This document shows positions 1-64,000 of a DNA stretch of 64,000 bases, in pieces. The notes beneath the pieces were generated by a model. The model searched no databases. It saw nothing but the letters and a program-made list of their open reading frames with translations, and was not told the DNA's origin. The DNA lies in the NCBI RefSeq assembly GCF_009695545.1, contig NZ_VUNS01000013.1, positions 1 to 64,000 of the forward strand, in the 5' to 3' direction. The DNA is from Victivallis lenta (GTDB taxonomy: Bacteria; Verrucomicrobiota; Lentisphaeria; Victivallales; Victivallaceae). Position numbers and translations under genes: made by a program. How positions within the stretch are numbered: position 1 is the first letter of the stretch; each line of letters begins with the position of its first letter.

Positions 1-136
1 CGATGAATAACGAAAGTTGACGGAAGCCGAGACAAAAATCAGAACAGAAAACGCCGGAAAATCCGGCAAAAAACAACGTTTGAATCCGCATGAAAAACAC
101 ATGGACAAAATTTCACGGATTCAGGATGGAGTGAAA

Positions 137-1621
137 ATGAAGCGTTTTTCGTTTCTGCTGCTGTCCGGGCTGATGGCGGCCTTCGATTCCGGCATGGCCG
201 CCTCGGGGCAGCCGGACACGGTCAGGAAATGTGCGGTCCCGAACGGCAAAGTGCTGTCGGCCGTATACACCGACGCATCGGAGTTCACCGATGCGAACCG
301 GAACACGATCACCGGGATACCGCCGCGCACCATCGTCAAACTGCTGCTGCAGCCGGCGAAGGGGTCGAACATCAACGTCGAAGTCTGGCTGCCCGACGCC
401 GGCCGGTGGAACGGCCGGTTCGTCGGCCTCGGCAACGGCGGAGCCGCCGGTTCGATCAACCCGGCCGGCTTCATCGGCTGGATCAAGCGCGGATACGCCG
501 TGGCCGCCACTGATATGGGAACCGCGCCGAACGACAACTCCGGCGTCGGCAACCCTGAAGTATGGAAGGACTTCGGCTACCGGGCCACCCATCTGATGAC
601 GACGGCGGCCAGGCAGCTGATCCAAAGCTGTTACGGGAAGCCGCCCGCTTTCTCATATTTCGTCGGCGCTTCGACCGGAGGACAGCAGGCGCTCCAGGAG
701 GCGCAGCGTTATCCGGACGACTACGACGGCATCGTCGCCAATGTCCCGGCCCACTGCCGGACGCCGCTGCATGCGTATTTTCTCTGGAACTGGCAGCTGG
801 TCCGGCGGCACCCGCTGACCCCGGAGCAGGACCGGAGCATCATGCGTTCCGGCATCGAATACATGGCGCAGCGCGAAATCTCGCAGCTGGCCGGCAAAGC
901 CGTCTCCGATCCCCGCGTCACGCCGGAGGAGATCGAGGGCGTGATCGCCCTGGCCATGAAAAACGACCCTTCGCTGACCCCGGAACACGCCGGGATGCTG
1001 CGGAAAATCTTCAACGGTCCGGTCAACTCCGCCGGCGAACGCATCTTCAACGGCGTCCCGGTCGGCAGCTCCATTCTCGCCGCAACCGGACACCTCTATT
1101 TGTTCCGCTGGGCATTCGGCCTCGAACAGGAGCTCGCGGAGCTCAACTTCGATGCGGATATGGACGCCTACACGAAAAAGCTCGGCCCCGTGCTGAACGC
1201 CGAAAATCCGGATCTCTCCGCATTCGCCCGGCGGGGCGGCAGGCTGGTCATGTTCTCCGGCACGGCGGATTCGATCGTCCCGTACCACGCGACGCTCGAC
1301 TATTACGAGCGCTGCGCCGCCGAAGCCGGGTCGCCGGAAAAGCTGCAGGAGTTCTTCGTCTATTACCTGGTGCCCGGCATGGAGCACGGAATCAACGGCG
1401 TGACGGACCCGTTTTCGCTGCTGGTCAACTGGTGCGAAAAAGGCGTCCGCCCCGGCGAAATCCGCCTGAAGCGGCAGTATGGCGAAGAGACGGTCGATAT
1501 CCCGCTCTACCCGTACCCGCAGAAAACCGGGTACACCCCCGAACGCGGCTTCTTCCCGGAGCCGGCGCTCCGCGGCGCCGCCCCCGTCGCCCCGCGCTAC
1601 CGGCCGGAAGCCGCCGAATGA
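137..1621 (+). CDS. Secreted tannase/feruloyl-esterase-family alpha/beta hydrolase
   Basis: The protein has 494 residues and probably hydrolyses ester bonds of plant phenolics outside the cytoplasm. The ATG at 137 is preceded by AGGATGGAG and begins a good signal peptide (MKRFSFLLLSGL, likely cut after GMA); an upstream TTG at 17 would bury that signal. The nucleophile motif G-A-S-T-G-G puts Ser at about residue 179 and is followed by the family-typical E-A-Q-R-Y-P-x-D-Y-D-G-I. Asp378 (in G-T-A-D) and His417 (in P-G-M-E-H-G) complete a likely triad. Family members normally have Cys before the Ser and after the His, forming a disulfide; here these are Ala and Gly, so both cysteines are missing together. 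The gene lies 114 bases before a two-component pair with no obvious link. Substrate unknown. Confidence 0.85.
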   Translation: MKRFSFLLLSGLMAAFDSGMAASGQPDTVRKCAVPNGKVLSAVYTDASEFTDANRNTITGIPPRTIVKLLLQPAKGSNINVEVWLPDAGRWNGRFVGLGNGGAAGSINPAGFIGWIKRGYAVAATDMGTAPNDNSGVGNPEVWKDFGYRATHLMTTAARQLIQSCYGKPPAFSYFVGASTGGQQALQEAQRYPDDYDGIVANVPAHCRTPLHAYFLWNWQLVRRHPLTPEQDRSIMRSGIEYMAQREISQLAGKAVSDPRVTPEEIEGVIALAMKNDPSLTPEHAGMLRKIFNGPVNSAGERIFNGVPVGSSILAATGHLYLFRWAFGLEQELAELNFDADMDAYTKKLGPVLNAENPDLSAFARRGGRLVMFSGTADSIVPYHATLDYYERCAAEAGSPEKLQEFFVYYLVPGMEHGINGVTDPFSLLVNWCEKGVRPGEIRLKRQYGEETVDIPLYPYPQKTGYTPERGFFPEPALRGAAPVAPRYRPEAAE

Positions 1622-1735
1622 CGCCCCCTGGCGCGGAAAACACGAAAAAAATACGATAAAAATCGAGCAAAAGGGAGAGCATGCGGCGTAAAGCGGGCTA
1701 TATTATCCGGTAAAGCAAGATCATCGGAGGGGAAC

Positions 1736-2404
1736 ATGAGAATCCTGATCATCGAAGACGATGCCAAAACCGCCGATTTCATATCCCGCGGATTGAATGA
1801 AGCCGGATTCCGGGCCTGTTGCGCCGCGGACGGGCTGGACGGGCTTTTCAAGGCCAAAAGCGAGCCGTTCGATGCCGCCGTGGTCGATATCATGCTGCCG
1901 AAACTCGACGGCCTCACCGTCATCGAAGAGATCCGGGCCGCCAGGCTGCGGCTGCCGATCATCGTCCTCAGCGCGCGCGATTCGGTCGAGAGCAAGATCA
2001 AAGGGCTCGAGAAAGGCGGCGACGACTATCTGGCGAAGCCGTTTTCGTTCTCCGAGCTGCTCGCCCGAATCCAGGCGCTGATCCGCCGCGCCACCGCCAC
2101 GAGCGAACCGACCGAGCTTACCGTCCGCGACCTTTCACTGGACCTGATCCGACGGAAAGTCACCCGGCGGAACGTGCCGATCGAGCTTCAGCCGCTCGAA
2201 TTCCAGCTGCTCGAATACCTCATGCGCAACACCGGGCGGGTCGTCTCCAAAACCACCATTCTCGAGCATGTCTGGGAATATAACTTCGACACGCAGACCA
2301 ACATCGTCGAAGCGGGCATATTCCGGCTCCGCGAGAAAATCGACAAGCCATTCGACGACAAGATGATCCGTACCGTGCGGGGCTTCGGATATGTTCTGGA
2401 GTAA
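1736..2404 (+). CDS. OmpR/PhoB-family response regulator
   Basis: This 222-residue DNA-binding response regulator has a receiver domain (about 1-118) with the acidic pair E7-D8-D9, phosphoacceptor Asp51 in V-V-D-I-M-L-P and the conserved Lys in L-A-K-P-F. A winged-helix output domain (about 128-220) follows, with the family-typical end V-R-G-F-G-Y-V-L. The overall pattern resembles the heavy-metal group (CusR/CopR), but no metal-resistance gene is nearby, so the signal is unknown. A strong GGAGGGG ribosome site lies six bases before the ATG. The stop overlaps the start of the histidine kinase by 14 bases, so the two are surely one transcript. Confidence 0.93.
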   Translation: MRILIIEDDAKTADFISRGLNEAGFRACCAADGLDGLFKAKSEPFDAAVVDIMLPKLDGLTVIEEIRAARLRLPIIVLSARDSVESKIKGLEKGGDDYLAKPFSFSELLARIQALIRRATATSEPTELTVRDLSLDLIRRKVTRRNVPIELQPLEFQLLEYLMRNTGRVVSKTTILEHVWEYNFDTQTNIVEAGIFRLREKIDKPFDDKMIRTVRGFGYVLE

Positions 2405-4019
2405 AACCGGCTTCCTCTCCACGGTGAAGTGCCGGATCGCCGTCGGCTATGCGCTGCTTTTCGCGCTCTCCTTCGGCGTCGTCTTTACGACGGTCTACTT
2501 TTACTGGCGGCTCAGCCACCTCGAAACGATGGACCGGAAGCTCTCGGTCTTCCTCAACGAGTTCGCCTACGAATACCTGACCGGCCGGGAGTTCGACACC
2601 ACTTTCGGAGCCGTTCCCTTCAAGCGCGTGCCGGAGGCGGCACTCCGGATCATCGAACGAAAAATCGACGGTTTTTCGCCGCTCTCCGCCTTCCGGAACG
2701 TCGGCGACGAACAGCAATTCACCCTGCTCGGCACACAGGGCGGCCGCCTCTGCCGGCTTCGGCTCAATCTGGCGGACGAATCGTTCGAAGCCGAGATCAT
2801 GAAGCACGCCGGACATGCCGGTTTCCTGCAAAAAGAGTTCAACAGCGAAACCTACGGAGAAGGACGGGGCCAGACCTTTTTTCTGCTGCTTTCCCCCGAA
2901 CGCGAGGTGCTGGCCAGTTCCCCGTTCGCACCGCAGCTGCTCGCTTTTCTCAGGGAATTCGATTACCGCCCCGGGCAGGAATCCGTCCAATATACGATCA
3001 TACGTCCCGGCCGGCACAATCTCCGGCTGGCATACCAGCGGCAGTATGACGGCACGATTCTCGCGATCGGCGGCAGCCTCCACGCGATGGACGAGTCACT
3101 GGACCGGCTCATCGCCATTTTCTGCATCACCGGAATCCCGATCCTGCTGATCGGCGCGCTGGTGGGATGGCTGCTCGCCCGGCGGTTCGTCTCCGGCATC
3201 GACCGGGTCTGCCGCGCCGCGGACGTAATCGCCGCCGGCGACTACTCCCTGCGCGTCCACTCCGCCGGGGAAGGCAGCGAAATCGACCACCTGATCCGCA
3301 CCTTCAACCGGATGGTCGGCAATACGGAGACGCTCATGAACGAGCAGCGGAACATCTCCGACAATATCGCCCACGACCTGCGGACCCCGCTGACCCGCAT
3401 CCTCGGGCGCGCCGAACTCGCCGCCTCCGGCCGGCAGGAGCTCGAAATCTACCAGAACACAGTCGCAGACATCGGCGAAGAGTGCTACCGGATGCTGAAT
3501 CTGATCAATATGATGCTGGAAATCTCCCGGACGGAATCCGGCGCAGTCGAAATCACCCGCAGCCGTTTCGATTTCCGCGCCATGCTGCGGCGTTCCGCAG
3601 AGCTGTTTTCGATGCCGGCCGAACAGAAACATCAGAAACTGACGCTCCGCCTGCCGGAAACGCCGGTCCTGGTCTGCTGTGACCAGCAGAAACTTCAGCA
3701 GGTCGCCGCCAACCTCCTCGACAATGCAATCAAATTCACTCCCGAGGGCGGCGCCGTCGATGTCGAACTGAGCGTCTGCGACGGCGAAATCCGCTTCTCC
3801 GTCGCGGATACCGGCTGCGGCATCCGCGAGGAGGAGCGCCCGGAAATCTTCAAGCGGTTCTACCGGGCGGACAACAGCCGTTCGCTGCCCGGCAACGGGC
3901 TCGGCCTGAGTCTCGTCTCGGCCATCGTCACGGCTGCCGGCGGCAGCATCACCGTCGAAGCCGTCCTTCCGCGGGGCAGCCGGTTCACCGTCCGCCTCCC
4001 CGGCCTTCTCGCCAAATAA
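2391..4019 (+). CDS. Membrane sensor histidine kinase, partner of the upstream response regulator
   Basis: This 542-residue protein has a membrane segment at about 16-39, an extracytoplasmic sensor region of about 200 residues without a recognised fold, and a second membrane segment at about 240-262. HAMP follows (about 262-315), then a HisKA domain with the phosphoacceptor His328 in N-I-A-H-D-L-R-T-P-L-T. The ATPase domain shows the N box (L-L-D-N-A-I-K-F-T-P), G1 (D-T-G-C-G-I) and G2 (G-N-G-L-G-L-S-L). The arrangement is that of CusS-like kinases. The 14-base overlap with the regulator implies translational coupling. What it senses cannot be read from the sequence; the upstream esterase is a possible but unproven target. 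Confidence 0.92.
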   Translation: MFWSKTGFLSTVKCRIAVGYALLFALSFGVVFTTVYFYWRLSHLETMDRKLSVFLNEFAYEYLTGREFDTTFGAVPFKRVPEAALRIIERKIDGFSPLSAFRNVGDEQQFTLLGTQGGRLCRLRLNLADESFEAEIMKHAGHAGFLQKEFNSETYGEGRGQTFFLLLSPEREVLASSPFAPQLLAFLREFDYRPGQESVQYTIIRPGRHNLRLAYQRQYDGTILAIGGSLHAMDESLDRLIAIFCITGIPILLIGALVGWLLARRFVSGIDRVCRAADVIAAGDYSLRVHSAGEGSEIDHLIRTFNRMVGNTETLMNEQRNISDNIAHDLRTPLTRILGRAELAASGRQELEIYQNTVADIGEECYRMLNLINMMLEISRTESGAVEITRSRFDFRAMLRRSAELFSMPAEQKHQKLTLRLPETPVLVCCDQQKLQQVAANLLDNAIKFTPEGGAVDVELSVCDGEIRFSVADTGCGIREEERPEIFKRFYRADNSRSLPGNGLGLSLVSAIVTAAGGSITVEAVLPRGSRFTVRLPGLLAK

Positions 4020-4046
4020 AAACGGGGGAGGCGTTTCGCCTCCCCC
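4012..4046 (-). terminator. Intrinsic terminator of the DEAD-box helicase gene
   Basis: A perfect 10-bp stem GGGGGAGGCG / CGCCTCCCCC (4024-4033 and 4037-4046) with a three-base loop. On the minus strand it is followed by GTTTTTATTT. It sits in the 53-base gap between the converging kinase and helicase genes and may stop both transcripts. Confidence 0.85.
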
Positions 4047-4072
4047 TCCCCCTGCCCGGCGGCTGCCGGAAA

Positions 4073-5683
4073 TCAGCGGCGGCTGCGGCCGCGGCTGCCG
4101 CTCGAAGAACGGCGGAAGGAACTGCCGCCGGACGAGCGCCGCCCGGCCTGCTTTGCGGGCTTCGCGCCCGGAACCGGCTCCGGCATCCGGAGCATTTCAT
4201 CGGTCGGCTGTTCACTCGGGAACTGGACGCCGAGCAGCTTTTCGATATCCGGCAGGAAATACGCGCCGTATTCGCAGAGGAAGCTGATCGATTTGCCGGT
4301 ATGCCCGGCGCGGCCGGTACGGCCGATGCGGTGGACGTAATCCTCGGCGCGCTCCGGCAAATCGTAGTTGATGACCAGCGAAACGTTGTCGACATGGATG
4401 CCGCGCGCGGCGACGTCGGTCGCAATGACGATCTTTTCGGTTCCGGCCCGGAATTTCTCGAGGATTTTGATCCGCTTGTCCTGCGGAATGTCGCCGGACA
4501 GCACCGGGACGTCGTAGCCGAAACGGGCGAGGTCGTACTGCAGCCGCAGGTTCACATCCTTGCGGTTGCCGAAGATAATGATCCGCTCATACGGTTCGGT
4601 GCGGAGAATGTGCAGCAGGAGCGCGAGTTTCTCGTCGCGCAGCACGGAGAAAAACGTCTGCTCGATGTTCTCGCTGACCATGTTCTCCGGCTCGCTCTCG
4701 AAAACGACCGGATCGGCCAGCCAGTCCGAAGTGAACCGCAGAATGTGATCCTCGAGCGTCGCCGAGAACAGGAGCGTCTGGCGTTCTCCCTTCTTCGGCA
4801 GCTGCGCCACGATCCGCTTCACGTCCGGAATAAACCCCATGTCGAGCATGCGGTCCGCCTCGTCGATGACCAGAACCTCGACCTTCGAAAGATCGAGGTC
4901 TCCGCCGCGCGAATAATCGATGATGCGCCCCGGGGTGCCGATGACGAGATCGACCGGCTGCCGCAGGGAACGGCGCTGCTTCTCATGGTCCATGCCGCCG
5001 AATACGACGACGCTGGTCAGCCCTGTGAAGACGCCGAGCGCTTCGGCATCCTTATGGATCTGCATCGCAAGTTCGCGGGTCGGCGCCAGTACGAGGGAAC
5101 GCGGCCGGCCCGGCTTGCGGTCACCCTCCAGCGGATTGTTCAGGAAGCGCGTGAAAGTCGCCAGCAGGAACGCGGCCGTCTTGCCGGTTCCGGTCTGCGC
5201 CTTGCCGGCCAGGTCGCGCCGCTCAAGCAGCGCCGGAAGCGCCAGTGCCTGAATCGGGGTGCAATATTCGAATCCGGCGTTCTGCACGCCGTACTGGACC
5301 TCTTCATGCAGCGGCAGATCGAGAAACCGCACCTTGCCCTCCGCCGGCGGAACCTCTTTGAGCGCGGCGGGATGCTCCGGCTTCGGGGCCTTCGGCGCAT
5401 CCGGGGTCTCGACCTGAACCGGACGTTCGGAACGTTCGCGCTTCGGGCCGCGCTCGCGTTTCGGGCGGGAGGACGCTGCGACGCGCCCCTCTCCGTCGCG
5501 GGACCGTTCCCGCGTTTTTTCCCCCTGCTTCTCCCGCGCCCTGCGGGACGGCTGTTCCCTGGCGGCGCGCGGCTTCTTCTTCTCCTCCGGCTTTTTCGCG
5601 GCCGGTTCGATTTTCACGACGACCTTATGCTGCTCATCGACTCCGAGCAGGACTTTCAGGGCTTTCTTCAGTTTCTTCAGCAT
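4073..5683 (-). CDS. DEAD-box ATP-dependent RNA helicase with charged N- and C-terminal tails
   Basis: This 536-residue RNA helicase probably acts in ribosome assembly or RNA turnover. The start at 5683 (MLKKLKKALK) has GGAGGAAAG upstream; a longer frame to 5731 lacks such support. After an Arg/Lys/Glu-rich linker of about 110 residues come the Q motif, motif I (A-Q-T-G-T-G-K-T), Ia (P-T-R-E-L-A), II (D-E-A-D), III (S-A-T), V (A-T-D-V-A-A-R-G-I) and VI (H-R-I-G-R-T-G-R-A-G). The C-terminal 40 residues are Arg/Ser-rich, ending in a glycine-spaced basic tail likely to bind RNA. The layout resembles RhlB/RhlE proteins, but I would not name it more exactly. Monocistronic, with its own terminator. 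Confidence 0.93.
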   Translation of the reverse strand: MLKKLKKALKVLLGVDEQHKVVVKIEPAAKKPEEKKKPRAAREQPSRRAREKQGEKTRERSRDGEGRVAASSRPKRERGPKRERSERPVQVETPDAPKAPKPEHPAALKEVPPAEGKVRFLDLPLHEEVQYGVQNAGFEYCTPIQALALPALLERRDLAGKAQTGTGKTAAFLLATFTRFLNNPLEGDRKPGRPRSLVLAPTRELAMQIHKDAEALGVFTGLTSVVVFGGMDHEKQRRSLRQPVDLVIGTPGRIIDYSRGGDLDLSKVEVLVIDEADRMLDMGFIPDVKRIVAQLPKKGERQTLLFSATLEDHILRFTSDWLADPVVFESEPENMVSENIEQTFFSVLRDEKLALLLHILRTEPYERIIIFGNRKDVNLRLQYDLARFGYDVPVLSGDIPQDKRIKILEKFRAGTEKIVIATDVAARGIHVDNVSLVINYDLPERAEDYVHRIGRTGRAGHTGKSISFLCEYGAYFLPDIEKLLGVQFPSEQPTDEMLRMPEPVPGAKPAKQAGRRSSGGSSFRRSSSGSRGRSRR

Positions 5684-5727
5684 GTTACACTTCTTTCCTC
5701 CGGGTGCTTGCGAATGGTTGGCGCACC

Positions 5728-6606
5728 TCACAGATTTTTAACGACTTCTTTCAGATATGCGGCGAACGCTTCGCGGAATTCGGGACGCCGCAGCCCGAAT
5801 TCGACGGTTCCGGTCAGGAACCCGAGTTTATTGCCGAGATCGTAGCGTTTTCCGGCGATGACCCGCCCGTACATTGCACGGCGCGAGAGCAGAAGGCGCA
5901 TCGCGTCGGTCAGCTGGATCTCGTTGCCTTTGCCGCGCGGCGTCCTTTCCAGCGCCGCCATGATATCCGGCGTGAAGATGTAGCGGGAGGCGATGACCAG
6001 ATTGCTCGGCGCCTCCTCCGGAGCGGGCTTCTCGACCCACCCGTTGACTTTGTAAAGCCCCTCGCCGATACATTCGCCGTCCACCACGCCGTAGCGGCTC
6101 ACCCGCTCCATCGGGACCGTCTCGAGCGCGGTGACCGGAGACTCGAACGTTTCGAAGGCCGCGACAAGCTGGCCGGTGACCGTCGTCTCCGTCGCCGAAT
6201 CAAGCACGGTATCGCCGAGCAGCACCGCGAACGGCTCGTTCCCGACGAACGACTTCGCGCAGCGCACGGCGTCGCCGAGCCCGTTCAGCTCCTGCTGGTG
6301 GATGTAGTGAATATCGGCAAGGCGGCTGATGGAGCGGAGCTCTTCGAGGAGCTCCTGCTTCTTCGTGGCCTCGAGCCGGCTTTCAAGCTCGAAGGCGCGG
6401 TTGAAATGATCCTGAATCGCATTTTTCCCATTGCTGGTGATGATCAGGATCTGGTCGATTCCGGCGGCCGCCGCCTCTTCGACGACATACTGAATCACCG
6501 GTTTGTCGACAAGCGGAATCAGCTCTTTCGGCACGGCCTTGGTGAACGGGAGGAAGCGCGTGCCGAATCCGGCGGCGGGAATGACGGCCTTGCGAATCTT
6601 CTTCAT
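5728..6606 (-). CDS. galU: UTP--glucose-1-phosphate uridylyltransferase (GalU-type)
   Basis: This 292-residue nucleotidyltransferase should join a sugar 1-phosphate and UTP to give a UDP-sugar and pyrophosphate. The nucleotide-binding signature (A-A-G-F-G-T-R-F-L-P-F-T-K-A-V-P-K-E-L at about 10-28), P-V-I-Q-Y-V-V-E-E-A, and the later V-L-L-G-D and G-W-V-E-K-P motifs all match bacterial GalU, as does the length. The start ATG at 6606 overlaps the stop of the upstream GHMP kinase by four bases (ATGA), so the two proteins are translationally coupled. That pairing suggests the natural substrate may be the kinase product (perhaps glucuronate 1-phosphate) as well as, or instead of, glucose 1-phosphate; this is inference. 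Confidence 0.92.
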   Translation of the reverse strand: MKKIRKAVIPAAGFGTRFLPFTKAVPKELIPLVDKPVIQYVVEEAAAAGIDQILIITSNGKNAIQDHFNRAFELESRLEATKKQELLEELRSISRLADIHYIHQQELNGLGDAVRCAKSFVGNEPFAVLLGDTVLDSATETTVTGQLVAAFETFESPVTALETVPMERVSRYGVVDGECIGEGLYKVNGWVEKPAPEEAPSNLVIASRYIFTPDIMAALERTPRGKGNEIQLTDAMRLLLSRRAMYGRVIAGKRYDLGNKLGFLTGTVEFGLRRPEFREAFAAYLKEVVKNL

Positions 6607-7622
6607 CGCGCGCACCCCGTTCCGACGATCTCCGGCTTGATCACGTTGATCCCTTCCGTTTTCAGGACCCGGACAAGCTCGCAGTACATCTTCTCGTTCT
6701 CGTAGGTTCCGATGATCGCGCCGCCGGAACCGGTGAATTTCGCCGAGGCGCCGACCGAGCGGGCGAGCTCGACCATCTGCCGGTTCTTGGAGCTGACCGC
6801 GTTCGGGCAGACTTCGCAGCGGAGATCGAAATTGCGGTTCAGCAGCTCCGGGACAGCATTGAAATCCCGCCGCTCGAAAGCGGTCTTGACCCGGCAGGTC
6901 AGCTGCGCCCACTCCTCCATGGCGGCCACCACCTGAGGGACGCCGGATTCGTAGTCCTCGCGCAGGCGGCTGTGCAGCACCTCGGAGCCCTCCGCAAGAT
7001 CCGTACGGTAAGCGACGTACAGATTCAGCCCGGCCGGAATTTCGATCGGCTCATACCGCCCGATGCCGTGCTCGCGCATGTACTCGCGGTCGAAGTCCAT
7101 AAACACCGGCGTATTATAGGCCTGCGCGACACGATCCTGCAGCCCGGCCGGAATGCCGAGCTCGTCCCGTTCAGTGGAGAGCACGACGTTGGCCAGCACG
7201 GCCGGGGCGAGCTTCACATGATAGAACTCCATCATGGCCCGCATCGCGGCGGTGATGATCGCCGACGACCCCGCCAGCCCGAGCCGGTTCGGAATCGTGC
7301 TCGAATAGCGGATCGTGAAATTCTTCTTCTCGAGCCTGATCCCTTCGGCGTGACAGAACTCGTTGAACTTTTTGACCGCCGCCTTCAGCAGGCGGATTCC
7401 GCCGTAATAGCCGTACTGCTGCACATCGGCGCTGAGCGCATCCATGCACGAAAAAATATTATGATCGCGCTTTGAAGGCCACAGCTCGAGCTCGGGCGTC
7501 TCATACAGCTCCGCCTCCGCCTGGTAATTGCGAAACACAAAAGCAATCGTTTTGCCGTGATAACCGTCGGAAGGGTTCCCGATAAGCGCCGCGCGGGGAA
7601 ACGCGATGGTTTTGATGATCAT
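6603..7622 (-). CDS. GHMP kinase resembling plant glucuronokinase
   Basis: This 339-residue GHMP-superfamily sugar kinase has the ATP-binding motif P-N-R-L-G-L-A-G-S-S-A and the C-terminal K-F-T-G-S-G-G-A. Several stretches match what I remember of plant glucuronokinases rather than galacto- or mevalonate kinases: G-N-P-S-D-G-Y-x-G-K-T-I near the N-terminus, G-Y-Y-G-G-I-R-L-L, E-L-G-I-x-A-G-L-Q-D-R-V-A-Q and N-F-D-L-R. The proposed reaction is glucuronate + ATP to glucuronate 1-phosphate; a related uronate or hexose substrate is possible. It is the first gene of a two-gene operon with galU (ATGA overlap), which would convert the product to a UDP-sugar. Its promoter is visible upstream. The GHMP fold is certain, the substrate moderately so. 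Confidence 0.85.
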   Translation of the reverse strand: MIIKTIAFPRAALIGNPSDGYHGKTIAFVFRNYQAEAELYETPELELWPSKRDHNIFSCMDALSADVQQYGYYGGIRLLKAAVKKFNEFCHAEGIRLEKKNFTIRYSSTIPNRLGLAGSSAIITAAMRAMMEFYHVKLAPAVLANVVLSTERDELGIPAGLQDRVAQAYNTPVFMDFDREYMREHGIGRYEPIEIPAGLNLYVAYRTDLAEGSEVLHSRLREDYESGVPQVVAAMEEWAQLTCRVKTAFERRDFNAVPELLNRNFDLRCEVCPNAVSSKNRQMVELARSVGASAKFTGSGGAIIGTYENEKMYCELVRVLKTEGINVIKPEIVGTGCAR

Positions 7623-7669
7623 AATGAAATTTTCCGCAATCTGACTTTTTAATTTCCGCTTAATCCGGT

Positions 7670-7698
7670 AATATACCGTTCCCCGCCGACTTTTGCAA
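7670..7698 (-). promoter_or_regulatory. Sigma-70-type promoter of the glucuronokinase-galU operon
   Basis: On the minus strand TTGCAA (7698-7693), a 17-base spacer and TATATT (7675-7670), about 45 bases before the kinase start. It diverges from the HAD gene promoter. Confidence 0.65.
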
Positions 7699-7748
7699 AC
7701 CGTTTACCGCGTTTTCATCGAAATGCCGGAAAAATACCGTGCCGCATC

Positions 7749-7777
7749 TTGAAAAAGCGGACAGAATGCGATATATT
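7749..7777 (+). promoter_or_regulatory. Sigma-70-type promoter of the HAD phosphatase-MATE operon
   Basis: TTGAAA (7749-7754), 17-base spacer, TATATT (7772-7777), in an AT-rich stretch 40 bases before the start codon. This is nearly ideal spacing and sequence. Confidence 0.75.
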
Positions 7778-7817
7778 TAATAAATAAGATTTATAAATAA
7801 TCAATTGAGGTGTAGAC

Positions 7818-8612
7818 ATGATCAGGCTGGTGGCTGCGGACATGGACGGAACTCTGCTGAACAGCCGGGGGGAGATTCCCGCCGGATTCGGCGACGCCGT
7901 CCGCGCGCTTTCCGGGAACGGCGTCCGTTTCGCCGTCGCCAGCGGGCGCCAGTACGAGGGCGTGGTGAATTACTTCGACGGCCTGCGGGACGAAATCATC
8001 TTTCTCTGTGAAAACGGCGCCCGGGTGGTCTGGCGCGGGGAGGATATATTTCTCTCGGAGGTCCCGTTTCCGAAGCTCTCCGAACCGGCGGAGCTGATCC
8101 GGTCGATCCCGAACGCCTATCCGCTGATCTGCGGAACCGGAGCCGCCTGGATCGAAAGCGACGACGCCGTCCTGCTCGAAAACGCCTCCATTTATTATAA
8201 ACGGCTCGAGATCGTTCCGGATGTCCTCGAGGCCGCGAAGCACGACCGGATCTGCAAGATCGCGGCCTTCGACGCCGACGGCGCGGAATCCAACAGCTAC
8301 CCGCCGCTCCGCCGCTTCGAAGACCGATTCCGGGTCACGCTCTCCGCGAGATGCTGGGTGGACCTCATGAATCCCGGCGTCGACAAGGGGCTCGCCATGC
8401 GGAAGCTGCAGGAGTATTTCGGCTGTTCGCCGGAGGAGACGATGGCTTTCGGCGATTACCTGAACGACGTCCCCATGATGGAGTACAGCTTTTACAGTTA
8501 CGCGATGGCGAACGCGCATCCGGATCTGAAGCTGCTCTGCCGGTACGAAACACTCTCCAACGACGAAAACGGCGTAATGACCGCCATGCGGGAACGTTTC
8601 CCGTTTCTTTGA
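7818..8612 (+). CDS. HAD-superfamily Cof-type sugar phosphatase
   Basis: This 264-residue cytoplasmic phosphatase belongs to the Cof/YidA-like subfamily, which usually removes phosphate from small sugar phosphates. Motif I (A-A-D-M-D-G-T-L-L) holds the nucleophile Asp8. The later motif G-D-Y-L-N-D-V-P-M-M is the Mg-binding acidic motif IV, and the D-K-G-L-A-M stretch before it contains the conserved Lys. A large C2-type cap lies between. GAGGTG precedes the ATG by a short spacer. The MATE transporter gene starts 12 bases downstream, so the two are probably co-transcribed. The substrate is unknown, as usual for this family. Confidence 0.88.
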   Translation: MIRLVAADMDGTLLNSRGEIPAGFGDAVRALSGNGVRFAVASGRQYEGVVNYFDGLRDEIIFLCENGARVVWRGEDIFLSEVPFPKLSEPAELIRSIPNAYPLICGTGAAWIESDDAVLLENASIYYKRLEIVPDVLEAAKHDRICKIAAFDADGAESNSYPPLRRFEDRFRVTLSARCWVDLMNPGVDKGLAMRKLQEYFGCSPEETMAFGDYLNDVPMMEYSFYSYAMANAHPDLKLLCRYETLSNDENGVMTAMRERFPFL

Positions 8613-8624
8613 ACAGGTATCTCC

Positions 8625-10094
8625 ATGACACATGACATGACAACCGGGAATCCGGCCAGACTGATTTTATTTTTCTCCGTGCCGCTGCTGATCGGCAACA
8701 TCTTCCAGCAGCTGTACTTCATGGCCGACATGGCGATCGTCAGCCGGACGATCAGCCTTTCGGCCATGGCGGCGGTCGGCGCGACCGGCGCGCTGACCTT
8801 TCTGGTCTTCGGCTTCTTTTTCGGACTCACGAACGGCTTCGCGGTCATAACCGCCCAGCGGTTCGGCGCGAAGGATTACGACGGCGTGCGCCGTTCGGTC
8901 GCCGTCTCGACTCTGCTCGGCACAGCCGCGACCGGCCTCGGCATGCTGGTCTCGCTGCCGTTCATCGAACAGCTGCTGAGGCTCATGAATACGCCGGACG
9001 ACATCCTGGCCGACTCGGTCGTCTACGTCGCGGCTCTCTGCTGGGGAACCGCCGCAACGGTCTTCTACAACCTGCTCTCCTGTTTCATCCGGGCGCTCGG
9101 GGACAGCTGGACGCCGCTGCTTTTCCTCGTGATCGCGACGTTCCTGAACATCGGGCTGGATTTGCTCTTCATCATCACCTTCGGCATGGGGATCGCCGGA
9201 GCGGCCTGGGCGACCGTGCTTGCGCAGGCGCTTTCGGCGCTGTTCTGCCTGCTTTACATCCGCAGGCGTTTCCCGTTGCTGTGTCCGCGCCGGGAGGACT
9301 GGCGGTTCGACGCCGGGTTCGCCTGGGAGCATCTGCGCGTCGCGCTGCCGATGGCCTTTCAGTTCTCGATCACGGCGATCGGCGTGCTGGTCATGCAGGA
9401 GGAGATCAACCGGTTCGGCACGGTGACCATCGCCGCCTTCACGGCCGGAGCCCGGATCGAACAGCTCGCCGTGCAGCCGATGTTCACGCTCGGCATCGCG
9501 ATCGCAACCTTCGCGGCGCAGAACTACGGTGCCCGGCGGCTCGACCGGGTCCGCACCGGCGTGACGCAATGCACGCTGATCTCGGTCGCCTGGTGCATCG
9601 TCAGCGGCATTGCGCTGGCCCTCTTCAGCCGTCCGCTGGTCGGTATTTTCATCCCGGTCGACTCCGAGCCGGTGGCGACTGCCCAGGCGCAGAATTACAT
9701 CTACATGACCGCCGCACTGTTCATCATTCTCGGGCAGCTTTTCATCTACCGCAATGTACTGCAGGGAATCGGACGCTCCTTCATGCCGATGATGGCCGGC
9801 GGCGCCGAACTCGTGGTGCGGATCGCCGCTTCGATCCTGCTGGCCCCGGTTTTCGGGTATCTCGGCGTATTCTGGGCAACGCCGCTGGCCTGGGTCGGCG
9901 CGACGGCGCTGCTGGCCGCGGCCTACTTCACCGTCAGCCGCCGGTTCGACTCCGGGACAGAGGCCGGAGAAGCGGAACGGCCGCGAAGCCGTCTCCGCGG
10001 CTTCCGGCGCGACCGCCTGAGACTTTACCTGCTTCGCCTGCGGTACCGGCTCGGACTGCTGCCGACCCGCGCCTTGAAACAGCCGGAAAAGTAG
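8625..10094 (+). CDS. MATE-family multidrug/metabolite efflux transporter
   Basis: This 489-residue integral membrane protein has about 12 hydrophobic segments in two similar halves. It opens with the family-typical T-x-G-N-P-A-R-L-I-L-F-F-S-V-P-L-L-I-G-N-I-F-Q-Q-L-Y and carries A-N-x-x-N/I-G-L-D-L-L-F and G-A-A-W-A-T-type motifs. It should export cationic compounds or metabolites in exchange for Na+ or H+. The last 45 residues are a basic tail outside the normal family end. This tail is encoded where the gene runs 70 bases into the converging AraC regulator gene, so it may be an accident of a lost stop codon. The gene follows the HAD phosphatase in one operon. Confidence 0.9.
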   Translation: MTHDMTTGNPARLILFFSVPLLIGNIFQQLYFMADMAIVSRTISLSAMAAVGATGALTFLVFGFFFGLTNGFAVITAQRFGAKDYDGVRRSVAVSTLLGTAATGLGMLVSLPFIEQLLRLMNTPDDILADSVVYVAALCWGTAATVFYNLLSCFIRALGDSWTPLLFLVIATFLNIGLDLLFIITFGMGIAGAAWATVLAQALSALFCLLYIRRRFPLLCPRREDWRFDAGFAWEHLRVALPMAFQFSITAIGVLVMQEEINRFGTVTIAAFTAGARIEQLAVQPMFTLGIAIATFAAQNYGARRLDRVRTGVTQCTLISVAWCIVSGIALALFSRPLVGIFIPVDSEPVATAQAQNYIYMTAALFIILGQLFIYRNVLQGIGRSFMPMMAGGAELVVRIAASILLAPVFGYLGVFWATPLAWVGATALLAAAYFTVSRRFDSGTEAGEAERPRSRLRGFRRDRLRLYLLRLRYRLGLLPTRALKQPEK

Positions 10095-10828
10095 TACTGG
10101 TCCGAAAAGCGGAGCATCTCCGCAATTTCCTTGACCGATTTTCGAGAATAGGTCAGCAGCCGCTGCGCCGCTTCGATCCGCCGCCGCATCAGATATTCGT
10201 ACGGCGGACACCCGAAGGCGAGCCGGAAGTGGCGGATCATATGAGCCGGAGAGTAACCGGCCGCCTCGCAGAACGGTTCAAGGCGGAACCGGCGGTCGAT
10301 GCTGCCGTCCAGGGCTCTCTTGAGCCCGGCGATCTCCGGGCGGACGGATTCGGCCGCCTCGCGCAGCGTCCCGGCGCACGCCTCGGCGAATTCGTGGAAA
10401 ATCACCGCGGCCCGCCGGTCGATGGCCGGACCGCCGTATCCAAGCTCCCGCATCTCCTCAAAGAACCGCCGCAGCTGCGGAACGCCCGGAACCGCATACA
10501 CCCGGTCCAGCCGGTAGCCGCCGACCAGCAGGTCGGCCAGCGGACCGTCGACGATGAAAAACAGCTTGTGCCACGGCGCTTCCGGAACCGTCCAGTAACG
10601 GTGATTGCTGCGGCGGTGCAGGAAGTAGACCGAATCGGCGCCGCATTCGAAGCGCCGCCCGTCGCTCTCGAGCAGGCCGCGCCCCTGCACGACATATTCG
10701 ACCGTGACATATTCATAATCGACGTGCTCAAACCGGCACGGCGCCTCACTCGCGATTCCCCACCCGGCATGGAGCAGCCGGAACGGGAAAGGCGGATCGG
10801 CTGTACTGTCGGAAAGTTCTGTTTTCAA
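10025..10828 (-). CDS. AraC-family transcriptional regulator
   Basis: This 267-residue regulator has a cupin-like N-terminal sensor (about 15-100, with R-G-x-G-L-L-E-S-D-G-R-R and F-L-H-R-R-S-N-H-R-Y-W) and a C-terminal pair of helix-turn-helix motifs (about 170-265, ending in S-V-K-E-I-A-E-M-L-R-F-S-D-Q-Y-Y-F-S-G-C-F-K). The start appears to be TTG at 10828: AAGGA lies nine bases before it and no in-frame ATG precedes the sensor core. It is divergent from the Gfo/Idh/MocA oxidoreductase gene, which is its likely target. Its 3' end overlaps the converging MATE gene by 70 bases. Effector unknown, probably a sugar. Confidence 0.88.
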   Translation of the reverse strand: MKTELSDSTADPPFPFRLLHAGWGIASEAPCRFEHVDYEYVTVEYVVQGRGLLESDGRRFECGADSVYFLHRRSNHRYWTVPEAPWHKLFFIVDGPLADLLVGGYRLDRVYAVPGVPQLRRFFEEMRELGYGGPAIDRRAAVIFHEFAEACAGTLREAAESVRPEIAGLKRALDGSIDRRFRLEPFCEAAGYSPAHMIRHFRLAFGCPPYEYLMRRRIEAAQRLLTYSRKSVKEIAEMLRFSDQYYFSGCFKARVGSSPSRYRRRSR

Positions 10829-10888
10829 GATTCCACATCCTTATTTCAAATAGCACATGAGTTTTTTACGAAAAATCGGCCTGGACGG

Positions 10889-10917
10889 TTGTATTCCCGT
10901 TTAAATTAACGCATAAT
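10889..10917 (+). promoter_or_regulatory. Possible promoter of the Gfo/Idh/MocA oxidoreductase gene
   Basis: TTGTAT (10889-10894), 17-base spacer, CATAAT (10912-10917), 38 bases before the ATG. The match is moderate; an AraC protein encoded divergently could assist it. Confidence 0.45.
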
Positions 10918-10955
10918 ACCGACAGATGCAAACCACAAACCGGGAGAGTGATCTT

Positions 10956-12119
10956 ATGGAAACGCAAAAAATCGGAATCATCGGAACCGGCGGCCGCGGC
11001 GAACACGCGCGCCGCGCCCATCAGCCGGAAAACGGCTGGATCGTCGCCATGGGGGCCGACACGGGAGAAGAGGCGCGCCGGAAGTTTCAGGAGGCGTTTC
11101 CGGACGCCGCCGTGACCGGCGACTACCGGGAACTCCTGAACAATCCGGAAATCAGCGTGGTCTTCATCATGACGCCGGATTTCCTGCACGAGGAGATGGC
11201 GGTCGCCGCGCTCGAAGCGGGCAAGGCCGTCTACCTCGAAAAGCCGCTGGCGATCACGCTCGAGGGGTGCGACCGCATTCTCGAAACCGCAATGCGGACC
11301 GGCTCGAAGCTTTTCGTGGGCCACAACATGCGTTATTTTCCGGTGGTCCTGAAGATGAAGGAGATCATCGACTCCGGGCTGATCGGCGACGTTCAGTGCG
11401 GCTGGTGCCGCCACTTCATCAATTACGGCGGCGACGCCTACTTCCGCGACTGGCACTCCGAACAGAAGAATACGAACGGGCTGCTGCTGCAGAAGGGGGC
11501 GCACGACATCGACGTCATGCACTGGCTCATGGGGTCGCGCACGCGCCGCGTGGTCGGCATGGGAATGCTCTCGGTCTACGACCGCTGCAGCCGCAGGTCG
11601 CCGGACGAACCGGAGGCGGCAAACTGGTCCGACGACCGTTACCCGCCGCTCGAACAGGGCGGCTTCTCGCCGGTCATCGACGTCGAAGATCACAACATGG
11701 TCCTGATGCAGCTCGAAAACGGCGCGCAGGCAGTCTACGCGCAGTGCCACTATGCTCCGGATGCGGAGCGCAACTACACCTTCATCGGCACCCGGGGACG
11801 GGTGGAGAACATCGGCGACAGCGATGACTGCGAGGTGCATGTCTGGACGCGCCGCGGACCGCGTTCCACGCCGGATATCGTCTACCACCTGAAGCCGGCC
11901 TCCGGCTCGCACGGAGGTTCGGACCCGCTCATCATCGACAACTTTCTCGCTTTCGTGCGCCACGGGGCACCGACCAATGCGTCGCCGCTGGCGGCCCGCG
12001 ACGCGGTCGCCGCGGGAGTGCTCGGCCACCAATCGATGCGGAACGGCAATATGCCGCAGGAGGTGCCGCCGCTCGCGCCGGAGCTCGAAGCCTACTTCCG
12101 CAACGGCCAGGTGAAATAG
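10956..12119 (+). CDS. Gfo/Idh/MocA-family NAD(P)-dependent sugar oxidoreductase
   Basis: This 387-residue protein has an N-terminal Rossmann fold (I-G-I-I-G-T-G-G-R-G-E-H-A-R) and the family signature E-K-P-L-A-I-T at about 90, whose Lys is catalytic in relatives. A C-terminal alpha/beta substrate domain includes K-G-A-H-D-I-D-V-M-H-W-L, with the usual His/Asp pair. The ATG at 10956 is chosen because GGGAGAG lies seven bases upstream; an in-frame ATG at 10926 has none. Members oxidise or reduce sugars, inositols or glycosides; the substrate cannot be inferred. The divergent AraC gene is the probable regulator. It is distinct in sequence from the second family member at 41542-42762. Confidence 0.9.
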   Translation: METQKIGIIGTGGRGEHARRAHQPENGWIVAMGADTGEEARRKFQEAFPDAAVTGDYRELLNNPEISVVFIMTPDFLHEEMAVAALEAGKAVYLEKPLAITLEGCDRILETAMRTGSKLFVGHNMRYFPVVLKMKEIIDSGLIGDVQCGWCRHFINYGGDAYFRDWHSEQKNTNGLLLQKGAHDIDVMHWLMGSRTRRVVGMGMLSVYDRCSRRSPDEPEAANWSDDRYPPLEQGGFSPVIDVEDHNMVLMQLENGAQAVYAQCHYAPDAERNYTFIGTRGRVENIGDSDDCEVHVWTRRGPRSTPDIVYHLKPASGSHGGSDPLIIDNFLAFVRHGAPTNASPLAARDAVAAGVLGHQSMRNGNMPQEVPPLAPELEAYFRNGQVK

Positions 12120-12272
12120 AAACCGGCGGGGCCCGAACAGGCGCGCAGACTGCCGGCTGACGCTGACGCGCCTTCAAAGCCCCCCATTGCCAGACAAAGT
12201 TCCAAACGGACTTAACGGGCAGAACGGACAGACCGCCATCAAATCTGATGCAGCCGCGTTTTGCCCGTACAG

Positions 12273-13334
12273 TCATTTCCGGTTTTGGCTGAACGCTTCC
12301 CGCAAAAGCTGTTCGCGGTCGGTCGGACAGAGCGCCCGCTCCTGTTCAGCGGGGTTGCGCGAGTGTTCGACGCTCCAGCCGCTCCATTCCCGGAACGCAT
12401 GATAGGTCCACGCCCATTTCCGCTCCTCGAAAATCGAGATCATATCCGCCAGCAACCGGCGGCCCGTCCCCTCCGGCGCCCAGCGGATACAGCTGAACTC
12501 GCCGATAAAAATCCGAACGTCATGCTTCTTCTGCAGATCGATCACCGGCAGAAGTTCTTTCTCCAGCCGTGCCCGATCCCACATTTCCCCGTTGATCGTC
12601 CCCGGATATTCGATTCCGGCCGGACTGCCGTTCAACCCCTGAAACGCAACCTCGTACGGATAGTAGAAGTGGATGCTGTAAATCACATCACGGAACGGCA
12701 GCGGCCTGAAATTCGTCAGCGTATTCGGGATCGCCCACTGCTGGTTCTCGAACACGACCGGCATCTCCGGATCGATGTTCCGAATCGCCCGGACTGCATC
12801 GGACGCCAGCTCCCGCCACGGCCTGCACCCCTCCCCCGGCACGGCGGGAACCACCGGTTCGTTCATCAGATCGTAACCGATGATGTCCGGATTGCCGCGG
12901 TAACGCGCCGCGATCCGTTTCCAGGTTTCGATGAACTGTTTCTGAAAGGCCGCTTCGGTGAACATCCGGCAGGCCGCGCCTGGGTGGATGCGTCCACCCG
13001 GCGGCGTATGCAGATCGAGCACCACCCTGATCCCGTACTTCCGCAACAGCGGCAGCCGGGTGTCGAAGTGGGCAAGCGCCTCCCCGAGCCAGCGGTCATA
13101 GGCCGCCGCGTCGGCGGTGTCGGCCGGACTCTTCGGGAAATCCTGCCAGCGCAGCTGCCAGCGGACGAGATTCACATTCCAGTCGTTCAGCACGGCGATA
13201 TCCTCTTCTCCGATCCGCTCGGAGACCATGACGCCGCGCAGCGGGCGGTCCCACGCCGCGATTCCGGCGGCGGAGACGGCAGCGGAACAGCCGGCAGCAA
13301 GCATAAGGCACAACAGTTTCAATATATTCCTCAT
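12273..13334 (-). CDS. GH5-like (cellulase-type) glycoside hydrolase, probable lipoprotein
   Basis: This 353-residue secreted TIM-barrel hydrolase begins with a signal containing a lipobox-like L-A-A-G-C, so it may be lipid-anchored. The barrel shows L-R-W-Q near the N-terminus, Y-D-L-M-N-E-P-V with the likely acid/base Glu159, H-F-Y-Y-P-Y, and F-I-G-E-F-S-C with the likely nucleophile Glu279, the arrangement of GH5 endoglucanases and mannanases. It is the last gene of a LacI regulator - pseudopilin - hydrolase operon, 18 bases after the pseudopilin. The bond it cuts cannot be told from sequence alone. Confidence 0.88.
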   Translation of the reverse strand: MRNILKLLCLMLAAGCSAAVSAAGIAAWDRPLRGVMVSERIGEEDIAVLNDWNVNLVRWQLRWQDFPKSPADTADAAAYDRWLGEALAHFDTRLPLLRKYGIRVVLDLHTPPGGRIHPGAACRMFTEAAFQKQFIETWKRIAARYRGNPDIIGYDLMNEPVVPAVPGEGCRPWRELASDAVRAIRNIDPEMPVVFENQQWAIPNTLTNFRPLPFRDVIYSIHFYYPYEVAFQGLNGSPAGIEYPGTINGEMWDRARLEKELLPVIDLQKKHDVRIFIGEFSCIRWAPEGTGRRLLADMISIFEERKWAWTYHAFREWSGWSVEHSRNPAEQERALCPTDREQLLREAFSQNRK

Positions 13335-13352
13335 TCCCCAGCAATCCTTTCG

Positions 13353-14054
13353 TTATTTATCCATGACCCAATACAAATTGAAGGTATTCCAGCCCCAGCC
13401 GTCACCGAACAGCTTCGCGGGGGAGAAGGTTTCGACATGCCCGTCCCAGAACGACAGATTGATCCTGGCATCGTGCCGGTAAGAAGCGGCGCGCCACTGC
13501 CCCTCTTCCGTCCACGGAAAGCAGAGCTTGAACTCGGAACGGTCGCACCGCACGACGCCCTCGGAATTGCCGCTGTCCATCGTATTGATCTTGCACGATG
13601 CACTGCGAAGTTTTGTGAGCTTCGAGGTCGAGAAGTTCGCATAGAGGCTCCCCCAGTAATCGCTGCCGGGGTAATAATGATTCTTGGCGTACCAGTTGCC
13701 GGTCCATTTGCTGTTGCTCAGAGGGACCGGCTTTGCCGGGCAGAGCAGTCCGGCCGGCATGTCGTGACGATCACCGCTCCAGACCGGCGGCTGCCCGAGC
13801 ATCGTGAGCCACGCTTCGTTGTTGAACCAATACGAGCGGTCCGAGCCGCCGTAGTTGATCGGCGTCATGTAGTCGTCGAAACTCCCGGCATAAAGCAGAT
13901 CGGCCGAAGCGTACATTTTCAGATTCCCGGTACACTGAGTTTTCCTGGCCGAGCTGCGCGCCTTGCCGAGCGCCGGCAGCAGCATTGAGGCCAGAATCGC
14001 AACGATTGCGATCACAATGAGAAGTTCGATCAGGGTGAAGCGGCGCGAATTCAT
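13353..14054 (-). CDS. Pseudopilin-like protein with H-x9-DG motif (module A)
   Basis: The 233-residue protein starts [19 protein letters not shown], a type IV pilin-like N-terminal helix with Glu at position +5 after the presumed cleavage point. The residue before Phe is Arg, not the usual Gly. The rest is an extracytoplasmic domain with Trp/Tyr-rich stretches and, near the C-terminus, [14 protein letters not shown], which fits the H-x9-D-G motif of planctomycete/lentisphaera pseudopilins. Its ATG overlaps the LacI regulator stop by four bases and has GGAGG seven bases upstream, so translation is coupled. The GH5-like gene follows. The role is unknown; surface display or substrate binding is a guess. 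Confidence 0.88.
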
Positions 14055-15097
14055 TTCTTTTCCTCCGTATTGAGATTGTGCGGTTTGCAGGAGCGCGTGC
14101 TTTCACGGATCACCAGCGCATAATCGAGCCTGTGCCGGGCTTCGACCGGATATCCGTGCAGCAGCCGGACCAGAGCATTCACCGCGGCCTTGCCCATCTG
14201 GCGGGTCGGCTGGGCGATGACCGTAACCGGCGTATTCAGGAATTCAAGCTCGCCATTTTCCTCAAAGGAGATGATAGAAATATCCTCCGGCGTATCGATT
14301 CCGAGCCGGTGCAGGTCGCTGATCAGCTTCTGCGTCATCAGGCTGTTGGTTGAAAAAAGCGCGGTCGGACGCTCCGGCATCCGGCTCAGCTCCAGGGCGG
14401 CGAGAGTGGTGGAGTCCCCGATATGCCGGAACTCCCTGATCCAGATATCTTCGGGGCGACCGCCGAGTTCACGGATCGTTTCACGAAATCCGGTCAGCCG
14501 CTGCCGCTGGCCGATATCGAGCTGCGACATGCCGATGAAGCCGAAGCTCCGGTGGCCGAGACTCCAGAGATAGGTCGCCGCATCGCAGCCGGCGGAAAAG
14601 TCGTCCACGCAGATGTTGCAGCGCATCTCCGCCCCGTTCCGGTTGCCGATCGACACGACCGGGATACCGAATGAAGCAAGTTCGCGCGAAACGGCATACG
14701 AAATATCGAACTCCGGGATCAGCAGTCCCTTGAGCCGGTAGCTGCGCACGACATTACGGAAAAACACAGCGTTCATCTGCGAGTAGCAGCGCGTGATGAA
14801 CTGGGTTGTGAAGCCTTCGACGGTCAGCGCCTCCAGAATCGCCGAAATCAGCGTGCTGTTGTAGCTTGTGTTCAGAAAATCCGAAAACGCGGCCATGACG
14901 ATGCCGATGCTCTCCGGCGCCTGCAGCGATGCGGCGCTTTGCGCCTCCTCCCGGTCGATCTCCGAAGCGATGCGGCGCACCGATTCGACGGTCGAAGCAC
15001 GGTGGCCGCTCTTCCCGTTCAGGATCCGCGACACGGTCGAAATACTGACATTCGCCCGTTCGGCCACTTCGCGGATTGTGGCATGGGAAAGAACCAT
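14051..15097 (-). CDS. LacI-family transcriptional regulator (module A)
   Basis: This 348-residue repressor-type protein has a LacI helix-turn-helix ([20 protein letters not shown]) followed by a periplasmic-binding-protein-like sensor ending in the family-typical [12 protein letters not shown]. The start at 15097 is supported by AGAAGGAGGA six bases before the ATG; an upstream extension to 15211 is untranslated leader. It heads the operon with the pseudopilin (ATGA overlap) and the GH5-like hydrolase, so it presumably controls its own operon in response to a sugar. Its stop-start overlap with a pilin-like gene is unusual. Confidence 0.92.
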
Positions 15098-15125
15098 ATG
15101 CGATCCTCCTTCTCGTTTGCCATTA

Positions 15126-15154
15126 ATTATGACAATTGGCGGAAGGAAATCCAA
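15126..15154 (-). promoter_or_regulatory. Promoter of the LacI-pseudopilin-GH5 operon
   Basis: On the minus strand TTGGAT (15154-15149), 17-base spacer, CATAAT (15131-15126), 28 bases before the regulator start. A GCCA...TGGC imperfect inverted repeat at 15119-15140 overlaps the -10 and could be an operator. The rest of the AT-rich gap to 15272 shows no gene. Confidence 0.6.
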
Positions 15155-15272
15155 ATATCTTTCCCAAAAGAAATCATATTTTTGAAAACAGAATCGGAAA
15201 TACCAATGCAATCACATGCACACGAACAAATTACACTTTGGAAATTCATGGAAATCATTTGAGAATCCATGC

Positions 15273-15313
15273 AAATAAAAACGCGGTCCGGAGAGATTCG
15301 GCTCCGGACCGCG
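15273..15313 (-). terminator. Intrinsic terminator of dapA
   Basis: A 12-bp perfect stem CGCGGTCCGGAG / CTCCGGACCGCG (15282-15293 and 15302-15313) with an 8-base loop. It is followed on the minus strand by TTTTTATTT and lies 23 bases after the dapA stop codon. Confidence 0.92.
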
Positions 15314-15336
15314 CCAATGCGGATTGCAAACGGGAA

Positions 15337-16212
15337 TCAGCCGAGGATACCGCAGCGCTTCAGCGTGGCGGCGAGCTTTTCGCGGTGCTCGGGCGAAAGT
15401 TCGCAGAGCGGCAGGCGGTACTCCTCCGCCATGAGCCCGGCCATCGCCATCGCGGCCTTGATCGGAATCGGATTGGTTTCGACGAACTGGTCGCGGAAGA
15501 ACGGATAATATTTGCGGTGATACGCATAAGCCTTTGCGAAATCACCCTCGAGCGCCGCCCTGACCATCGCGCTCATCTCGCCCGGAATCAGGTTCGAAGA
15601 GACGCTGATGATCCCCTTTGCGCCGACCGACATCATCGGCAGCGTCAGCGAATCGTCGCCGGAGAGCACGGTGATATCGCACAAGTCGAGAATCGCCGAA
15701 ACCCGGTCCACGCTGCCGGCGGCCTCTTTGACCGCCATGATGACCGGATTCTTCGCAAGGCGCGCCACCGTCGCTTCGGCGATCGGCACCCCGCTGCGCC
15801 CCGGCACATTGTACAGAACGACCGGAAGGCCGACCTTGTCGGCGACCGTCGAAAAGTGACGGTAAAGCCCCTCCTGCGTCGGCTTGTTGTAATACGGCGT
15901 GACCTGGAGCGTCGCATCGGCGCCGACCGCCTTCGCCTCGGAGGTCAGGAACACCGCCTCCTCCGTCGAATTCGCTCCGGTACCGGCGATGACCTGACAG
16001 CGCCCCGCGGCAGTTTCGATCACCGTCTCGATCACCTTCAGGTGCTCCTGCGGGCTCAACGTCGGCGATTCCCCGGTGGTGCCGACCGGAACGATCCCGC
16101 TCACCCGGCCCGCGACCTGGAGTTCAACCAGCTTCTTCAGCGCCTCGTAGTCGACCTCTCCATTGCGGAACGGCGTCACAAGCGCGGTGTAAACTCCTTC
16201 GAACTTCATCAT
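15337..16212 (-). CDS. dapA: 4-hydroxy-tetrahydrodipicolinate synthase
   Basis: This 291-residue enzyme condenses pyruvate with aspartate semialdehyde in the lysine/diaminopimelate pathway. Family landmarks are G-T-T-G-E-S-P-T-L (pyruvate site), V-T-P-Y-Y-N-K-P-T with the catalytic Tyr, and I-M-A-V-K-E-A-A-G with the Schiff-base Lys at about 161. The length matches other DapA proteins. The start is one of two adjacent Met codons (16212 or 16209) after GGAG. It is transcribed alone, with a clear promoter and terminator. The same window holds dapF and dapL, so the pathway appears to run by the LL-diaminopimelate aminotransferase route. Confidence 0.95.
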   Translation of the reverse strand: MMKFEGVYTALVTPFRNGEVDYEALKKLVELQVAGRVSGIVPVGTTGESPTLSPQEHLKVIETVIETAAGRCQVIAGTGANSTEEAVFLTSEAKAVGADATLQVTPYYNKPTQEGLYRHFSTVADKVGLPVVLYNVPGRSGVPIAEATVARLAKNPVIMAVKEAAGSVDRVSAILDLCDITVLSGDDSLTLPMMSVGAKGIISVSSNLIPGEMSAMVRAALEGDFAKAYAYHRKYYPFFRDQFVETNPIPIKAAMAMAGLMAEEYRLPLCELSPEHREKLAATLKRCGILG

Positions 16213-16278
16213 TTTATCTGCTCCGGAAAATTGTTTGAATCCCATGTTTTCATAAACCGACGGCGAACCCGTACATAT

Positions 16279-16307
16279 AAAATAACGCATTGCGGGCCGA
16301 AAATCAA
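16279..16307 (-). promoter_or_regulatory. Promoter of dapA
   Basis: Minus strand TTGATT (16307-16302), 17-base spacer, TATTTT (16284-16279), 67 bases before the start codon, in the divergent gap with the small lipoprotein gene. Confidence 0.55.
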
Positions 16308-16326
16308 TCTTATTTTCGGATTTGAT

Positions 16327-16355
16327 TTGAAAATTCCCCCCTCGCCGGATAACTT
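16327..16355 (+). promoter_or_regulatory. Possible promoter of the small lipoprotein gene
   Basis: TTGAAA (16327-16332), 17-base spacer, TAACTT (16350-16355), 28 bases before the chosen ATG. Confidence 0.45.
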
Positions 16356-16382
16356 ATGAAGCAAAACAGGAGAAATACGTCC

Positions 16383-16895
16383 ATGATCAAGCAAAGCGTT
16401 CCGTTCCTCGCCTGCCTGGCGCTGCTGGCCGGGTGCGTGAATTTCCAGTATGTCGGCGAAACGGAGTCCCCCTCCGGCAACGAGGTCTCCGTCTACACCG
16501 ACGCGACCCGGATCGGCCGTTCCTACCGCGTCCTGGGGCAGGCGACCGCCTCGGGCGATTACCGCGACGTCAGCCGCGACCGGCTGCTCGCCAAACTCAA
16601 AAGCGAGGCGGAAAGCAAAGGAGCCGACGCCATTCTGATCACCGAACAGCAGGTCGTGTCGAAATCCGAATCGCGCAGTGTCGAACCACGCTTCAACACC
16701 GCCTACGATTACGACGGCGAAACCAGCAACTGGCGGCAGATCCAGCGCGACGTCGACCTGAACTACGGCCAGATCCGCGGCAGCCTGGAAGAGGTCAGGA
16801 CCAACGCCAGCTACATCCGCATCCTCCGTGCCGAATTTCTCAAATACTCCGGCGGCGAACCGGAAAAACTCGAAGTCGTCGAGCCGGAAAAATAA
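16383..16895 (+). CDS. Small lipoprotein of unknown function
   Basis: This 170-residue protein has a lipoprotein signal: M-I-K-Q, a hydrophobic stretch, then the lipobox L-L-A-G-C with Cys at about 18. The ATG at 16383 is preferred over one at 16356 because AGGAGA precedes it by nine bases. The mature part is hydrophilic and contains Y-R-V-L-G-Q-A-T-A-S-G-D-Y and L-L-A-K-L-K-S-E-A-E-S-K-G-A-D-A-I-L-I-T. This pattern (cell-envelope proteins that take small multi-helix folds after a V-L-G-x-V start) is seen in several uncharacterised exported families. No function can be assigned. Monocistronic, between dapA and the converging symporter gene. Confidence 0.82.
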   Translation: MIKQSVPFLACLALLAGCVNFQYVGETESPSGNEVSVYTDATRIGRSYRVLGQATASGDYRDVSRDRLLAKLKSEAESKGADAILITEQQVVSKSESRSVEPRFNTAYDYDGETSNWRQIQRDVDLNYGQIRGSLEEVRTNASYIRILRAEFLKYSGGEPEKLEVVEPEK

Positions 16896-16998
16896 CCGTC
16901 TCCCGCCGGCCGCGTTCCGGGTCCCTGCCCTGCGCAGCACCCGGAATCCGGTTCATGGCAATCTCCGTGTTTCATAGTGAATCATATCCCGGGAAGGT

Positions 16999-19095
16999 TC
17001 ATTCCCCGGGGGCGTGGACGCGCCCGTCGTCCTGCTCCTCGCCGGGGGCATCCTGCTGCGCCTTGAGGTGGCGGAACAGCCGCCTCAGGTCACGCACGCC
17101 GCCCCAGGTGAACCAGACCGTGGTGACAACTCCGTACAGCAGCCCCTGGCCGACCGTGATGTACTGCCACCACAGGAACCAGCCCTCGTTGCTCCAGCGC
17201 GTGAAGAACAGATTGACGACTGCGGCAAACAGGAATTCCGCGAATCCGAGCAGCGTCCATATCAGTACCGAACAGGCCAGAATCCGGTCGCCGCGCGTAT
17301 ATTCCGGCGTGATGCCGAGCAGCGTCCGCCAGCGCAGGAAACCGGGCTTCAACTCGGGCAGCGCATCCTGCGCCGCCCGATGTTCGAGATTGTACCTGCC
17401 GCGGTGGAGCATCCGGTCGAAATCGAACGGTCTGCGGCAGGTCAGCAGCGACACCGCGATATAAAGCAGGATCGACAGCACGGAGACGAAGAAGAACAGC
17501 TCCTGCCCGGAGATCGGAAAGCTGGTCGGCGACATCTTCCAGTTCAGAATCGGAACGGCGCGTCCGACGGCTTCGAGCGTTTTGCCGAAAGAGGCCAGAA
17601 GTTCCGGGACATGTTCATCCAGAAACGGATAGATCGGGCGTTCCCAGTATTTCTGCAGCAGAAAACCGCCGGCTCCGCCGATGCAGCCGAACACCATCGC
17701 GGTCCACGCCCCGGCGGCGGTGCCGCGTTTCCAGTAGAGTCCGCCGATGATCGCCGAACCGGCGCCGCCGAGGTAGATCGTCCCGGTGACCGCAAAGAAC
17801 ATCAGGATGTAGGTGACCTGCCCGAAATAGAAGCTGAACACCCACGCGAAGGCCGCCACCGCGAAGATCGAAATCCGCAGCAGCGCCAGATGCGCTCCGG
17901 GAGAAAGCGGCTTGCGGCGGAAGGGCAGGATCACGTCCTGCACGAGAATGCTGCCCCAGCTGTGCAGATAGGTGGTGTCGGTGCTGAGCATCAGGAACAG
18001 CGCCAGCGCGCAGAACACCCCGGTCACGCCGACCGGGAAGATGCTGCGCAGCGCCACCGGCACGGTCATCTGATTCCGGATGGTTTCGGTGGTCTGCGCG
18101 GAGTCGAACCGGATCTGCGACAGCTCGGCATTGACCGCCGCCGCCTGCGAAGCGAAATCGGCGTGGTTCATATAGACGTAGGCGCCGAACACCAGCAGCA
18201 GCAGCGCAACGGTCTGGAAGCCGTTGCGCCAGACGCCGAGCACGCCGCCCATCTTCTGCTCGTGGGGCGAGGCTCCGCAGGAGTTGTACCCCTGATTGCC
18301 CTGCCACGCCATGCGGCAGTAGATGGTGTAGAAGATTCCGATCAGCACGTAGAAGATGTTGAAGTCGGTCATCATGCCGGTGTCGAAGGGGTTTAGGAAG
18401 GAGTACCCCTCGGGCCGCGCGAGCATCACCTCCCTGAACTGCCTGAAGCTGAAGGTGTAGAGAATCACCCCCACCAGCAGCGCGTAGGCGAAGTAGCTGT
18501 AAATCCCCTGCAGGCAGTCGGTGATCATGGTGGTGAGCTGCCCGCCGGTCATCACGATGACGAGCGCCACGCCGAGAAAGAGCGCCATCAGCGTGCCGAA
18601 AGTGGAGAATTCGATTCCGAGGAGCCGGAACGTCTCCGGAAAGCCGCAGTAGTAGAGGAAGAACCGCCCGCCGATCGCCGGAAACAGCGCGTAATTGAGG
18701 ATGCCGGACAGGAAGCTGAGCAGTCCGGCGAACACCCGGAAACTCCGGCTGTAACGCATTTCGAAGAACTGCGCCAGCGTCATCGCGCGGGTCTCCCGGT
18801 AGCGGTAGGTCACGAAACCGGTCATGGTCATCACGAGCCCGACCAGAATGCCGATCCCGCTCCAGAAGCCGATCGAGTTGCCGGTCCGGTAATACATCTC
18901 GAACATGCCCACCATCGTGATGAGCCCGAGTCCCGCCGAACCGTCGGCGACGCTCAGCAGATAGCGGCCGGCGCACCTCCCCGCCGACAGAAAGCCGGAG
19001 ACGCTTTTGATATAGCTCCGGGCCCTGAAACCGACTCCCAGAATGACCAGCAGCGGAAGCGCAACCAGCAGCCAATCGACGAAATGCATGGGCAT
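16999..19095 (-). CDS. Sodium:solute symporter (SSS family), extended form
   Basis: This 698-residue membrane protein has 13 or more hydrophobic segments. The core (about 1-530) follows the SSS pattern: a start near the first helix, S-V-S-G-F-L-S-A-G-R, repeated Gly-rich helices and R-Y-R-E-T-R-A-M-T-L-A-Q-F-F-E-M-R-Y-S-R, a family hallmark after helix 3. A further ~150 residues add hydrophobic segments and a charged, acidic tail. It is the last gene of the operon with two GH123-like proteins and a CBM9-like lipoprotein, so it probably imports a sugar or amino sugar released by them; this is context inference. The start (MPMHF, 19095 or 19089) is uncertain by two residues. Confidence 0.9.
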   Translation of the reverse strand: MPMHFVDWLLVALPLLVILGVGFRARSYIKSVSGFLSAGRCAGRYLLSVADGSAGLGLITMVGMFEMYYRTGNSIGFWSGIGILVGLVMTMTGFVTYRYRETRAMTLAQFFEMRYSRSFRVFAGLLSFLSGILNYALFPAIGGRFFLYYCGFPETFRLLGIEFSTFGTLMALFLGVALVIVMTGGQLTTMITDCLQGIYSYFAYALLVGVILYTFSFRQFREVMLARPEGYSFLNPFDTGMMTDFNIFYVLIGIFYTIYCRMAWQGNQGYNSCGASPHEQKMGGVLGVWRNGFQTVALLLLVFGAYVYMNHADFASQAAAVNAELSQIRFDSAQTTETIRNQMTVPVALRSIFPVGVTGVFCALALFLMLSTDTTYLHSWGSILVQDVILPFRRKPLSPGAHLALLRISIFAVAAFAWVFSFYFGQVTYILMFFAVTGTIYLGGAGSAIIGGLYWKRGTAAGAWTAMVFGCIGGAGGFLLQKYWERPIYPFLDEHVPELLASFGKTLEAVGRAVPILNWKMSPTSFPISGQELFFFVSVLSILLYIAVSLLTCRRPFDFDRMLHRGRYNLEHRAAQDALPELKPGFLRWRTLLGITPEYTRGDRILACSVLIWTLLGFAEFLFAAVVNLFFTRWSNEGWFLWWQYITVGQGLLYGVVTTVWFTWGGVRDLRRLFRHLKAQQDAPGEEQDDGRVHAPGE

Positions 19096-19110
19096 GATCA
19101 GATGAAATCC

Positions 19111-19863
19111 TTATTTATGTTCAATTCTTTCGGGAAACACCAGCTTGCCGTATGCTTCGCGGAGATGGAAGTCGGTTTTCGGCAGCGGACTGGTGGCGGA
19201 GTATTCGATCTCCGGCAGCGTCACGGAATAATTGTAGCGCGCCGCCATCGCGCGCCAGTTTCCCGAAGCGCCGAAAGGATCGCCGTACCGGGTCAGTTCC
19301 TCCAGCGGGATCGCGATTTCGGCCGTCCAGCCCCGGTCACGGTCGCTCCAGTCATTCAGCGTGCCGTCCACGCGGGCTCCGGCGCGAAGCCGGGTATGCT
19401 CCTGCATCGCGGTCAGGAAGATCTTCCGCCCGGCGCCGGGAAAGAACAGCATGGAGCGCCTCCCGTTCGGAGCGGCGTAAATCTCCCAGTAATGCGCTTT
19501 CCCCTCCGGCCAGAGGAAAAGCTCGAGCACGTCGCCGGTCTCGTACAGGTGCCGGTTGTCCCGCTCCTCCTCCTGGACGACATCGTCGTCGTCAAGCTCG
19601 GCCAGCACGTAGAGGAATCGGTCGTCGTACGCGAACCGGACCGTGCCGGGCTGACGACAGCCGGTGCCGCCATTGCGGTCGCGCGGCGGCAGCAGCGGAT
19701 AAGGCTGCGCCCGGCTCCAGACCTCCTCCGCGGCGACGCCGTCCGGCGTGACCGGTTCCGCCGTCCACGCCGCCGCCAGCCGGGGAGGAGCGGACGGCGG
19801 AACCCCCCCGCACCCCGCGGCGGCCGCCAGCAGCACGATAAAAGAGTACAGCCGCAGTTTCAT
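19111..19863 (-). CDS. CBM9/DOMON-like carbohydrate-binding lipoprotein
   Basis: This 250-residue protein has a signal ending in the lipobox-like A-A-A-G-C and a single beta-sandwich domain of the CBM9-like type. The domain shows the alternating pattern of a T-P-D-G-V-A-A-E-E-V-W start, V-R-F-A-Y-D-D-R-F-L-Y-V-L-A-E-L-D-D, D-V-L-E-L-F-L-W and W-T-A-E-I-A-I-P-L-E-E-L. The same fold forms the N-terminal part of the adjacent 849-residue GH123-like protein and the C-terminal part of the hydrolase at 28332-30257. It presumably binds a glycan at the cell surface. It sits 15 bases before the symporter and three bases after the GH123-like gene. The DOMON-like fold is clear; the ligand is not. Confidence 0.85.
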   Translation of the reverse strand: MKLRLYSFIVLLAAAAGCGGVPPSAPPRLAAAWTAEPVTPDGVAAEEVWSRAQPYPLLPPRDRNGGTGCRQPGTVRFAYDDRFLYVLAELDDDDVVQEEERDNRHLYETGDVLELFLWPEGKAHYWEIYAAPNGRRSMLFFPGAGRKIFLTAMQEHTRLRAGARVDGTLNDWSDRDRGWTAEIAIPLEELTRYGDPFGASGNWRAMAARYNYSVTLPEIEYSATSPLPKTDFHLREAYGKLVFPERIEHK

Positions 19864-19866
19864 GCG

Positions 19867-22416
19867 TCACCGCCCCAGCCGGCCGATCAGTTCCGCCGCG
19901 CGGCGGCGGAAATTCCGGTAATCGTCTTCGCTGCGCGAATAGTCGTCCATGGTGCGGAACACCGAATCGAGTTTCAGCAGCTCCTCCGCTTCGGCGACCG
20001 CTTCCGGAGAACGCTTTTGCTTCTTCGCCTCGGCAACTGCGTTTTTCAGCAGGACCATGTATTCGTAATCCTCCATGCCGTCACAGATCACCTTGAGCCG
20101 GATGCTCGCCAGCGGCGACCCGTCCCCGGCCGGATACTGGAGCACACCGTCACCGTTCACGCCGTTGGCGTTGTTGACGAACGGATCATCCGGATTGAAG
20201 ATCGCCGTCGCCCAGTAGAGGATGCCGTCGAACTTCTCCTTTGCGGTCACCCAGGCGACGGCGCGCCAGGCGGAGGCGTCGGTGTCGAGATGGTAGTTCG
20301 GCCACGGATACCACGGCCCGGAACAGGGATACTGCCACACTTCGCGGCCGGCGGCCTGCTCTTCGGCTTTGCGTTTCAAATTGGTCCAGTGCAGCGCCGG
20401 AACCCAGCAGTCGATATTGTCGACCAGCCGCGACGGGAAGTTCGCGTTCACGCCGGTCACGAGGATTTTCAGATCCGGCGCGTTTTCCCGGATGACGCCG
20501 GTCATCTTCCTCACCTTGTCGTTCAGGCCGTTGCCGGGCTCGTCGACCGGATAGGCGAAGGCGTGCTTCGCCATGCCGTTTTCCGCATAATGCCTGTTCA
20601 CCGCGCGCCAGACCGCCGGCCATTCCGCCGGAACTTCGTGATCTTCGGTCATGAAGTGCCACAGGTACGGGCCGGTGCAGAAACCGGTGGCGCCGGCTTC
20701 GAGATATTTTTTATTCAAAGCGTCATAGACCTCCGCCTTCACTTCGCAGGAGCCGTCCGGCTGCATTTCGAAGCTCTGCCCCGACGTATCGACCACCCGC
20801 TTCGGCAGGAGAGCCGGGACCCCGAAAATGATCGGCGTCAGCCGGTGCTCGACCAGCATCATCGCATATCGGTCGACCAGCGCGGTGAATTTCGCAACGT
20901 CCATCGTCTCCTCGTCGGGAAAGAACCGCCGCCGCAACGAGGTTTCCCAGATCGAAAACGCGGTTTTCAAACTGTGCTTCTTCGGAATCGCAAACGGGTA
21001 TACCTCCAGCTTCACGGCGACGGTTTCGGTTCTGCCGGAGCCGTCGGCCACCCGGATGGAACCGGTGTAGTTTCCGGGCGCCGCCTCCATCGGGACCTTC
21101 AGCGAAATCCAGAGCGGCCGGACCTCTCCGGGCTTCAGCGAGAGCTTGCCCGCCAGCGGGAACAGCGGGTCTGGGTAGTCGCCGGCGCCGCGCACGGTCG
21201 GGTAGCCGACCGGCAGCGCCGTCGCGCTGCCCTCCCGGCTGATCCGGAATGCTGCGGCGGGAATCACGCCGCCCTTCCCGCTGCGCAGTTCGGAAGCCTC
21301 CACCGTGATACCGTCGACCGCATCCCTGCCGGTAAACAGCACGAGCTGGAAGTTTTCGAATTCGTTGCGGGCGGCTTCGAGGGAAAATTCACGCCTGTCG
21401 CCGAAATACGGCAGGTCGGAGAAGATCCGCTCGAAACTGCCGGCGGCGGATATCCCGAGCCCCCGGGTCGCCATCTGTTTCTCCCGCAGCTCCCGGCGGG
21501 CCGGGGCCGGATCGGCGGGGAAGTTCCAGCGGTTGGCGAAAACCACCTCCGCCCCGTCCGTGAGCAGGAGTTCGAGCGTCCGGGTCCCGGCGGGAACGGC
21601 GGACTCAAACACGCCGTTCCGGTTCGGCACGGAGACGGCTTTCCCGCCGTCGACCGTCATACGCAGTTCCGCCGCCGGAGAAGCCGCAATCCGGAACTCC
21701 CGCTCGGAAAACTTCGTCATCCGGACGGGAATCGTCCCTTTTCCTCCAAGCTTCAGTTCCGGGAACTCCAGCGGTTTCTGGAACTGCCCGGGGATCGGCG
21801 CGAAGCCGGAGAACTCCGGCCCCCGCCCGTCCTCCTTCGCCGTCTGATTGTGGTTGAAGGAGCGGTGGCAGCTGATCTTCCAGCCCGGAGAACGGAAGAT
21901 GCCGGTAAGGTCGTATCCGGCGGCAGGCAGCGCCGCCTCGACCATCCAGCTGCCGTCATTCACGGTCGCCTTGCACGCGGCGGCCACCGGCGGCAGGCGG
22001 TCCATGCCGCCGTACTCCTCATCGACGTAGTTCAAGCCGGCGGTTCCGCGCGAATAGAGCAGCCAGTGGTAGATATTCCGGTTGAACGGCGTCATGACGA
22101 AAATCTCGATGCAGTCGTCATAGGCGCCGCCCCGGTTCAGGATTTTCGTGTTGCCGTCCGAAGCGATCGCCGCGACGTACAGGTGATCCCGGTCGTATTT
22201 CAGAAAAACGCGGGTCTCCTCCTTCGCCCGCCCCTGTCCGTTCGCCAGCTGGAAGCCGGTGATTTCGAGCGCGTCGCGCCATTCGCCGGGCTCCACCCTG
22301 CCGTCGATCGCCGGCGGCTGCGCGGTCTCCGGCACGGTCAGCACCGGGGTTCCCGCCGAAGCGGCCAGCGCGGCGAGCCCCGCCAGTCCGCAAATCATTT
22401 TCCTGCATGCAGTCAT
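19867..22416 (-). CDS. GH123-like (DUF4091) protein with N-terminal CBM9-like domain
   Basis: This 849-residue exported protein has a signal peptide (cut near A-A-S-A-G), a CBM9-like domain (about 25-220), beta-rich linkers, and a C-terminal TIM-barrel-type region with A-F-S-I-W-E, D-R-Y-A-M-M-L-V-E-H-R-L-T-P, and A-Y-P-V-D-E-P-G with the adjacent Asp625-Glu626 pair. An Asp-Glu pair at this point is the catalytic signature of GH123, whose known members are N-acetylgalactosaminidases using substrate-assisted catalysis. I infer hexosaminidase-like activity but many DUF4091 proteins are untested. It lies in one operon with a paralogue (22438-24852), a pseudopilin, a CBM9-like lipoprotein and a symporter. 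Confidence 0.88.
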   Translation of the reverse strand: MTACRKMICGLAGLAALAASAGTPVLTVPETAQPPAIDGRVEPGEWRDALEITGFQLANGQGRAKEETRVFLKYDRDHLYVAAIASDGNTKILNRGGAYDDCIEIFVMTPFNRNIYHWLLYSRGTAGLNYVDEEYGGMDRLPPVAAACKATVNDGSWMVEAALPAAGYDLTGIFRSPGWKISCHRSFNHNQTAKEDGRGPEFSGFAPIPGQFQKPLEFPELKLGGKGTIPVRMTKFSEREFRIAASPAAELRMTVDGGKAVSVPNRNGVFESAVPAGTRTLELLLTDGAEVVFANRWNFPADPAPARRELREKQMATRGLGISAAGSFERIFSDLPYFGDRREFSLEAARNEFENFQLVLFTGRDAVDGITVEASELRSGKGGVIPAAAFRISREGSATALPVGYPTVRGAGDYPDPLFPLAGKLSLKPGEVRPLWISLKVPMEAAPGNYTGSIRVADGSGRTETVAVKLEVYPFAIPKKHSLKTAFSIWETSLRRRFFPDEETMDVAKFTALVDRYAMMLVEHRLTPIIFGVPALLPKRVVDTSGQSFEMQPDGSCEVKAEVYDALNKKYLEAGATGFCTGPYLWHFMTEDHEVPAEWPAVWRAVNRHYAENGMAKHAFAYPVDEPGNGLNDKVRKMTGVIRENAPDLKILVTGVNANFPSRLVDNIDCWVPALHWTNLKRKAEEQAAGREVWQYPCSGPWYPWPNYHLDTDASAWRAVAWVTAKEKFDGILYWATAIFNPDDPFVNNANGVNGDGVLQYPAGDGSPLASIRLKVICDGMEDYEYMVLLKNAVAEAKKQKRSPEAVAEAEELLKLDSVFRTMDDYSRSEDDYRNFRRRAAELIGRLGR

Positions 22417-22437
22417 GTGAATTCTTCTCCTGTCGAT

Positions 22438-24852
22438 TCAGTTACTCAGCGCTTCGCCGATTTCGTTACGGAGCTCCAGCCAGAGCCCGGGCCGGTCGTA
22501 GACCGGAAAAAATGCTTCGCCGTCGAGGAAGGTGTGAAACGACCCCTCCTTCGGGGATTTCAGCGTCACCGCTCCGGCCGGATCGTACTTGCGTTCCGGA
22601 ATCAGCGCCTCCAGTTTCCTGCGGATCGCGGCGAAGGCGTCCGGACGGCGCTCTTTGAGCATCAGCAGCATGGTCCAGTCCTCCATCCCGTCCGCCAGCG
22701 TCTTGAGCCGGACGGTCGGCACCGGGCGCCCGGCGCCGTCCGCATGGATGTAAGTGCCTTCGCCGGCCGCAAAGGAGTTGGGCTCGTCGGCGGGCGCGTT
22801 CCGATAGGTGTTGAAGTTGGCGGCCCAGTGCAGGAAGCCGTCGTAGTCGAACCGCGCCGCGCCGACCGCCAGCATCCGGATGCCGCAGGGAGGGGTATCC
22901 GCGTGCAGATTCGGATTCGGATAGTTCGGCCCGGTGCAGACGTAAGTCCAGACCGGACGGCCGGCCGCGCGCTCCTGTTTCTGCCGCTCCCGGTTGGTCC
23001 AGTGCAGGATCGGCACCCAGATGTCCACGCCGCGAATCGACGGATCGGGGTAGTTCGCCCCGCCGCTGGTCAGCAGCAGCGGCAGCCTCGGCGCGGCCTG
23101 TTTCAGCATGGAGCTCACGCGGTTGATGAATTCGACGTTGTCTTCCGGCTCGTCGATCGGATAGGCAACCGCGTCGTCGAGATAGCCCCGGTGTTCGGCA
23201 TGGTCCTGAATGAAGCTCCAGATCTTTTCCGGCTGCGTCGCTTCGATGTTGGTCCACCAGTCGCCGCCGCCGAGTCTGGTGGAGTCGAAATTGTAATGCG
23301 GCCCGACCGCGACTTTGGAGAGTCCCATCTTCCGGTATTTTTCGATCAGCCGGTCGAAGGCCGCCATATTCGCAACGACTTTGCCGTTTTCGACCCGGTA
23401 GTCGGGATAGACCGCCTTGCGCACCCACGGCGCGACCAGCCCGGCGTGAGCCAGCACCACCGGATTCAGCCGGTGTTCCAGCAGCATGGTGCAGTATCGG
23501 TCGAGCAGGTCGATGAAACCTTCCGCGTCACCCTCCTTCACGAAGGTCTGCAAATCGCGCTCCCACACATTGACCAGGGTCGGAACGATGTTGCGCCGCG
23601 GCAGTTCGAAGTTCCAGACCTTCACCTCGACCGGCAGCTCCAGCGGCGCACTGCCGGTTGCGGCGATGGAGATCACACCGCGATAGACGCCGCCCGGCGT
23701 TCCGGCGGGGACGAAGAGCTCCAGCCACAGCGGCGCCAATGCGTCGCCGGGGATATCGAACGAACCGGCTTCGATCAGCTTGTCGGGAATCCGTTCCAGC
23801 GGATACATGAACGGGCTCGGTTTCGGCAGCCGGGCATACTCGATCCGGCTGATTCTGAACGTGAACGGCACGGCTTTCCCGGATTCGTCGGCCAGGGTTT
23901 CCGGGAGCTTCACCGCAACGCCGGTGAGATTGTTCCCGCCGTACGGGAGAATCAGCAGCTGGCGGTTCTCCCGCTCGTTGGCGGCGGCGCTGAACGTCAC
24001 AGCCTCCCCGACCTTTCCGGTGAAAAGCTCGTCCGGCAAAAGCCGTTCCAGCGGGGAAACCTGTGCGACGGAAAACGGAAGCTGCTCCGCGCCGGCTCCG
24101 AAGCGGCGTCCCATCTCAGCCCGGCGCGCCTTCTCCAGCTCCGGCTTCGACCGGACCCCGGCGGCTTCGAGCAGCTGTTGCCGCCGCCGCTCCGCCACCT
24201 CCGGGAAAGCGTGCCGCGCGACCGGAAGCAGCCTGAAATCGTCCAGCAGCCCGCGGAAGAAGCCGAAGCTCCTGCCATCCGCTTCGTAGAGCCTGCCGCC
24301 GATCCGCCAGGGCACGCCGGAGAAGCGCAGCTCGCCGGGCGCGCCGTCCGTTTCCGCCCGTCCGGCCGGCCTGCCGTCGACATAAGCCGCCAGCCCCGTC
24401 CGGTCGTAGACCAGCGCGAAATGGTGCCACTCCCCGGGCTTGAGCCGCTGCGGATTCGCGCAGCCGTTGTAGATCTGCCGGCCGTCGGCGGTGTGAACTT
24501 CGAACCAGAAGAAGCCGGGCGTGCCGTTGAAGGTCACGTCACGCCGCGGAGAACGCACGATCGGCAGCACCGTGCAGCCCTCCTCCGGCCGGACCCAGAA
24601 AGAGAGCGTCATCTCCCGGCGCGGCCGGTTGTCGCCGGTCAGGGCCAGTTCGAGGAAATCCGTCTTTCCGTCAAACCGGAGCGCATTCCCGGTGATTCCG
24701 GCTTTTTCCGCCACCGTGACGGAACCGGTCAGGACCGTTTTCCCGTCCTCGCTGCGCAGCGGCTCGGGCCCGTCGAAGCTCCACTCCATGCCGGAGGCGG
24801 CCAGCGCCAGCACGGCGGCCAGCGCCGACAGCGTTTTTTTCATCGTATTCAT
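22438..24852 (-). CDS. GH123-like (DUF4091) protein with N-terminal LamG-like domain
   Basis: This protein of about 804 residues begins with a signal (M-N-T-M-K-K-T-L-S-A-L-A-A-V-L-A-L). A LamG/concanavalin-like domain (about 25-220) has E-M-T-L-S-F-W-V-R-P-E-E-G and W-H-H-F-A-L-V-Y-D-R-T. A beta-sandwich linker and a C-terminal GH123/DUF4091-type region follow, with L-V-N-V-W-E-R, D-R-Y-C-T-M-L-L-E-H-R-L-N-P and Y-P-I-D-E-P-E (Asp567-Glu568). It is a tandem paralogue of the next gene, differing mainly in its N-terminal binding domain. Start codons at 24864, 24852 and 24843 are all possible; 24852 is chosen for its better distance from TAGGA. Substrate inferred only by family. Confidence 0.87.
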   Translation of the reverse strand: MNTMKKTLSALAAVLALAASGMEWSFDGPEPLRSEDGKTVLTGSVTVAEKAGITGNALRFDGKTDFLELALTGDNRPRREMTLSFWVRPEEGCTVLPIVRSPRRDVTFNGTPGFFWFEVHTADGRQIYNGCANPQRLKPGEWHHFALVYDRTGLAAYVDGRPAGRAETDGAPGELRFSGVPWRIGGRLYEADGRSFGFFRGLLDDFRLLPVARHAFPEVAERRRQQLLEAAGVRSKPELEKARRAEMGRRFGAGAEQLPFSVAQVSPLERLLPDELFTGKVGEAVTFSAAANERENRQLLILPYGGNNLTGVAVKLPETLADESGKAVPFTFRISRIEYARLPKPSPFMYPLERIPDKLIEAGSFDIPGDALAPLWLELFVPAGTPGGVYRGVISIAATGSAPLELPVEVKVWNFELPRRNIVPTLVNVWERDLQTFVKEGDAEGFIDLLDRYCTMLLEHRLNPVVLAHAGLVAPWVRKAVYPDYRVENGKVVANMAAFDRLIEKYRKMGLSKVAVGPHYNFDSTRLGGGDWWTNIEATQPEKIWSFIQDHAEHRGYLDDAVAYPIDEPEDNVEFINRVSSMLKQAAPRLPLLLTSGGANYPDPSIRGVDIWVPILHWTNRERQKQERAAGRPVWTYVCTGPNYPNPNLHADTPPCGIRMLAVGAARFDYDGFLHWAANFNTYRNAPADEPNSFAAGEGTYIHADGAGRPVPTVRLKTLADGMEDWTMLLMLKERRPDAFAAIRRKLEALIPERKYDPAGAVTLKSPKEGSFHTFLDGEAFFPVYDRPGLWLELRNEIGEALSN

Positions 24853-24866
24853 CGCGGAGGACATTC

Positions 24867-25562
24867 CTACAGGTTGCAGAATTCGGAGAAGTTGATCTTC
24901 AGCAGATCCGGATTCGTCGCCGCCGGATTGAACTCCTCGCGGGTGTACGACGCGACGTGCCCGTCGATGAACGAAAGATTGATCCGGTTGCCGTGCTTGT
25001 AGGAGGCGTAGGGAGGCATTTCGCTCTGCACGGCGCCCCAGCGCCAGAAGTAATGGCCGAGATAGTGGTCTTTGCCGCCCTCTTCGCAGGCGGTTTTCTC
25101 CATCATCATCCCGGCCGCCGACGGCTTCCGGAAGCCGGAGAGCTTCGCCGTGCCGTCCGACGGCGAATCCGACCAGGCGAGCGCGAAGGTCAGCGGATAG
25201 CTCTCATTGCCGTTCCAGGTCCATTCGCGCGGCGGGTCGTTCGGGCAGCTGTAGGCCCCGTCCCAGCGGGACGGCGAGTTGCCGTACTCGCTGAGCGTGT
25301 CGCTCCAGGTCGTCGTGTTGCTGACGGCCTTCGGCCCCTGGCCGTTGTGGTCGCCGCAGTACTGGATGACCGAAAGCGCAAGCTGCTTGAGCTTGTTTGT
25401 GCAGGAGATGGCGCGCGCCCGCTCCCGGGCCTGGTTCAGCGCCGGCAGCAGCATGCCGGCCAGAACCGCGATGATCGCAATGACGACCAGCAACTCAATC
25501 AATGTAAAACGGCGGCGGCTTCCGGCTGAAGCTGCGTTCCGGCGGAAATAAAGTCTTTTCAT
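24867..25562 (-). CDS. Pseudopilin-like protein with H-x9-DG motif (module B)
   Basis: The protein has 231 residues from the ATG at 25562, which has AAGGAG eight bases upstream. After a short basic leader comes [27 protein letters not shown], the pilin-like helix, again with Arg rather than Gly before Phe. Near the C-terminus [14 protein letters not shown] fits H-x9-D-G. The leader is longer than in the other two. It is the first gene after the regulator of module B and is followed within two dozen bases by the two GH123-like genes. Role unknown. Confidence 0.88.
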
Positions 25563-25702
25563 TGTCGATTCTCCTTGCTGTTTATTACGGGGTGTTTTCA
25601 AGGGTTCATCCGGACACAGCCGGTCTTTTGAGTGCGTGACACGGGAATGCCGTCGATGGGGACGGCCGGAAAAAATGCGGAAAAAAATCGTTTTTTACTG
25701 TC

Positions 25703-26782
25703 TTAAACCGCCCGGAGTTCGCGGCAGCTTTCGCCGTATACGAAGTGTCCGCGCAGCAGCTGCTGCCGCGGCGCCTCGGGCCGGCGGGCGATTTCGCGGA
25801 GCAGCTGTTCGGTCGCCGCCGCGACGACCTCGCGGGTCGGCTCCGAAACATAGGTGATCTCCTGGGAGAAGTTGGTCAGGGTGTCCGGCAGGTCGTAACA
25901 GATCAGGCTGAAGTCGCGCGGCACGGACTTATTCACGAACAGCACCTTGCGCATGAAGCGCGGCACGTAGACGCTGTTCACGGCGAAATAGGCGCTCGGA
26001 CAGCCGGAGGAACTCAGAATCTCCACCACATCGTTGGCGAGGTCCGGCTTGAAAACGTCGTAGACGATGGTGTAGCGCGGGTCGTAGGCCAGGCCGTTCG
26101 CTTTCAGCGCGTCGAAGTAGCCGGCAAGCCGGGAGGACGGCGCAGCTTCGCTGTCGTTGGAGGCGCGGATGAGGCCGATCGAACGGTGCCCGCACTCGAT
26201 CAGGTACTCCACCGCGGCGCGGCAGTCGTGGTAGCAGTCGTAACCGATGAAGGAGGTCTCTCCGTCGCCGAGCTGACGGTCGAACTGGACCACCGGCTTG
26301 ACCCGGTGGATTCTGCGCAGCATCTCCAGCGCCTCCGGGGTATCGAACAGCGGGTACAGCGGCATATAGAGCAATCCGCAGCACTCATCGTCATGCAGCA
26401 CCGCTTCGAGCTCCGCCAGCTCCGAGCGCGGGTCGAGCTCGAAGGACTCCACCTTGAGCTCGACCCCGCGCGCCTTGCAGAACCGGTGGCAGGTGGTGAT
26501 CACCGCGACGAAAAGCGGCTCCTGCTCACCCGGCAGCAGCAGGGTGATGCGCAGCTTCCTGGCGGAGGCGCCGCCCTTGGTGCAGTAGATCCCTCTTTTC
26601 GGCTCGCGCCGGATCATGCCGTCTTTGCCGAGCAGATCCAGCGCGGAGAGCAGCGTGGCGAGGCTGACCTGATAAGTTTCGCAAAGCTCTTTGACCGGCG
26701 GCAGCTTTTCGCCGTCGGCGCATACATCGACCATCTGTTTCAAACGCCGGTAAACCGCCAGATATTTCGGAGCGCCCGCCAT
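25703..26782 (-). CDS. GntR-headed regulator with LacI-type sensor domain (module B)
   Basis: This 359-residue regulator has an N-terminal GntR winged helix (about 5-72: L-P-P-V-K-E-L-C-E-T-Y-Q-V-S-L-A-T-L-L-S-A-L) joined to a periplasmic-binding-protein-like effector domain with V-E-Y-L-I-E-C-G-H-R-S-I-G-L-I. This is the AraR-type hybrid architecture of sugar-responsive repressors. The start at 26782 is preceded by AAAGG. The gene ends 140 bases before the pseudopilin of module B and is transcribed towards it, so it probably controls that operon. It is divergent from a second regulator of the same architecture at 27153-28301, with 370 bases between them. Effector unknown. Confidence 0.9.
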   Translation of the reverse strand: MAGAPKYLAVYRRLKQMVDVCADGEKLPPVKELCETYQVSLATLLSALDLLGKDGMIRREPKRGIYCTKGGASARKLRITLLLPGEQEPLFVAVITTCHRFCKARGVELKVESFELDPRSELAELEAVLHDDECCGLLYMPLYPLFDTPEALEMLRRIHRVKPVVQFDRQLGDGETSFIGYDCYHDCRAAVEYLIECGHRSIGLIRASNDSEAAPSSRLAGYFDALKANGLAYDPRYTIVYDVFKPDLANDVVEILSSSGCPSAYFAVNSVYVPRFMRKVLFVNKSVPRDFSLICYDLPDTLTNFSQEITYVSEPTREVVAAATEQLLREIARRPEAPRQQLLRGHFVYGESCRELRAV

Positions 26783-26832
26783 GATTCAAGACCTTTCTGT
26801 TTTCATCGTCCGCAACATTTGTTTCAATATAA

Positions 26833-26861
26833 ATTATGCTACATCGAAGCAGAAAAAGCAA
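26833..26861 (-). promoter_or_regulatory. Promoter of the module B regulator gene
   Basis: Minus strand TTGCTT (26861-26856), 17-base spacer, CATAAT (26838-26833), 50 bases before the start codon. Confidence 0.6.
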
Positions 26862-26931
26862 CAGCAATTCGGAATATTTTTCAAAAATCTTTCATCTGAG
26901 CATGAAAGTGACCTGAAACACGGAGGGATAT

Positions 26932-26947
26932 TCTATTTCGAAATAGA
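26932..26947. promoter_or_regulatory. Perfect 16-bp palindrome, candidate operator
   Basis: TCTATTTCGAAATAGA reads the same on both strands and lies between the two divergent regulator promoters, about 70 bases upstream of one -35 box and 134 of the other. It is a candidate operator for one of the GntR-LacI hybrid proteins; which one is unknown. Confidence 0.55.
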
Positions 26948-27026
26948 TTATAACTGGAATAAATTCTGCTTCGGCCGGGAGCGGCGGCAGCTCCCCGGCC
27001 GGAACGTGCAGGCAGTTCCCTTCCGA

Positions 27027-27055
27027 TTTTTTGGGCCACGACAAAGCCCAAAAAA
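27027..27055. repeat. 10-bp inverted repeat with an operator-like half-site
   Basis: TTTTTTGGGC (27027-27036) and GCCCAAAAAA (27046-27055) form a perfect inverted repeat with a 9-base gap. The stretch TTTTGGGCCACGACAA (27029-27044) recurs as TTTTGGGCTATGACAA over the start codon of the regulator gene at 27144-27159. It could be an operator, or a small terminator. Confidence 0.5.
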
Positions 27056-27080
27056 GAGAGAAAATAATACCCCGCCGCTA

Positions 27081-27109
27081 TTGGATATGATTCGGCTTTG
27101 TGGTATAAT
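27081..27109 (+). promoter_or_regulatory. Strong promoter of the module C regulator gene
   Basis: TTGGAT (27081-27086), 17-base spacer, TATAAT (27104-27109), 43 bases before the ATG. The -10 is the exact consensus. Confidence 0.78.
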
Positions 27110-27143
27110 ATTCAGCAAAACCAAAACAACATAAAAAACAGAC

Positions 27144-27159
27144 TTTTGGGCTATGACAA
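27144..27159 (+). promoter_or_regulatory. Second copy of TTTTGGGCYAYGACAA, overlapping a start codon
   Basis: TTTTGGGCTATGACAA matches 14 of 16 bases at 27029-27044 and covers the ATG of the regulator gene (27153). No Shine-Dalgarno sequence is visible here. Binding of a protein at both sites would block the promoter between them and the start codon. Confidence 0.45.
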
Positions 27160-28301
27160 GTTCAGCACAGGAAATCTACACGATACTGGTCCGCAGGATC
27201 ATCCGGGATCATTACCCGCGTGAGAAGGCGCTGCCGAGCGAGCGCGACATCGCCGACGAATTCGAGACGAGCCGCACCGTCATCCGCGGAGTCCTGAAGC
27301 GGCTGGAGTCGGAAAAGTACGTCGAAATGGTCTCGCCGCGCAAACGGCGCATCTCCTCCGCCCAGCCGGCTTCGGTCTTCGACCCCGGCTCGAAACTGGT
27401 CGGCATCATCGGAGCAAACAACTCGCTTGCCGGGCCGGACGGGGAACTGTTCATCAGCCAGCGGCGAATCCGCGGGCTCTTCCGGCAGCTTGACGACTCC
27501 GGGCTTTCGTCGCTGAACCTCTCCGCCTCCTGGCCTCCCGCCATGATGCTTGAGCTGCTGAGCGCCTCGAAAATCCGGGGGCTGATCTACGTTGACGAAT
27601 ACCACGTCCTGCCGCCGGAGACGGAAATGTTCATCTACCGGACACTGAACGGACGGCTGCCGATCTCCACCTTCGGCGATACCGAACGCCTCGAACACGG
27701 CGCCGTCGGCGGCATCGAGCGCAGCAGTTCCGACCACCGGGCCGGGGCGAAGCTGCTGGTGCAGTTTCTGGCGGAACGCGGCTGCCGGAAGGTTCTCTGG
27801 TATTTTCCGGCGCGGAACCATCCGCGGCTGGTCTGGCAGGCCGAGCGGCAGGCCGGCTGCGAGGAGGCGGCGCGTGAAGCGAAGATCGAGCTCCTGCCGC
27901 TCGATACGCCGCTGCCGATTACAAACGAGGTCGGTTCGGCCGAAAACTTCCGGCGCTGCGCCCGGATGACCGCCGAAGCACTCGCGCCGCACGTGAAGAG
28001 CGCCGTTCCCGTCGAGGCGATCCTTGTAGACAGCGATGTCGCGGTTCCCTACTTTCAGCGCGCCCTGCGGGAGCTCGGCGCAACTCCGGGCGAGATCCCG
28101 GTGCTCGGCTACGACAACTATTACGCGACGACCCGGCCCTACCGCTGGGAACCCACGCCGCCGGCGGCGACCGTCGACAAAAACGACCTCGAAATCGGCC
28201 GCGAAGCCGTCGGACTGCTCCGGAAGAGGCTTGAAAGCGACGATATCTTCTCACGGCCGTTCCGGAGCGTCATCCGGCCCCGGCTGGTGATTCCGCAATA
28301 A
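27153..28301 (+). CDS. GntR-headed regulator with LacI-type sensor domain (module C)
   Basis: This 382-residue regulator has a GntR winged helix (about 5-72: L-P-S-E-R-D-I-A-D-E-F-E-T-S-R-T-V-I-R-G-V-L-K-R-L-E) followed by a LacI-like effector domain with K-L-V-G-I-I-G-A and a C-terminal G-R-E-A-V-G-L-L-R-K-R-L. The binding face is closer to the GntR consensus than in its divergent neighbour. It has the strongest promoter in the area and possible autoregulatory operators over its start codon. The hydrolase and pseudopilin genes of module C follow on the same strand, 30 bases downstream, and are its likely targets. Effector unknown. Confidence 0.9.
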   Translation: MTSSAQEIYTILVRRIIRDHYPREKALPSERDIADEFETSRTVIRGVLKRLESEKYVEMVSPRKRRISSAQPASVFDPGSKLVGIIGANNSLAGPDGELFISQRRIRGLFRQLDDSGLSSLNLSASWPPAMMLELLSASKIRGLIYVDEYHVLPPETEMFIYRTLNGRLPISTFGDTERLEHGAVGGIERSSSDHRAGAKLLVQFLAERGCRKVLWYFPARNHPRLVWQAERQAGCEEAAREAKIELLPLDTPLPITNEVGSAENFRRCARMTAEALAPHVKSAVPVEAILVDSDVAVPYFQRALRELGATPGEIPVLGYDNYYATTRPYRWEPTPPAATVDKNDLEIGREAVGLLRKRLESDDIFSRPFRSVIRPRLVIPQ

Positions 28302-28331
28302 CCCATTCCCCCTGCAACCATAGGACGGACC

Positions 28332-30257
28332 ATGAAAAAACACCTGCTTGCCGCAATTTTCGCCCCTCTGCTCGGTATCTGCGGAGGCGCGGAACCCGAC
28401 TTCCACGCGGGCGTCTGCACACATTTCGCACAGAACAAGGGCGATGCCGCGGCGAATCTCGACCTCGTCGCCCAAGCCGGAATCACCTCCATCCGCGATG
28501 AGGTTTCATGGGCGATGACGGAACGGAAGAAGGGCGAACTGAAAGTGCCCGGCTTCTTTGCGGACTATCTCGAAGAGGCGGCACGGCGCGATATCCGGCC
28601 GCTGGTGATCCTGAATTACGGCAACCGCTTCTATGACAAGGGGAACTATCCGGTCACACCAGAGTCGATCGAAGGATATAAGCGCTACTGCGGGGAGATT
28701 GTCCGCTTTTCGGGCGGCCGGGTGCGGCTCTTCCAGCTCTGGAATGAGTGGGACGGCGGCTGCGGAATGAGTTCGCTCGGCTTCGGGCGCGGCAAAGCGG
28801 CCGGATACGTGAAAATGCTCAAAGAGGTCTATCCGCAACTGAAGAAGATCGCGCCCGAAGCGACCTTCATCGCCGGTTCCGTCTGCACCGGGGAGACCTT
28901 TTTCGAAGAGCTGCTGAAGCTCGGCATGCTCGATTTCTGCGACGCGGTCAGCTTCCACGCCTACAACTACAACACGGGCGACAGCACGGCCGAAGCGTGG
29001 TTCGCGCGGATGCAGAAGCTCGGCGCACTGATCCGCCGCTACAACCGCGGCGCGGACAAGCCGCTCTACATCACCGAAATCGGCTGGCCGAACCACACGA
29101 CCGAGACCGGCAGCACGGAGTGGGAGTCGGCGGTCAAGCTCGCCCGGCTCTATCTGTACGCACGGCAGCTCCCGTTCATCAAAGGAGTCTGGTACTACGA
29201 TTTCCAGGACGACGGCTGGAAGCACGGCCACCACGAAAACAATTTCGGGCTGGTACGCCCCGACCTGACGCCGAAAACGTCCTACTTCGCCCTGAAATCC
29301 CTCGCCCGCCGGCTCTCGTTCGGCAAACCGACCGGCAGCGAAGAGTTCGACGGCGGCAGTCTGTTCCGGTTCGAGGGGGAGGAAGGGCCCTTCTGGGCGG
29401 TCGTCAACCGTTCGGAGGATCACGATCTGCAACTGGTTTTCGAAAGCGGCGATCCCTCTCTCCCGCTCACCGTCGAGGTCGTCGGCTCCGCGCCGGTCAC
29501 CCGCCCGTGGGGGTATCGGGATTGGCCGAACCGGGAGCGGAACGTGAATCCGAACCGGATCGCCGTCACCGTCGGCGAAATGCCGGTTCTCCTCTCGGGC
29601 AACCTCGACCGGGTCAGAATCGCGGCGATCCGGAAACATCCCTTCCCGCGCAGCAGCCGGCCGGGCAAAATCCGGCTGCAGCTGCCGCGCTCCTGCGCCG
29701 AAGCAGTGCCCCAAGGCGAAAAAACCGTTCCGACCGCGTTCCGCGATTACCGGAAACTCGCCGGAACGGCGCACGGCGGCGCAGCCGATCTCGCCGCGAC
29801 CTTCGAAAGCTCCTACGACCGGGAGAACCTCCGGCTGACCGTCACGGTGACCGACGACGTGTTTCACCAGCCCGAAAGCAATATTGCGAACGCCTGGCGC
29901 GGCGACGGCATCCAGCTGGCCTTCCGAACCTTCCGGAAAAACGGCGGTTCGTCCCGCACCGAGCTGGATGCGGCGCTGATCGGCGGAAAGGCAGCCCTCT
30001 TTCTCCGCGAAGCGCAGGGCGACCGGAGCAAAACGCCGGAGTGCGCCATCGAACGGCAGGGGAACCGGACGGTCTACCGGTTCCGAATCCCGGCCCGGCT
30101 GCTCGGCGCCGAGGCTTTCGAACCCGGAGGCATGCTCACCTGCGCCTTCCTGGTCAACGACAACGACGGCGCCGGACGCAAAGGCTTCCTCACATGGGGC
30201 GACGGCATCGGAATCACCAAAAATCCGGACCGCTACAATCTCCTGATTTTCAAATAA
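28332..30257 (+). CDS. Secreted clan-A glycoside hydrolase (GH39/GH5-like) with C-terminal CBM9-like domain
   Basis: This 641-residue protein has a signal peptide ([10 protein letters not shown]) and a TIM barrel (about 22-335) with L-W-N-E-W-D-G (likely acid/base Glu139), S-F-H-A-Y-N-Y and Y-I-T-E-I-G-W-P (likely nucleophile Glu249). The Asn-Glu acid/base and the T-E-I-G-W-P nucleophile place it in clan GH-A, nearest to GH39-type enzymes by eye. A beta-sandwich linker and a CBM9-like domain (about 465-641) follow. AGGA lies six bases before the ATG. It sits between its presumed regulator and a pseudopilin, mirroring the other two modules. Substrate unknown. Confidence 0.87.
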
Positions 30258-30279
30258 ACAACAACAGGAACAACCAGTC

Positions 30280-31044
30280 ATGAACAGAACCGCAAGAGTC
30301 CCCGCATTCACGCTGATCGAACTTCTGGTGGTCGTTGCGATCATCGCCATCCTCGCTTCGATGCTGCTGCCGGCGCTGAACCAGGCCCGCAGCCGGGCCG
30401 AAGCGACCAAATGCACCTCGAACCAGAAACAGGTCATGCTCGCCCAGATGCAGTACGCCATCGATTTCAACGACCAGATGGGAATCATGATCACCTACGG
30501 CGCCAGGGGGAAATTCGAGGCGTGGGTCAATCTGCTCACCCGAGAGGCCTCCGTCACCGGCAATCTGCCGCTCGGCAACGGTTATCTGCCGCTCAACGCG
30601 ACCCGCTGTCCCGGCAACAAGGTCGCCACGCCGGCCTTCTCCTCGTTCTGGGGCTGCTACGGCTTCTACCGGGGACACAGCTTCGGCAACTGCACCCGCC
30701 GGGAACGCACCGGCGACTGGGTCAAATACAATTACACCACAACCGACGAGTGCGTCTACCTGCCGCGCCGGATGAAGCAGCCCTCCACGATCGTCGTGCT
30801 CGCGGATACGGTCGCCTCCGGCGTCGCCTCGTCGCAGCGCGGCAACTCCTCCTACTACTGGAATCCGGACGGTCCGGTCGACGGCACCCACGCCGTCGGC
30901 ATCCACTGCGGACACGGCGGCCGCAGCAACGCCGGTTTCGGCGACGGACACGTCGGCGCCCGGAGCGCAGAGGAGCTGAAGGCCGGTTCGATGCAGATCA
31001 AATACACCATCGACCGCAACCTGATCCCGAAAACGATCAATTGA
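30280..31044 (+). CDS. Pseudopilin-like protein with H-x9-DG motif (module C)
   Basis: The 254-residue protein begins [26 protein letters not shown], with Ala before the Phe where canonical prepilins have Gly. It contains several Cys residues (C-T-S-N-Q-K, R-C-P-G-N-K, W-G-C-Y-G-F-Y, N-C-T-R-R, D-E-C-V-Y, H-C-G-H-G-G), more than the two other pseudopilins. The H-x9-D-G motif is [13 protein letters not shown] long terminator follows the gene, ending this operon. Unknown function; likely anchored in the inner membrane with the domain outside. Confidence 0.88.
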
Positions 31045-31061
31045 AAATCCGCCGGAAGGAC

Positions 31062-31102
31062 GCCGGAATGCAGGAAAATGCGTTCCGGCTCCGTTTGTTT
31101 TT
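31062..31102 (+). terminator. Intrinsic terminator after the module C pseudopilin
   Basis: An 11-bp stem (GCCGGAATGCA at 31062-31072 with TGCGTTCCGGC at 31079-31089, one G-T pair), 6-base loop, then TCCGTTTGTTTTT. It lies 17 bases after the stop codon. Confidence 0.82.
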
Positions 31103-31123
31103 ATCCGCAAACGGGCATATATT
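31095..31123 (+). promoter_or_regulatory. Promoter of the FAD oxidoreductase gene
   Basis: TTGTTT (31095-31100), 17-base spacer, TATATT (31118-31123), 29 bases before the ATG. The -35 box overlaps the T tract of the preceding terminator. Confidence 0.6.
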
Positions 31124-31152
31124 ACAAAACAAGCCCAAGGAAGCAAGAGCAA

Positions 31153-33660
31153 ATGAAAATCGATATTCCCCTGATCGGCAGAACCGATGTCCTGATTCTC
31201 GGCGGCACGGCCGGCGCCTGCCGGCTGGCGCAGCAGCTGCGCCGGAAAAACCTGAGGGTCTACTGCGTCACCCCGTACTCCTACTTCGGAGAAGACCTCT
31301 GCGCCACGCTGGAGCTGGACCGGGAACGGATCCAGTCGCTCGCCGGACTCGGTTTCACCGTCTGGAACCCGTCGCCGGCCGGAATCAAGCAGATGCTCGA
31401 TTCCGCGCTCATCACCTCCGGCGTCGACTATCTTTACGAGAACCGCCCGGTCGCGCCGCTGTATGACGAGGCGGGGAACGTCCGCGGCAGCCTTTTCGCG
31501 GGACGCAGCGGCTTTTTCGCCATCGCCGCCGGAACCGTGGTCAACGCGCTCCGGGAATTCCCCGCCGGCTGGCGCGGCGAGTGCACGGTCGCGCTCAACA
31601 CGATCCGAGCCGGAATGGAGCCCGGCCGCATCGAAAAGAAATTCCGGCTGACCACCGGCTCCGTCGCGGAACTGAGCCGGATCGACCTCGAAATGCGCAC
31701 GCTCGCCTGGACGCCCGAAACCCTGCGCATCGCCGACGAATGCATCTGGAGCTTCCGCCGCGCCGCCCTGCCGGATTGCGAAACGGTGGCCGAACAGGCG
31801 AAAAGCGCCGGAAACAGCGGCCCGCTGTCGTTCCATCGCCGAACGAAGCAGGAACTCCCCTTCGAAGCCGTTTCGTTCGACACGCTCTTCCGCTGGAAGG
31901 CATGCCCGGCGATCCCTTTCGAACTCGATTCGCTGCCGCTCGACGACGGATATGACGTGCTGGTCTCCGGGCTCGGAACCGGCGGCGCACCCGCCGCGAT
32001 CGCCGCGGCGCGGAGCGGCGTCCGGACGCTCGGCGTGGAAAAACTCAGCATCCCGGGCGGCGTCTGCACCGCCGGACGCATCGCCAGCTACTGGTTCGGC
32101 AACTGCTGCGGCTTCACCGAAGAGCTCGACCGCGGCATCGGCGAAATGGCCCCGATCGAAAATTACGTTCCGCTGAAGGGCAATTCGCCCATGGAGCGCA
32201 AGAGCGCCTGGCTGACCCGGGAGCTCCGGAACTCCGGCTGCGAGGTCCGCTTCAACACCTTCACCGTCGGCGCGCTGCGGGAGGGGAACCGGGTCTGCGG
32301 CGCCATTCTGGCCGGTCCCCGGGGCGTTCATCTCGTCCCGGCGGCGGTCTCGGTCGATGCGAGCGGCAACGCCGACCTCGCGGCGGCGGCGGGCGCCCCC
32401 GTCCGGCCGCTGGTCGAAGCGGAACCCGCCGTGCAGGGGAGCGGCCTGCCCCCCTATGAACTCGACCGCCCGACCTTCAACACCGATTATCTCTTCGCCT
32501 GCGACAGCGACGTGGTGGACGCCACCGCCGCTTTCACCATGGCGCACGACAAGTTCGCAAACCATTTCGACGTCGCCCAGATGCTCGACACGCGCGAACG
32601 CCGCCGCATCACAGGCGAAATCGAGCTTCAGCCGATGGATTTCTTCGCCCACCGCCGCTACCGCGACACCATCGTCATCGCCCGCAGCAACTTCGACACC
32701 CACGGCTTTATCCTCCACCCGATGTTCCTGCTGAAGCCGGCGGAACACCAGCCCTACAGCGCCAATGTGCCTTTCCGCGCGCTGCTGCCGAAAAACCGGG
32801 AAGGAATTCTGGTTACCGGCCTCGGCATCAGCGCACACCGCGACTGCATGCCGCTCGTCCGCATGCAGCCCGATGTGCAGAACCAGGGGTATGCGGCGGG
32901 CCTCGCCGCGGCGACGGCGGCGAAGGAGGGCAAACCGCTCCGGGAAATTTCGATCCGCGCGCTTCAGAAGCAGCTGATTGACTGCGGAATTCTGCCGCCC
33001 GAAATCCTGAACGAAGAGGATTCGTTCGGCGGCTTCGGGGAGAACGACTCCCACCTGGAACTCGCCTCGGCCTTCCTCTCCCCCGCGCAGGGTATCGAAA
33101 AAGCCCGGCGCGACTTCGAACGCGCCCCCTCCCCCGAAACCGCGGCGCTGCTCGCCTTCCTCGGGGACGGCTCCGGCGCCGGCGTGCTGGCGGAGGCGAT
33201 CGCCGCCGCCGAATGGGACGAGGGGTGGGATTATCACGGCATGGGGCAGTTCGGCAGGTCGGCCAGTCCGCTCGACGTGCTCATCATGGCCTACGCGCGC
33301 ACCGGCGGCGACGGAGGTGTCGTGCTCGATAAACTCGCACGGCTCGCCCCGGTTTCGGAATTCTCGCATTTCCGCGCGGTGTCGCTCTACCTGATCGCGC
33401 ACCCCTGCCCCGAAGCGGCGGAGCCGCTGGAACGCCTGCTGCGGACGGAAGGCTTTTCCGGCCACGCCATCCGGAATCTGCGCGATGTGCTGCGCGGCGT
33501 GCGCGGCTCGGTCATCGACACGACCGTGCGCAACGCCCAGCTGAAGGAGCTGTATGCGGCCAAGGCCCTGCAGAGCTGCGACCCGGCCTCCCCGCTCGCC
33601 GGGGAAATTCTGGAACAGTACCGGAATTCGATGCAGGCCTGCTACGCCTTGTTTGCCTGA
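31153..33660 (+). CDS. Large FAD-dependent oxidoreductase with two dinucleotide-binding-like segments
   Basis: This 835-residue protein has a classic FAD-binding start at about residues 265-310: D-V-L-V-S-G-L-G-T-G-G-A-P-A-A-I-A-A-A-R-S-G, then E-K-L-S-I-P-G-G-V-C-T-A-G-R-I, as in the FAD_oxidored family of secreted or cytoplasmic dehydrogenases. The first 60 residues look like a second, degenerate copy: D-V-L-I-L-G-G-T-A-G-A-C-R-L-A-Q-Q-L. The C-terminal ~200 residues are helical and unlike the FAD domain. AAGGAAG precedes the chosen ATG at 31153. No signal peptide is seen. It follows the module C operon but has its own promoter; sugar oxidation is a guess from context. Confidence 0.85.
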   Translation: MKIDIPLIGRTDVLILGGTAGACRLAQQLRRKNLRVYCVTPYSYFGEDLCATLELDRERIQSLAGLGFTVWNPSPAGIKQMLDSALITSGVDYLYENRPVAPLYDEAGNVRGSLFAGRSGFFAIAAGTVVNALREFPAGWRGECTVALNTIRAGMEPGRIEKKFRLTTGSVAELSRIDLEMRTLAWTPETLRIADECIWSFRRAALPDCETVAEQAKSAGNSGPLSFHRRTKQELPFEAVSFDTLFRWKACPAIPFELDSLPLDDGYDVLVSGLGTGGAPAAIAAARSGVRTLGVEKLSIPGGVCTAGRIASYWFGNCCGFTEELDRGIGEMAPIENYVPLKGNSPMERKSAWLTRELRNSGCEVRFNTFTVGALREGNRVCGAILAGPRGVHLVPAAVSVDASGNADLAAAAGAPVRPLVEAEPAVQGSGLPPYELDRPTFNTDYLFACDSDVVDATAAFTMAHDKFANHFDVAQMLDTRERRRITGEIELQPMDFFAHRRYRDTIVIARSNFDTHGFILHPMFLLKPAEHQPYSANVPFRALLPKNREGILVTGLGISAHRDCMPLVRMQPDVQNQGYAAGLAAATAAKEGKPLREISIRALQKQLIDCGILPPEILNEEDSFGGFGENDSHLELASAFLSPAQGIEKARRDFERAPSPETAALLAFLGDGSGAGVLAEAIAAAEWDEGWDYHGMGQFGRSASPLDVLIMAYARTGGDGGVVLDKLARLAPVSEFSHFRAVSLYLIAHPCPEAAEPLERLLRTEGFSGHAIRNLRDVLRGVRGSVIDTTVRNAQLKELYAAKALQSCDPASPLAGEILEQYRNSMQACYALFA

Positions 33661-33688
33661 CGCGGACGCGAAAGGCGGAAGGAAAAGC

Positions 33689-34663
33689 TTATCGGGCCAG
33701 CGAGCGGTGGTAGTTCAGGATTCCGGCCGCAATGCCGCGCGCGAGCTTGTCCTGATAGGCGGCGCTGCCGAGATTCGCCTCGTCGTAGCGGTTCGACACG
33801 AAGCCGACCTCAACCAGAGCGGCCGGGCAGCGCACATCGCGCAGAACCGCGAAGCGCGCGAATTTCACGCCGCGGTCGGTCGTCCTGGTCTGCGCCAGCA
33901 TCGAACGCTGGATGTTGTAGGCCAGCAGGAAGTTCTGCGGGTTCTTCGCATTCCCGGCGTATTTGCGGGGATCCGGCTTTCCGCTGTTGCTCGATGCGGC
34001 TCCCTCCGGCGTGAGGCAGAAGGTTTCGATGCCGCGCACGCTCCGGTCCGCAGCGGAATTGACGTGGATCGACACGAACAGATCCGCCTTGGCCCGGTTC
34101 GCATAGGCGCTGCGCGCATCGAGCGAAAGCGTCGCGTCGCGCGTGCGGGTCAAATCGACCTTGTAACCATAGGAGCGCAGAATGCGGGCCACGCGGTTGG
34201 TCAGATTCAGCGTGATCGTCTTCTCCTGCAAACGCTGTCCGGCGGTCCCCCGGTCGCGTCCGCCGTGGCCCGGATCGAGCACGATCCGGCCGACCGGATG
34301 CTTGTAGACGCGCTTCGACCCGAGATACGGCGCCAGAACATTGTTGTAGTCAATCTGGCCGATGTACGGCGTCTGTCCCTGCCGGAGCAGCGGAAAACAG
34401 AGATTGACCCGGACGTTGTTGAAATAGGCGTAACGTTTGTCCGGCTGGAAAACCAGGCGGTTCTTTCCCTGCGTCAGCACGATCTGCGAAGCGCTCCGGC
34501 TGACCGACGCGCCGAAGCCGGCGGCCGCGTCGAGCAGATTCACGTTGCGCCGCCCGTTCGACCAGATCGAACGCAGCCGCACCGGAGCGGCCTCAAGCAC
34601 CGCGCCGCCGAACAGAAAACAGGAGAAAATCAACAGCAGCAGAGACTTGCAGAACCGTTTCAT
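33689..34663 (-). CDS. N-acetylmuramoyl-L-alanine amidase (Amidase_3)
   Basis: This 324-residue exported cell-wall hydrolase starts at MKRFCKSLLLL (34663), which begins a signal peptide; AGGGA precedes it by five bases. The N-terminal half (about 25-125) looks like a copper-amine-oxidase-N/AMIN-type beta domain. The C-terminal half is the zinc amidase: I-V-L-D-P-G-H-G-G-R-D-R-G (first zinc His), E-K-T-I-T-L-N-L-T (Glu), F-V-S-I-H-V-N-S-A (second His), and A-L-V-E-V-G-F-V-S-N (catalytic Glu). It cleaves the amide bond between muramic acid and the peptide. It follows thiD by eight bases on the same strand. Confidence 0.92.
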   Translation of the reverse strand: MKRFCKSLLLLIFSCFLFGGAVLEAAPVRLRSIWSNGRRNVNLLDAAAGFGASVSRSASQIVLTQGKNRLVFQPDKRYAYFNNVRVNLCFPLLRQGQTPYIGQIDYNNVLAPYLGSKRVYKHPVGRIVLDPGHGGRDRGTAGQRLQEKTITLNLTNRVARILRSYGYKVDLTRTRDATLSLDARSAYANRAKADLFVSIHVNSAADRSVRGIETFCLTPEGAASSNSGKPDPRKYAGNAKNPQNFLLAYNIQRSMLAQTRTTDRGVKFARFAVLRDVRCPAALVEVGFVSNRYDEANLGSAAYQDKLARGIAAGILNYHRSLAR

Positions 34664-34671
34664 CATCTTCC

Positions 34672-35517
34672 CTACAGCTTCTCCAACCGAACCTGTTCGA
34701 CCCGGTCGTCGACGGGAGGATACATCGCCGGAACCCCGGGGCCGATCTCCACATATTCGGCGAGAGAGCCGAGCACGAATGCCTTCGCCTCGCAGAGCGC
34801 GCTTTTCCACGGCATCTCGAGCGCGAGCGCGGCGGCCAGCGCCGAAGAGAGCGTGCAGCCGGTTCCATGCGACTGGCCGCGATCCGGCAGGCGCTTCGAC
34901 GAAAGCCGGTAGACACAGCCCTCCCGGCAGATGAAATCGTTCGCGAATCTGCCGGCCGGCGCGTGTCCGCTCTTCAGCAGGACGGCGGCGCCCCAGCGCT
35001 CATGGCACTCCCGCGCCGCATCGATATAGTCCGCCTCGCCCTTCAGCTTTCGCCCGAGCAGGAGTTCCGCCTCCGGCAGATTCGGCGTGATCCAGTCCGC
35101 CAGCGGAAAGAGCTCGTTCTTGAGCGCCTCGACCGCGTCCTCCTTCAGCAGCATGCTGCCGGAGGTGGAGACCATGACCGGATCGACCACGAGCGGCAGC
35201 TCGTGACGGGCCATGCAGGCGGCCACCGCCGAAACGATCTCCGCCGAGAACAGCATGCCGGTCTTGGCGCAGCGGACGCGGATCGCCTCCAGCACGGTCT
35301 CGATCTGGCTGACCACCCCCTCGGCCGGAATCGCATCGATCCGGGCGACCTTCTTCGGATTCTGGCTGGTCACTGCCGTGATCGCCGTGCAGCCGTAGAC
35401 CCCGAAAGCGTTGAAGGTGCGCAGATCGGCCTGTATGCCGGCGCCGCCGCCGGAGTCGCTCCCGGCAATCGAAAGAGCGGCCGGGTAGATTTCGTTTTTC
35501 GGATTATTTTTCGTCAT
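34672..35517 (-). CDS. thiD: Hydroxymethylpyrimidine/phosphomethylpyrimidine kinase
   Basis: This 281-residue thiamine-biosynthesis kinase phosphorylates HMP and then HMP-phosphate. The landmarks are S-I-A-G-S-D-S-G-G-G-A-G-I-Q-A-D-L-R-T-F (N-terminal), V-D-P-V-M-V-S-T-S-G and the ATP-site motif G-Q-S-H-G-T-G-C-T-L-S-S-A-L-A-A. The start at 35517 (MTKNNPKNE) gives the family length; a longer frame to 35649 runs into the divergent gene's promoter. No clear Shine-Dalgarno sequence and no TPP riboswitch are visible upstream. Co-transcribed with the amidase gene, which is probably chance. Confidence 0.95.
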   Translation of the reverse strand: MTKNNPKNEIYPAALSIAGSDSGGGAGIQADLRTFNAFGVYGCTAITAVTSQNPKKVARIDAIPAEGVVSQIETVLEAIRVRCAKTGMLFSAEIVSAVAACMARHELPLVVDPVMVSTSGSMLLKEDAVEALKNELFPLADWITPNLPEAELLLGRKLKGEADYIDAARECHERWGAAVLLKSGHAPAGRFANDFICREGCVYRLSSKRLPDRGQSHGTGCTLSSALAAALALEMPWKSALCEAKAFVLGSLAEYVEIGPGVPAMYPPVDDRVEQVRLEKL

Positions 35518-35534
35518 GATTTGTTTTTGAGCGG

Positions 35535-35564
35535 TTGAACGATTATATTGCCATATATCATAAT
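35535..35564 (+). promoter_or_regulatory. Possible promoter of the exported unknown-function gene
   Basis: TTGAAC (35535-35540), 18-base spacer, CATAAT (35559-35564), 38 bases before the start. The gap also has ATATTGC twice, 19 bases apart, and near-inverted GGTTGA/TCAACC arms on either side. Confidence 0.45.
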
Positions 35565-35602
35565 ATTGCATCGTCAACCTTAAAAAACAAATCGCGCAAC
35601 TG

Positions 35603-36988
35603 ATGTTTTTCCGGGATTTGCAGAGAATTGTTCCGCTGCTGCTGTTCATGGCGGCGCTTCCGCTTTGCGCCGCAACGGTTACGACCTACGACGGCGTCGA
35701 CATCGACCTGGACCACAGCAGCGCCGAATCGCTGGCGACCATCGAAGAACTGCGCGCGCTCGACCGCCAGATCGTCTCGCTGTTCCGGGTCAGCGGCAGG
35801 CGGCTCCCGCTCAAATGCCGGATCGTGATTTCGGGCGAGCTGCCGCCGGGTGAACTTCTGGTCGAACTCAAGCCGCGGGAGTGGACGCTCTCGTTCAACG
35901 ACCGCGGCGGCCGCTGGCTCACCGACTTCGCGCTCCGGCGCCGGCTGGCCGGGATGCTGATCCTATCGAAGGTTCCGCTCGCCGAAGCGCCGGCCCATCC
36001 CGACTACCTGCCCGGCTGGATCATCGCCGGCATCGACGAGCGCATGCGCGCCGGGCGCGAGAGCGAGCTCATGCTGCGGCGCAACCGTTACATGCCGGTC
36101 CTGCGCGCCCTGTCGGAACGCGGAACTTTTCCCGACTTCCGCCAGTTGCGGAACCTGACGCCGGAGCTGCTGACGCCGCCCGCGAGAGCCTGGTACGGCG
36201 AACTCGGCCGCGCGCTGCTGGACTACGGCGCCGTCTGCTCGACTCCGACCGACAACGCGCTGCTCGACTACTGCATCCTGTCGGCCAAACCCGGCAGCAT
36301 CGAAAACCAGAATTTCCTCGCCACGCTCGGGCGGGTGTTTCTGAAGGATGCGGCCAAAAACGGCCTGCCGGAGCACACCGGGCGGGAAATCTGGGACAAA
36401 CTCTCCGACGACGAGAAAATCCAGCGCACGCTCGAAGCGTACGCGCGGCGGCTCGCCTTCAACGATTTCTTCCCGCAGCCGGTCCCGATCACGTCGGCGG
36501 CGTTCGAGGCGCTGAACAAGCTTGAGCTGCCGGTTCTCGACGAACACGGGCTGCCGACCGGCGAACACACCTCCGCCGACCTCTTCGATCTGCCGGAGAT
36601 CATTCAGCAGAGGGCCGACGCCGCCGCCCTCCAGCAGGAGCTCCGGCTCCGGATTCTCGCTCTCGGCGAAGGAAACGACGGCCCGTTCAACCGGCTGCTG
36701 CAGGATCTGGCCGATGCGCTCATGCGCCTGCCGCTGACGCCGCCTGCCCGTCCGGAGCCCCCCCCTTCGTCGGGGGAACGGTTCCGGCAGGCCATCGCGC
36801 GAATCCGGAACGATCTCGAGAGGCGCGCAAAAATAGAGGCGTTCCTCGACGCGGTGGAAATGGAGAACCGGATTCCGGCCGACTTTTACCGCGACGCGAT
36901 CCGGGAGGCGAACCGTCCATCGCCGCTCCTCACCGAACGGGAGGAAAAATTCCTCGAACGCGTCGAACGCGAGTGGCTTGACGATTGA
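35603..36988 (+). CDS. Exported protein of unknown function, possible inactive MA-like peptidase
   Basis: This 461-residue protein has a clear signal peptide (I-V-P-L-L-L-F-M-A-A-L-P-L-C-A-A). Residues 100-160 contain L-P-G-W-I-I-A-G-I-D-E-R-M, which recalls the L-P-x-W-L-x-E-G-L-A-E stretch of Peptidase_MA-like gluzincins. The HExxH motif expected 15-25 residues earlier is absent (R-R-R-L-A-G-M-L-I-L), so it would be catalytically dead. This relationship is weak and only inference. The C-terminal third is helical and charged. The product ends just before, and its stop codon overlaps the promoter of, the fabK-mre operon. It is divergent from thiD. Confidence 0.78.
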   Translation: MFFRDLQRIVPLLLFMAALPLCAATVTTYDGVDIDLDHSSAESLATIEELRALDRQIVSLFRVSGRRLPLKCRIVISGELPPGELLVELKPREWTLSFNDRGGRWLTDFALRRRLAGMLILSKVPLAEAPAHPDYLPGWIIAGIDERMRAGRESELMLRRNRYMPVLRALSERGTFPDFRQLRNLTPELLTPPARAWYGELGRALLDYGAVCSTPTDNALLDYCILSAKPGSIENQNFLATLGRVFLKDAAKNGLPEHTGREIWDKLSDDEKIQRTLEAYARRLAFNDFFPQPVPITSAAFEALNKLELPVLDEHGLPTGEHTSADLFDLPEIIQQRADAAALQQELRLRILALGEGNDGPFNRLLQDLADALMRLPLTPPARPEPPPSSGERFRQAIARIRNDLERRAKIEAFLDAVEMENRIPADFYRDAIREANRPSPLLTEREEKFLERVEREWLDD

Positions 36989-37013
36989 AAAGGTTTCCCT
37001 GCAATGCTATATT
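36985..37013 (+). promoter_or_regulatory. Promoter of the fabK-mreCD-PBP2 operon
   Basis: TTGAAA (36985-36990), 17-base spacer, TATATT (37008-37013). The -35 box contains the stop codon of the preceding gene (TGA at 36986-36988). The start codon of the reductase is 73 bases downstream. Confidence 0.72.
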
Positions 37014-37085
37014 AGCAAGCTGCCGCACCACCCGAATGCGGCGGTTGGGAAAAAAGGGAATCAAAACAGGGAAAATGAAAGAAGA

Positions 37086-38120
37086 ATGATGAAAGATTTA
37101 TCGATGCTGACCCCGCTCATGCGTCGCGGGAGTGAATTTCTCGGCGTGAAGTATCCGATCATCTGCGGCGCGATGACCTGGGTTTCGGAGCCGAAACTCG
37201 TCTCGGCCGTCTGCAACGCCGGCGGCTTCGGCTGCCTGGCCGGCGGCAACGCCCCGTGCGACATCCTCGAAAAGCAGATCCACCAGCTCCGGGAGCTCAC
37301 GCCGAACAATTTCGCGGTGAACCTCATCACGATCGCCCCGGCCTACAAGGACCACCTCGCGATGCTCGACCGGGTCAAGGTGCCGTACATCATCTTCGCC
37401 GGCAGCTTCCCGAAGGAGAAGGAGATCGCCGCGGCCAAGGCCACCGGCGCCAAGGTGCTCTGCTTCGCCTCGACCGTCTCCATCGCCGAGCGCATGATCC
37501 GGTTCGGCGCCGACGGCATCATCCTCGAAGGCAGCGAGGCCGGCGGCCACATCGGGCATGTTTCGAGCATGGTTCTGATCCAGCAGGTGCTTTACAAATT
37601 CCACAAGGAAATTCCGATCTTCATCGCCGGCGGCATCGGCACCGGGAAAATGATGGCGCACCTGCTGACCATGGGTGCGGCGGGCGTCCAGCTCGGCACC
37701 CGTTTCGTCATGACCGAGGAGTCCACGGTCCACCCGGCCTTCAAGGAGGCTTTCCGCCATGCGAATGCCCGCGACGCGATCTCGACGCCGCAGTACGACC
37801 AGAAGCTCCCGGTCGTCGCTGTGCGCGCGCTGCGCAACAGGGGGACCGACCTCTTCGGGCAGCTCCAGCTCCGCCTGCTGCGCGAGCTCGAAGCCGGCAC
37901 GATCCACCGCGCCGAAGCGCAGGAGGAAGTCGAGAAGTTCTGGATCGGCGCGCTGCGCCGCGCCGCCGTCGAAGGCGACGTGGACAACGGCTCCCTGATG
38001 GCCGGCCAGTCGGTCGGCCTCGTCGACAAGGTCATGACCGTCCGCGAGCTCATCGACGAACTGCTCGAAGGGGCGGAGGACGAACTCGTCGAACTCAAAG
38101 CGAAACTCTGCGGCTGCTGA
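37086..38120 (+). CDS. fabK: FabK-like enoyl-ACP reductase II / nitronate monooxygenase family flavoprotein
   Basis: This 344-residue FMN TIM-barrel enzyme has L-G-V-K-Y-P-I-I-C-G-A-M-T-W-V near the start, N-A-G-G-F-G-C-L-A-G-G-N-A-P, and E-G-S-E-A-G-G-H-I-G-H, the flavin/active-site signature of this superfamily. The order and spacing are closer to FabK (trans-2-enoyl-ACP reductase of fatty-acid synthesis) than to nitronate monooxygenases, though the boundary is soft. The ATG at 37086 lies two bases after GAAAGAAG; the next codon is also ATG. It leads the operon containing mreC, mreD and PBP2, which fits a supply of membrane lipid to growing envelope. Confidence 0.83.
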   Translation: MMKDLSMLTPLMRRGSEFLGVKYPIICGAMTWVSEPKLVSAVCNAGGFGCLAGGNAPCDILEKQIHQLRELTPNNFAVNLITIAPAYKDHLAMLDRVKVPYIIFAGSFPKEKEIAAAKATGAKVLCFASTVSIAERMIRFGADGIILEGSEAGGHIGHVSSMVLIQQVLYKFHKEIPIFIAGGIGTGKMMAHLLTMGAAGVQLGTRFVMTEESTVHPAFKEAFRHANARDAISTPQYDQKLPVVAVRALRNRGTDLFGQLQLRLLRELEAGTIHRAEAQEEVEKFWIGALRRAAVEGDVDNGSLMAGQSVGLVDKVMTVRELIDELLEGAEDELVELKAKLCGC

Positions 38121-38152
38121 CCGCACACGGAAGCGGGAGCTGAGCATCATCG

Positions 38153-39025
38153 ATGAAGGAACCGGGCAAACAATCCGACCGCAGAGTCGTTTTCGCAGCG
38201 ACGGTTCTGCTCGCGCTCCTGCTCGCATTCGCCGGGTACCGGGCGCTCCGCCGCAGCGCGGGGCTCCTGCTCGGCGATTTTTTCTACCCGTATCTGACGC
38301 TGACGCAGCTGGCGACGCAGGGGGTTTCGGAGCAGTCGCTGCTGCTCCTCTCCCGCACGGAGCTCGCGGCCAAAGCCGAAGCGCTGATGGCCGAAAACCG
38401 TACCCTCGCCGTCCGGAGCCGCGAGGCCGGAACACTGGCGGAAGAGAACGCCGAACTGCGGCGGCTCCTGACACTGCCCGCCCCCGTCGCGTGGAACTAC
38501 CGCGCCGCCCAGGTGATTCTGCGCGACCCGATGTTCTGGCGGGAGCGGTTCCTCATCAGCCTGGATGCGGATTCCGGCGTGACGCCGGGCGCAGCGGTGA
38601 TCGCGGCGGGGCCGGACGGCGTTCCGGCGCTGGTCGGAATCGTATCGCGCGTCGGCCGCCGGAATGCCGAGGTCGACACCCTGTTCGCATCGTCGCTGCG
38701 GCTCTCCGCCGCATTCGAAAACGGCAGCACCGGCTTTCTGAATACGGGTGAACGCCAGCCGGTCGCCGGCAAGCTCCCGGTCGGACACCTGCCGGTCAAC
38801 GTCAAATTCACGCCCGGCGAAACGGCGCTGACCACCGGCTACGAAGCCGGCATTCCGCGCGGGATTCTGATCGGCCGCCTCAGCACGGTCGACGAGGTCG
38901 ATCCGGATTTTTCCAGTGCGCAGCACATCTCCGGGCTGCTGACGCCCCATGCGGATTTCGACAATCTGCGCTTCGTGACCGTCGCGATCCCGACCGGCGC
39001 GCCGCCGGAGGAGAACCGGCCATGA
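38153..39025 (+). CDS. mreC: Rod shape-determining protein MreC
   Basis: This 290-residue protein has a single N-terminal membrane helix (about 12-33), a coiled coil rich in Ala/Glu/Leu (about 65-105, ending in E-E-N-A-E-L-R-R-L-L), and the MreC beta domain beginning A-A-Q-V-I-L-R-D-P and ending G-I-P-R-G-I-L-I-G-R-L. It is a periplasmic scaffold organising the elongation machinery. The stop overlaps the mreD start by four bases (ATGA), and the fabK-like gene lies 32 bases upstream. Confidence 0.93.
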   Translation: MKEPGKQSDRRVVFAATVLLALLLAFAGYRALRRSAGLLLGDFFYPYLTLTQLATQGVSEQSLLLLSRTELAAKAEALMAENRTLAVRSREAGTLAEENAELRRLLTLPAPVAWNYRAAQVILRDPMFWRERFLISLDADSGVTPGAAVIAAGPDGVPALVGIVSRVGRRNAEVDTLFASSLRLSAAFENGSTGFLNTGERQPVAGKLPVGHLPVNVKFTPGETALTTGYEAGIPRGILIGRLSTVDEVDPDFSSAQHISGLLTPHADFDNLRFVTVAIPTGAPPEENRP

Positions 39026-39576
39026 GGACGGTCTACGTCTTCGCGCTTCTCGGTTTCGCTTTTCTGGCCGAACTCCTGGCCGGGAGGCTCGATCTGCCGT
39101 TCTTTCTCGCCGCGCTCGTCGTCTATTACGTCTCGCTGACCACATCGCTCGGAATCGGTTTCGCCGTCTCGATCGGCTTCGGCATTCTGCTCGACCTCGC
39201 CTACGGGCGGGATCTGCCGGTGACGGCGGCGATTCTCGCGGCCGCGCTGCTGGCCGGCAAGCTGATCCGGCTCAAGGCGCCGACCCATCCGTTCGAGACC
39301 GCGCTGCCCGGCATGGGAATCGCGCTCGTCGCCATTCTCGGCGGCGGGATCGTCCGGCTCTCGCTCTCGACCCAGCCGGAACAGGTCGACGAATTCCTGT
39401 GGGAGCTGATCTTCTTCGGCGCGCTCGGGCTTTTCCTGATGCCGCTCCTGACGCTGCTCTTCGACGCGGCCGGCTCCCGGCTCGGACTCGGCGCCGCCAT
39501 CTGCGAGCCGAAAGCGAGCTTCGAACGGCTGCGGCCGCGCCGGGTCCGCGAACCGCGTGGAGGGAAAAACCAATGA
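39022..39576 (+). CDS. mreD: MreD-like inner-membrane protein
   Basis: This 184-residue hydrophobic protein has five or six membrane segments and follows mreC with an ATGA overlap, the standard position of mreD. Sequence motifs of MreD are weak in general; here A-V-S-I-G-F-G-I-L-L-D-L-A-Y-G-R-D fits the family's central segment. The last 25 residues are basic and soluble. Its stop overlaps the PBP2 start by four bases. It is identified mostly from context and membrane pattern. Confidence 0.8.
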   Translation: MRTVYVFALLGFAFLAELLAGRLDLPFFLAALVVYYVSLTTSLGIGFAVSIGFGILLDLAYGRDLPVTAAILAAALLAGKLIRLKAPTHPFETALPGMGIALVAILGGGIVRLSLSTQPEQVDEFLWELIFFGALGLFLMPLLTLLFDAAGSRLGLGAAICEPKASFERLRPRRVREPRGGKNQ

Positions 39577-41471
39577 GCCCGAACGCCAGACGCCCCGCCC
39601 CGCGCCGGGAAAAGAAGCCGGCGCAGGGACTCCTGGAAACCGAACACCTGCGGCTGCTGATCTTCGGCGGAATCATTCTGCTTGTCTTTCTCATCATGAT
39701 CGTGAAGCTCGGTTATATCCAGACCCGCGCGGTGGACAAGAGCAAGGAGGCCATTTCGCGCCAGTCGCTGCGGCGGATCCGCATTCCGGCTACGCGCGGC
39801 AAAATCTACACGCGGGACCTCACGCTTCTGGCCGGCGGCAGCAGCGATTCGAATCTGGTCATCTACCCGCAGGAGATGCAGGTGAAAGGGTCGCAGGGCA
39901 AAACCGTCAGCGCGATCTTCGACGCGGCGGAGACCATTTCCAAAGCATTGCGGCGGACGAATCCTCTGACGAAGGAGGACATCACGCGCCATCTGAATTT
40001 GCAGCCCGGGCTGCCGCTCGTCCTCTTCCGCCAGTTGACCCAGCCGGAGATCGCGCGCGCGCTCGAGAGCGGACGGTCGCTGAAGGGCGTCGGGCTCGAG
40101 TCGGATGAATCCAGAACCTATCCGGAGGGAAAGCTTGCGGCCCACATCATCGGCTACACCCGGCTTCAGGACCCGCAGAGCGCCAGCGACCGGCGCGACT
40201 TCTCCTATTATGTGCCGGACCGCATCGGCGTGGAGGGGATCGAGCGTGCCTTCGACCTGCTCCCGGGCTCCGACGAAGACGACGAGGCCCGGCCGCCGGG
40301 CCTGCGCGGCCTGCCTGGTTACTCGCTCGTCCAGGTGGATCATCTCGGTTTCATCCAGAACAAGCTGATCAGCAAGATCGAGCCGCGGCACGGCAACAAC
40401 GTGATCCTGACCATCGATTCGCGCGCCCAGAGAATCGCCGAATCGGTCATCGCCGGGAAACGGGCGGCGATCGTGGTGCTCGACGCCGCGAACGGCGACG
40501 TGCTCGCCTCCGCCTCGAGCCCGAGCTACGACCTGTCGGCAGGCTTCACCCCGTTCATCCGGGCGGATTACTACCGGAAGCTCCTCGCCGACCCGGACCG
40601 GCCGCTTTACAACCGCGCGCTGCTCGGCAACTACACGCCGGGTTCGATCCTGAAGCCGCTGGTGGCGCTGGCATTCCTGAACTCCGGCGTATCGCCCGCC
40701 GAAATCGTGAATTGCGACGGGTACACGCAGATCGGCAACGCGCGCGTCCGCTGCGCCGCACGCAACGGTCACGGTCCGCTGAATCTCGAAGGAGCGCTGG
40801 CCAAATCCTGCAACGACTACATGATCGAACACGCGCTGAAAACCGGGCTCAACCCGATCGCCGAGGTGCTCCGTTCGGCCGGCATCGGCCGCCGCACCGG
40901 GATCGAGCTGCCGGAGCTGGCCGGAACCTTCCCCTCGGACGCGGAAAAGCGCAAGCGCCAGAAAATGCGCTGGACCAATTACGACACCGGTCTGCTTTCG
41001 ATCGGCCAGGGCATCATTACGCTGACTCCGCTGCAGGGGGCGGTCTACGCCGCCGCCCTCGCCAACGGCGGAACCGTCTGGAAGCCGCACGTGGTGTACC
41101 GCGTGGTCGATTCGAACCGCAGTCCGCTCTACGAACGCAAGGCGGAGCCGGTGGGCGAGCTCCAGGCCGGGCGTTCGGCCCTCGACGTCGTCCGCCGCGG
41201 CATGTTCGACGTCGTCAATACGCCGCGCGGCTCCGGCCGCGAAGCGAAGGTGGAGGGGCTCGACCTCTACGGCAAAACCGGGTCGGCCGAAGTCGGCCCG
41301 CTGAGCAGCCGGTTCCTGACCACCTGGTTCATCGCCTTCGTCACCTACCGCGGCAGGACCTACTCCTGCTGCGTCATGGTCGAAGAGGGCAAGTCAGGCG
41401 GCCGCAGCTGTGCGCCGCTGGCGGCGGAGTTCTTCCGGCGCTACCTGCTCGAGACGCCGCGCTCGACTTGA
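39573..41471 (+). CDS. mrdA: Penicillin-binding protein 2 (elongation transpeptidase)
   Basis: This 632-residue class B PBP has one N-terminal membrane helix (about 27-48), a dimerisation/pedestal domain starting R-I-P-A-T-R-G-K-I-Y-T-R-D, and a transpeptidase domain with S-I-L-K (Ser358), S-C-N (Ser412) and K-T-G (Lys568). It forms cross-links in lateral wall with RodA. The ATG at 39573 overlaps the mreD stop and has GGAGGG eight bases upstream. RodA, usually next, is not present; a Gfo/Idh/MocA oxidoreductase gene follows after 70 bases. Confidence 0.94.
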   Translation: MSPNARRPAPRREKKPAQGLLETEHLRLLIFGGIILLVFLIMIVKLGYIQTRAVDKSKEAISRQSLRRIRIPATRGKIYTRDLTLLAGGSSDSNLVIYPQEMQVKGSQGKTVSAIFDAAETISKALRRTNPLTKEDITRHLNLQPGLPLVLFRQLTQPEIARALESGRSLKGVGLESDESRTYPEGKLAAHIIGYTRLQDPQSASDRRDFSYYVPDRIGVEGIERAFDLLPGSDEDDEARPPGLRGLPGYSLVQVDHLGFIQNKLISKIEPRHGNNVILTIDSRAQRIAESVIAGKRAAIVVLDAANGDVLASASSPSYDLSAGFTPFIRADYYRKLLADPDRPLYNRALLGNYTPGSILKPLVALAFLNSGVSPAEIVNCDGYTQIGNARVRCAARNGHGPLNLEGALAKSCNDYMIEHALKTGLNPIAEVLRSAGIGRRTGIELPELAGTFPSDAEKRKRQKMRWTNYDTGLLSIGQGIITLTPLQGAVYAAALANGGTVWKPHVVYRVVDSNRSPLYERKAEPVGELQAGRSALDVVRRGMFDVVNTPRGSGREAKVEGLDLYGKTGSAEVGPLSSRFLTTWFIAFVTYRGRTYSCCVMVEEGKSGGRSCAPLAAEFFRRYLLETPRST

Positions 41472-41541
41472 ATGTCCGGGGGACAAACACTATTTTATTT
41501 CGGCGCGATTCACAATTTTTCAACAGGAGAGGCTTTTCACC

Positions 41542-42762
41542 ATGATCAATGTCGCCGTTATCGGGGTCTCCGGATTCGGAGCCGTGCATTACAATGATTT
41601 CGTCCGGGAACATGCGGCGGGGAGAGTCAACGTCGTCGCCGCCACCGTCATCAACCAGTCCGAAGAGGCCGAGAAGTGCGCCTTTCTCCAGTCGATCGGC
41701 TGCCGGCTCTTCACCGACTACCGCGTCATGCTCGAGGAATTCCGCGGCAAAATCGACATCTGCTTCATTCCGACCGGAATCGCCATGCACTGCCCGATGA
41801 CCGTCGCGGCGCTCGAATCCGGAGCAAACGTCTACGTCGAGAAGCCCGTGGCGCCGACCGTCGAAGAGACGCAGATCATGAAGGAGGCCGAAAAGCGGAC
41901 CGGCAAATTCGTCGCGGTCGGCTACCAGACCATGTACCAGCCCGAAACCCGCCGGATCAAGGAGCTTCTGCTGGCCGGCGCCATCGGCAGGCCGCGGATC
42001 TTCAAATCCTACACGCTCTGGCCGCGCAACGATGCGTATTACAGCCGGAACAACTGGGCCGGAATGCTCTCCGTCAACGGCAAATGGGTGCTTGACAGCC
42101 CGTTCACGAACGCGATGGCCCACTTCCTGAATCTGCTGATCTTCTATGCGGGCACCAGTTTCGAGGGGACCGTCGACCCGGTCGAAGTGCAGGCCGGGTT
42201 GTTCCGTGCCAACCGGATCGAAACCAACGACTTCGCCACGATCAGGATCAAAAGCGCGCTCGAGCAGCAGATCTATTTCCATGTAACCCATGTCTGCGAA
42301 AAAAACGTGAATCCGATCTCGCGCATCGAAGGCGACGCCGGAACCATCGACTACGACGAGCAGCGCACCGTCGTCACGCTCAAAAACGGCGACACCGAGG
42401 AGTTCGCCTCCACGCCGCATGACGAAATGCGCAAGCACATCTACGACGCGCTGCTGAAGCGCATGGAGGACCCGAAGCAGTTCATCTGCACGCTTGACCT
42501 CGCCTCGAAGCACACGCTGATCTCGAATGCCGTCTTCGACTCCGTTCCGAACCGCGACATTCCGCAGGAGGAGGTCCGCACCGTCACCGAAAACGGCGTG
42601 AACCGCCGGGTGGTTCCCGGCATCGACGACGCGATCCGCCGCGCCTTCGAAGAGAGCCGCCTGGTCGACACCCGCGACTTCGCCTGGGCCGTTCCCGGAG
42701 AACCGTTCGCTCTCGCCGGATACCGCGGATTCACCGGGCGGCTCATCAAAAACAGCAAATAA
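41542..42762 (+). CDS. Gfo/Idh/MocA-family oxidoreductase (second member)
   Basis: This 406-residue protein has a Rossmann start (V-A-V-I-G-V-S-G-F-G-A-V-H-Y), E-K-P-V-A-P-T at about 100 with the catalytic Lys, and the C-terminal domain with V-G-Y-Q-T-M-Y-Q-P. The ATG at 41542 follows AGGAGAGG. The gene could be read through from the PBP2 operon, or have its own promoter in the 70-base gap; I cannot decide. Low resemblance to the protein at 10956-12119 beyond the family motifs indicates a different substrate. Confidence 0.88.
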   Translation: MINVAVIGVSGFGAVHYNDFVREHAAGRVNVVAATVINQSEEAEKCAFLQSIGCRLFTDYRVMLEEFRGKIDICFIPTGIAMHCPMTVAALESGANVYVEKPVAPTVEETQIMKEAEKRTGKFVAVGYQTMYQPETRRIKELLLAGAIGRPRIFKSYTLWPRNDAYYSRNNWAGMLSVNGKWVLDSPFTNAMAHFLNLLIFYAGTSFEGTVDPVEVQAGLFRANRIETNDFATIRIKSALEQQIYFHVTHVCEKNVNPISRIEGDAGTIDYDEQRTVVTLKNGDTEEFASTPHDEMRKHIYDALLKRMEDPKQFICTLDLASKHTLISNAVFDSVPNRDIPQEEVRTVTENGVNRRVVPGIDDAIRRAFEESRLVDTRDFAWAVPGEPFALAGYRGFTGRLIKNSK

Positions 42763-42785
42763 TTCATTTTTTTCCATTTTCGCAT

Positions 42786-42813
42786 TTGCATTTTTGATAA
42801 CTATTACTATATT
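42786..42813 (+). promoter_or_regulatory. Promoter of the rubrerythrin gene
   Basis: TTGCAT (42786-42791), 16-base spacer, TATATT (42808-42813), 60 bases before the ATG in an AT-rich gap. A weak TGATAAC/TATTACTA half-symmetry between the boxes resembles a PerR-type site but matches poorly. Confidence 0.55.
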
Positions 42814-42873
42814 TAAAGCAATGACAAGCCCGTTTCGTTATGAAACAGCAACATAACTCAAGGAGAGTGAAAG

Positions 42874-43410
42874 ATGGCTGACCTCAAGAACAGCAAGACC
42901 GCCGAAAATCTCGCACATGCGTTCGCCGGAGAATCCCAGGCCCGCAACAAGTACACGTACTTCGCCGAAGTCGCCCGCGCCGAAGGTTACGAGCAGATCG
43001 CCGCGATCTTCGAAATGACCGCCAACAACGAGAAGGAGCACGCGAAGCTCTGGGCCAAGGAACTCGGGCTCATCGGCAGCACGGCCGAGAACCTGAAGGC
43101 CGCCGCCGCCGGCGAACATGGCGAATGGACCGAAATGTACAAGGATTTCGCCAAGGTCGCCGAAGAGGAAGGGTTCAGCGCCCTCGCCCGCAACCTCGAG
43201 CGCGTCGCCGCGATCGAGAAGCGCCATGAGGAACGCTACCTGACGCTGCTGAAGAACCTCGAGGACGGCGAAGTCTGGGTCCGCACCGGCGAAAACCGCT
43301 GGGAGTGCCGCAACTGCGGACACGTCTACATCGGGCCGAAAGCTCCGGAAGTCTGCCCGGTCTGCAAGAAGCCGAAAGCGTTCTTCGAGCTCGAAGCCAG
43401 GAACTACTGA
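42874..43410 (+). CDS. Rubrerythrin
   Basis: This 178-residue non-haem iron peroxidase-type protein has an N-terminal four-helix diiron domain: F-A-G-E-S-Q-A-R (Glu ligand), [10 protein letters not shown] (Glu and His), and E-K-R-H-E-E-R-Y (second half). A C-terminal rubredoxin-like domain carries C-R-N-C-G and C-P-V-C-K, four Cys for one iron. It reduces hydrogen peroxide in anaerobes, which supports an anaerobic or microaerophilic host. AAGGAGAG precedes the ATG by eight bases. Monocistronic. Confidence 0.96.
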
Positions 43411-43574
43411 GCGGCTTCAGCCGCTGATACGATATCATCCCCGGGCATGGACACGGGACCGCGGATATTCCGGGTTTGAGTTTTATCTGTCCCGCAAGGC
43501 GGCAGAAAGGATAAAGCAAGCCGGGAAAGGCGGAACGGGTTCATACCCGAAAGCGATACCGCATGATACCGGAA

Positions 43575-43600
43575 GGGAGGCGTCCGCGCCTCCCTTTTCT
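43575..43600 (+). terminator. Intrinsic terminator downstream of the rubrerythrin gene
   Basis: GGGAGGCG (43575-43582), TCCG loop, CGCCTCCC (43587-43594), then TTTTCT; outer CCGG/CCGG bases can extend the stem. It lies 165 bases after the stop. The 250-base gap to the next gene holds nothing else I can support. Confidence 0.72.
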
Positions 43601-43662
43601 GCTTCCGGCAATACTGAAAGGCGGCAGAACGGAGGCGCGAAAAAACGCCTCAGAAAAGCGTA

Positions 43663-44223
43663 TTACTTCAAAAGCTCAAGCAGCTGGCGCAGCCACTCCG
43701 GATGCGCCGGCCATGCCGGGGCGGTGACGAAATGTCCGTCGGTCACAGCTCCGGTCATCGGCAGCTCGACGTAAGTCGCGCCGGCCATTTCGACCTCGGG
43801 CTTCACCGCCGGATACGCGCTGATCTTCCGTCCCGCAATGATTCCGGCGGCGGTCAGCAACTGCGGACCGTGGCAGACCGCCGCAATCGGCTTCTTCAGC
43901 CGGTCGAACTGCCGGATCATTTCGAGCACGCGCACGTCGAGCCGCAGGTACTCGGGCGAACGGCCGCCCGGCAGCACGAGCGCGGCGAATTTCTTCACAT
44001 CGACCAGATTGAAGTCGCCGTTGAGCGCGAAGTTGTGTCCGCGCTTCTCGGTGTAGGTCATGTCGCCCTCGAAGTCGTGGACGGCGGTGCGGATCACATC
44101 GCCGGGCTTCCGCTCCGGCGCGACCGCAACGACCTCATACCCCGCCATCTGCAGCGCCTGGAACGGCACCATCATCTCGTAATCCTCGACGAAATCACCG
44201 GCGATCATCAGAATTTTCTTCAT
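43663..44223 (-). CDS. DJ-1/PfpI-family protein
   Basis: This 186-residue protein of the class I glutamine amidotransferase-like fold has the nucleophile elbow A-A-V-C-H-G-P-Q-L-L with Cys117, and the preceding V-L-P-G-G-R-S-P-E-Y-L-R. An early acidic residue after G-D-F-V-E-D-Y-E matches the Glu that polarises the Cys. Relatives include deglycases, proteases of the PfpI type and chaperones; the exact activity cannot be told. It is the last gene of the gltB-to-activator run, 27 bases after the sigma-54 activator, so it is probably co-transcribed with nitrogen genes. Confidence 0.88.
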   Translation of the reverse strand: MKKILMIAGDFVEDYEMMVPFQALQMAGYEVVAVAPERKPGDVIRTAVHDFEGDMTYTEKRGHNFALNGDFNLVDVKKFAALVLPGGRSPEYLRLDVRVLEMIRQFDRLKKPIAAVCHGPQLLTAAGIIAGRKISAYPAVKPEVEMAGATYVELPMTGAVTDGHFVTAPAWPAHPEWLRQLLELLK

Positions 44224-44250
44224 CTTGCCTCCCCTCTCCGTTTGCGTATA

Positions 44251-45783
<1,533 letters not shown>

Positions 45784-45812
45784 TGTGCCGTTCCCTGTCA
45801 ATTCCGTTTGCT

Positions 45813-47051
45813 TCAGGCGAAGAGTTCCGCCTGCCGGATGCGCTCCACCGCTTCCTTCGTGCGCTCGCGGTCGCCGAAGGCGGTCAGCCGGAAATACCCC
45901 TCTCCGCCGGGGCCGAAGCCGACACCGGGAGTTCCGACCACCCGGCACCGTTCCAGTAATGTATCAGAAAAACGCATGGAGTCAAGCCCGTCCGGCAGCT
46001 TCCACCAGATATACGGCGCATTTTTTCCGCCGAAGACCGTATATCCGGCTCCGGAGAGCCCTTCGCGGATGATCCGGGCATTCTCCATATAATAGTCGAT
46101 CTGCTGCCGGATCTGCGGCAGCCCGGCTTCGGAATAGACCGCCTCGGCGCCGCGCTGGACGACGTAGCTTACCCCGTTGAATTTCGTGCACTGCCTCCGG
46201 TTCCAGAGCGCGTTGAGGCTCCGGAGCGTTCCATCCGCCGCGCGCGCCTTCAACGCCTTCGGCACCACGGTGAACGCGCAGCGGACGCCCGTGAAGCCGG
46301 CGGTCTTCGAAAACGACTTGAATTCGACCGCCACCTCCTTCGCCCCCGGAATCTCGTAGATGCTGCCGGGCAGCCCGGGTTCGCGGATATAGGCGCTGTA
46401 AGCGCTGTCGAACAGGATCACGGCGCCGGTTTCGCGCGCATAGGCAACCCACTTCGCCAATTCTTCGCGCGACAGCACGGTCCCGGTCGGATTGTTCGGG
46501 CTGCAGAGGTAGATCAGATCGACCGGGCGCTCCGGCAACGCGGGAGCGAAGCCGTTCTCCGCCGTCGCGGCCAGGTAGGTCACGCCTTCGAAACGCCCGT
46601 CCGGGCCGGCCTCGCCGGTGCGCCCGGCCATGACATTCGTATCGAGGTAGACCGGGTAGACCGGGTCGCCGATCGCAACCCGGCTGCCGGAGTCGAAAAT
46701 CTCCTGGATGTTCGCAACGTCGCACTTCGAACCGTCGCTGACGAAAACCTCGTCCCGGTCGAGCCCGACGCCGCGGCTGCCGTATTCGGCCCGGATGACC
46801 GCATCGATCAGGAAATCGTACCCCTGTTCGGGGCCGTACCCCCGGAAGGTCTCGCAGGAGGCCATTTCGCCGACGGCCCGGTGCATCGCCTCGACCACGG
46901 CCGGAACAAGCGGCCGGGTCACGTCGCCGATGCCGAGCCGGATGATGTCGGCCTCCGGATGGGCCTCCCTGAAAGCCGCGACCTTTTTCGCGACGGCCGC
47001 AAAAAGATAGCTGCCGGGGAGCTTCAGATAATTCGAATTGATTTGCGCCAT
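45813..47051 (-). CDS. dapL: LL-diaminopimelate aminotransferase
   Basis: This 412-residue PLP enzyme of aminotransferase class I/II begins [17 protein letters not shown], typical of DapL. It has [13 protein letters not shown] and the PLP Lys in [15 protein letters not shown]. It converts tetrahydrodipicolinate to LL-diaminopimelate in one step with glutamate as amino donor. The start codon is one base after the dapF stop. Linking it to gltBD, which makes glutamate, is logical: its donor is the product of the upstream genes. Confidence 0.95.
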
Positions 47052-47052
47052 T

Positions 47053-47883
47053 TCAGATTTTCTCCACAAGTTCGCCCCGGAACACCTCCACGGCGGGGCC
47101 GGTCATATATACATGGTTGTCCGCGGCGGAGTGTTCGACCAGGAGCTCGCCGCCGTCGAGCAGCACGGTCACGCAGCTGCCGGTGCGCCCGGAAAGGTGT
47201 CCGGCGACCGCCGTCGCGCAGCTGCCGGTGCCGCAGGCCATGGTGATGCCGCAGCCGCGCTCCCAGACCCGCATGCGAACCATGCCGGGACTGCGGACCT
47301 CGACGAATTCGACGTTGATCTTCTTCGGAAACTGCGGGTCGCACTCAAGGACGGGTCCCCATTTTTCCAACTCGACCGCCTCGATGTCCGGCACGAAGAT
47401 CACCGCATGCGGGTTGCCCATCGAAACGCAGAAGGCCGTGAAATCGCGCCCGTCGGCACGGAGTTTCACCTCGCGCGCCTGTTCCGCCGGGTTTCCGGCC
47501 ACCGGAATCTCGCCGCGCAGCAGCCGGGGCTCCCCCATATCGACCCGCACCGTGCCGTTCTCAAGCACCTTCGGGCGGACGATGCCGCCTTTCGTGCGGA
47601 GCTCGAATTCGTCGCCGCGGGCGAGCATTCTCCGTTTGATGTAGAGTCCGACGCAGCGCGTCGCGTTGCCGCACATTTCGGGTTCGGTCCCGTCGGCATT
47701 GTAGATGCGCATCTCGAACGCATTGCCGGAAAGGTGGCGGATCGTCACCACGCCGTCGGCTCCGACTCCGAAATGACGGTCGCAAAGCCGCTCGACCGCG
47801 CCGCGGATATCGAAGGAGGAGGACTTGGAAAGCTCGGTCAGGATGAAATCATTGCCGAGTCCGTGCCACTTTGAGATCTTCAC
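47053..47883 (-). CDS. dapF: Diaminopimelate epimerase
   Basis: This 276-residue enzyme interconverts LL- and meso-diaminopimelate. Both catalytic cysteines are present: E-M-C-G-N-A-T-R-C and A-C-G-T-G-S-C-A-T. The first residues ([10 protein letters not shown]) and the length are usual. Start ATG at 47883 overlaps the gltD stop by four bases. It precedes dapL, so both last steps before meso-DAP are coupled to glutamate synthase. Confidence 0.95.
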
Positions 47884-49271
47884 TGCGCGCCTCCTTTCAA
47901 ATATGCGTCAACCGCCTGCGCGACCCGCTTGCCGTCCGCGATCGCCCGGACCACGAGCGACGCGCCCGAAGCGCTGTCGCCCGCGGCGAAAATCCCGCGC
48001 TCCGGAGCCGGCTGCACCCGGCCGCGCGCATCGACCGCAAGGCCGAGCTCCGCCGCAACGCCCTCCGCCGCAACGCCGGTAAAGCCCATCGCGAGCAGCA
48101 CGAGGTCGGCCGGAATAAATTCAGCCGAATCCGGCAGCTCCCTGAATGTAAGCGGCCGGCCGAGCGGCGAAAACTCCCACTCGACGGTCACGGCCTCAAG
48201 CCCCGCCACGCGGCCGCCTTCCACGCAAAAGCGCTTCGTCGCAAGATTCCAGCGCCGTTCGCCGCCCTCCCGGTGGCTCGAACTCGTGCGGAGCAGATAC
48301 GGCCACTGCGGCCACGGCGTCGAAGGCGAGCGCGTTTCGGGCGGCTTCGGCATGATTTCGATCTGGAGAATCGAGGCCGCGCCCTGGCGGACCGACGTGC
48401 CGACGCAATCGCTGCCGGTATCGCCGCCGCCGATCACGACGACCCGTTTTCCGGCCGCGTTTACCGGAAGCGCCGCGCACTCGCGGCCGAGCACCCGGTT
48501 CTGCCCCTGCAGAAACTCGAGCGCGAAATGAATTCCGGACGCCTCGCGTCCCGGAACGGCGAGATCGCGCGCCTGCGGCGTGCCGATCGTCAGCACGGTT
48601 GCGTCATGGCGGCGCGCAAGATAGCCGCCGGAGATGTCGCGCCCGACTTCGGTGCCGCATTCGAAGCGGATTCCGGCCTCCTCCATCAGCGCGATCCGCC
48701 GGTCGATCATCTTCTTCGAAAGCTTGAAATCCGGAATTCCGTAGCGGAGCAATCCGCCCGGCGCCGCATTTTTCTCATAGACCGTAACCGTGTGTCCGGC
48801 GAGATTCAGCGCGGTCGCGGCGGCCAGCCCGGCCGGGCCGCCGCCGATCACGGCGACGCTTTTTCCGCTGCGCGATTGCGGCTTCGGCGGCTTCACGAAA
48901 CCGTTCCGGAACGCGGCCTCGACCACGGCCTTCTCAAGCTGGCGGACCATGACCGGCTCGCCGTCGATGCCGTCGGTGCAGGAGCCTTCGCAGAGCGCCG
49001 GGCAGACTCGGCTCGTGAACTCCGGAAAGAAGCTCGTGCTGCTGAGAATGTTCCAGGCGGCCTCCCAGTTTCCGGCCGCGACCGCCGCGTTGATCTCGGG
49101 AATCACGTTCCCGAGCGGGCAGCCGGCGCCGTGGCAGAACGGAATTCCGCAGTTCATGCAGCGCCCGGCCTGCCCTTTGAGCTCGTCGAACGAAAGCGCG
49201 CGTTCGACCTCATCGAAATCCCGGCGCCGCTGGTCGACCGGGCGGTAAATATCCTGAATTCTCCGATTCAT
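47880..49271 (-). CDS. gltD: Glutamate synthase small (beta) subunit
   Basis: This 463-residue NAD(P)H-dependent flavoprotein has an N-terminal Cys-rich iron-sulfur region (C-M-N-C-G-I-P-F-C, G-C-P-L-G-N; then C-P-A-L-C-E-G-S-C-T), an FAD site G-G-G-P-A-G-L-A-A-A, and an NAD(P)H site V-I-G-G-G-D-T-G-S-D. The C-terminal A-A-G-D-S-A-S-G-A-S-L-V-V-R-A-I is a typical FAD motif. It transfers electrons to GltB. It is 25 bases after gltB and overlaps dapF. Confidence 0.95.
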   Translation of the reverse strand: MNRRIQDIYRPVDQRRRDFDEVERALSFDELKGQAGRCMNCGIPFCHGAGCPLGNVIPEINAAVAAGNWEAAWNILSSTSFFPEFTSRVCPALCEGSCTDGIDGEPVMVRQLEKAVVEAAFRNGFVKPPKPQSRSGKSVAVIGGGPAGLAAATALNLAGHTVTVYEKNAAPGGLLRYGIPDFKLSKKMIDRRIALMEEAGIRFECGTEVGRDISGGYLARRHDATVLTIGTPQARDLAVPGREASGIHFALEFLQGQNRVLGRECAALPVNAAGKRVVVIGGGDTGSDCVGTSVRQGAASILQIEIMPKPPETRSPSTPWPQWPYLLRTSSSHREGGERRWNLATKRFCVEGGRVAGLEAVTVEWEFSPLGRPLTFRELPDSAEFIPADLVLLAMGFTGVAAEGVAAELGLAVDARGRVQPAPERGIFAAGDSASGASLVVRAIADGKRVAQAVDAYLKGGAQ

Positions 49272-49296
49272 ATTCGTCCCTCCTTATGCTTTCCGG

Positions 49297-52200
49297 TCAA
49301 TTGTCCTGCTCGCGGCGGTCGACCGCTTCGGCGTCCTCGCGGGCCATGCGTCCGAGCGCCTGGCGGTACTCGACCGGAAAGACCTTCACGAACTTCGGCC
49401 GGCAGTTCACCCAGTCCGCAAGAATCGCCTGCGCCTTTTCGCTGCCGGCCGCGCCGGCGTGTTCATGCAGCAGCGCGAGAAGCTCGGCCTCGTCCTCGCT
49501 GCCGGGCTCGACCGTCTCAAGATCGACGCTCCCGACGTTGCAGCGCAGGTCGAAGTCTCCGGTCTCGTCGTAGACGTACGCGAGCCCGCCGGTCATGCCC
49601 GCCGCGAAATTCACCCCGGTCGGCCCGAGCACGACGACCCGGCCGCCGGTCATGTATTCGCAGCCGTGGTCGCCGACCCCCTCGGCGACCAGCGTCACGC
49701 CGGAATTCCGGATTGCGAACCGTTCGCCCGCCTGCCCGGCGAGAAAAATTTTTCCCGAGGTTCCGCCATAACCGATCACGTTGCCCGCAATCACGTTCTG
49801 CGCGGCCGGACAGGTCGCTTCCGGCGCGGGCCGGATTACGATCCGGCCGCCCGAGATCCCCTTGCCGACAAAGTCGTTCGCCTCGCCCGAAAGCTCGAAG
49901 GTGATGCCGGGCGCCAGAAACGCGCCGAAGCTCTGTCCGGCGCATCCGGTAAAGCGGACGCGGATCGTATCCTCCGGCAGCCCCGCCGCCCCGTGCCGGT
50001 CGACCACCTCGCCCGAAAGCTCGGTTCCGGCCGTGCGGTCGACGTTGCTGATCGTGCAGTCGAGTTCAGCCTTCGCGCCGGTCTCAATGCTCGCGGCGAG
50101 CTTCGGCAGGAGTTCGCGGCGGTCGTAATTCTCGAGCGGTTCCTTCGGCGCGGAAGCGTCGAAGCGGACGGCCGGGCCGGCGGCAGGGCGCAGAATCTTC
50201 GAGAAATCCAGATTCCTCGCCTTGTAGAAATCGATCGCCCGGTTCATTTTCAAAAGTTCGCTGCGGCCGCACGCCTCTTCGAGAGAACGCAGCCCGAGCC
50301 GGGCAAGATATTCGCGGACCTCTTCGGCGATGAAACGCAGGAAGTTCATGATGTACTCCGGCTTGCCCGCGAAGCGCCTGCGCAGCTCCGGGTCCTGCGT
50401 CGCCACGCCGACCGGGCAGGAGTTCTCGTGGCATTTGCGCATCATGACGCAGCCGAGGCAGACCAGCACGGTCGTCGCAAAGCCGAACTCCTCGGCCCCG
50501 AGCAGCGCGCCGATCACGACATCGCGCCCGGTCTTCAGCTGGCCGTCGACCTGGATTCTTACCCGGCTGCGCAGCTGGTTCAGCACGAGCGTCTGCTGGG
50601 CTTCGGCCAGGCCGAGCTCCCACGGCAGCCCGGCGTGCTTGATGCTGGTCAGCGGAGAGGCCCCGGTGCCGCCGTCATGCCCCGCAATGAGGACGACATC
50701 GGCGTGCGCCTTGGCGACACCCGCCGCGACCGTCCCGACCCCGACTTCGGAGACGAGCTTGACCGAAACGCGCGCCTTCGGATTCGCATTCCTGAGGTCG
50801 TAGATCAATTGCGCGAGATCTTCGATCGAATAGATGTCGTGATGCGGCGGCGGGGAGATCAGCGTCACATTCGGCATCGAATGCCGCAGCCTCGCAATGA
50901 ATTTATCGACCTTGTGCCCCGGCAGCTGCCCTCCCTCGCCCGGCTTGGCGCCCTGAGCCATCTTGATCTGCAAATCCTTCGCATGGCGCAGGTAATCGAT
51001 GGTGACGCCGAAGCGTCCGGAGGCGATCTGCTTGATCGCGCTCGTGCGGTTCTCGCCGTTCGGCCCCGGCGTGTAGCGGGCCGCATCCTCGCCGCCCTCG
51101 CCGCAGTTGCTCATGCCGCCGAGCTTGTTCATCGCAACCGCGATCGCCTCGTGCGCCTCGGGGCTCAGGGAGCCCAGCGACATCGCGCCGGAGACAAAGC
51201 GCTTTACGATCGCCTCAACGCTCTCGACCTCATCGAGCGGAATCGGCTTGGTTTCGGCGAATTCGAAAAGTCCGCGCAGCGTGCAGAGATGCCCGGCCTG
51301 ATCGTCGATGAGTTTCGAATACTCCTTGAACTTCGCATAGTCGCCGGTCTGAACGGCCTGGCGGAAGGCGGCGAGCGAGGCGGGCGTCCAGAGATGCTGT
51401 TCGCCGTCTTTGCGGAAACGGTAGACGCCGCCGTCCGGCAGGAGCGGGCTCCCGTCCCCGGCCGCAGCCCGGCGCGCATTCGCCTCTTCGGCGATTTCGG
51501 CCAGCCCGATGCCGCCGATCCGGCTCGCGGTTCCGGGCAGATACTCGTCGATGAGTTCGCGCGAGAGGCCGACCGCCTCGAACACCTGTCCGGAACGGTA
51601 GCTGCGCAGCGTCGAAATACCCATCTTCGACATGACCTTCAGGAGCCCTTTGTCGACCGCGTTGATGTAATTCGCGGCGGCAGAGACCGGGTCGGCCGCA
51701 ATCGCGCCGTCGCGAGCCAGCCGGGTCACGGTTTCGAGCGCGAGGTACGGGTTGACCGCCGTGGCTCCGTAACCGATGAGGAGCGCGAAATGCATGATTT
51801 CCCGGACCTCGCCGGACTGGACGATGATGCCGGCGCCGGGCCGCAGCCCGGCCGCAGCCAGCGCGCGGTTGACCGCCGCGGTCGCCAGCAGCGACGGAAT
51901 CGGCGTCGTCCCCGGGGACGGATTCCGGTCGGAGAGGATCAGGATGCGGCAGTTCTCCTGCACCGCCGCGACGGCGTCGGTCGCCAGGCGCTTCAGCGCC
52001 CGGTCGAGCATGCGTCCGTCGCCGCCGGCCGGGAACTCCAGCGGCAGCACTTTCGCACGGAAATCGGCCGAACCGATGTGGCGCAGCCGCATGACCTCGT
52101 CGTCGGTCAGAACCGGGCGCTGCAGCTTTACGAGCCGGGCGTGAAGCGGCGTCTCGGCGAGAATGTTCCCCTGGTTGCCGATATAGGTCAGCAGACTCAT

Positions 52201-53799
52201 GACCAGCTCCTCGCGGATCGGGTCGATCGGCGGATTGGTCACCTGCGCGAAAAGCTGTTTGAAGTAATTGAAAAGCAACTGCGGCTTCGCCGACAGCACG
52301 GCGAGCGCCGCATCGTTGCCCATCGAACCGACCGGCTCATGCCCGCCGGCGGCCATCGGGGAGATCAGGAGCTCAATGTCTTCGCGGGAATAACCGAAAA
52401 GCTTCTGCATGTAGAGCAGGTTGCCCGGCACGTCGGAGGGTGTGATTTCGGAGAAGAGCCCGTGAACCGGAATCTTGTTCTCCTCGACCCAGCGGCGATA
52501 CGGACGGCGGCGGGCGGCGCGGCTTTTGATTTCGCCGTCGAGCAGCAGCCGGCGGTTTTCGAGATCGAGATAGATCATCTCGCCCGGACGCAGCCGCCCC
52601 CGGCGAACCACGCCGGCCGGATCGAGGTCGAGCACGCCGGTTTCGGAGGCGAGGACGAAGAGCCCGTCGCCGCAGAGCGTATAGCGGGCCGGACGCAGCC
52701 CGTTGCGGTCCAGAATCGCACAAGCGTTCACACCGTCGCTGGCGGCCACCGCGGCCGGTCCGTCCCACGGCTCCATCAAAGCGGAGTGATATTCGAAAAA
52801 TCCGCGCACATCGCGGCCGAGATGATAGTTCTTTCCCCACGCCTGCGGCATCAGCATCAGCAGGGCGTGCGCGAGGTCGCGGCCGGCCGCGACGAGAAGT
52901 TCGAACATATTGTCGAGCGAAGCCGAATCGCTCTGGCCCGGCGCGACGAGCGGCAGGATTTTCGCCATATCGTCTCCGAAGAGCTCCGAGGCCAGAAACG
53001 GTTCGCGGGCGCGCAGGCTGTTCAGGTTGCCGCGCAGCGTATTGATTTCGCCGTTATGCGCCAGGTAGCGGAACGGGTGTGCGAGGTTCCAGGTCGGAAA
53101 CGTGTTCGTGCTGTACCGCTGATGGACCAGCGCCAGCGGAGATTTGAAGTCGGGGTCGCCGAGGTCGGTGTAAAATTTTTCGAGCTGCGTCGCCAGCAGC
53201 AGTCCCTTGTAGACGATGCTGCGGCCGGACATGCTGCAGACATACGCCTCGGGGAGCGTCTTTTCGATCAGCCGCCGCATGACGAAGAGTTTGCGCTCGA
53301 ACGCCGCACGGTCCGCGAACGCCTCCCCGCCGATGAAAAGCTGGCGGATCGCGGGGCAGCTTTCGCGCGCCGCGCGACCGATCTCGCCCGGCACGGTCGG
53401 AACCTCGCGCCAGGCGATCACCCGGCCACCTTCGGCAGCGACGATGCGTTCGATATCCGCCTCGCGCCCGATGCCGCCGAAGATCATCGCCACGCCGTAG
53501 CCGCCGGGTTCCGGCAGTCCGGCGACCGTTTTGCGGAAGAATTCATCCGGCATCGAAAGGAGCAGTCCGGCGCCGTCGCCGGTATCCGGATCGCCGCCCG
53601 CCGCGCCGCGGTGCATGAGCCGCTTCAGGACGGTCAGCCCCATCGTTACAATTTTGTGCGACGGCACGTTGTTGAGGTCGGCGACCATGCCGACGCCGCA
53701 GGCATCGTGCTCGTTGCCGAAGCTGTAAAGCCCGTTGTCGGGAACCGGCGGGCGGTCGAATCGCCGGGCCGGCCCGTTCTGCTGTCGTTGCTGTTCCAT
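49297..53799 (-). CDS. gltB: Glutamate synthase large (alpha) subunit
   Basis: This 1500-residue enzyme converts glutamine and 2-oxoglutarate to two glutamate. The class II amidotransferase nucleophile is Cys34 (H-D-A-C-G-V-G-M) after a short propeptide. The central domain and the FMN-binding TIM barrel follow, with K-P-G-E-G-G-Q-L-P-G, and the iron-sulfur cysteines C-V-M-M-R-K-C-H-E-N-S-C-P-V-G-V-A-T. The C-terminal GxGxG beta-helix domain follows (R-I-V-I-R-P and G-V-G-D-H-G-C-E-Y-M). The start at 53799 has AAAGGAG upstream. It is the first gene of the leftward operon, driven by a sigma-54 promoter. Confidence 0.97.
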   Translation of the reverse strand: MEQQRQQNGPARRFDRPPVPDNGLYSFGNEHDACGVGMVADLNNVPSHKIVTMGLTVLKRLMHRGAAGGDPDTGDGAGLLLSMPDEFFRKTVAGLPEPGGYGVAMIFGGIGREADIERIVAAEGGRVIAWREVPTVPGEIGRAARESCPAIRQLFIGGEAFADRAAFERKLFVMRRLIEKTLPEAYVCSMSGRSIVYKGLLLATQLEKFYTDLGDPDFKSPLALVHQRYSTNTFPTWNLAHPFRYLAHNGEINTLRGNLNSLRAREPFLASELFGDDMAKILPLVAPGQSDSASLDNMFELLVAAGRDLAHALLMLMPQAWGKNYHLGRDVRGFFEYHSALMEPWDGPAAVAASDGVNACAILDRNGLRPARYTLCGDGLFVLASETGVLDLDPAGVVRRGRLRPGEMIYLDLENRRLLLDGEIKSRAARRRPYRRWVEENKIPVHGLFSEITPSDVPGNLLYMQKLFGYSREDIELLISPMAAGGHEPVGSMGNDAALAVLSAKPQLLFNYFKQLFAQVTNPPIDPIREELVMSLLTYIGNQGNILAETPLHARLVKLQRPVLTDDEVMRLRHIGSADFRAKVLPLEFPAGGDGRMLDRALKRLATDAVAAVQENCRILILSDRNPSPGTTPIPSLLATAAVNRALAAAGLRPGAGIIVQSGEVREIMHFALLIGYGATAVNPYLALETVTRLARDGAIAADPVSAAANYINAVDKGLLKVMSKMGISTLRSYRSGQVFEAVGLSRELIDEYLPGTASRIGGIGLAEIAEEANARRAAAGDGSPLLPDGGVYRFRKDGEQHLWTPASLAAFRQAVQTGDYAKFKEYSKLIDDQAGHLCTLRGLFEFAETKPIPLDEVESVEAIVKRFVSGAMSLGSLSPEAHEAIAVAMNKLGGMSNCGEGGEDAARYTPGPNGENRTSAIKQIASGRFGVTIDYLRHAKDLQIKMAQGAKPGEGGQLPGHKVDKFIARLRHSMPNVTLISPPPHHDIYSIEDLAQLIYDLRNANPKARVSVKLVSEVGVGTVAAGVAKAHADVVLIAGHDGGTGASPLTSIKHAGLPWELGLAEAQQTLVLNQLRSRVRIQVDGQLKTGRDVVIGALLGAEEFGFATTVLVCLGCVMMRKCHENSCPVGVATQDPELRRRFAGKPEYIMNFLRFIAEEVREYLARLGLRSLEEACGRSELLKMNRAIDFYKARNLDFSKILRPAAGPAVRFDASAPKEPLENYDRRELLPKLAASIETGAKAELDCTISNVDRTAGTELSGEVVDRHGAAGLPEDTIRVRFTGCAGQSFGAFLAPGITFELSGEANDFVGKGISGGRIVIRPAPEATCPAAQNVIAGNVIGYGGTSGKIFLAGQAGERFAIRNSGVTLVAEGVGDHGCEYMTGGRVVVLGPTGVNFAAGMTGGLAYVYDETGDFDLRCNVGSVDLETVEPGSEDEAELLALLHEHAGAAGSEKAQAILADWVNCRPKFVKVFPVEYRQALGRMAREDAEAVDRREQDN

Positions 53800-53844
53800 G
53801 AATTCAGTGCTCCTTTCTGAATGTTGCTGTTTTTTTAAGGTTAA

Positions 53845-53861
53845 AGCAAAAGGCGTGCCAA
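53845..53861 (-). promoter_or_regulatory. Sigma-54 (-24/-12) promoter of the gltB operon
   Basis: On the minus strand TTGGCACGCCTTTTGCT: TTGGCACG, four bases, TTGC, with GG-N10-GC at -24/-12. This matches the sigma-54 consensus fully. The expected start is about 53834, 35 bases before the gltB ATG. The same 17 bases, inverted, form the promoter of glnN. Confidence 0.93.
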
Positions 53862-53903
53862 GTTCAGCCTGAGCGAAGAAAACCGCATAAAGGCCGGCAT
53901 GCA

Positions 53904-53919
53904 TTTACATTTTTGTAAA
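53904..53919. promoter_or_regulatory. Palindromic activator site 1
   Basis: TTTACATTTTTGTAAA is a perfect inverted repeat TTTACA-N4-TGTAAA centred at 53911.5. It is 53 bases from the centre of the minus-strand -24 GG and 31 bases from site 2, about three helical turns. It is a probable binding site for a sigma-54 activator. Confidence 0.75.
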
Positions 53920-53934
53920 ACCGGATTCTTGTGT

Positions 53935-53950
53935 TTTACATTTTCGTAAA
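53935..53950. promoter_or_regulatory. Palindromic activator site 2
   Basis: TTTACATTTTCGTAAA repeats site 1 with one base changed, centred at 53942.5. It is 53 bases from the plus-strand -24 GG, the mirror of site 1. Confidence 0.75.
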
Positions 53951-53992
53951 GCAATTCCCCGCCTCCCCTACGCCTCTCCGCTCAAAAACAAG

Positions 53993-54009
53993 TTGGCACG
54001 CCTTTTGCT
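53993..54009 (+). promoter_or_regulatory. Sigma-54 (-24/-12) promoter of the glnN operon
   Basis: TTGGCACGCCTTTTGCT with GG at 53995-53996 and GC at 54007-54008, ten bases apart. Expected transcript start is about 54020, 37 bases before the glnN ATG. Confidence 0.93.
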
Positions 54010-54056
54010 GAATCGATTGCAGCAAAAATCCCAACCGAATTACAGGAGGACCCATC

Positions 54057-56189
54057 ATGAGCAACCTGAACCGAATCAAGGCCGTCAACGCGGTGGCGGA
54101 AATCTGCGGAGCGGAGCCGATGCCGGCCGGCCCGGTCGATCTCGGCTATTACGCCGAGGACGTGTTCAATATCGACGTCATGCGCGAATACCTGTCGAAA
54201 TCGAGCTGCGAGAAGCTGCTCGCGACCATCACGAAGGGCGAACCGCTCGACCCCGACATCGCCGGCGACGTCGCCCATGCCATGAAGCACTGGGCGCTCG
54301 AACGCGGCGCGACCCACTACACGCACTGGTTCCAGCCGCTGACCGGTTCGACGGCCGAAAAGCACGACGCGTTCCTCGAGCCGAAGGATGCGAAGGCGAT
54401 CATGACCTTCTCGGGCAAGAACCTGATCGTCGGCGAGCCCGACGCCTCAAGCTTCCCGTCCGGCGGGCTGCGCTCGACCTTCGAGGCGCGCGGCTACACG
54501 GCGTGGGACCCGACCAGCCCGGCCTTCATCAAGCGGCACGCCAACGGCGCGACGCTCTGCATCCCGACCGCGTTCTGCAGCTACACCGGCGAAGCGCTCG
54601 ATAAGAAAACGCCGCTGCTGCGCTCGATGCAGGCGCTGTCGATCTCGACGAAACGGCTGATGAAATGCTTCGGACTGCCCGAAGAGCGGGTCACGATCAC
54701 GCTCGGTCCGGAGCAGGAGTACTTCCTCATCGACAAGCACTTCTATCTCCAGCGCCCGGACCTCCTCCAGACCGGCAGGACGGTCTTCGGCGCACCGCCG
54801 CCGAAGCACCAGCAGCTCGAAGACCACTATTTCGGTTCGATCAAAGGCAGAATCCTCGCCTTCATGACCGAGGTCGAACAGGAGCTCTGGAAGCTCGGCA
54901 TCCCGGCCAAGACCCGTCACAACGAGGTTGCCCCGGCCCAGTTCGAACTCGCCCCGATGTTCGAAGAGCTGAACCTCGCCTGCGACCACAATATGCTCGT
55001 CATGGAAGTTCTGCGGCAGGTGGCCGACCGCCACGGCCTCGTCTGCCTGCTGCATGAGAAGCCGTTCGCCGGAATCAACGGCTCCGGCAAGCACAACAAC
55101 TGGTCAGTCGCTTACGGAAAGAACAACCTGCTCAATCCCGGCAACGACCCGCACCAGAACGCGATCTTCCTGACCGTGCTGACCGCGATCATCGAAGCGG
55201 TGAACCTGCACAGCGACCTGCTGCGCGCCGCCGTCACCGGGGCCGGCAACGACCATCGTCTCGGCGCGAACGAGGCGCCGCCGGCGATCATCTCGATGTA
55301 CCTCGGCGACCAGCTCGCGGATGTGATCGACCAGCTTGAAAAGGGCGCGCCGACCTCGAGCCGCCACCCGGGCGCGATGAAGATCGGCGCCGATACGCTC
55401 CCGCCGCTGCCGCGCGACGCGACCGACCGCAACCGGACGAGTCCGTTTGCCTTCACCGGCAACAAGTTCGAATTCCGCGCGCCGGGTTCGAGCCAGTCCT
55501 GTTCCGGGCCGAACACGATCCTCAACACGATCGTGGCCGAGGCGTTCGACCGCATGAGCGACGTGCTGGAGAATTTGAAGAAAGACGAATTCAATTCCGG
55601 GCTCCAGAAGCACCTGCAGAAGGTCATCCGGGCGAACAAGCGGATCATCTTCAACGGCGACGGCTACACGGAGGAGTGGCTGAAGGAGGCCGGAAAACGC
55701 GGACTCCCGAACGCGAAGACCACCATGGAGGCGCTGCGCTGCCTGACCGCCCCGGAGAACATCGCGATGCTCGAGAAATACGGCGTCTACAACCGCCGCG
55801 AACTCGAATCCCGCTTCGAGGTGTTCCTCGAGGAGTATCACCGCCGCATCCGGATCGAGGGCGAGATCGCGCTCGAAATCGCCGCGAGCATGATCGCCCC
55901 CGTGGTCACCGCCGAATACGGCAAGGCCGCCCGGGCGCTCGCCGCCGCGAAGGAGGCCGGACTCACAACCGGGCTTGCCGCGCTGCAGAAGAGCGCCGCC
56001 GGCCTCGGCGCCGGACTCGACGAACTCAACGCGAAGCTTGATGCGCTCCGAACCGCGCTCGGCGGGCTGCACGAGGAGATCATCGCGGCGATGGCGGAGC
56101 TCCGGCACACGGTCGATTCGCTCGAACGGCTCGTGGCCGACGAGTGCTGGCCGCTGCCGAAGTACCGCGAAATGCTCTTCGTCTACTGA
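54057..56189 (+). CDS. glnN: Glutamine synthetase type III
   Basis: This 710-residue enzyme of the GSIII class makes glutamine from glutamate, ammonia and ATP. Family features are [10 protein letters not shown] (Glu ligands), [22 protein letters not shown], and the Arg/Glu-rich F-E-F-R-A-P-G-S-S. The length is that of GSIII, well above type I. AGGAGGA precedes the ATG. It is the first gene of the rightward operon, from a sigma-54 promoter; it therefore probably responds to nitrogen limitation. Confidence 0.96.
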
Positions 56190-56207
56190 AGAAAGGAATC
56201 CAGCAGC

Positions 56208-57977
56208 ATGTCGGACCCGGTCAAACATGAGTGTGCGGTCAGCATGCTGCGGCTCCGCCGCGGCATCGACTACTATATCCGCAAATACGGCTCCCCCTTC
56301 TACGGCTGCCAGCATCTCGCGCTGCTGCTCGAAAAGCAGCACAACCGCGGACAGGACGGCGCGGGCATCGCCTGCGTCCGGCTGAACCCGGAGCCGGGAG
56401 AGCCGTGCTATGCGCTCGAGAAATCGAACCGGAACATGCCGCTGGCCGACCTGCTTGAACGGATCGGCCGGACCATGCCGCCCCCGGGCGAAACGCCGAC
56501 GGCGGAGGAGGCGCTGCGGACCTGTCCGTTCTGCGGCGAACTCTACCTCGGCCATCTGCGATACGGCACCTTCGGGCGGCAGGGACTCGACGCCTGCCAT
56601 CCGTTCGTCCGGGCCAACTCGTGCCTGAACCGGACACTGCTGCTGGCCGGCAACTTCAACCTGACCGACACGCGGGAAATCTTCGCCCGGCTCCTCGCCA
56701 CCGGCCACCACCCGGCCAGCCGGGCGGACGGCTACCTGATTCTGCAGCTGATCGGCCACTGCCTCGAAAAGGCGCTCGACGAAAAGCAGCATAATTTCGA
56801 TCTTGCGGAAGTGCTGCGGCATGCCTGCGGCGAATTCGACGGCGCCTTCACGCTCTGCGGACTTCTTGGCGACGGCACATCGTTCGCAATCCGCGACGCT
56901 GCCGGAATCCGCCCCGGATACTACTATTTCGACGACGAAGTCGCCGTGGTGAGTTCGGAACGCCCGGCCATCCAGGCCGCCTTCGACTGCACGACCGCCG
57001 AGGTATGCGAGCTGCCCCCGGGCGAAGCGATGGTCATCGACCGCGACGGCAAGGTCGAATTCCGCCCCTGCCTGCCGCCGAAACCGCTGCGGCGGTGCGT
57101 CTTCGAGCGCATCTACTTCTCACGCCCGAACGATGCGGAGATCCACCGCGAGCGGCGGGCGCTCGGGCGGAAGCTCGTGCCGGCCGTGCTGAAAGAGGTG
57201 GATGGTGACTTCGCAAACACGCTGTTCTCGTACATTCCGAACACCGCGCAGGTCAGCTTCCACGGGCTGCTGGATACGCTGAACCGCATCGCCTGCGACG
57301 CGGGACATACCGTGCGCTTCGGACAGATTGCGGTCAAGGACGCGAAATTCCGCACCTTCATCGCCGACGCCGCCAGCCGCAGGGAGTTCTACATGCACAT
57401 CTATGATGTGACTTACGGGCTGGTCCGGCCCGGCTCCGACACGCTTGTGGCGCTGGACGACTCGATCGTCCGCGGCAACACGCTCAAAAACGCGATCCTG
57501 CCGATCTTCGACCGGCTCGATCCGAAGAAGATCGTCATCGCCTCGGCCGCGCCGCCGATCAGGTATCCGGACTGCTACGGCATCGACATGGCCAGCCTGA
57601 AGGAGCTCGTCGCCTTCGAGGCCGCCGTCGACCTGCTGCGCGAACGCGGCCGGTTCGGCCTCCTCGAACGCTGCTATGAAAACGCAAAACGCGAACTCGA
57701 GGGCCCGGCGGAGGCGATGACGAACTGCGTGCGCCCGGTCTACGACGAATTTTCCGATGCGGAGCTCTCGGCGGCGATCGCCCGGCGGCTGCGCCCGGAT
57801 AACATGCGTGCCGAATTCGCGGTCGTCTTCCAGAGCTGCGCGGACCTCGCGGAGTGCTGCCCGGAGCATACCGGCGACTGGTATTTCACCGGGAATTATC
57901 CGACGCCCGGCGGCTTCCGGGTCGTGAACCGCGCGCTGGTGAACTATATGGAACACATCGACGCCCGGGCCTACTGA
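56208..57977 (+). CDS. purF: PurF-like glutamine amidotransferase with PRPP-site
   Basis: This 589-residue protein has an N-terminal class II amidotransferase domain whose Cys9 (H-E-C-A-V) would be nucleophile. Standard PurF has Cys near the mature N-terminus followed by Gly; here Ala follows. Then comes E-K-Q-H-N-R-G-Q-D-G-A-G, and a C-terminal phosphoribosyltransferase domain with V-A-L-D-D-S-I-V-R-G-N-T, which is the PRPP motif with Asn for the usual Thr. A C-P-F-C-G pair at about 105 is unusual. The form resembles a PurF paralogue I remember beside glutamate synthase and carAB in Bacteroides; the function there is not settled. It may be a true amidophosphoribosyltransferase or a regulated relative. 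Confidence 0.82.
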   Translation: MSDPVKHECAVSMLRLRRGIDYYIRKYGSPFYGCQHLALLLEKQHNRGQDGAGIACVRLNPEPGEPCYALEKSNRNMPLADLLERIGRTMPPPGETPTAEEALRTCPFCGELYLGHLRYGTFGRQGLDACHPFVRANSCLNRTLLLAGNFNLTDTREIFARLLATGHHPASRADGYLILQLIGHCLEKALDEKQHNFDLAEVLRHACGEFDGAFTLCGLLGDGTSFAIRDAAGIRPGYYYFDDEVAVVSSERPAIQAAFDCTTAEVCELPPGEAMVIDRDGKVEFRPCLPPKPLRRCVFERIYFSRPNDAEIHRERRALGRKLVPAVLKEVDGDFANTLFSYIPNTAQVSFHGLLDTLNRIACDAGHTVRFGQIAVKDAKFRTFIADAASRREFYMHIYDVTYGLVRPGSDTLVALDDSIVRGNTLKNAILPIFDRLDPKKIVIASAAPPIRYPDCYGIDMASLKELVAFEAAVDLLRERGRFGLLERCYENAKRELEGPAEAMTNCVRPVYDEFSDAELSAAIARRLRPDNMRAEFAVVFQSCADLAECCPEHTGDWYFTGNYPTPGGFRVVNRALVNYMEHIDARAY

Positions 57978-58018
57978 ACGAAAAATTTGCATGGGACATA
58001 TTTACAAGGAGCAGAAAT

Positions 58019-59119
58019 ATGTATAATTGGAAAAAGCGGCGGGAGCGCGCCGCCTTCCTCGCGCTCGCCAACGGCGCGGTCTTCCGCGGCTGGAGCTTCG
58101 GCGCCCCCGTCGACACAGCCGGAGAAGCGGTGTTCAACACCGGCATGAGCGGTTATCAGGAGATCCTGACCGACCCCTCCTACGCCGGGCAGTTCGTCAC
58201 GCTGACCGCCCCCGAAATCGGAAATTACGGCTGTAATCCGCAGGATGTCGAATCCCGCGGATTGTTTCTGAACGGCCTCGTGATCCACGAGCTCAACGAG
58301 CCGTCGAACTGCCGCTCGGAGGAGTCGCTCTCCGGATACCTGAAACGGAACGGCAAGCCCGGCATCGCCGGAATCGACACCCGGAGCCTGACCGTCATGC
58401 TGCGCGACGAAGGCAGCCAGAAGGCGTATCTGCATACCGCGGACGAGCCGCTTTCGGAGGCCGAGGCGGTGGACCGCGCCCGCGCCTGGGCAGGACTCGA
58501 CGGGCAGGATTACGCCGCGAAGGTCACGGCCGGGAAACCGTATGAGTGGAACCGCGAAGGAGATTTCCACGTCGCCGCCTTCGATTTCGGCATCAAATAC
58601 AACATCCTGCGCGGCATGGCGGAGAACGGCATGCGCGTGACCGTGCTGCCGGCCGCCGCAACCGCGGCCGATGCGCTCGCCCTGAAGCCGGACGGTGTTT
58701 TCCTCTCGAACGGCCCGGCCGACCCCGCGGCGCTCCGTTACGCGATCGATGCAATCCGCACTCTCGCGGGCAAGGTCCCGCTCTTCGGCATCTGCCTCGG
58801 GCACCAGCTCTTCGGCCTCGCCTCCGGCGCGGAGTGCGGGCGGTTGAAATTCGGCCACCACGGCTGCAACCACCCGGTCCGGAACCTGCTGACCGGCAGG
58901 GTCGAAATCACCTCGCAGAACCATAACTTCGCGCTGAAGGCGGAGACGCTGCCCGCCGCGCTTGAAGTCACCCATATCAATTTGAACGACAACACAATCG
59001 AGGGAATCCGCCACAAGACGGAGCCCGCCGCGTCCGTCCAGTTCCATCCGGAAGCCGCGCCGGGGCCGCACGACGCGGGCTGTCTCTTCCGGCAATTCCG
59101 GCAACTCATGGAGCGCTGA
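58019..59119 (+). CDS. carA: Carbamoyl-phosphate synthase small subunit
   Basis: This 366-residue glutaminase subunit has the N-terminal G-E-A-V-F-N-T-G-M-S-G-Y-Q-E-I-L-T-D-P-S-Y-A-G-Q and a C-terminal class I amidotransferase domain with F-G-I-C-L-G-H-Q (Cys259) and the His/Glu in F-H-P-E-A. It delivers ammonia to CarB. The ATG at 58019 has AAGGAG seven bases upstream, 42 bases after the preceding stop. CarB is encoded two genes further on; pyrG intervenes. Confidence 0.95.
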   Translation: MYNWKKRRERAAFLALANGAVFRGWSFGAPVDTAGEAVFNTGMSGYQEILTDPSYAGQFVTLTAPEIGNYGCNPQDVESRGLFLNGLVIHELNEPSNCRSEESLSGYLKRNGKPGIAGIDTRSLTVMLRDEGSQKAYLHTADEPLSEAEAVDRARAWAGLDGQDYAAKVTAGKPYEWNREGDFHVAAFDFGIKYNILRGMAENGMRVTVLPAAATAADALALKPDGVFLSNGPADPAALRYAIDAIRTLAGKVPLFGICLGHQLFGLASGAECGRLKFGHHGCNHPVRNLLTGRVEITSQNHNFALKAETLPAALEVTHINLNDNTIEGIRHKTEPAASVQFHPEAAPGPHDAGCLFRQFRQLMER

Positions 59120-59122
59120 ATC

Positions 59123-60733
59123 ATGACCAAACACATCTTCATCACCGGCGGGGTGGTTTCGAGCCTCGGGAAAGGAATCACGGGGGCCGCGCTCGCGATG
59201 CTGCTGGCCAAACGCGGCTACCGCATCGCCATGCAGAAGCTCGACCCCTACCTGAACGTCGACCCCGGCACCATGAGCCCGTACCAGCACGGCGAAGTCT
59301 TCGTGACCGACGACGGCGCCGAGACCGACCTCGACCTCGGCCACTACGAGCGCATCGCGGGCGTCCGCTGCTCGAAGGCCAGCAATTTCACGAGCGGGAA
59401 GATTTACAGCAACGTGATCGCCCGCGAACGCTCCGGCGGCTACCTCGGCGGCACGGTGCAGGTCATCCCGCACATCACCGACGAAATCAGGCGGGCGATG
59501 CAGTCGCTGCACCGTCCGCAGGTCGATATCGCGATCACCGAAATCGGCGGCACGGCGGGCGATATCGAGAGCCTGCCGTTCCTCGAAGCGGCGCGGCAGT
59601 TCAAACTCGCGGCCCGCCGGGACGACGTGATCTTCCTGCATCTGACGCTCGTGCCGTACATCCGGGCCGCGAAAGAGCTTAAAACCAAGCCGTCGCAGCA
59701 CTCGGTCTCGACGCTGCGCAGCATCGGCATCGCGCCGGACATCCTGGTCTGCCGGACCGAAATTCCGATGGAGCCGGACCACTTCAAAAAACTCTCGATG
59801 TTCTGCAATGTCCCGGAGGATTCCGTGATTGAAGAGCTCGATGTTCGCAATTCGATCTACGAGGTTCCGCTCGAACTCGCCCGGCAGGAGCTCGATCTGA
59901 AGGTGCTCGAGCTGCTCCGGCTCGAGCCCGGCGAACTCGATCTGGCCGAATACCGCAGCTGGCTCGACGGCGTGCTGCACCCGGAGGACGAATGCACCGT
60001 CGCCGTGGTCGGCAAGTACATCAAGCATCAGGACGCCTACAAGAGCATCTACGAGGCGCTGCATCACGCCGGGATCAGGAACCGCGCGAAGGTGAAATTC
60101 CTGCTCGTCGAAGCCGAGGAACTCGAAACCGGCAGTGCGGACGAACTCCTGAAGGAAGCCGACGCCGTGCTCGTGCCGGGCGGCTTCGGCGAACGCGGCG
60201 TGCGCGGCAAGATCAAGGCGGTAGAATACGCCCGGACGCGCAACGTCCCGTTCCTCGGCATCTGCCTCGGCATGCAGTGCGCAGTCATCGAATTCGCGCG
60301 GAACGTGCTCGGCTGGAAGGACGCGAACAGCACCGAATTCGACGAAATGACCCTCCATCCGGTCATCGACCTGATGGAAGAACAGCGCAGCATCACCGAC
60401 AAGGGCGGCACGATGCGGCTCGGCGCATATCCGTGCGTGCTTGTTCCGAAAAGCAGGAGCGCGAAGCTCTACAGCGCCTCCGAAATCAGCGAACGCCACC
60501 GCCACCGTTACGAGTTCAACCCGAAATTCAAATCCGAGCTCGAAGCGGCGGGACTGACCGTCGCCGGTACAAGCCCGAACGGGATGCTCGCCGAAATCGT
60601 GGAACTCGCCGGCAGTCATCCGTACTTTATCGGCTGCCAGTTCCACCCCGAATTCAAATCCCGGCCCCAGCAGCCCCACCCGCTCTTCGACGGGCTGGTC
60701 GCGGCGGCGCTGCAGAGAAAGAGAGGAAACTGA
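59123..60733 (+). CDS. pyrG: CTP synthase
   Basis: This 536-residue enzyme aminates UTP to CTP. The N-terminal synthetase domain opens [18 protein letters not shown]; the C-terminal class I glutaminase domain has G-I-C-L-G-M-Q-C with Cys381 and the His-Glu pair at F-H-P-E-F. Length and motifs match the family closely. It starts three bases after carA and ends one base before carB, so translation is tightly linked. Confidence 0.97.
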
Positions 60734-60734
60734 T

Positions 60735-63986
<3,252 letters not shown>

Positions 63987-64000
63987 CCGGGAAAATGGCG

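Follow-up and report, generated by a model that had tools for sequence, protein, structure and literature searches.

Organization of the kinase-galU locus

The window, i.e., the whole stretch of 64,000 nucleotides that was analyzed, belongs to a genome assembly of 5.5 Mb (99.9% complete) whose nearest named relatives are Victivallis, and the gene pair studied here sits on contig 13 of that assembly. The features of the locus are the following:

6603..7622, minus strand: GHMP-superfamily sugar-1-kinase, predicted to be glucuronokinase-like (339 aa, ATG start)
5728..6606, minus strand: GalU-family uridylyltransferase, probable UDP-glucuronate pyrophosphorylase (292 aa, ATG start)
6603..6606, minus strand: ATGA overlap of the kinase stop and the galU start, probable translational coupling
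4073..5731, minus strand: DEAD-box RNA helicase (RhlB-like), downstream of galU

As the earlier note had claimed, the end of the kinase gene and the beginning of galU share four bases. The TGA stop codon of the kinase (6605-6603) and the ATG start codon of galU (6606-6604) fall within the ATGA found at 6603-6606 on the minus strand, and translation of both genes is probably coupled through this overlap. A longer galU frame started by GTG is also present, and it is the ATG start that fits the family. The helicase has a long charged N-terminal extension and is located 3' of galU in 22 Lentisphaeria loci. It was not found at the other kinase loci and, being confined to Lentisphaeria, probably has no part in the function of the pair. 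The existence of a conserved third gene was discarded, as both the helicase and another cluster (10 loci) are lineage-specific. Elsewhere in the window, three proteins (13353-14054, 24867-25601 and 30280-31044) show type-IV-prepilin-like N-termini (FTLIELL[IV]V[IV]AI), and a further one was observed at L133:4155-4889.

The kinase contains the Pfam domains GHMP_kinases_N (47.3 bits, cut-off 22.3) and GHMP_kinases_C (24.6 bits, cut-off 21). It keeps the motifs GNPSDGYxGKT, PNRLGLAGSSA (residues 111-121), GLQDR (160-164) and FTGSGGA (296-302); the second of them matches the GHMP ATP loop PxxxGLxxSSA, and the C-terminal glycine motif GSGG is also there. Residues P111, G115, A117-A121 and G298-G301 were invariant across 35 aligned kinase sequences. 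The AlphaFold2 model, built with a 35-sequence alignment, had a pLDDT of 88 and its nearest folds were GHMP sugar kinases, the best being P. furiosus galactokinase (TM about 0.80). Domains, motifs and modelled fold all agree, and the protein is a member of the GHMP kinase superfamily. These domains, and the score of the partner with the TIGR01099 GalU model (347.3 bits, above the cut-off of 326.8), bear out the GHMP kinase beside galU that had been claimed.

None of the NCBIfam equivalog models scored over its cut-off with the kinase. The best named match was HddA (NF049969), with 51.3 bits vs. a cut-off of 600, and the PDB sequence matches were weak ones to heptose and mevalonate kinases (HddA-type at E 5e-11), with no glucuronokinase among them. 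The kinase showed 40% identity over 306 aa to a sequence which we take to be that of Arabidopsis GLCAK; this sequence was written down once the query had been seen, so that the plant resemblance should be taken as no more than a lead.

Linkage and co-occurrence of the kinase and GalU

Counting the host, 27 of the 61 near relatives encode the kinase, and galU was directly downstream of it in all 20 relatives' loci examined, mostly with overlaps or short gaps. A scan of the genomes of 84,980 species gave at least 577 confirmed relatives of the kinase. Among the best 80 of these loci, which span Lentisphaerota, Verrucomicrobiota, Bacteroidota and a few other groups, GalU was encoded downstream on the same strand in 70 and within 80 nt in 67. 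The recurrence of this gene order indicates that the pairing is not due to chance. The pair is also borne by a plasmid of Rufibacter tibetensis typed as mobilizable (L024), a possible vehicle for its transfer, and no relatives were found in the viral contigs searched.

Co-occurrence was studied in a sample of 240 genomes of the host phylum, in which matches of at least 249 bits were considered strong GalUs. The kinase was found in 78 genomes and a strong GalU in 67, 66 of which had the kinase (Fisher p 2e-45, a value that ignores shared ancestry). The sole genome with GalU and no kinase (G159) comes from a genus in which the kinase was found in all the other members sampled. Twelve of the 78 kinase-bearing genomes gave no GalU match, and some of them have a short or different nucleotidyltransferase. 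Both genes were on different contigs in at least 10 genomes of this sample. Of 247 Bacteroidota genomes, 8 encode GalU and exactly the same 8 encode the kinase; in 4 of them galU comes first and then the kinase. In addition, 19 kinase-bearing genomes from several phyla mostly had exactly one strong GalU each. The co-occurrence holds despite flipped gene order or separated genes and, since the distribution of GalU follows that of the kinase, a role of GalU as a general housekeeping gene was discarded for these phyla. UDP-glucose 6-dehydrogenase (UGDH) is present in 28 of the 33 GalU-negative relatives, which must therefore make UDP-glucose otherwise; GalU is not their source of it. As far as comparative genomics goes, the coupling of kinase and GalU claimed by the earlier note is established, and its functional nature is strongly supported by adjacency, by the near-perfect co-occurrence in two phyla and by the group-specific residues of the GalU sugar site described below.

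Several loci depart from the usual arrangement. In rumen Lentisphaeria (L067, L068, L069, L071, and L072) a UGDH lies just upstream of the kinase; that of L071 reached 628.8 bits with PRK15057, below the cut-off of 757, and was over the cut-off of TIGR03026. At L066 the kinase follows a different type of UGDH, TuaD/animal-like. An SDR resembling UDP-uronate epimerases is located after the kinase at L068, L069, L071, and L072. The SDR of L071 is similar to the solved protein 5u4q, named dTDP-glucose 4,6-dehydratase, and more weakly to MoeE5 and the 6zl6 group, which are presumably UDP-glucuronate epimerases. In the genomes of L065, L066, L069, and L071, GalU is encoded elsewhere. These neighbours of UDP-glucuronate type occur in one clade only; with the UGDH and decarboxylase-like genes of the host described below, they uphold the link to UDP-glucuronate that had been put forward.

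Genes named by eye as glycosyltransferase-, aminotransferase- or sugar-transferase-like were observed near the kinase at L067 and L071-L073, rumen Lentisphaeria loci in which GalU is not adjacent, suggesting surface-polysaccharide loci. At L056, a 246-aa nucleotidyltransferase from outside the GalU family (3001-3741) comes directly after the kinase and is possibly a non-orthologous replacement of the GalU partner. Finally, the distant kinases of L138 and L142 (about 43% identity) have a GalU-like enzyme of 249-254 aa encoded directly upstream.

The sugar site of the GalU partner

The partner keeps the catalytic residues K27, D132, E192, and K193, and in the whole set of linked GalUs R17, K27, D132, E192, and K193 (catalytic or Mg-binding) are invariant. 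The glucose contacts of B. subtilis YngB, obtained from an overlay with the H. pylori enzyme, are Asp134, Gly172, Glu191, and Val204 (PMC7961091). They align with T133, G173, E192, and I205 of the partner, so that three are kept (once with I for V) and Asp134 is replaced by Thr133. In the host partner the neighbouring A206 and S207 are also altered with respect to canonical GalU. Among 90 linked GalUs, position 133 is T in 88, with one S and one C, position 206 is A in 88 and position 207 is S or A in 81. The 11 canonical GalUs compared, from Pseudomonadota, Bacillota and Actinomycetota, have D/M/V/E at 133, I/V/N/L/M/P at 206 and G at 207. In kinase-bearing genomes where the two genes lie apart, position 133 of GalU is T or A, and it is T or S in the kinase-associated GalUs of Bacteroidota. 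Position 133 is variable among canonical GalUs as well, being V in E. coli. In the phylogenetic tree, 10 of the 11 canonical GalUs formed a clade of their own that excluded the kinase-associated GalUs, which did not form a single clade themselves.

Without an acidic or a bulky side chain at this point, the sugar site would accommodate the C6 carboxylate of a uronate. This reading of the alignment is suggestive only because Klebsiella GalU naturally carries Val at this site, and V138D or V138A alters its activity little (PMC11796359). The partner is like GalU and YngB in its fold family, its catalytic residues and its score over the TIGR01099 cut-off. However, its group has T, S or A at the glucose-contacting Asp position and small residues at 206-207, and most kinase-free genomes of these phyla do not encode it. 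The name "GalU" is probably wrong for the partner.

Predicted salvage of glucuronate

In plants, GLCAK (EC 2.7.1.43) makes glucuronate-1-phosphate and USP then makes UDP-glucuronate, and for bacteria the usual view is that UDP-glucuronate is made from UDP-glucose and that free glucuronate is burned. In the mechanism proposed here, the kinase would phosphorylate free D-glucuronate at C1 with ATP, and the GalU-family partner, with its altered sugar pocket, would convert the resulting glucuronate-1-phosphate and UTP into UDP-glucuronate. Both enzymes would form a salvage module alongside the de novo synthesis of UDP-glucuronate by UGDH. We consider this conversion of glucuronate to UDP-glucuronate by the pair likely; the substrates of both enzymes and the direction of flux are what we infer from the comparisons above. 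Of the glucuronate salvage that the earlier note had claimed, the coupling of kinase and GalU and the link to UDP-glucuronate stood, and the specificity of either enzyme for glucuronate is a prediction.

By analogy, the pair would do in bacteria what GLCAK and USP do in plants and the fused enzyme does in zebrafish. As in plants, a GHMP kinase (about 340-360 aa) would be followed by a second enzyme that uses UTP. However, the partner here is a 292-aa bacterial GalU-family enzyme, adjacent and co-inherited, whereas plants use USP. In the GKUP of zebrafish and Xenopus, an N-terminal pyrophosphorylase of 260 aa is fused to the glucuronokinase that follows it; the kinase of the fish and frog enzymes is active, that of zebrafish is specific for glucuronate, and the pyrophosphorylase activity of zebrafish GKUP could not be demonstrated in standard in vitro assays (PMC3938481). 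The same work reported bacteria as having the pyrophosphorylase only (PMC3938481), and no bacterial glucuronokinase or salvage route of this kind was found in the mostly open-access literature searched. In both GKUP and the bacterial pairs a bacterial-type nucleotidyltransferase is physically tied to a glucuronokinase or a putative one, and L138 and L142 even share with GKUP the order and a similar size of the GalU-like part. Unlike GKUP, the host has separate overlapping genes, and the bacterial pairs mostly have the kinase first.

With regard to the metabolism of the host, its contig 44 encodes an animal-like UGDH (L135:5145-7599; 619 bits to a solved UGDH) adjoined by a UDP-glucuronate-decarboxylase-like (UXS-like) gene (408 bits). 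Judging from these similarities, they are probably a de novo UDP-xylose pair, and their vicinity implies that UDP-glucuronate is probably made and converted to UDP-xylose. UDP-glucuronate coming from the salvage would be used, for instance, through this same UXS-like decarboxylase. The host also encodes the uronate isomerase UxaC, so free glucuronate is probably burned as well and salvage would compete with catabolism. Seven of the 28 GalU-bearing relatives have no animal-type UGDH (that type alone was counted, and several genomes are incomplete), and in them salvage might replace de novo synthesis. A UDPGP-family protein (PF01704) is present in 58 of the 61 relatives. The host copy is closest to UDP-GlcNAc pyrophosphorylase, which discards it as a spare UDP-glucose pyrophosphorylase and implies that GalU could still supply UDP-glucose in the host.

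The two steps could instead start from a different free sugar (galacturonate, galactose or some other hexuronate, for example) and yield the corresponding UDP-sugar. Kinases with the GHMP fold act on many sugars, galactokinases are the closest solved folds and the UDP-uronate-epimerase-like neighbour would suit galacturonate equally. However, the closest characterized relative is probably a glucuronokinase, the zebrafish kinase is reported as glucuronate-specific and the UGDH neighbours make UDP-glucuronate directly, so we regard this option as unlikely. Less probable still is that GalU is an ordinary UDP-glucose pyrophosphorylase and the kinase feeds another pathway, the two genes being merely co-regulated or co-transferred. 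This would agree with the TIGR01099 equivalog score, with the presence of all the catalytic residues and with the UDP-GlcNAc type of the host UDPGP protein, no other source of UDP-glucose having been identified in the host. Nevertheless, the co-occurrence survives without adjacency and through changes of order, most GalU-negative relatives must make UDP-glucose without GalU, and the pocket residues are consistently unlike those of canonical GalU. As for an HddA/WcbL-type heptose kinase working towards a nucleotide-activated heptose, the kinase shares with this family the GHMP fold and motifs and finds there its best named NCBIfam and PDB matches, but this very improbable reading was discarded since the HddA score is far under the curated cut-off, the partner is uridylyltransferase-like and none of the recurrent neighbours could be recognized as an HddC-type guanylyltransferase, a heptose isomerase or any other heptose gene.

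Returning to glucuronate salvage, the kinase-associated GalUs may be an unrecognized group of dedicated UDP-glucuronate pyrophosphorylases, for which hundreds of genomes would carry the wrong annotation of UDP-glucose pyrophosphorylase. With the kinase they would constitute a cross-phylum uronate-salvage module, from which the glucuronokinase systems of eukaryotes could descend; we regard the case for this broader proposal as evenly balanced. If it is true, gut, rumen and environmental bacteria living on uronate-rich polymers would have a second route to UDP-glucuronate, and an entire subgroup of GalUs would have its annotation corrected. These proteins could also serve as the pyrophosphorylase control that the zebrafish study lacked, and as new enzymes for the production of UDP-uronic acids. 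The pair also bears on the origin of the plant and animal glucuronokinases.

Finally, a second GalU-like family of these phyla was observed at L128, L129, L130, L167, and L168; the open frames that contain its GalU-like region are about 640-790 codons long, and it has a GDH motif in place of GDD/GDT.
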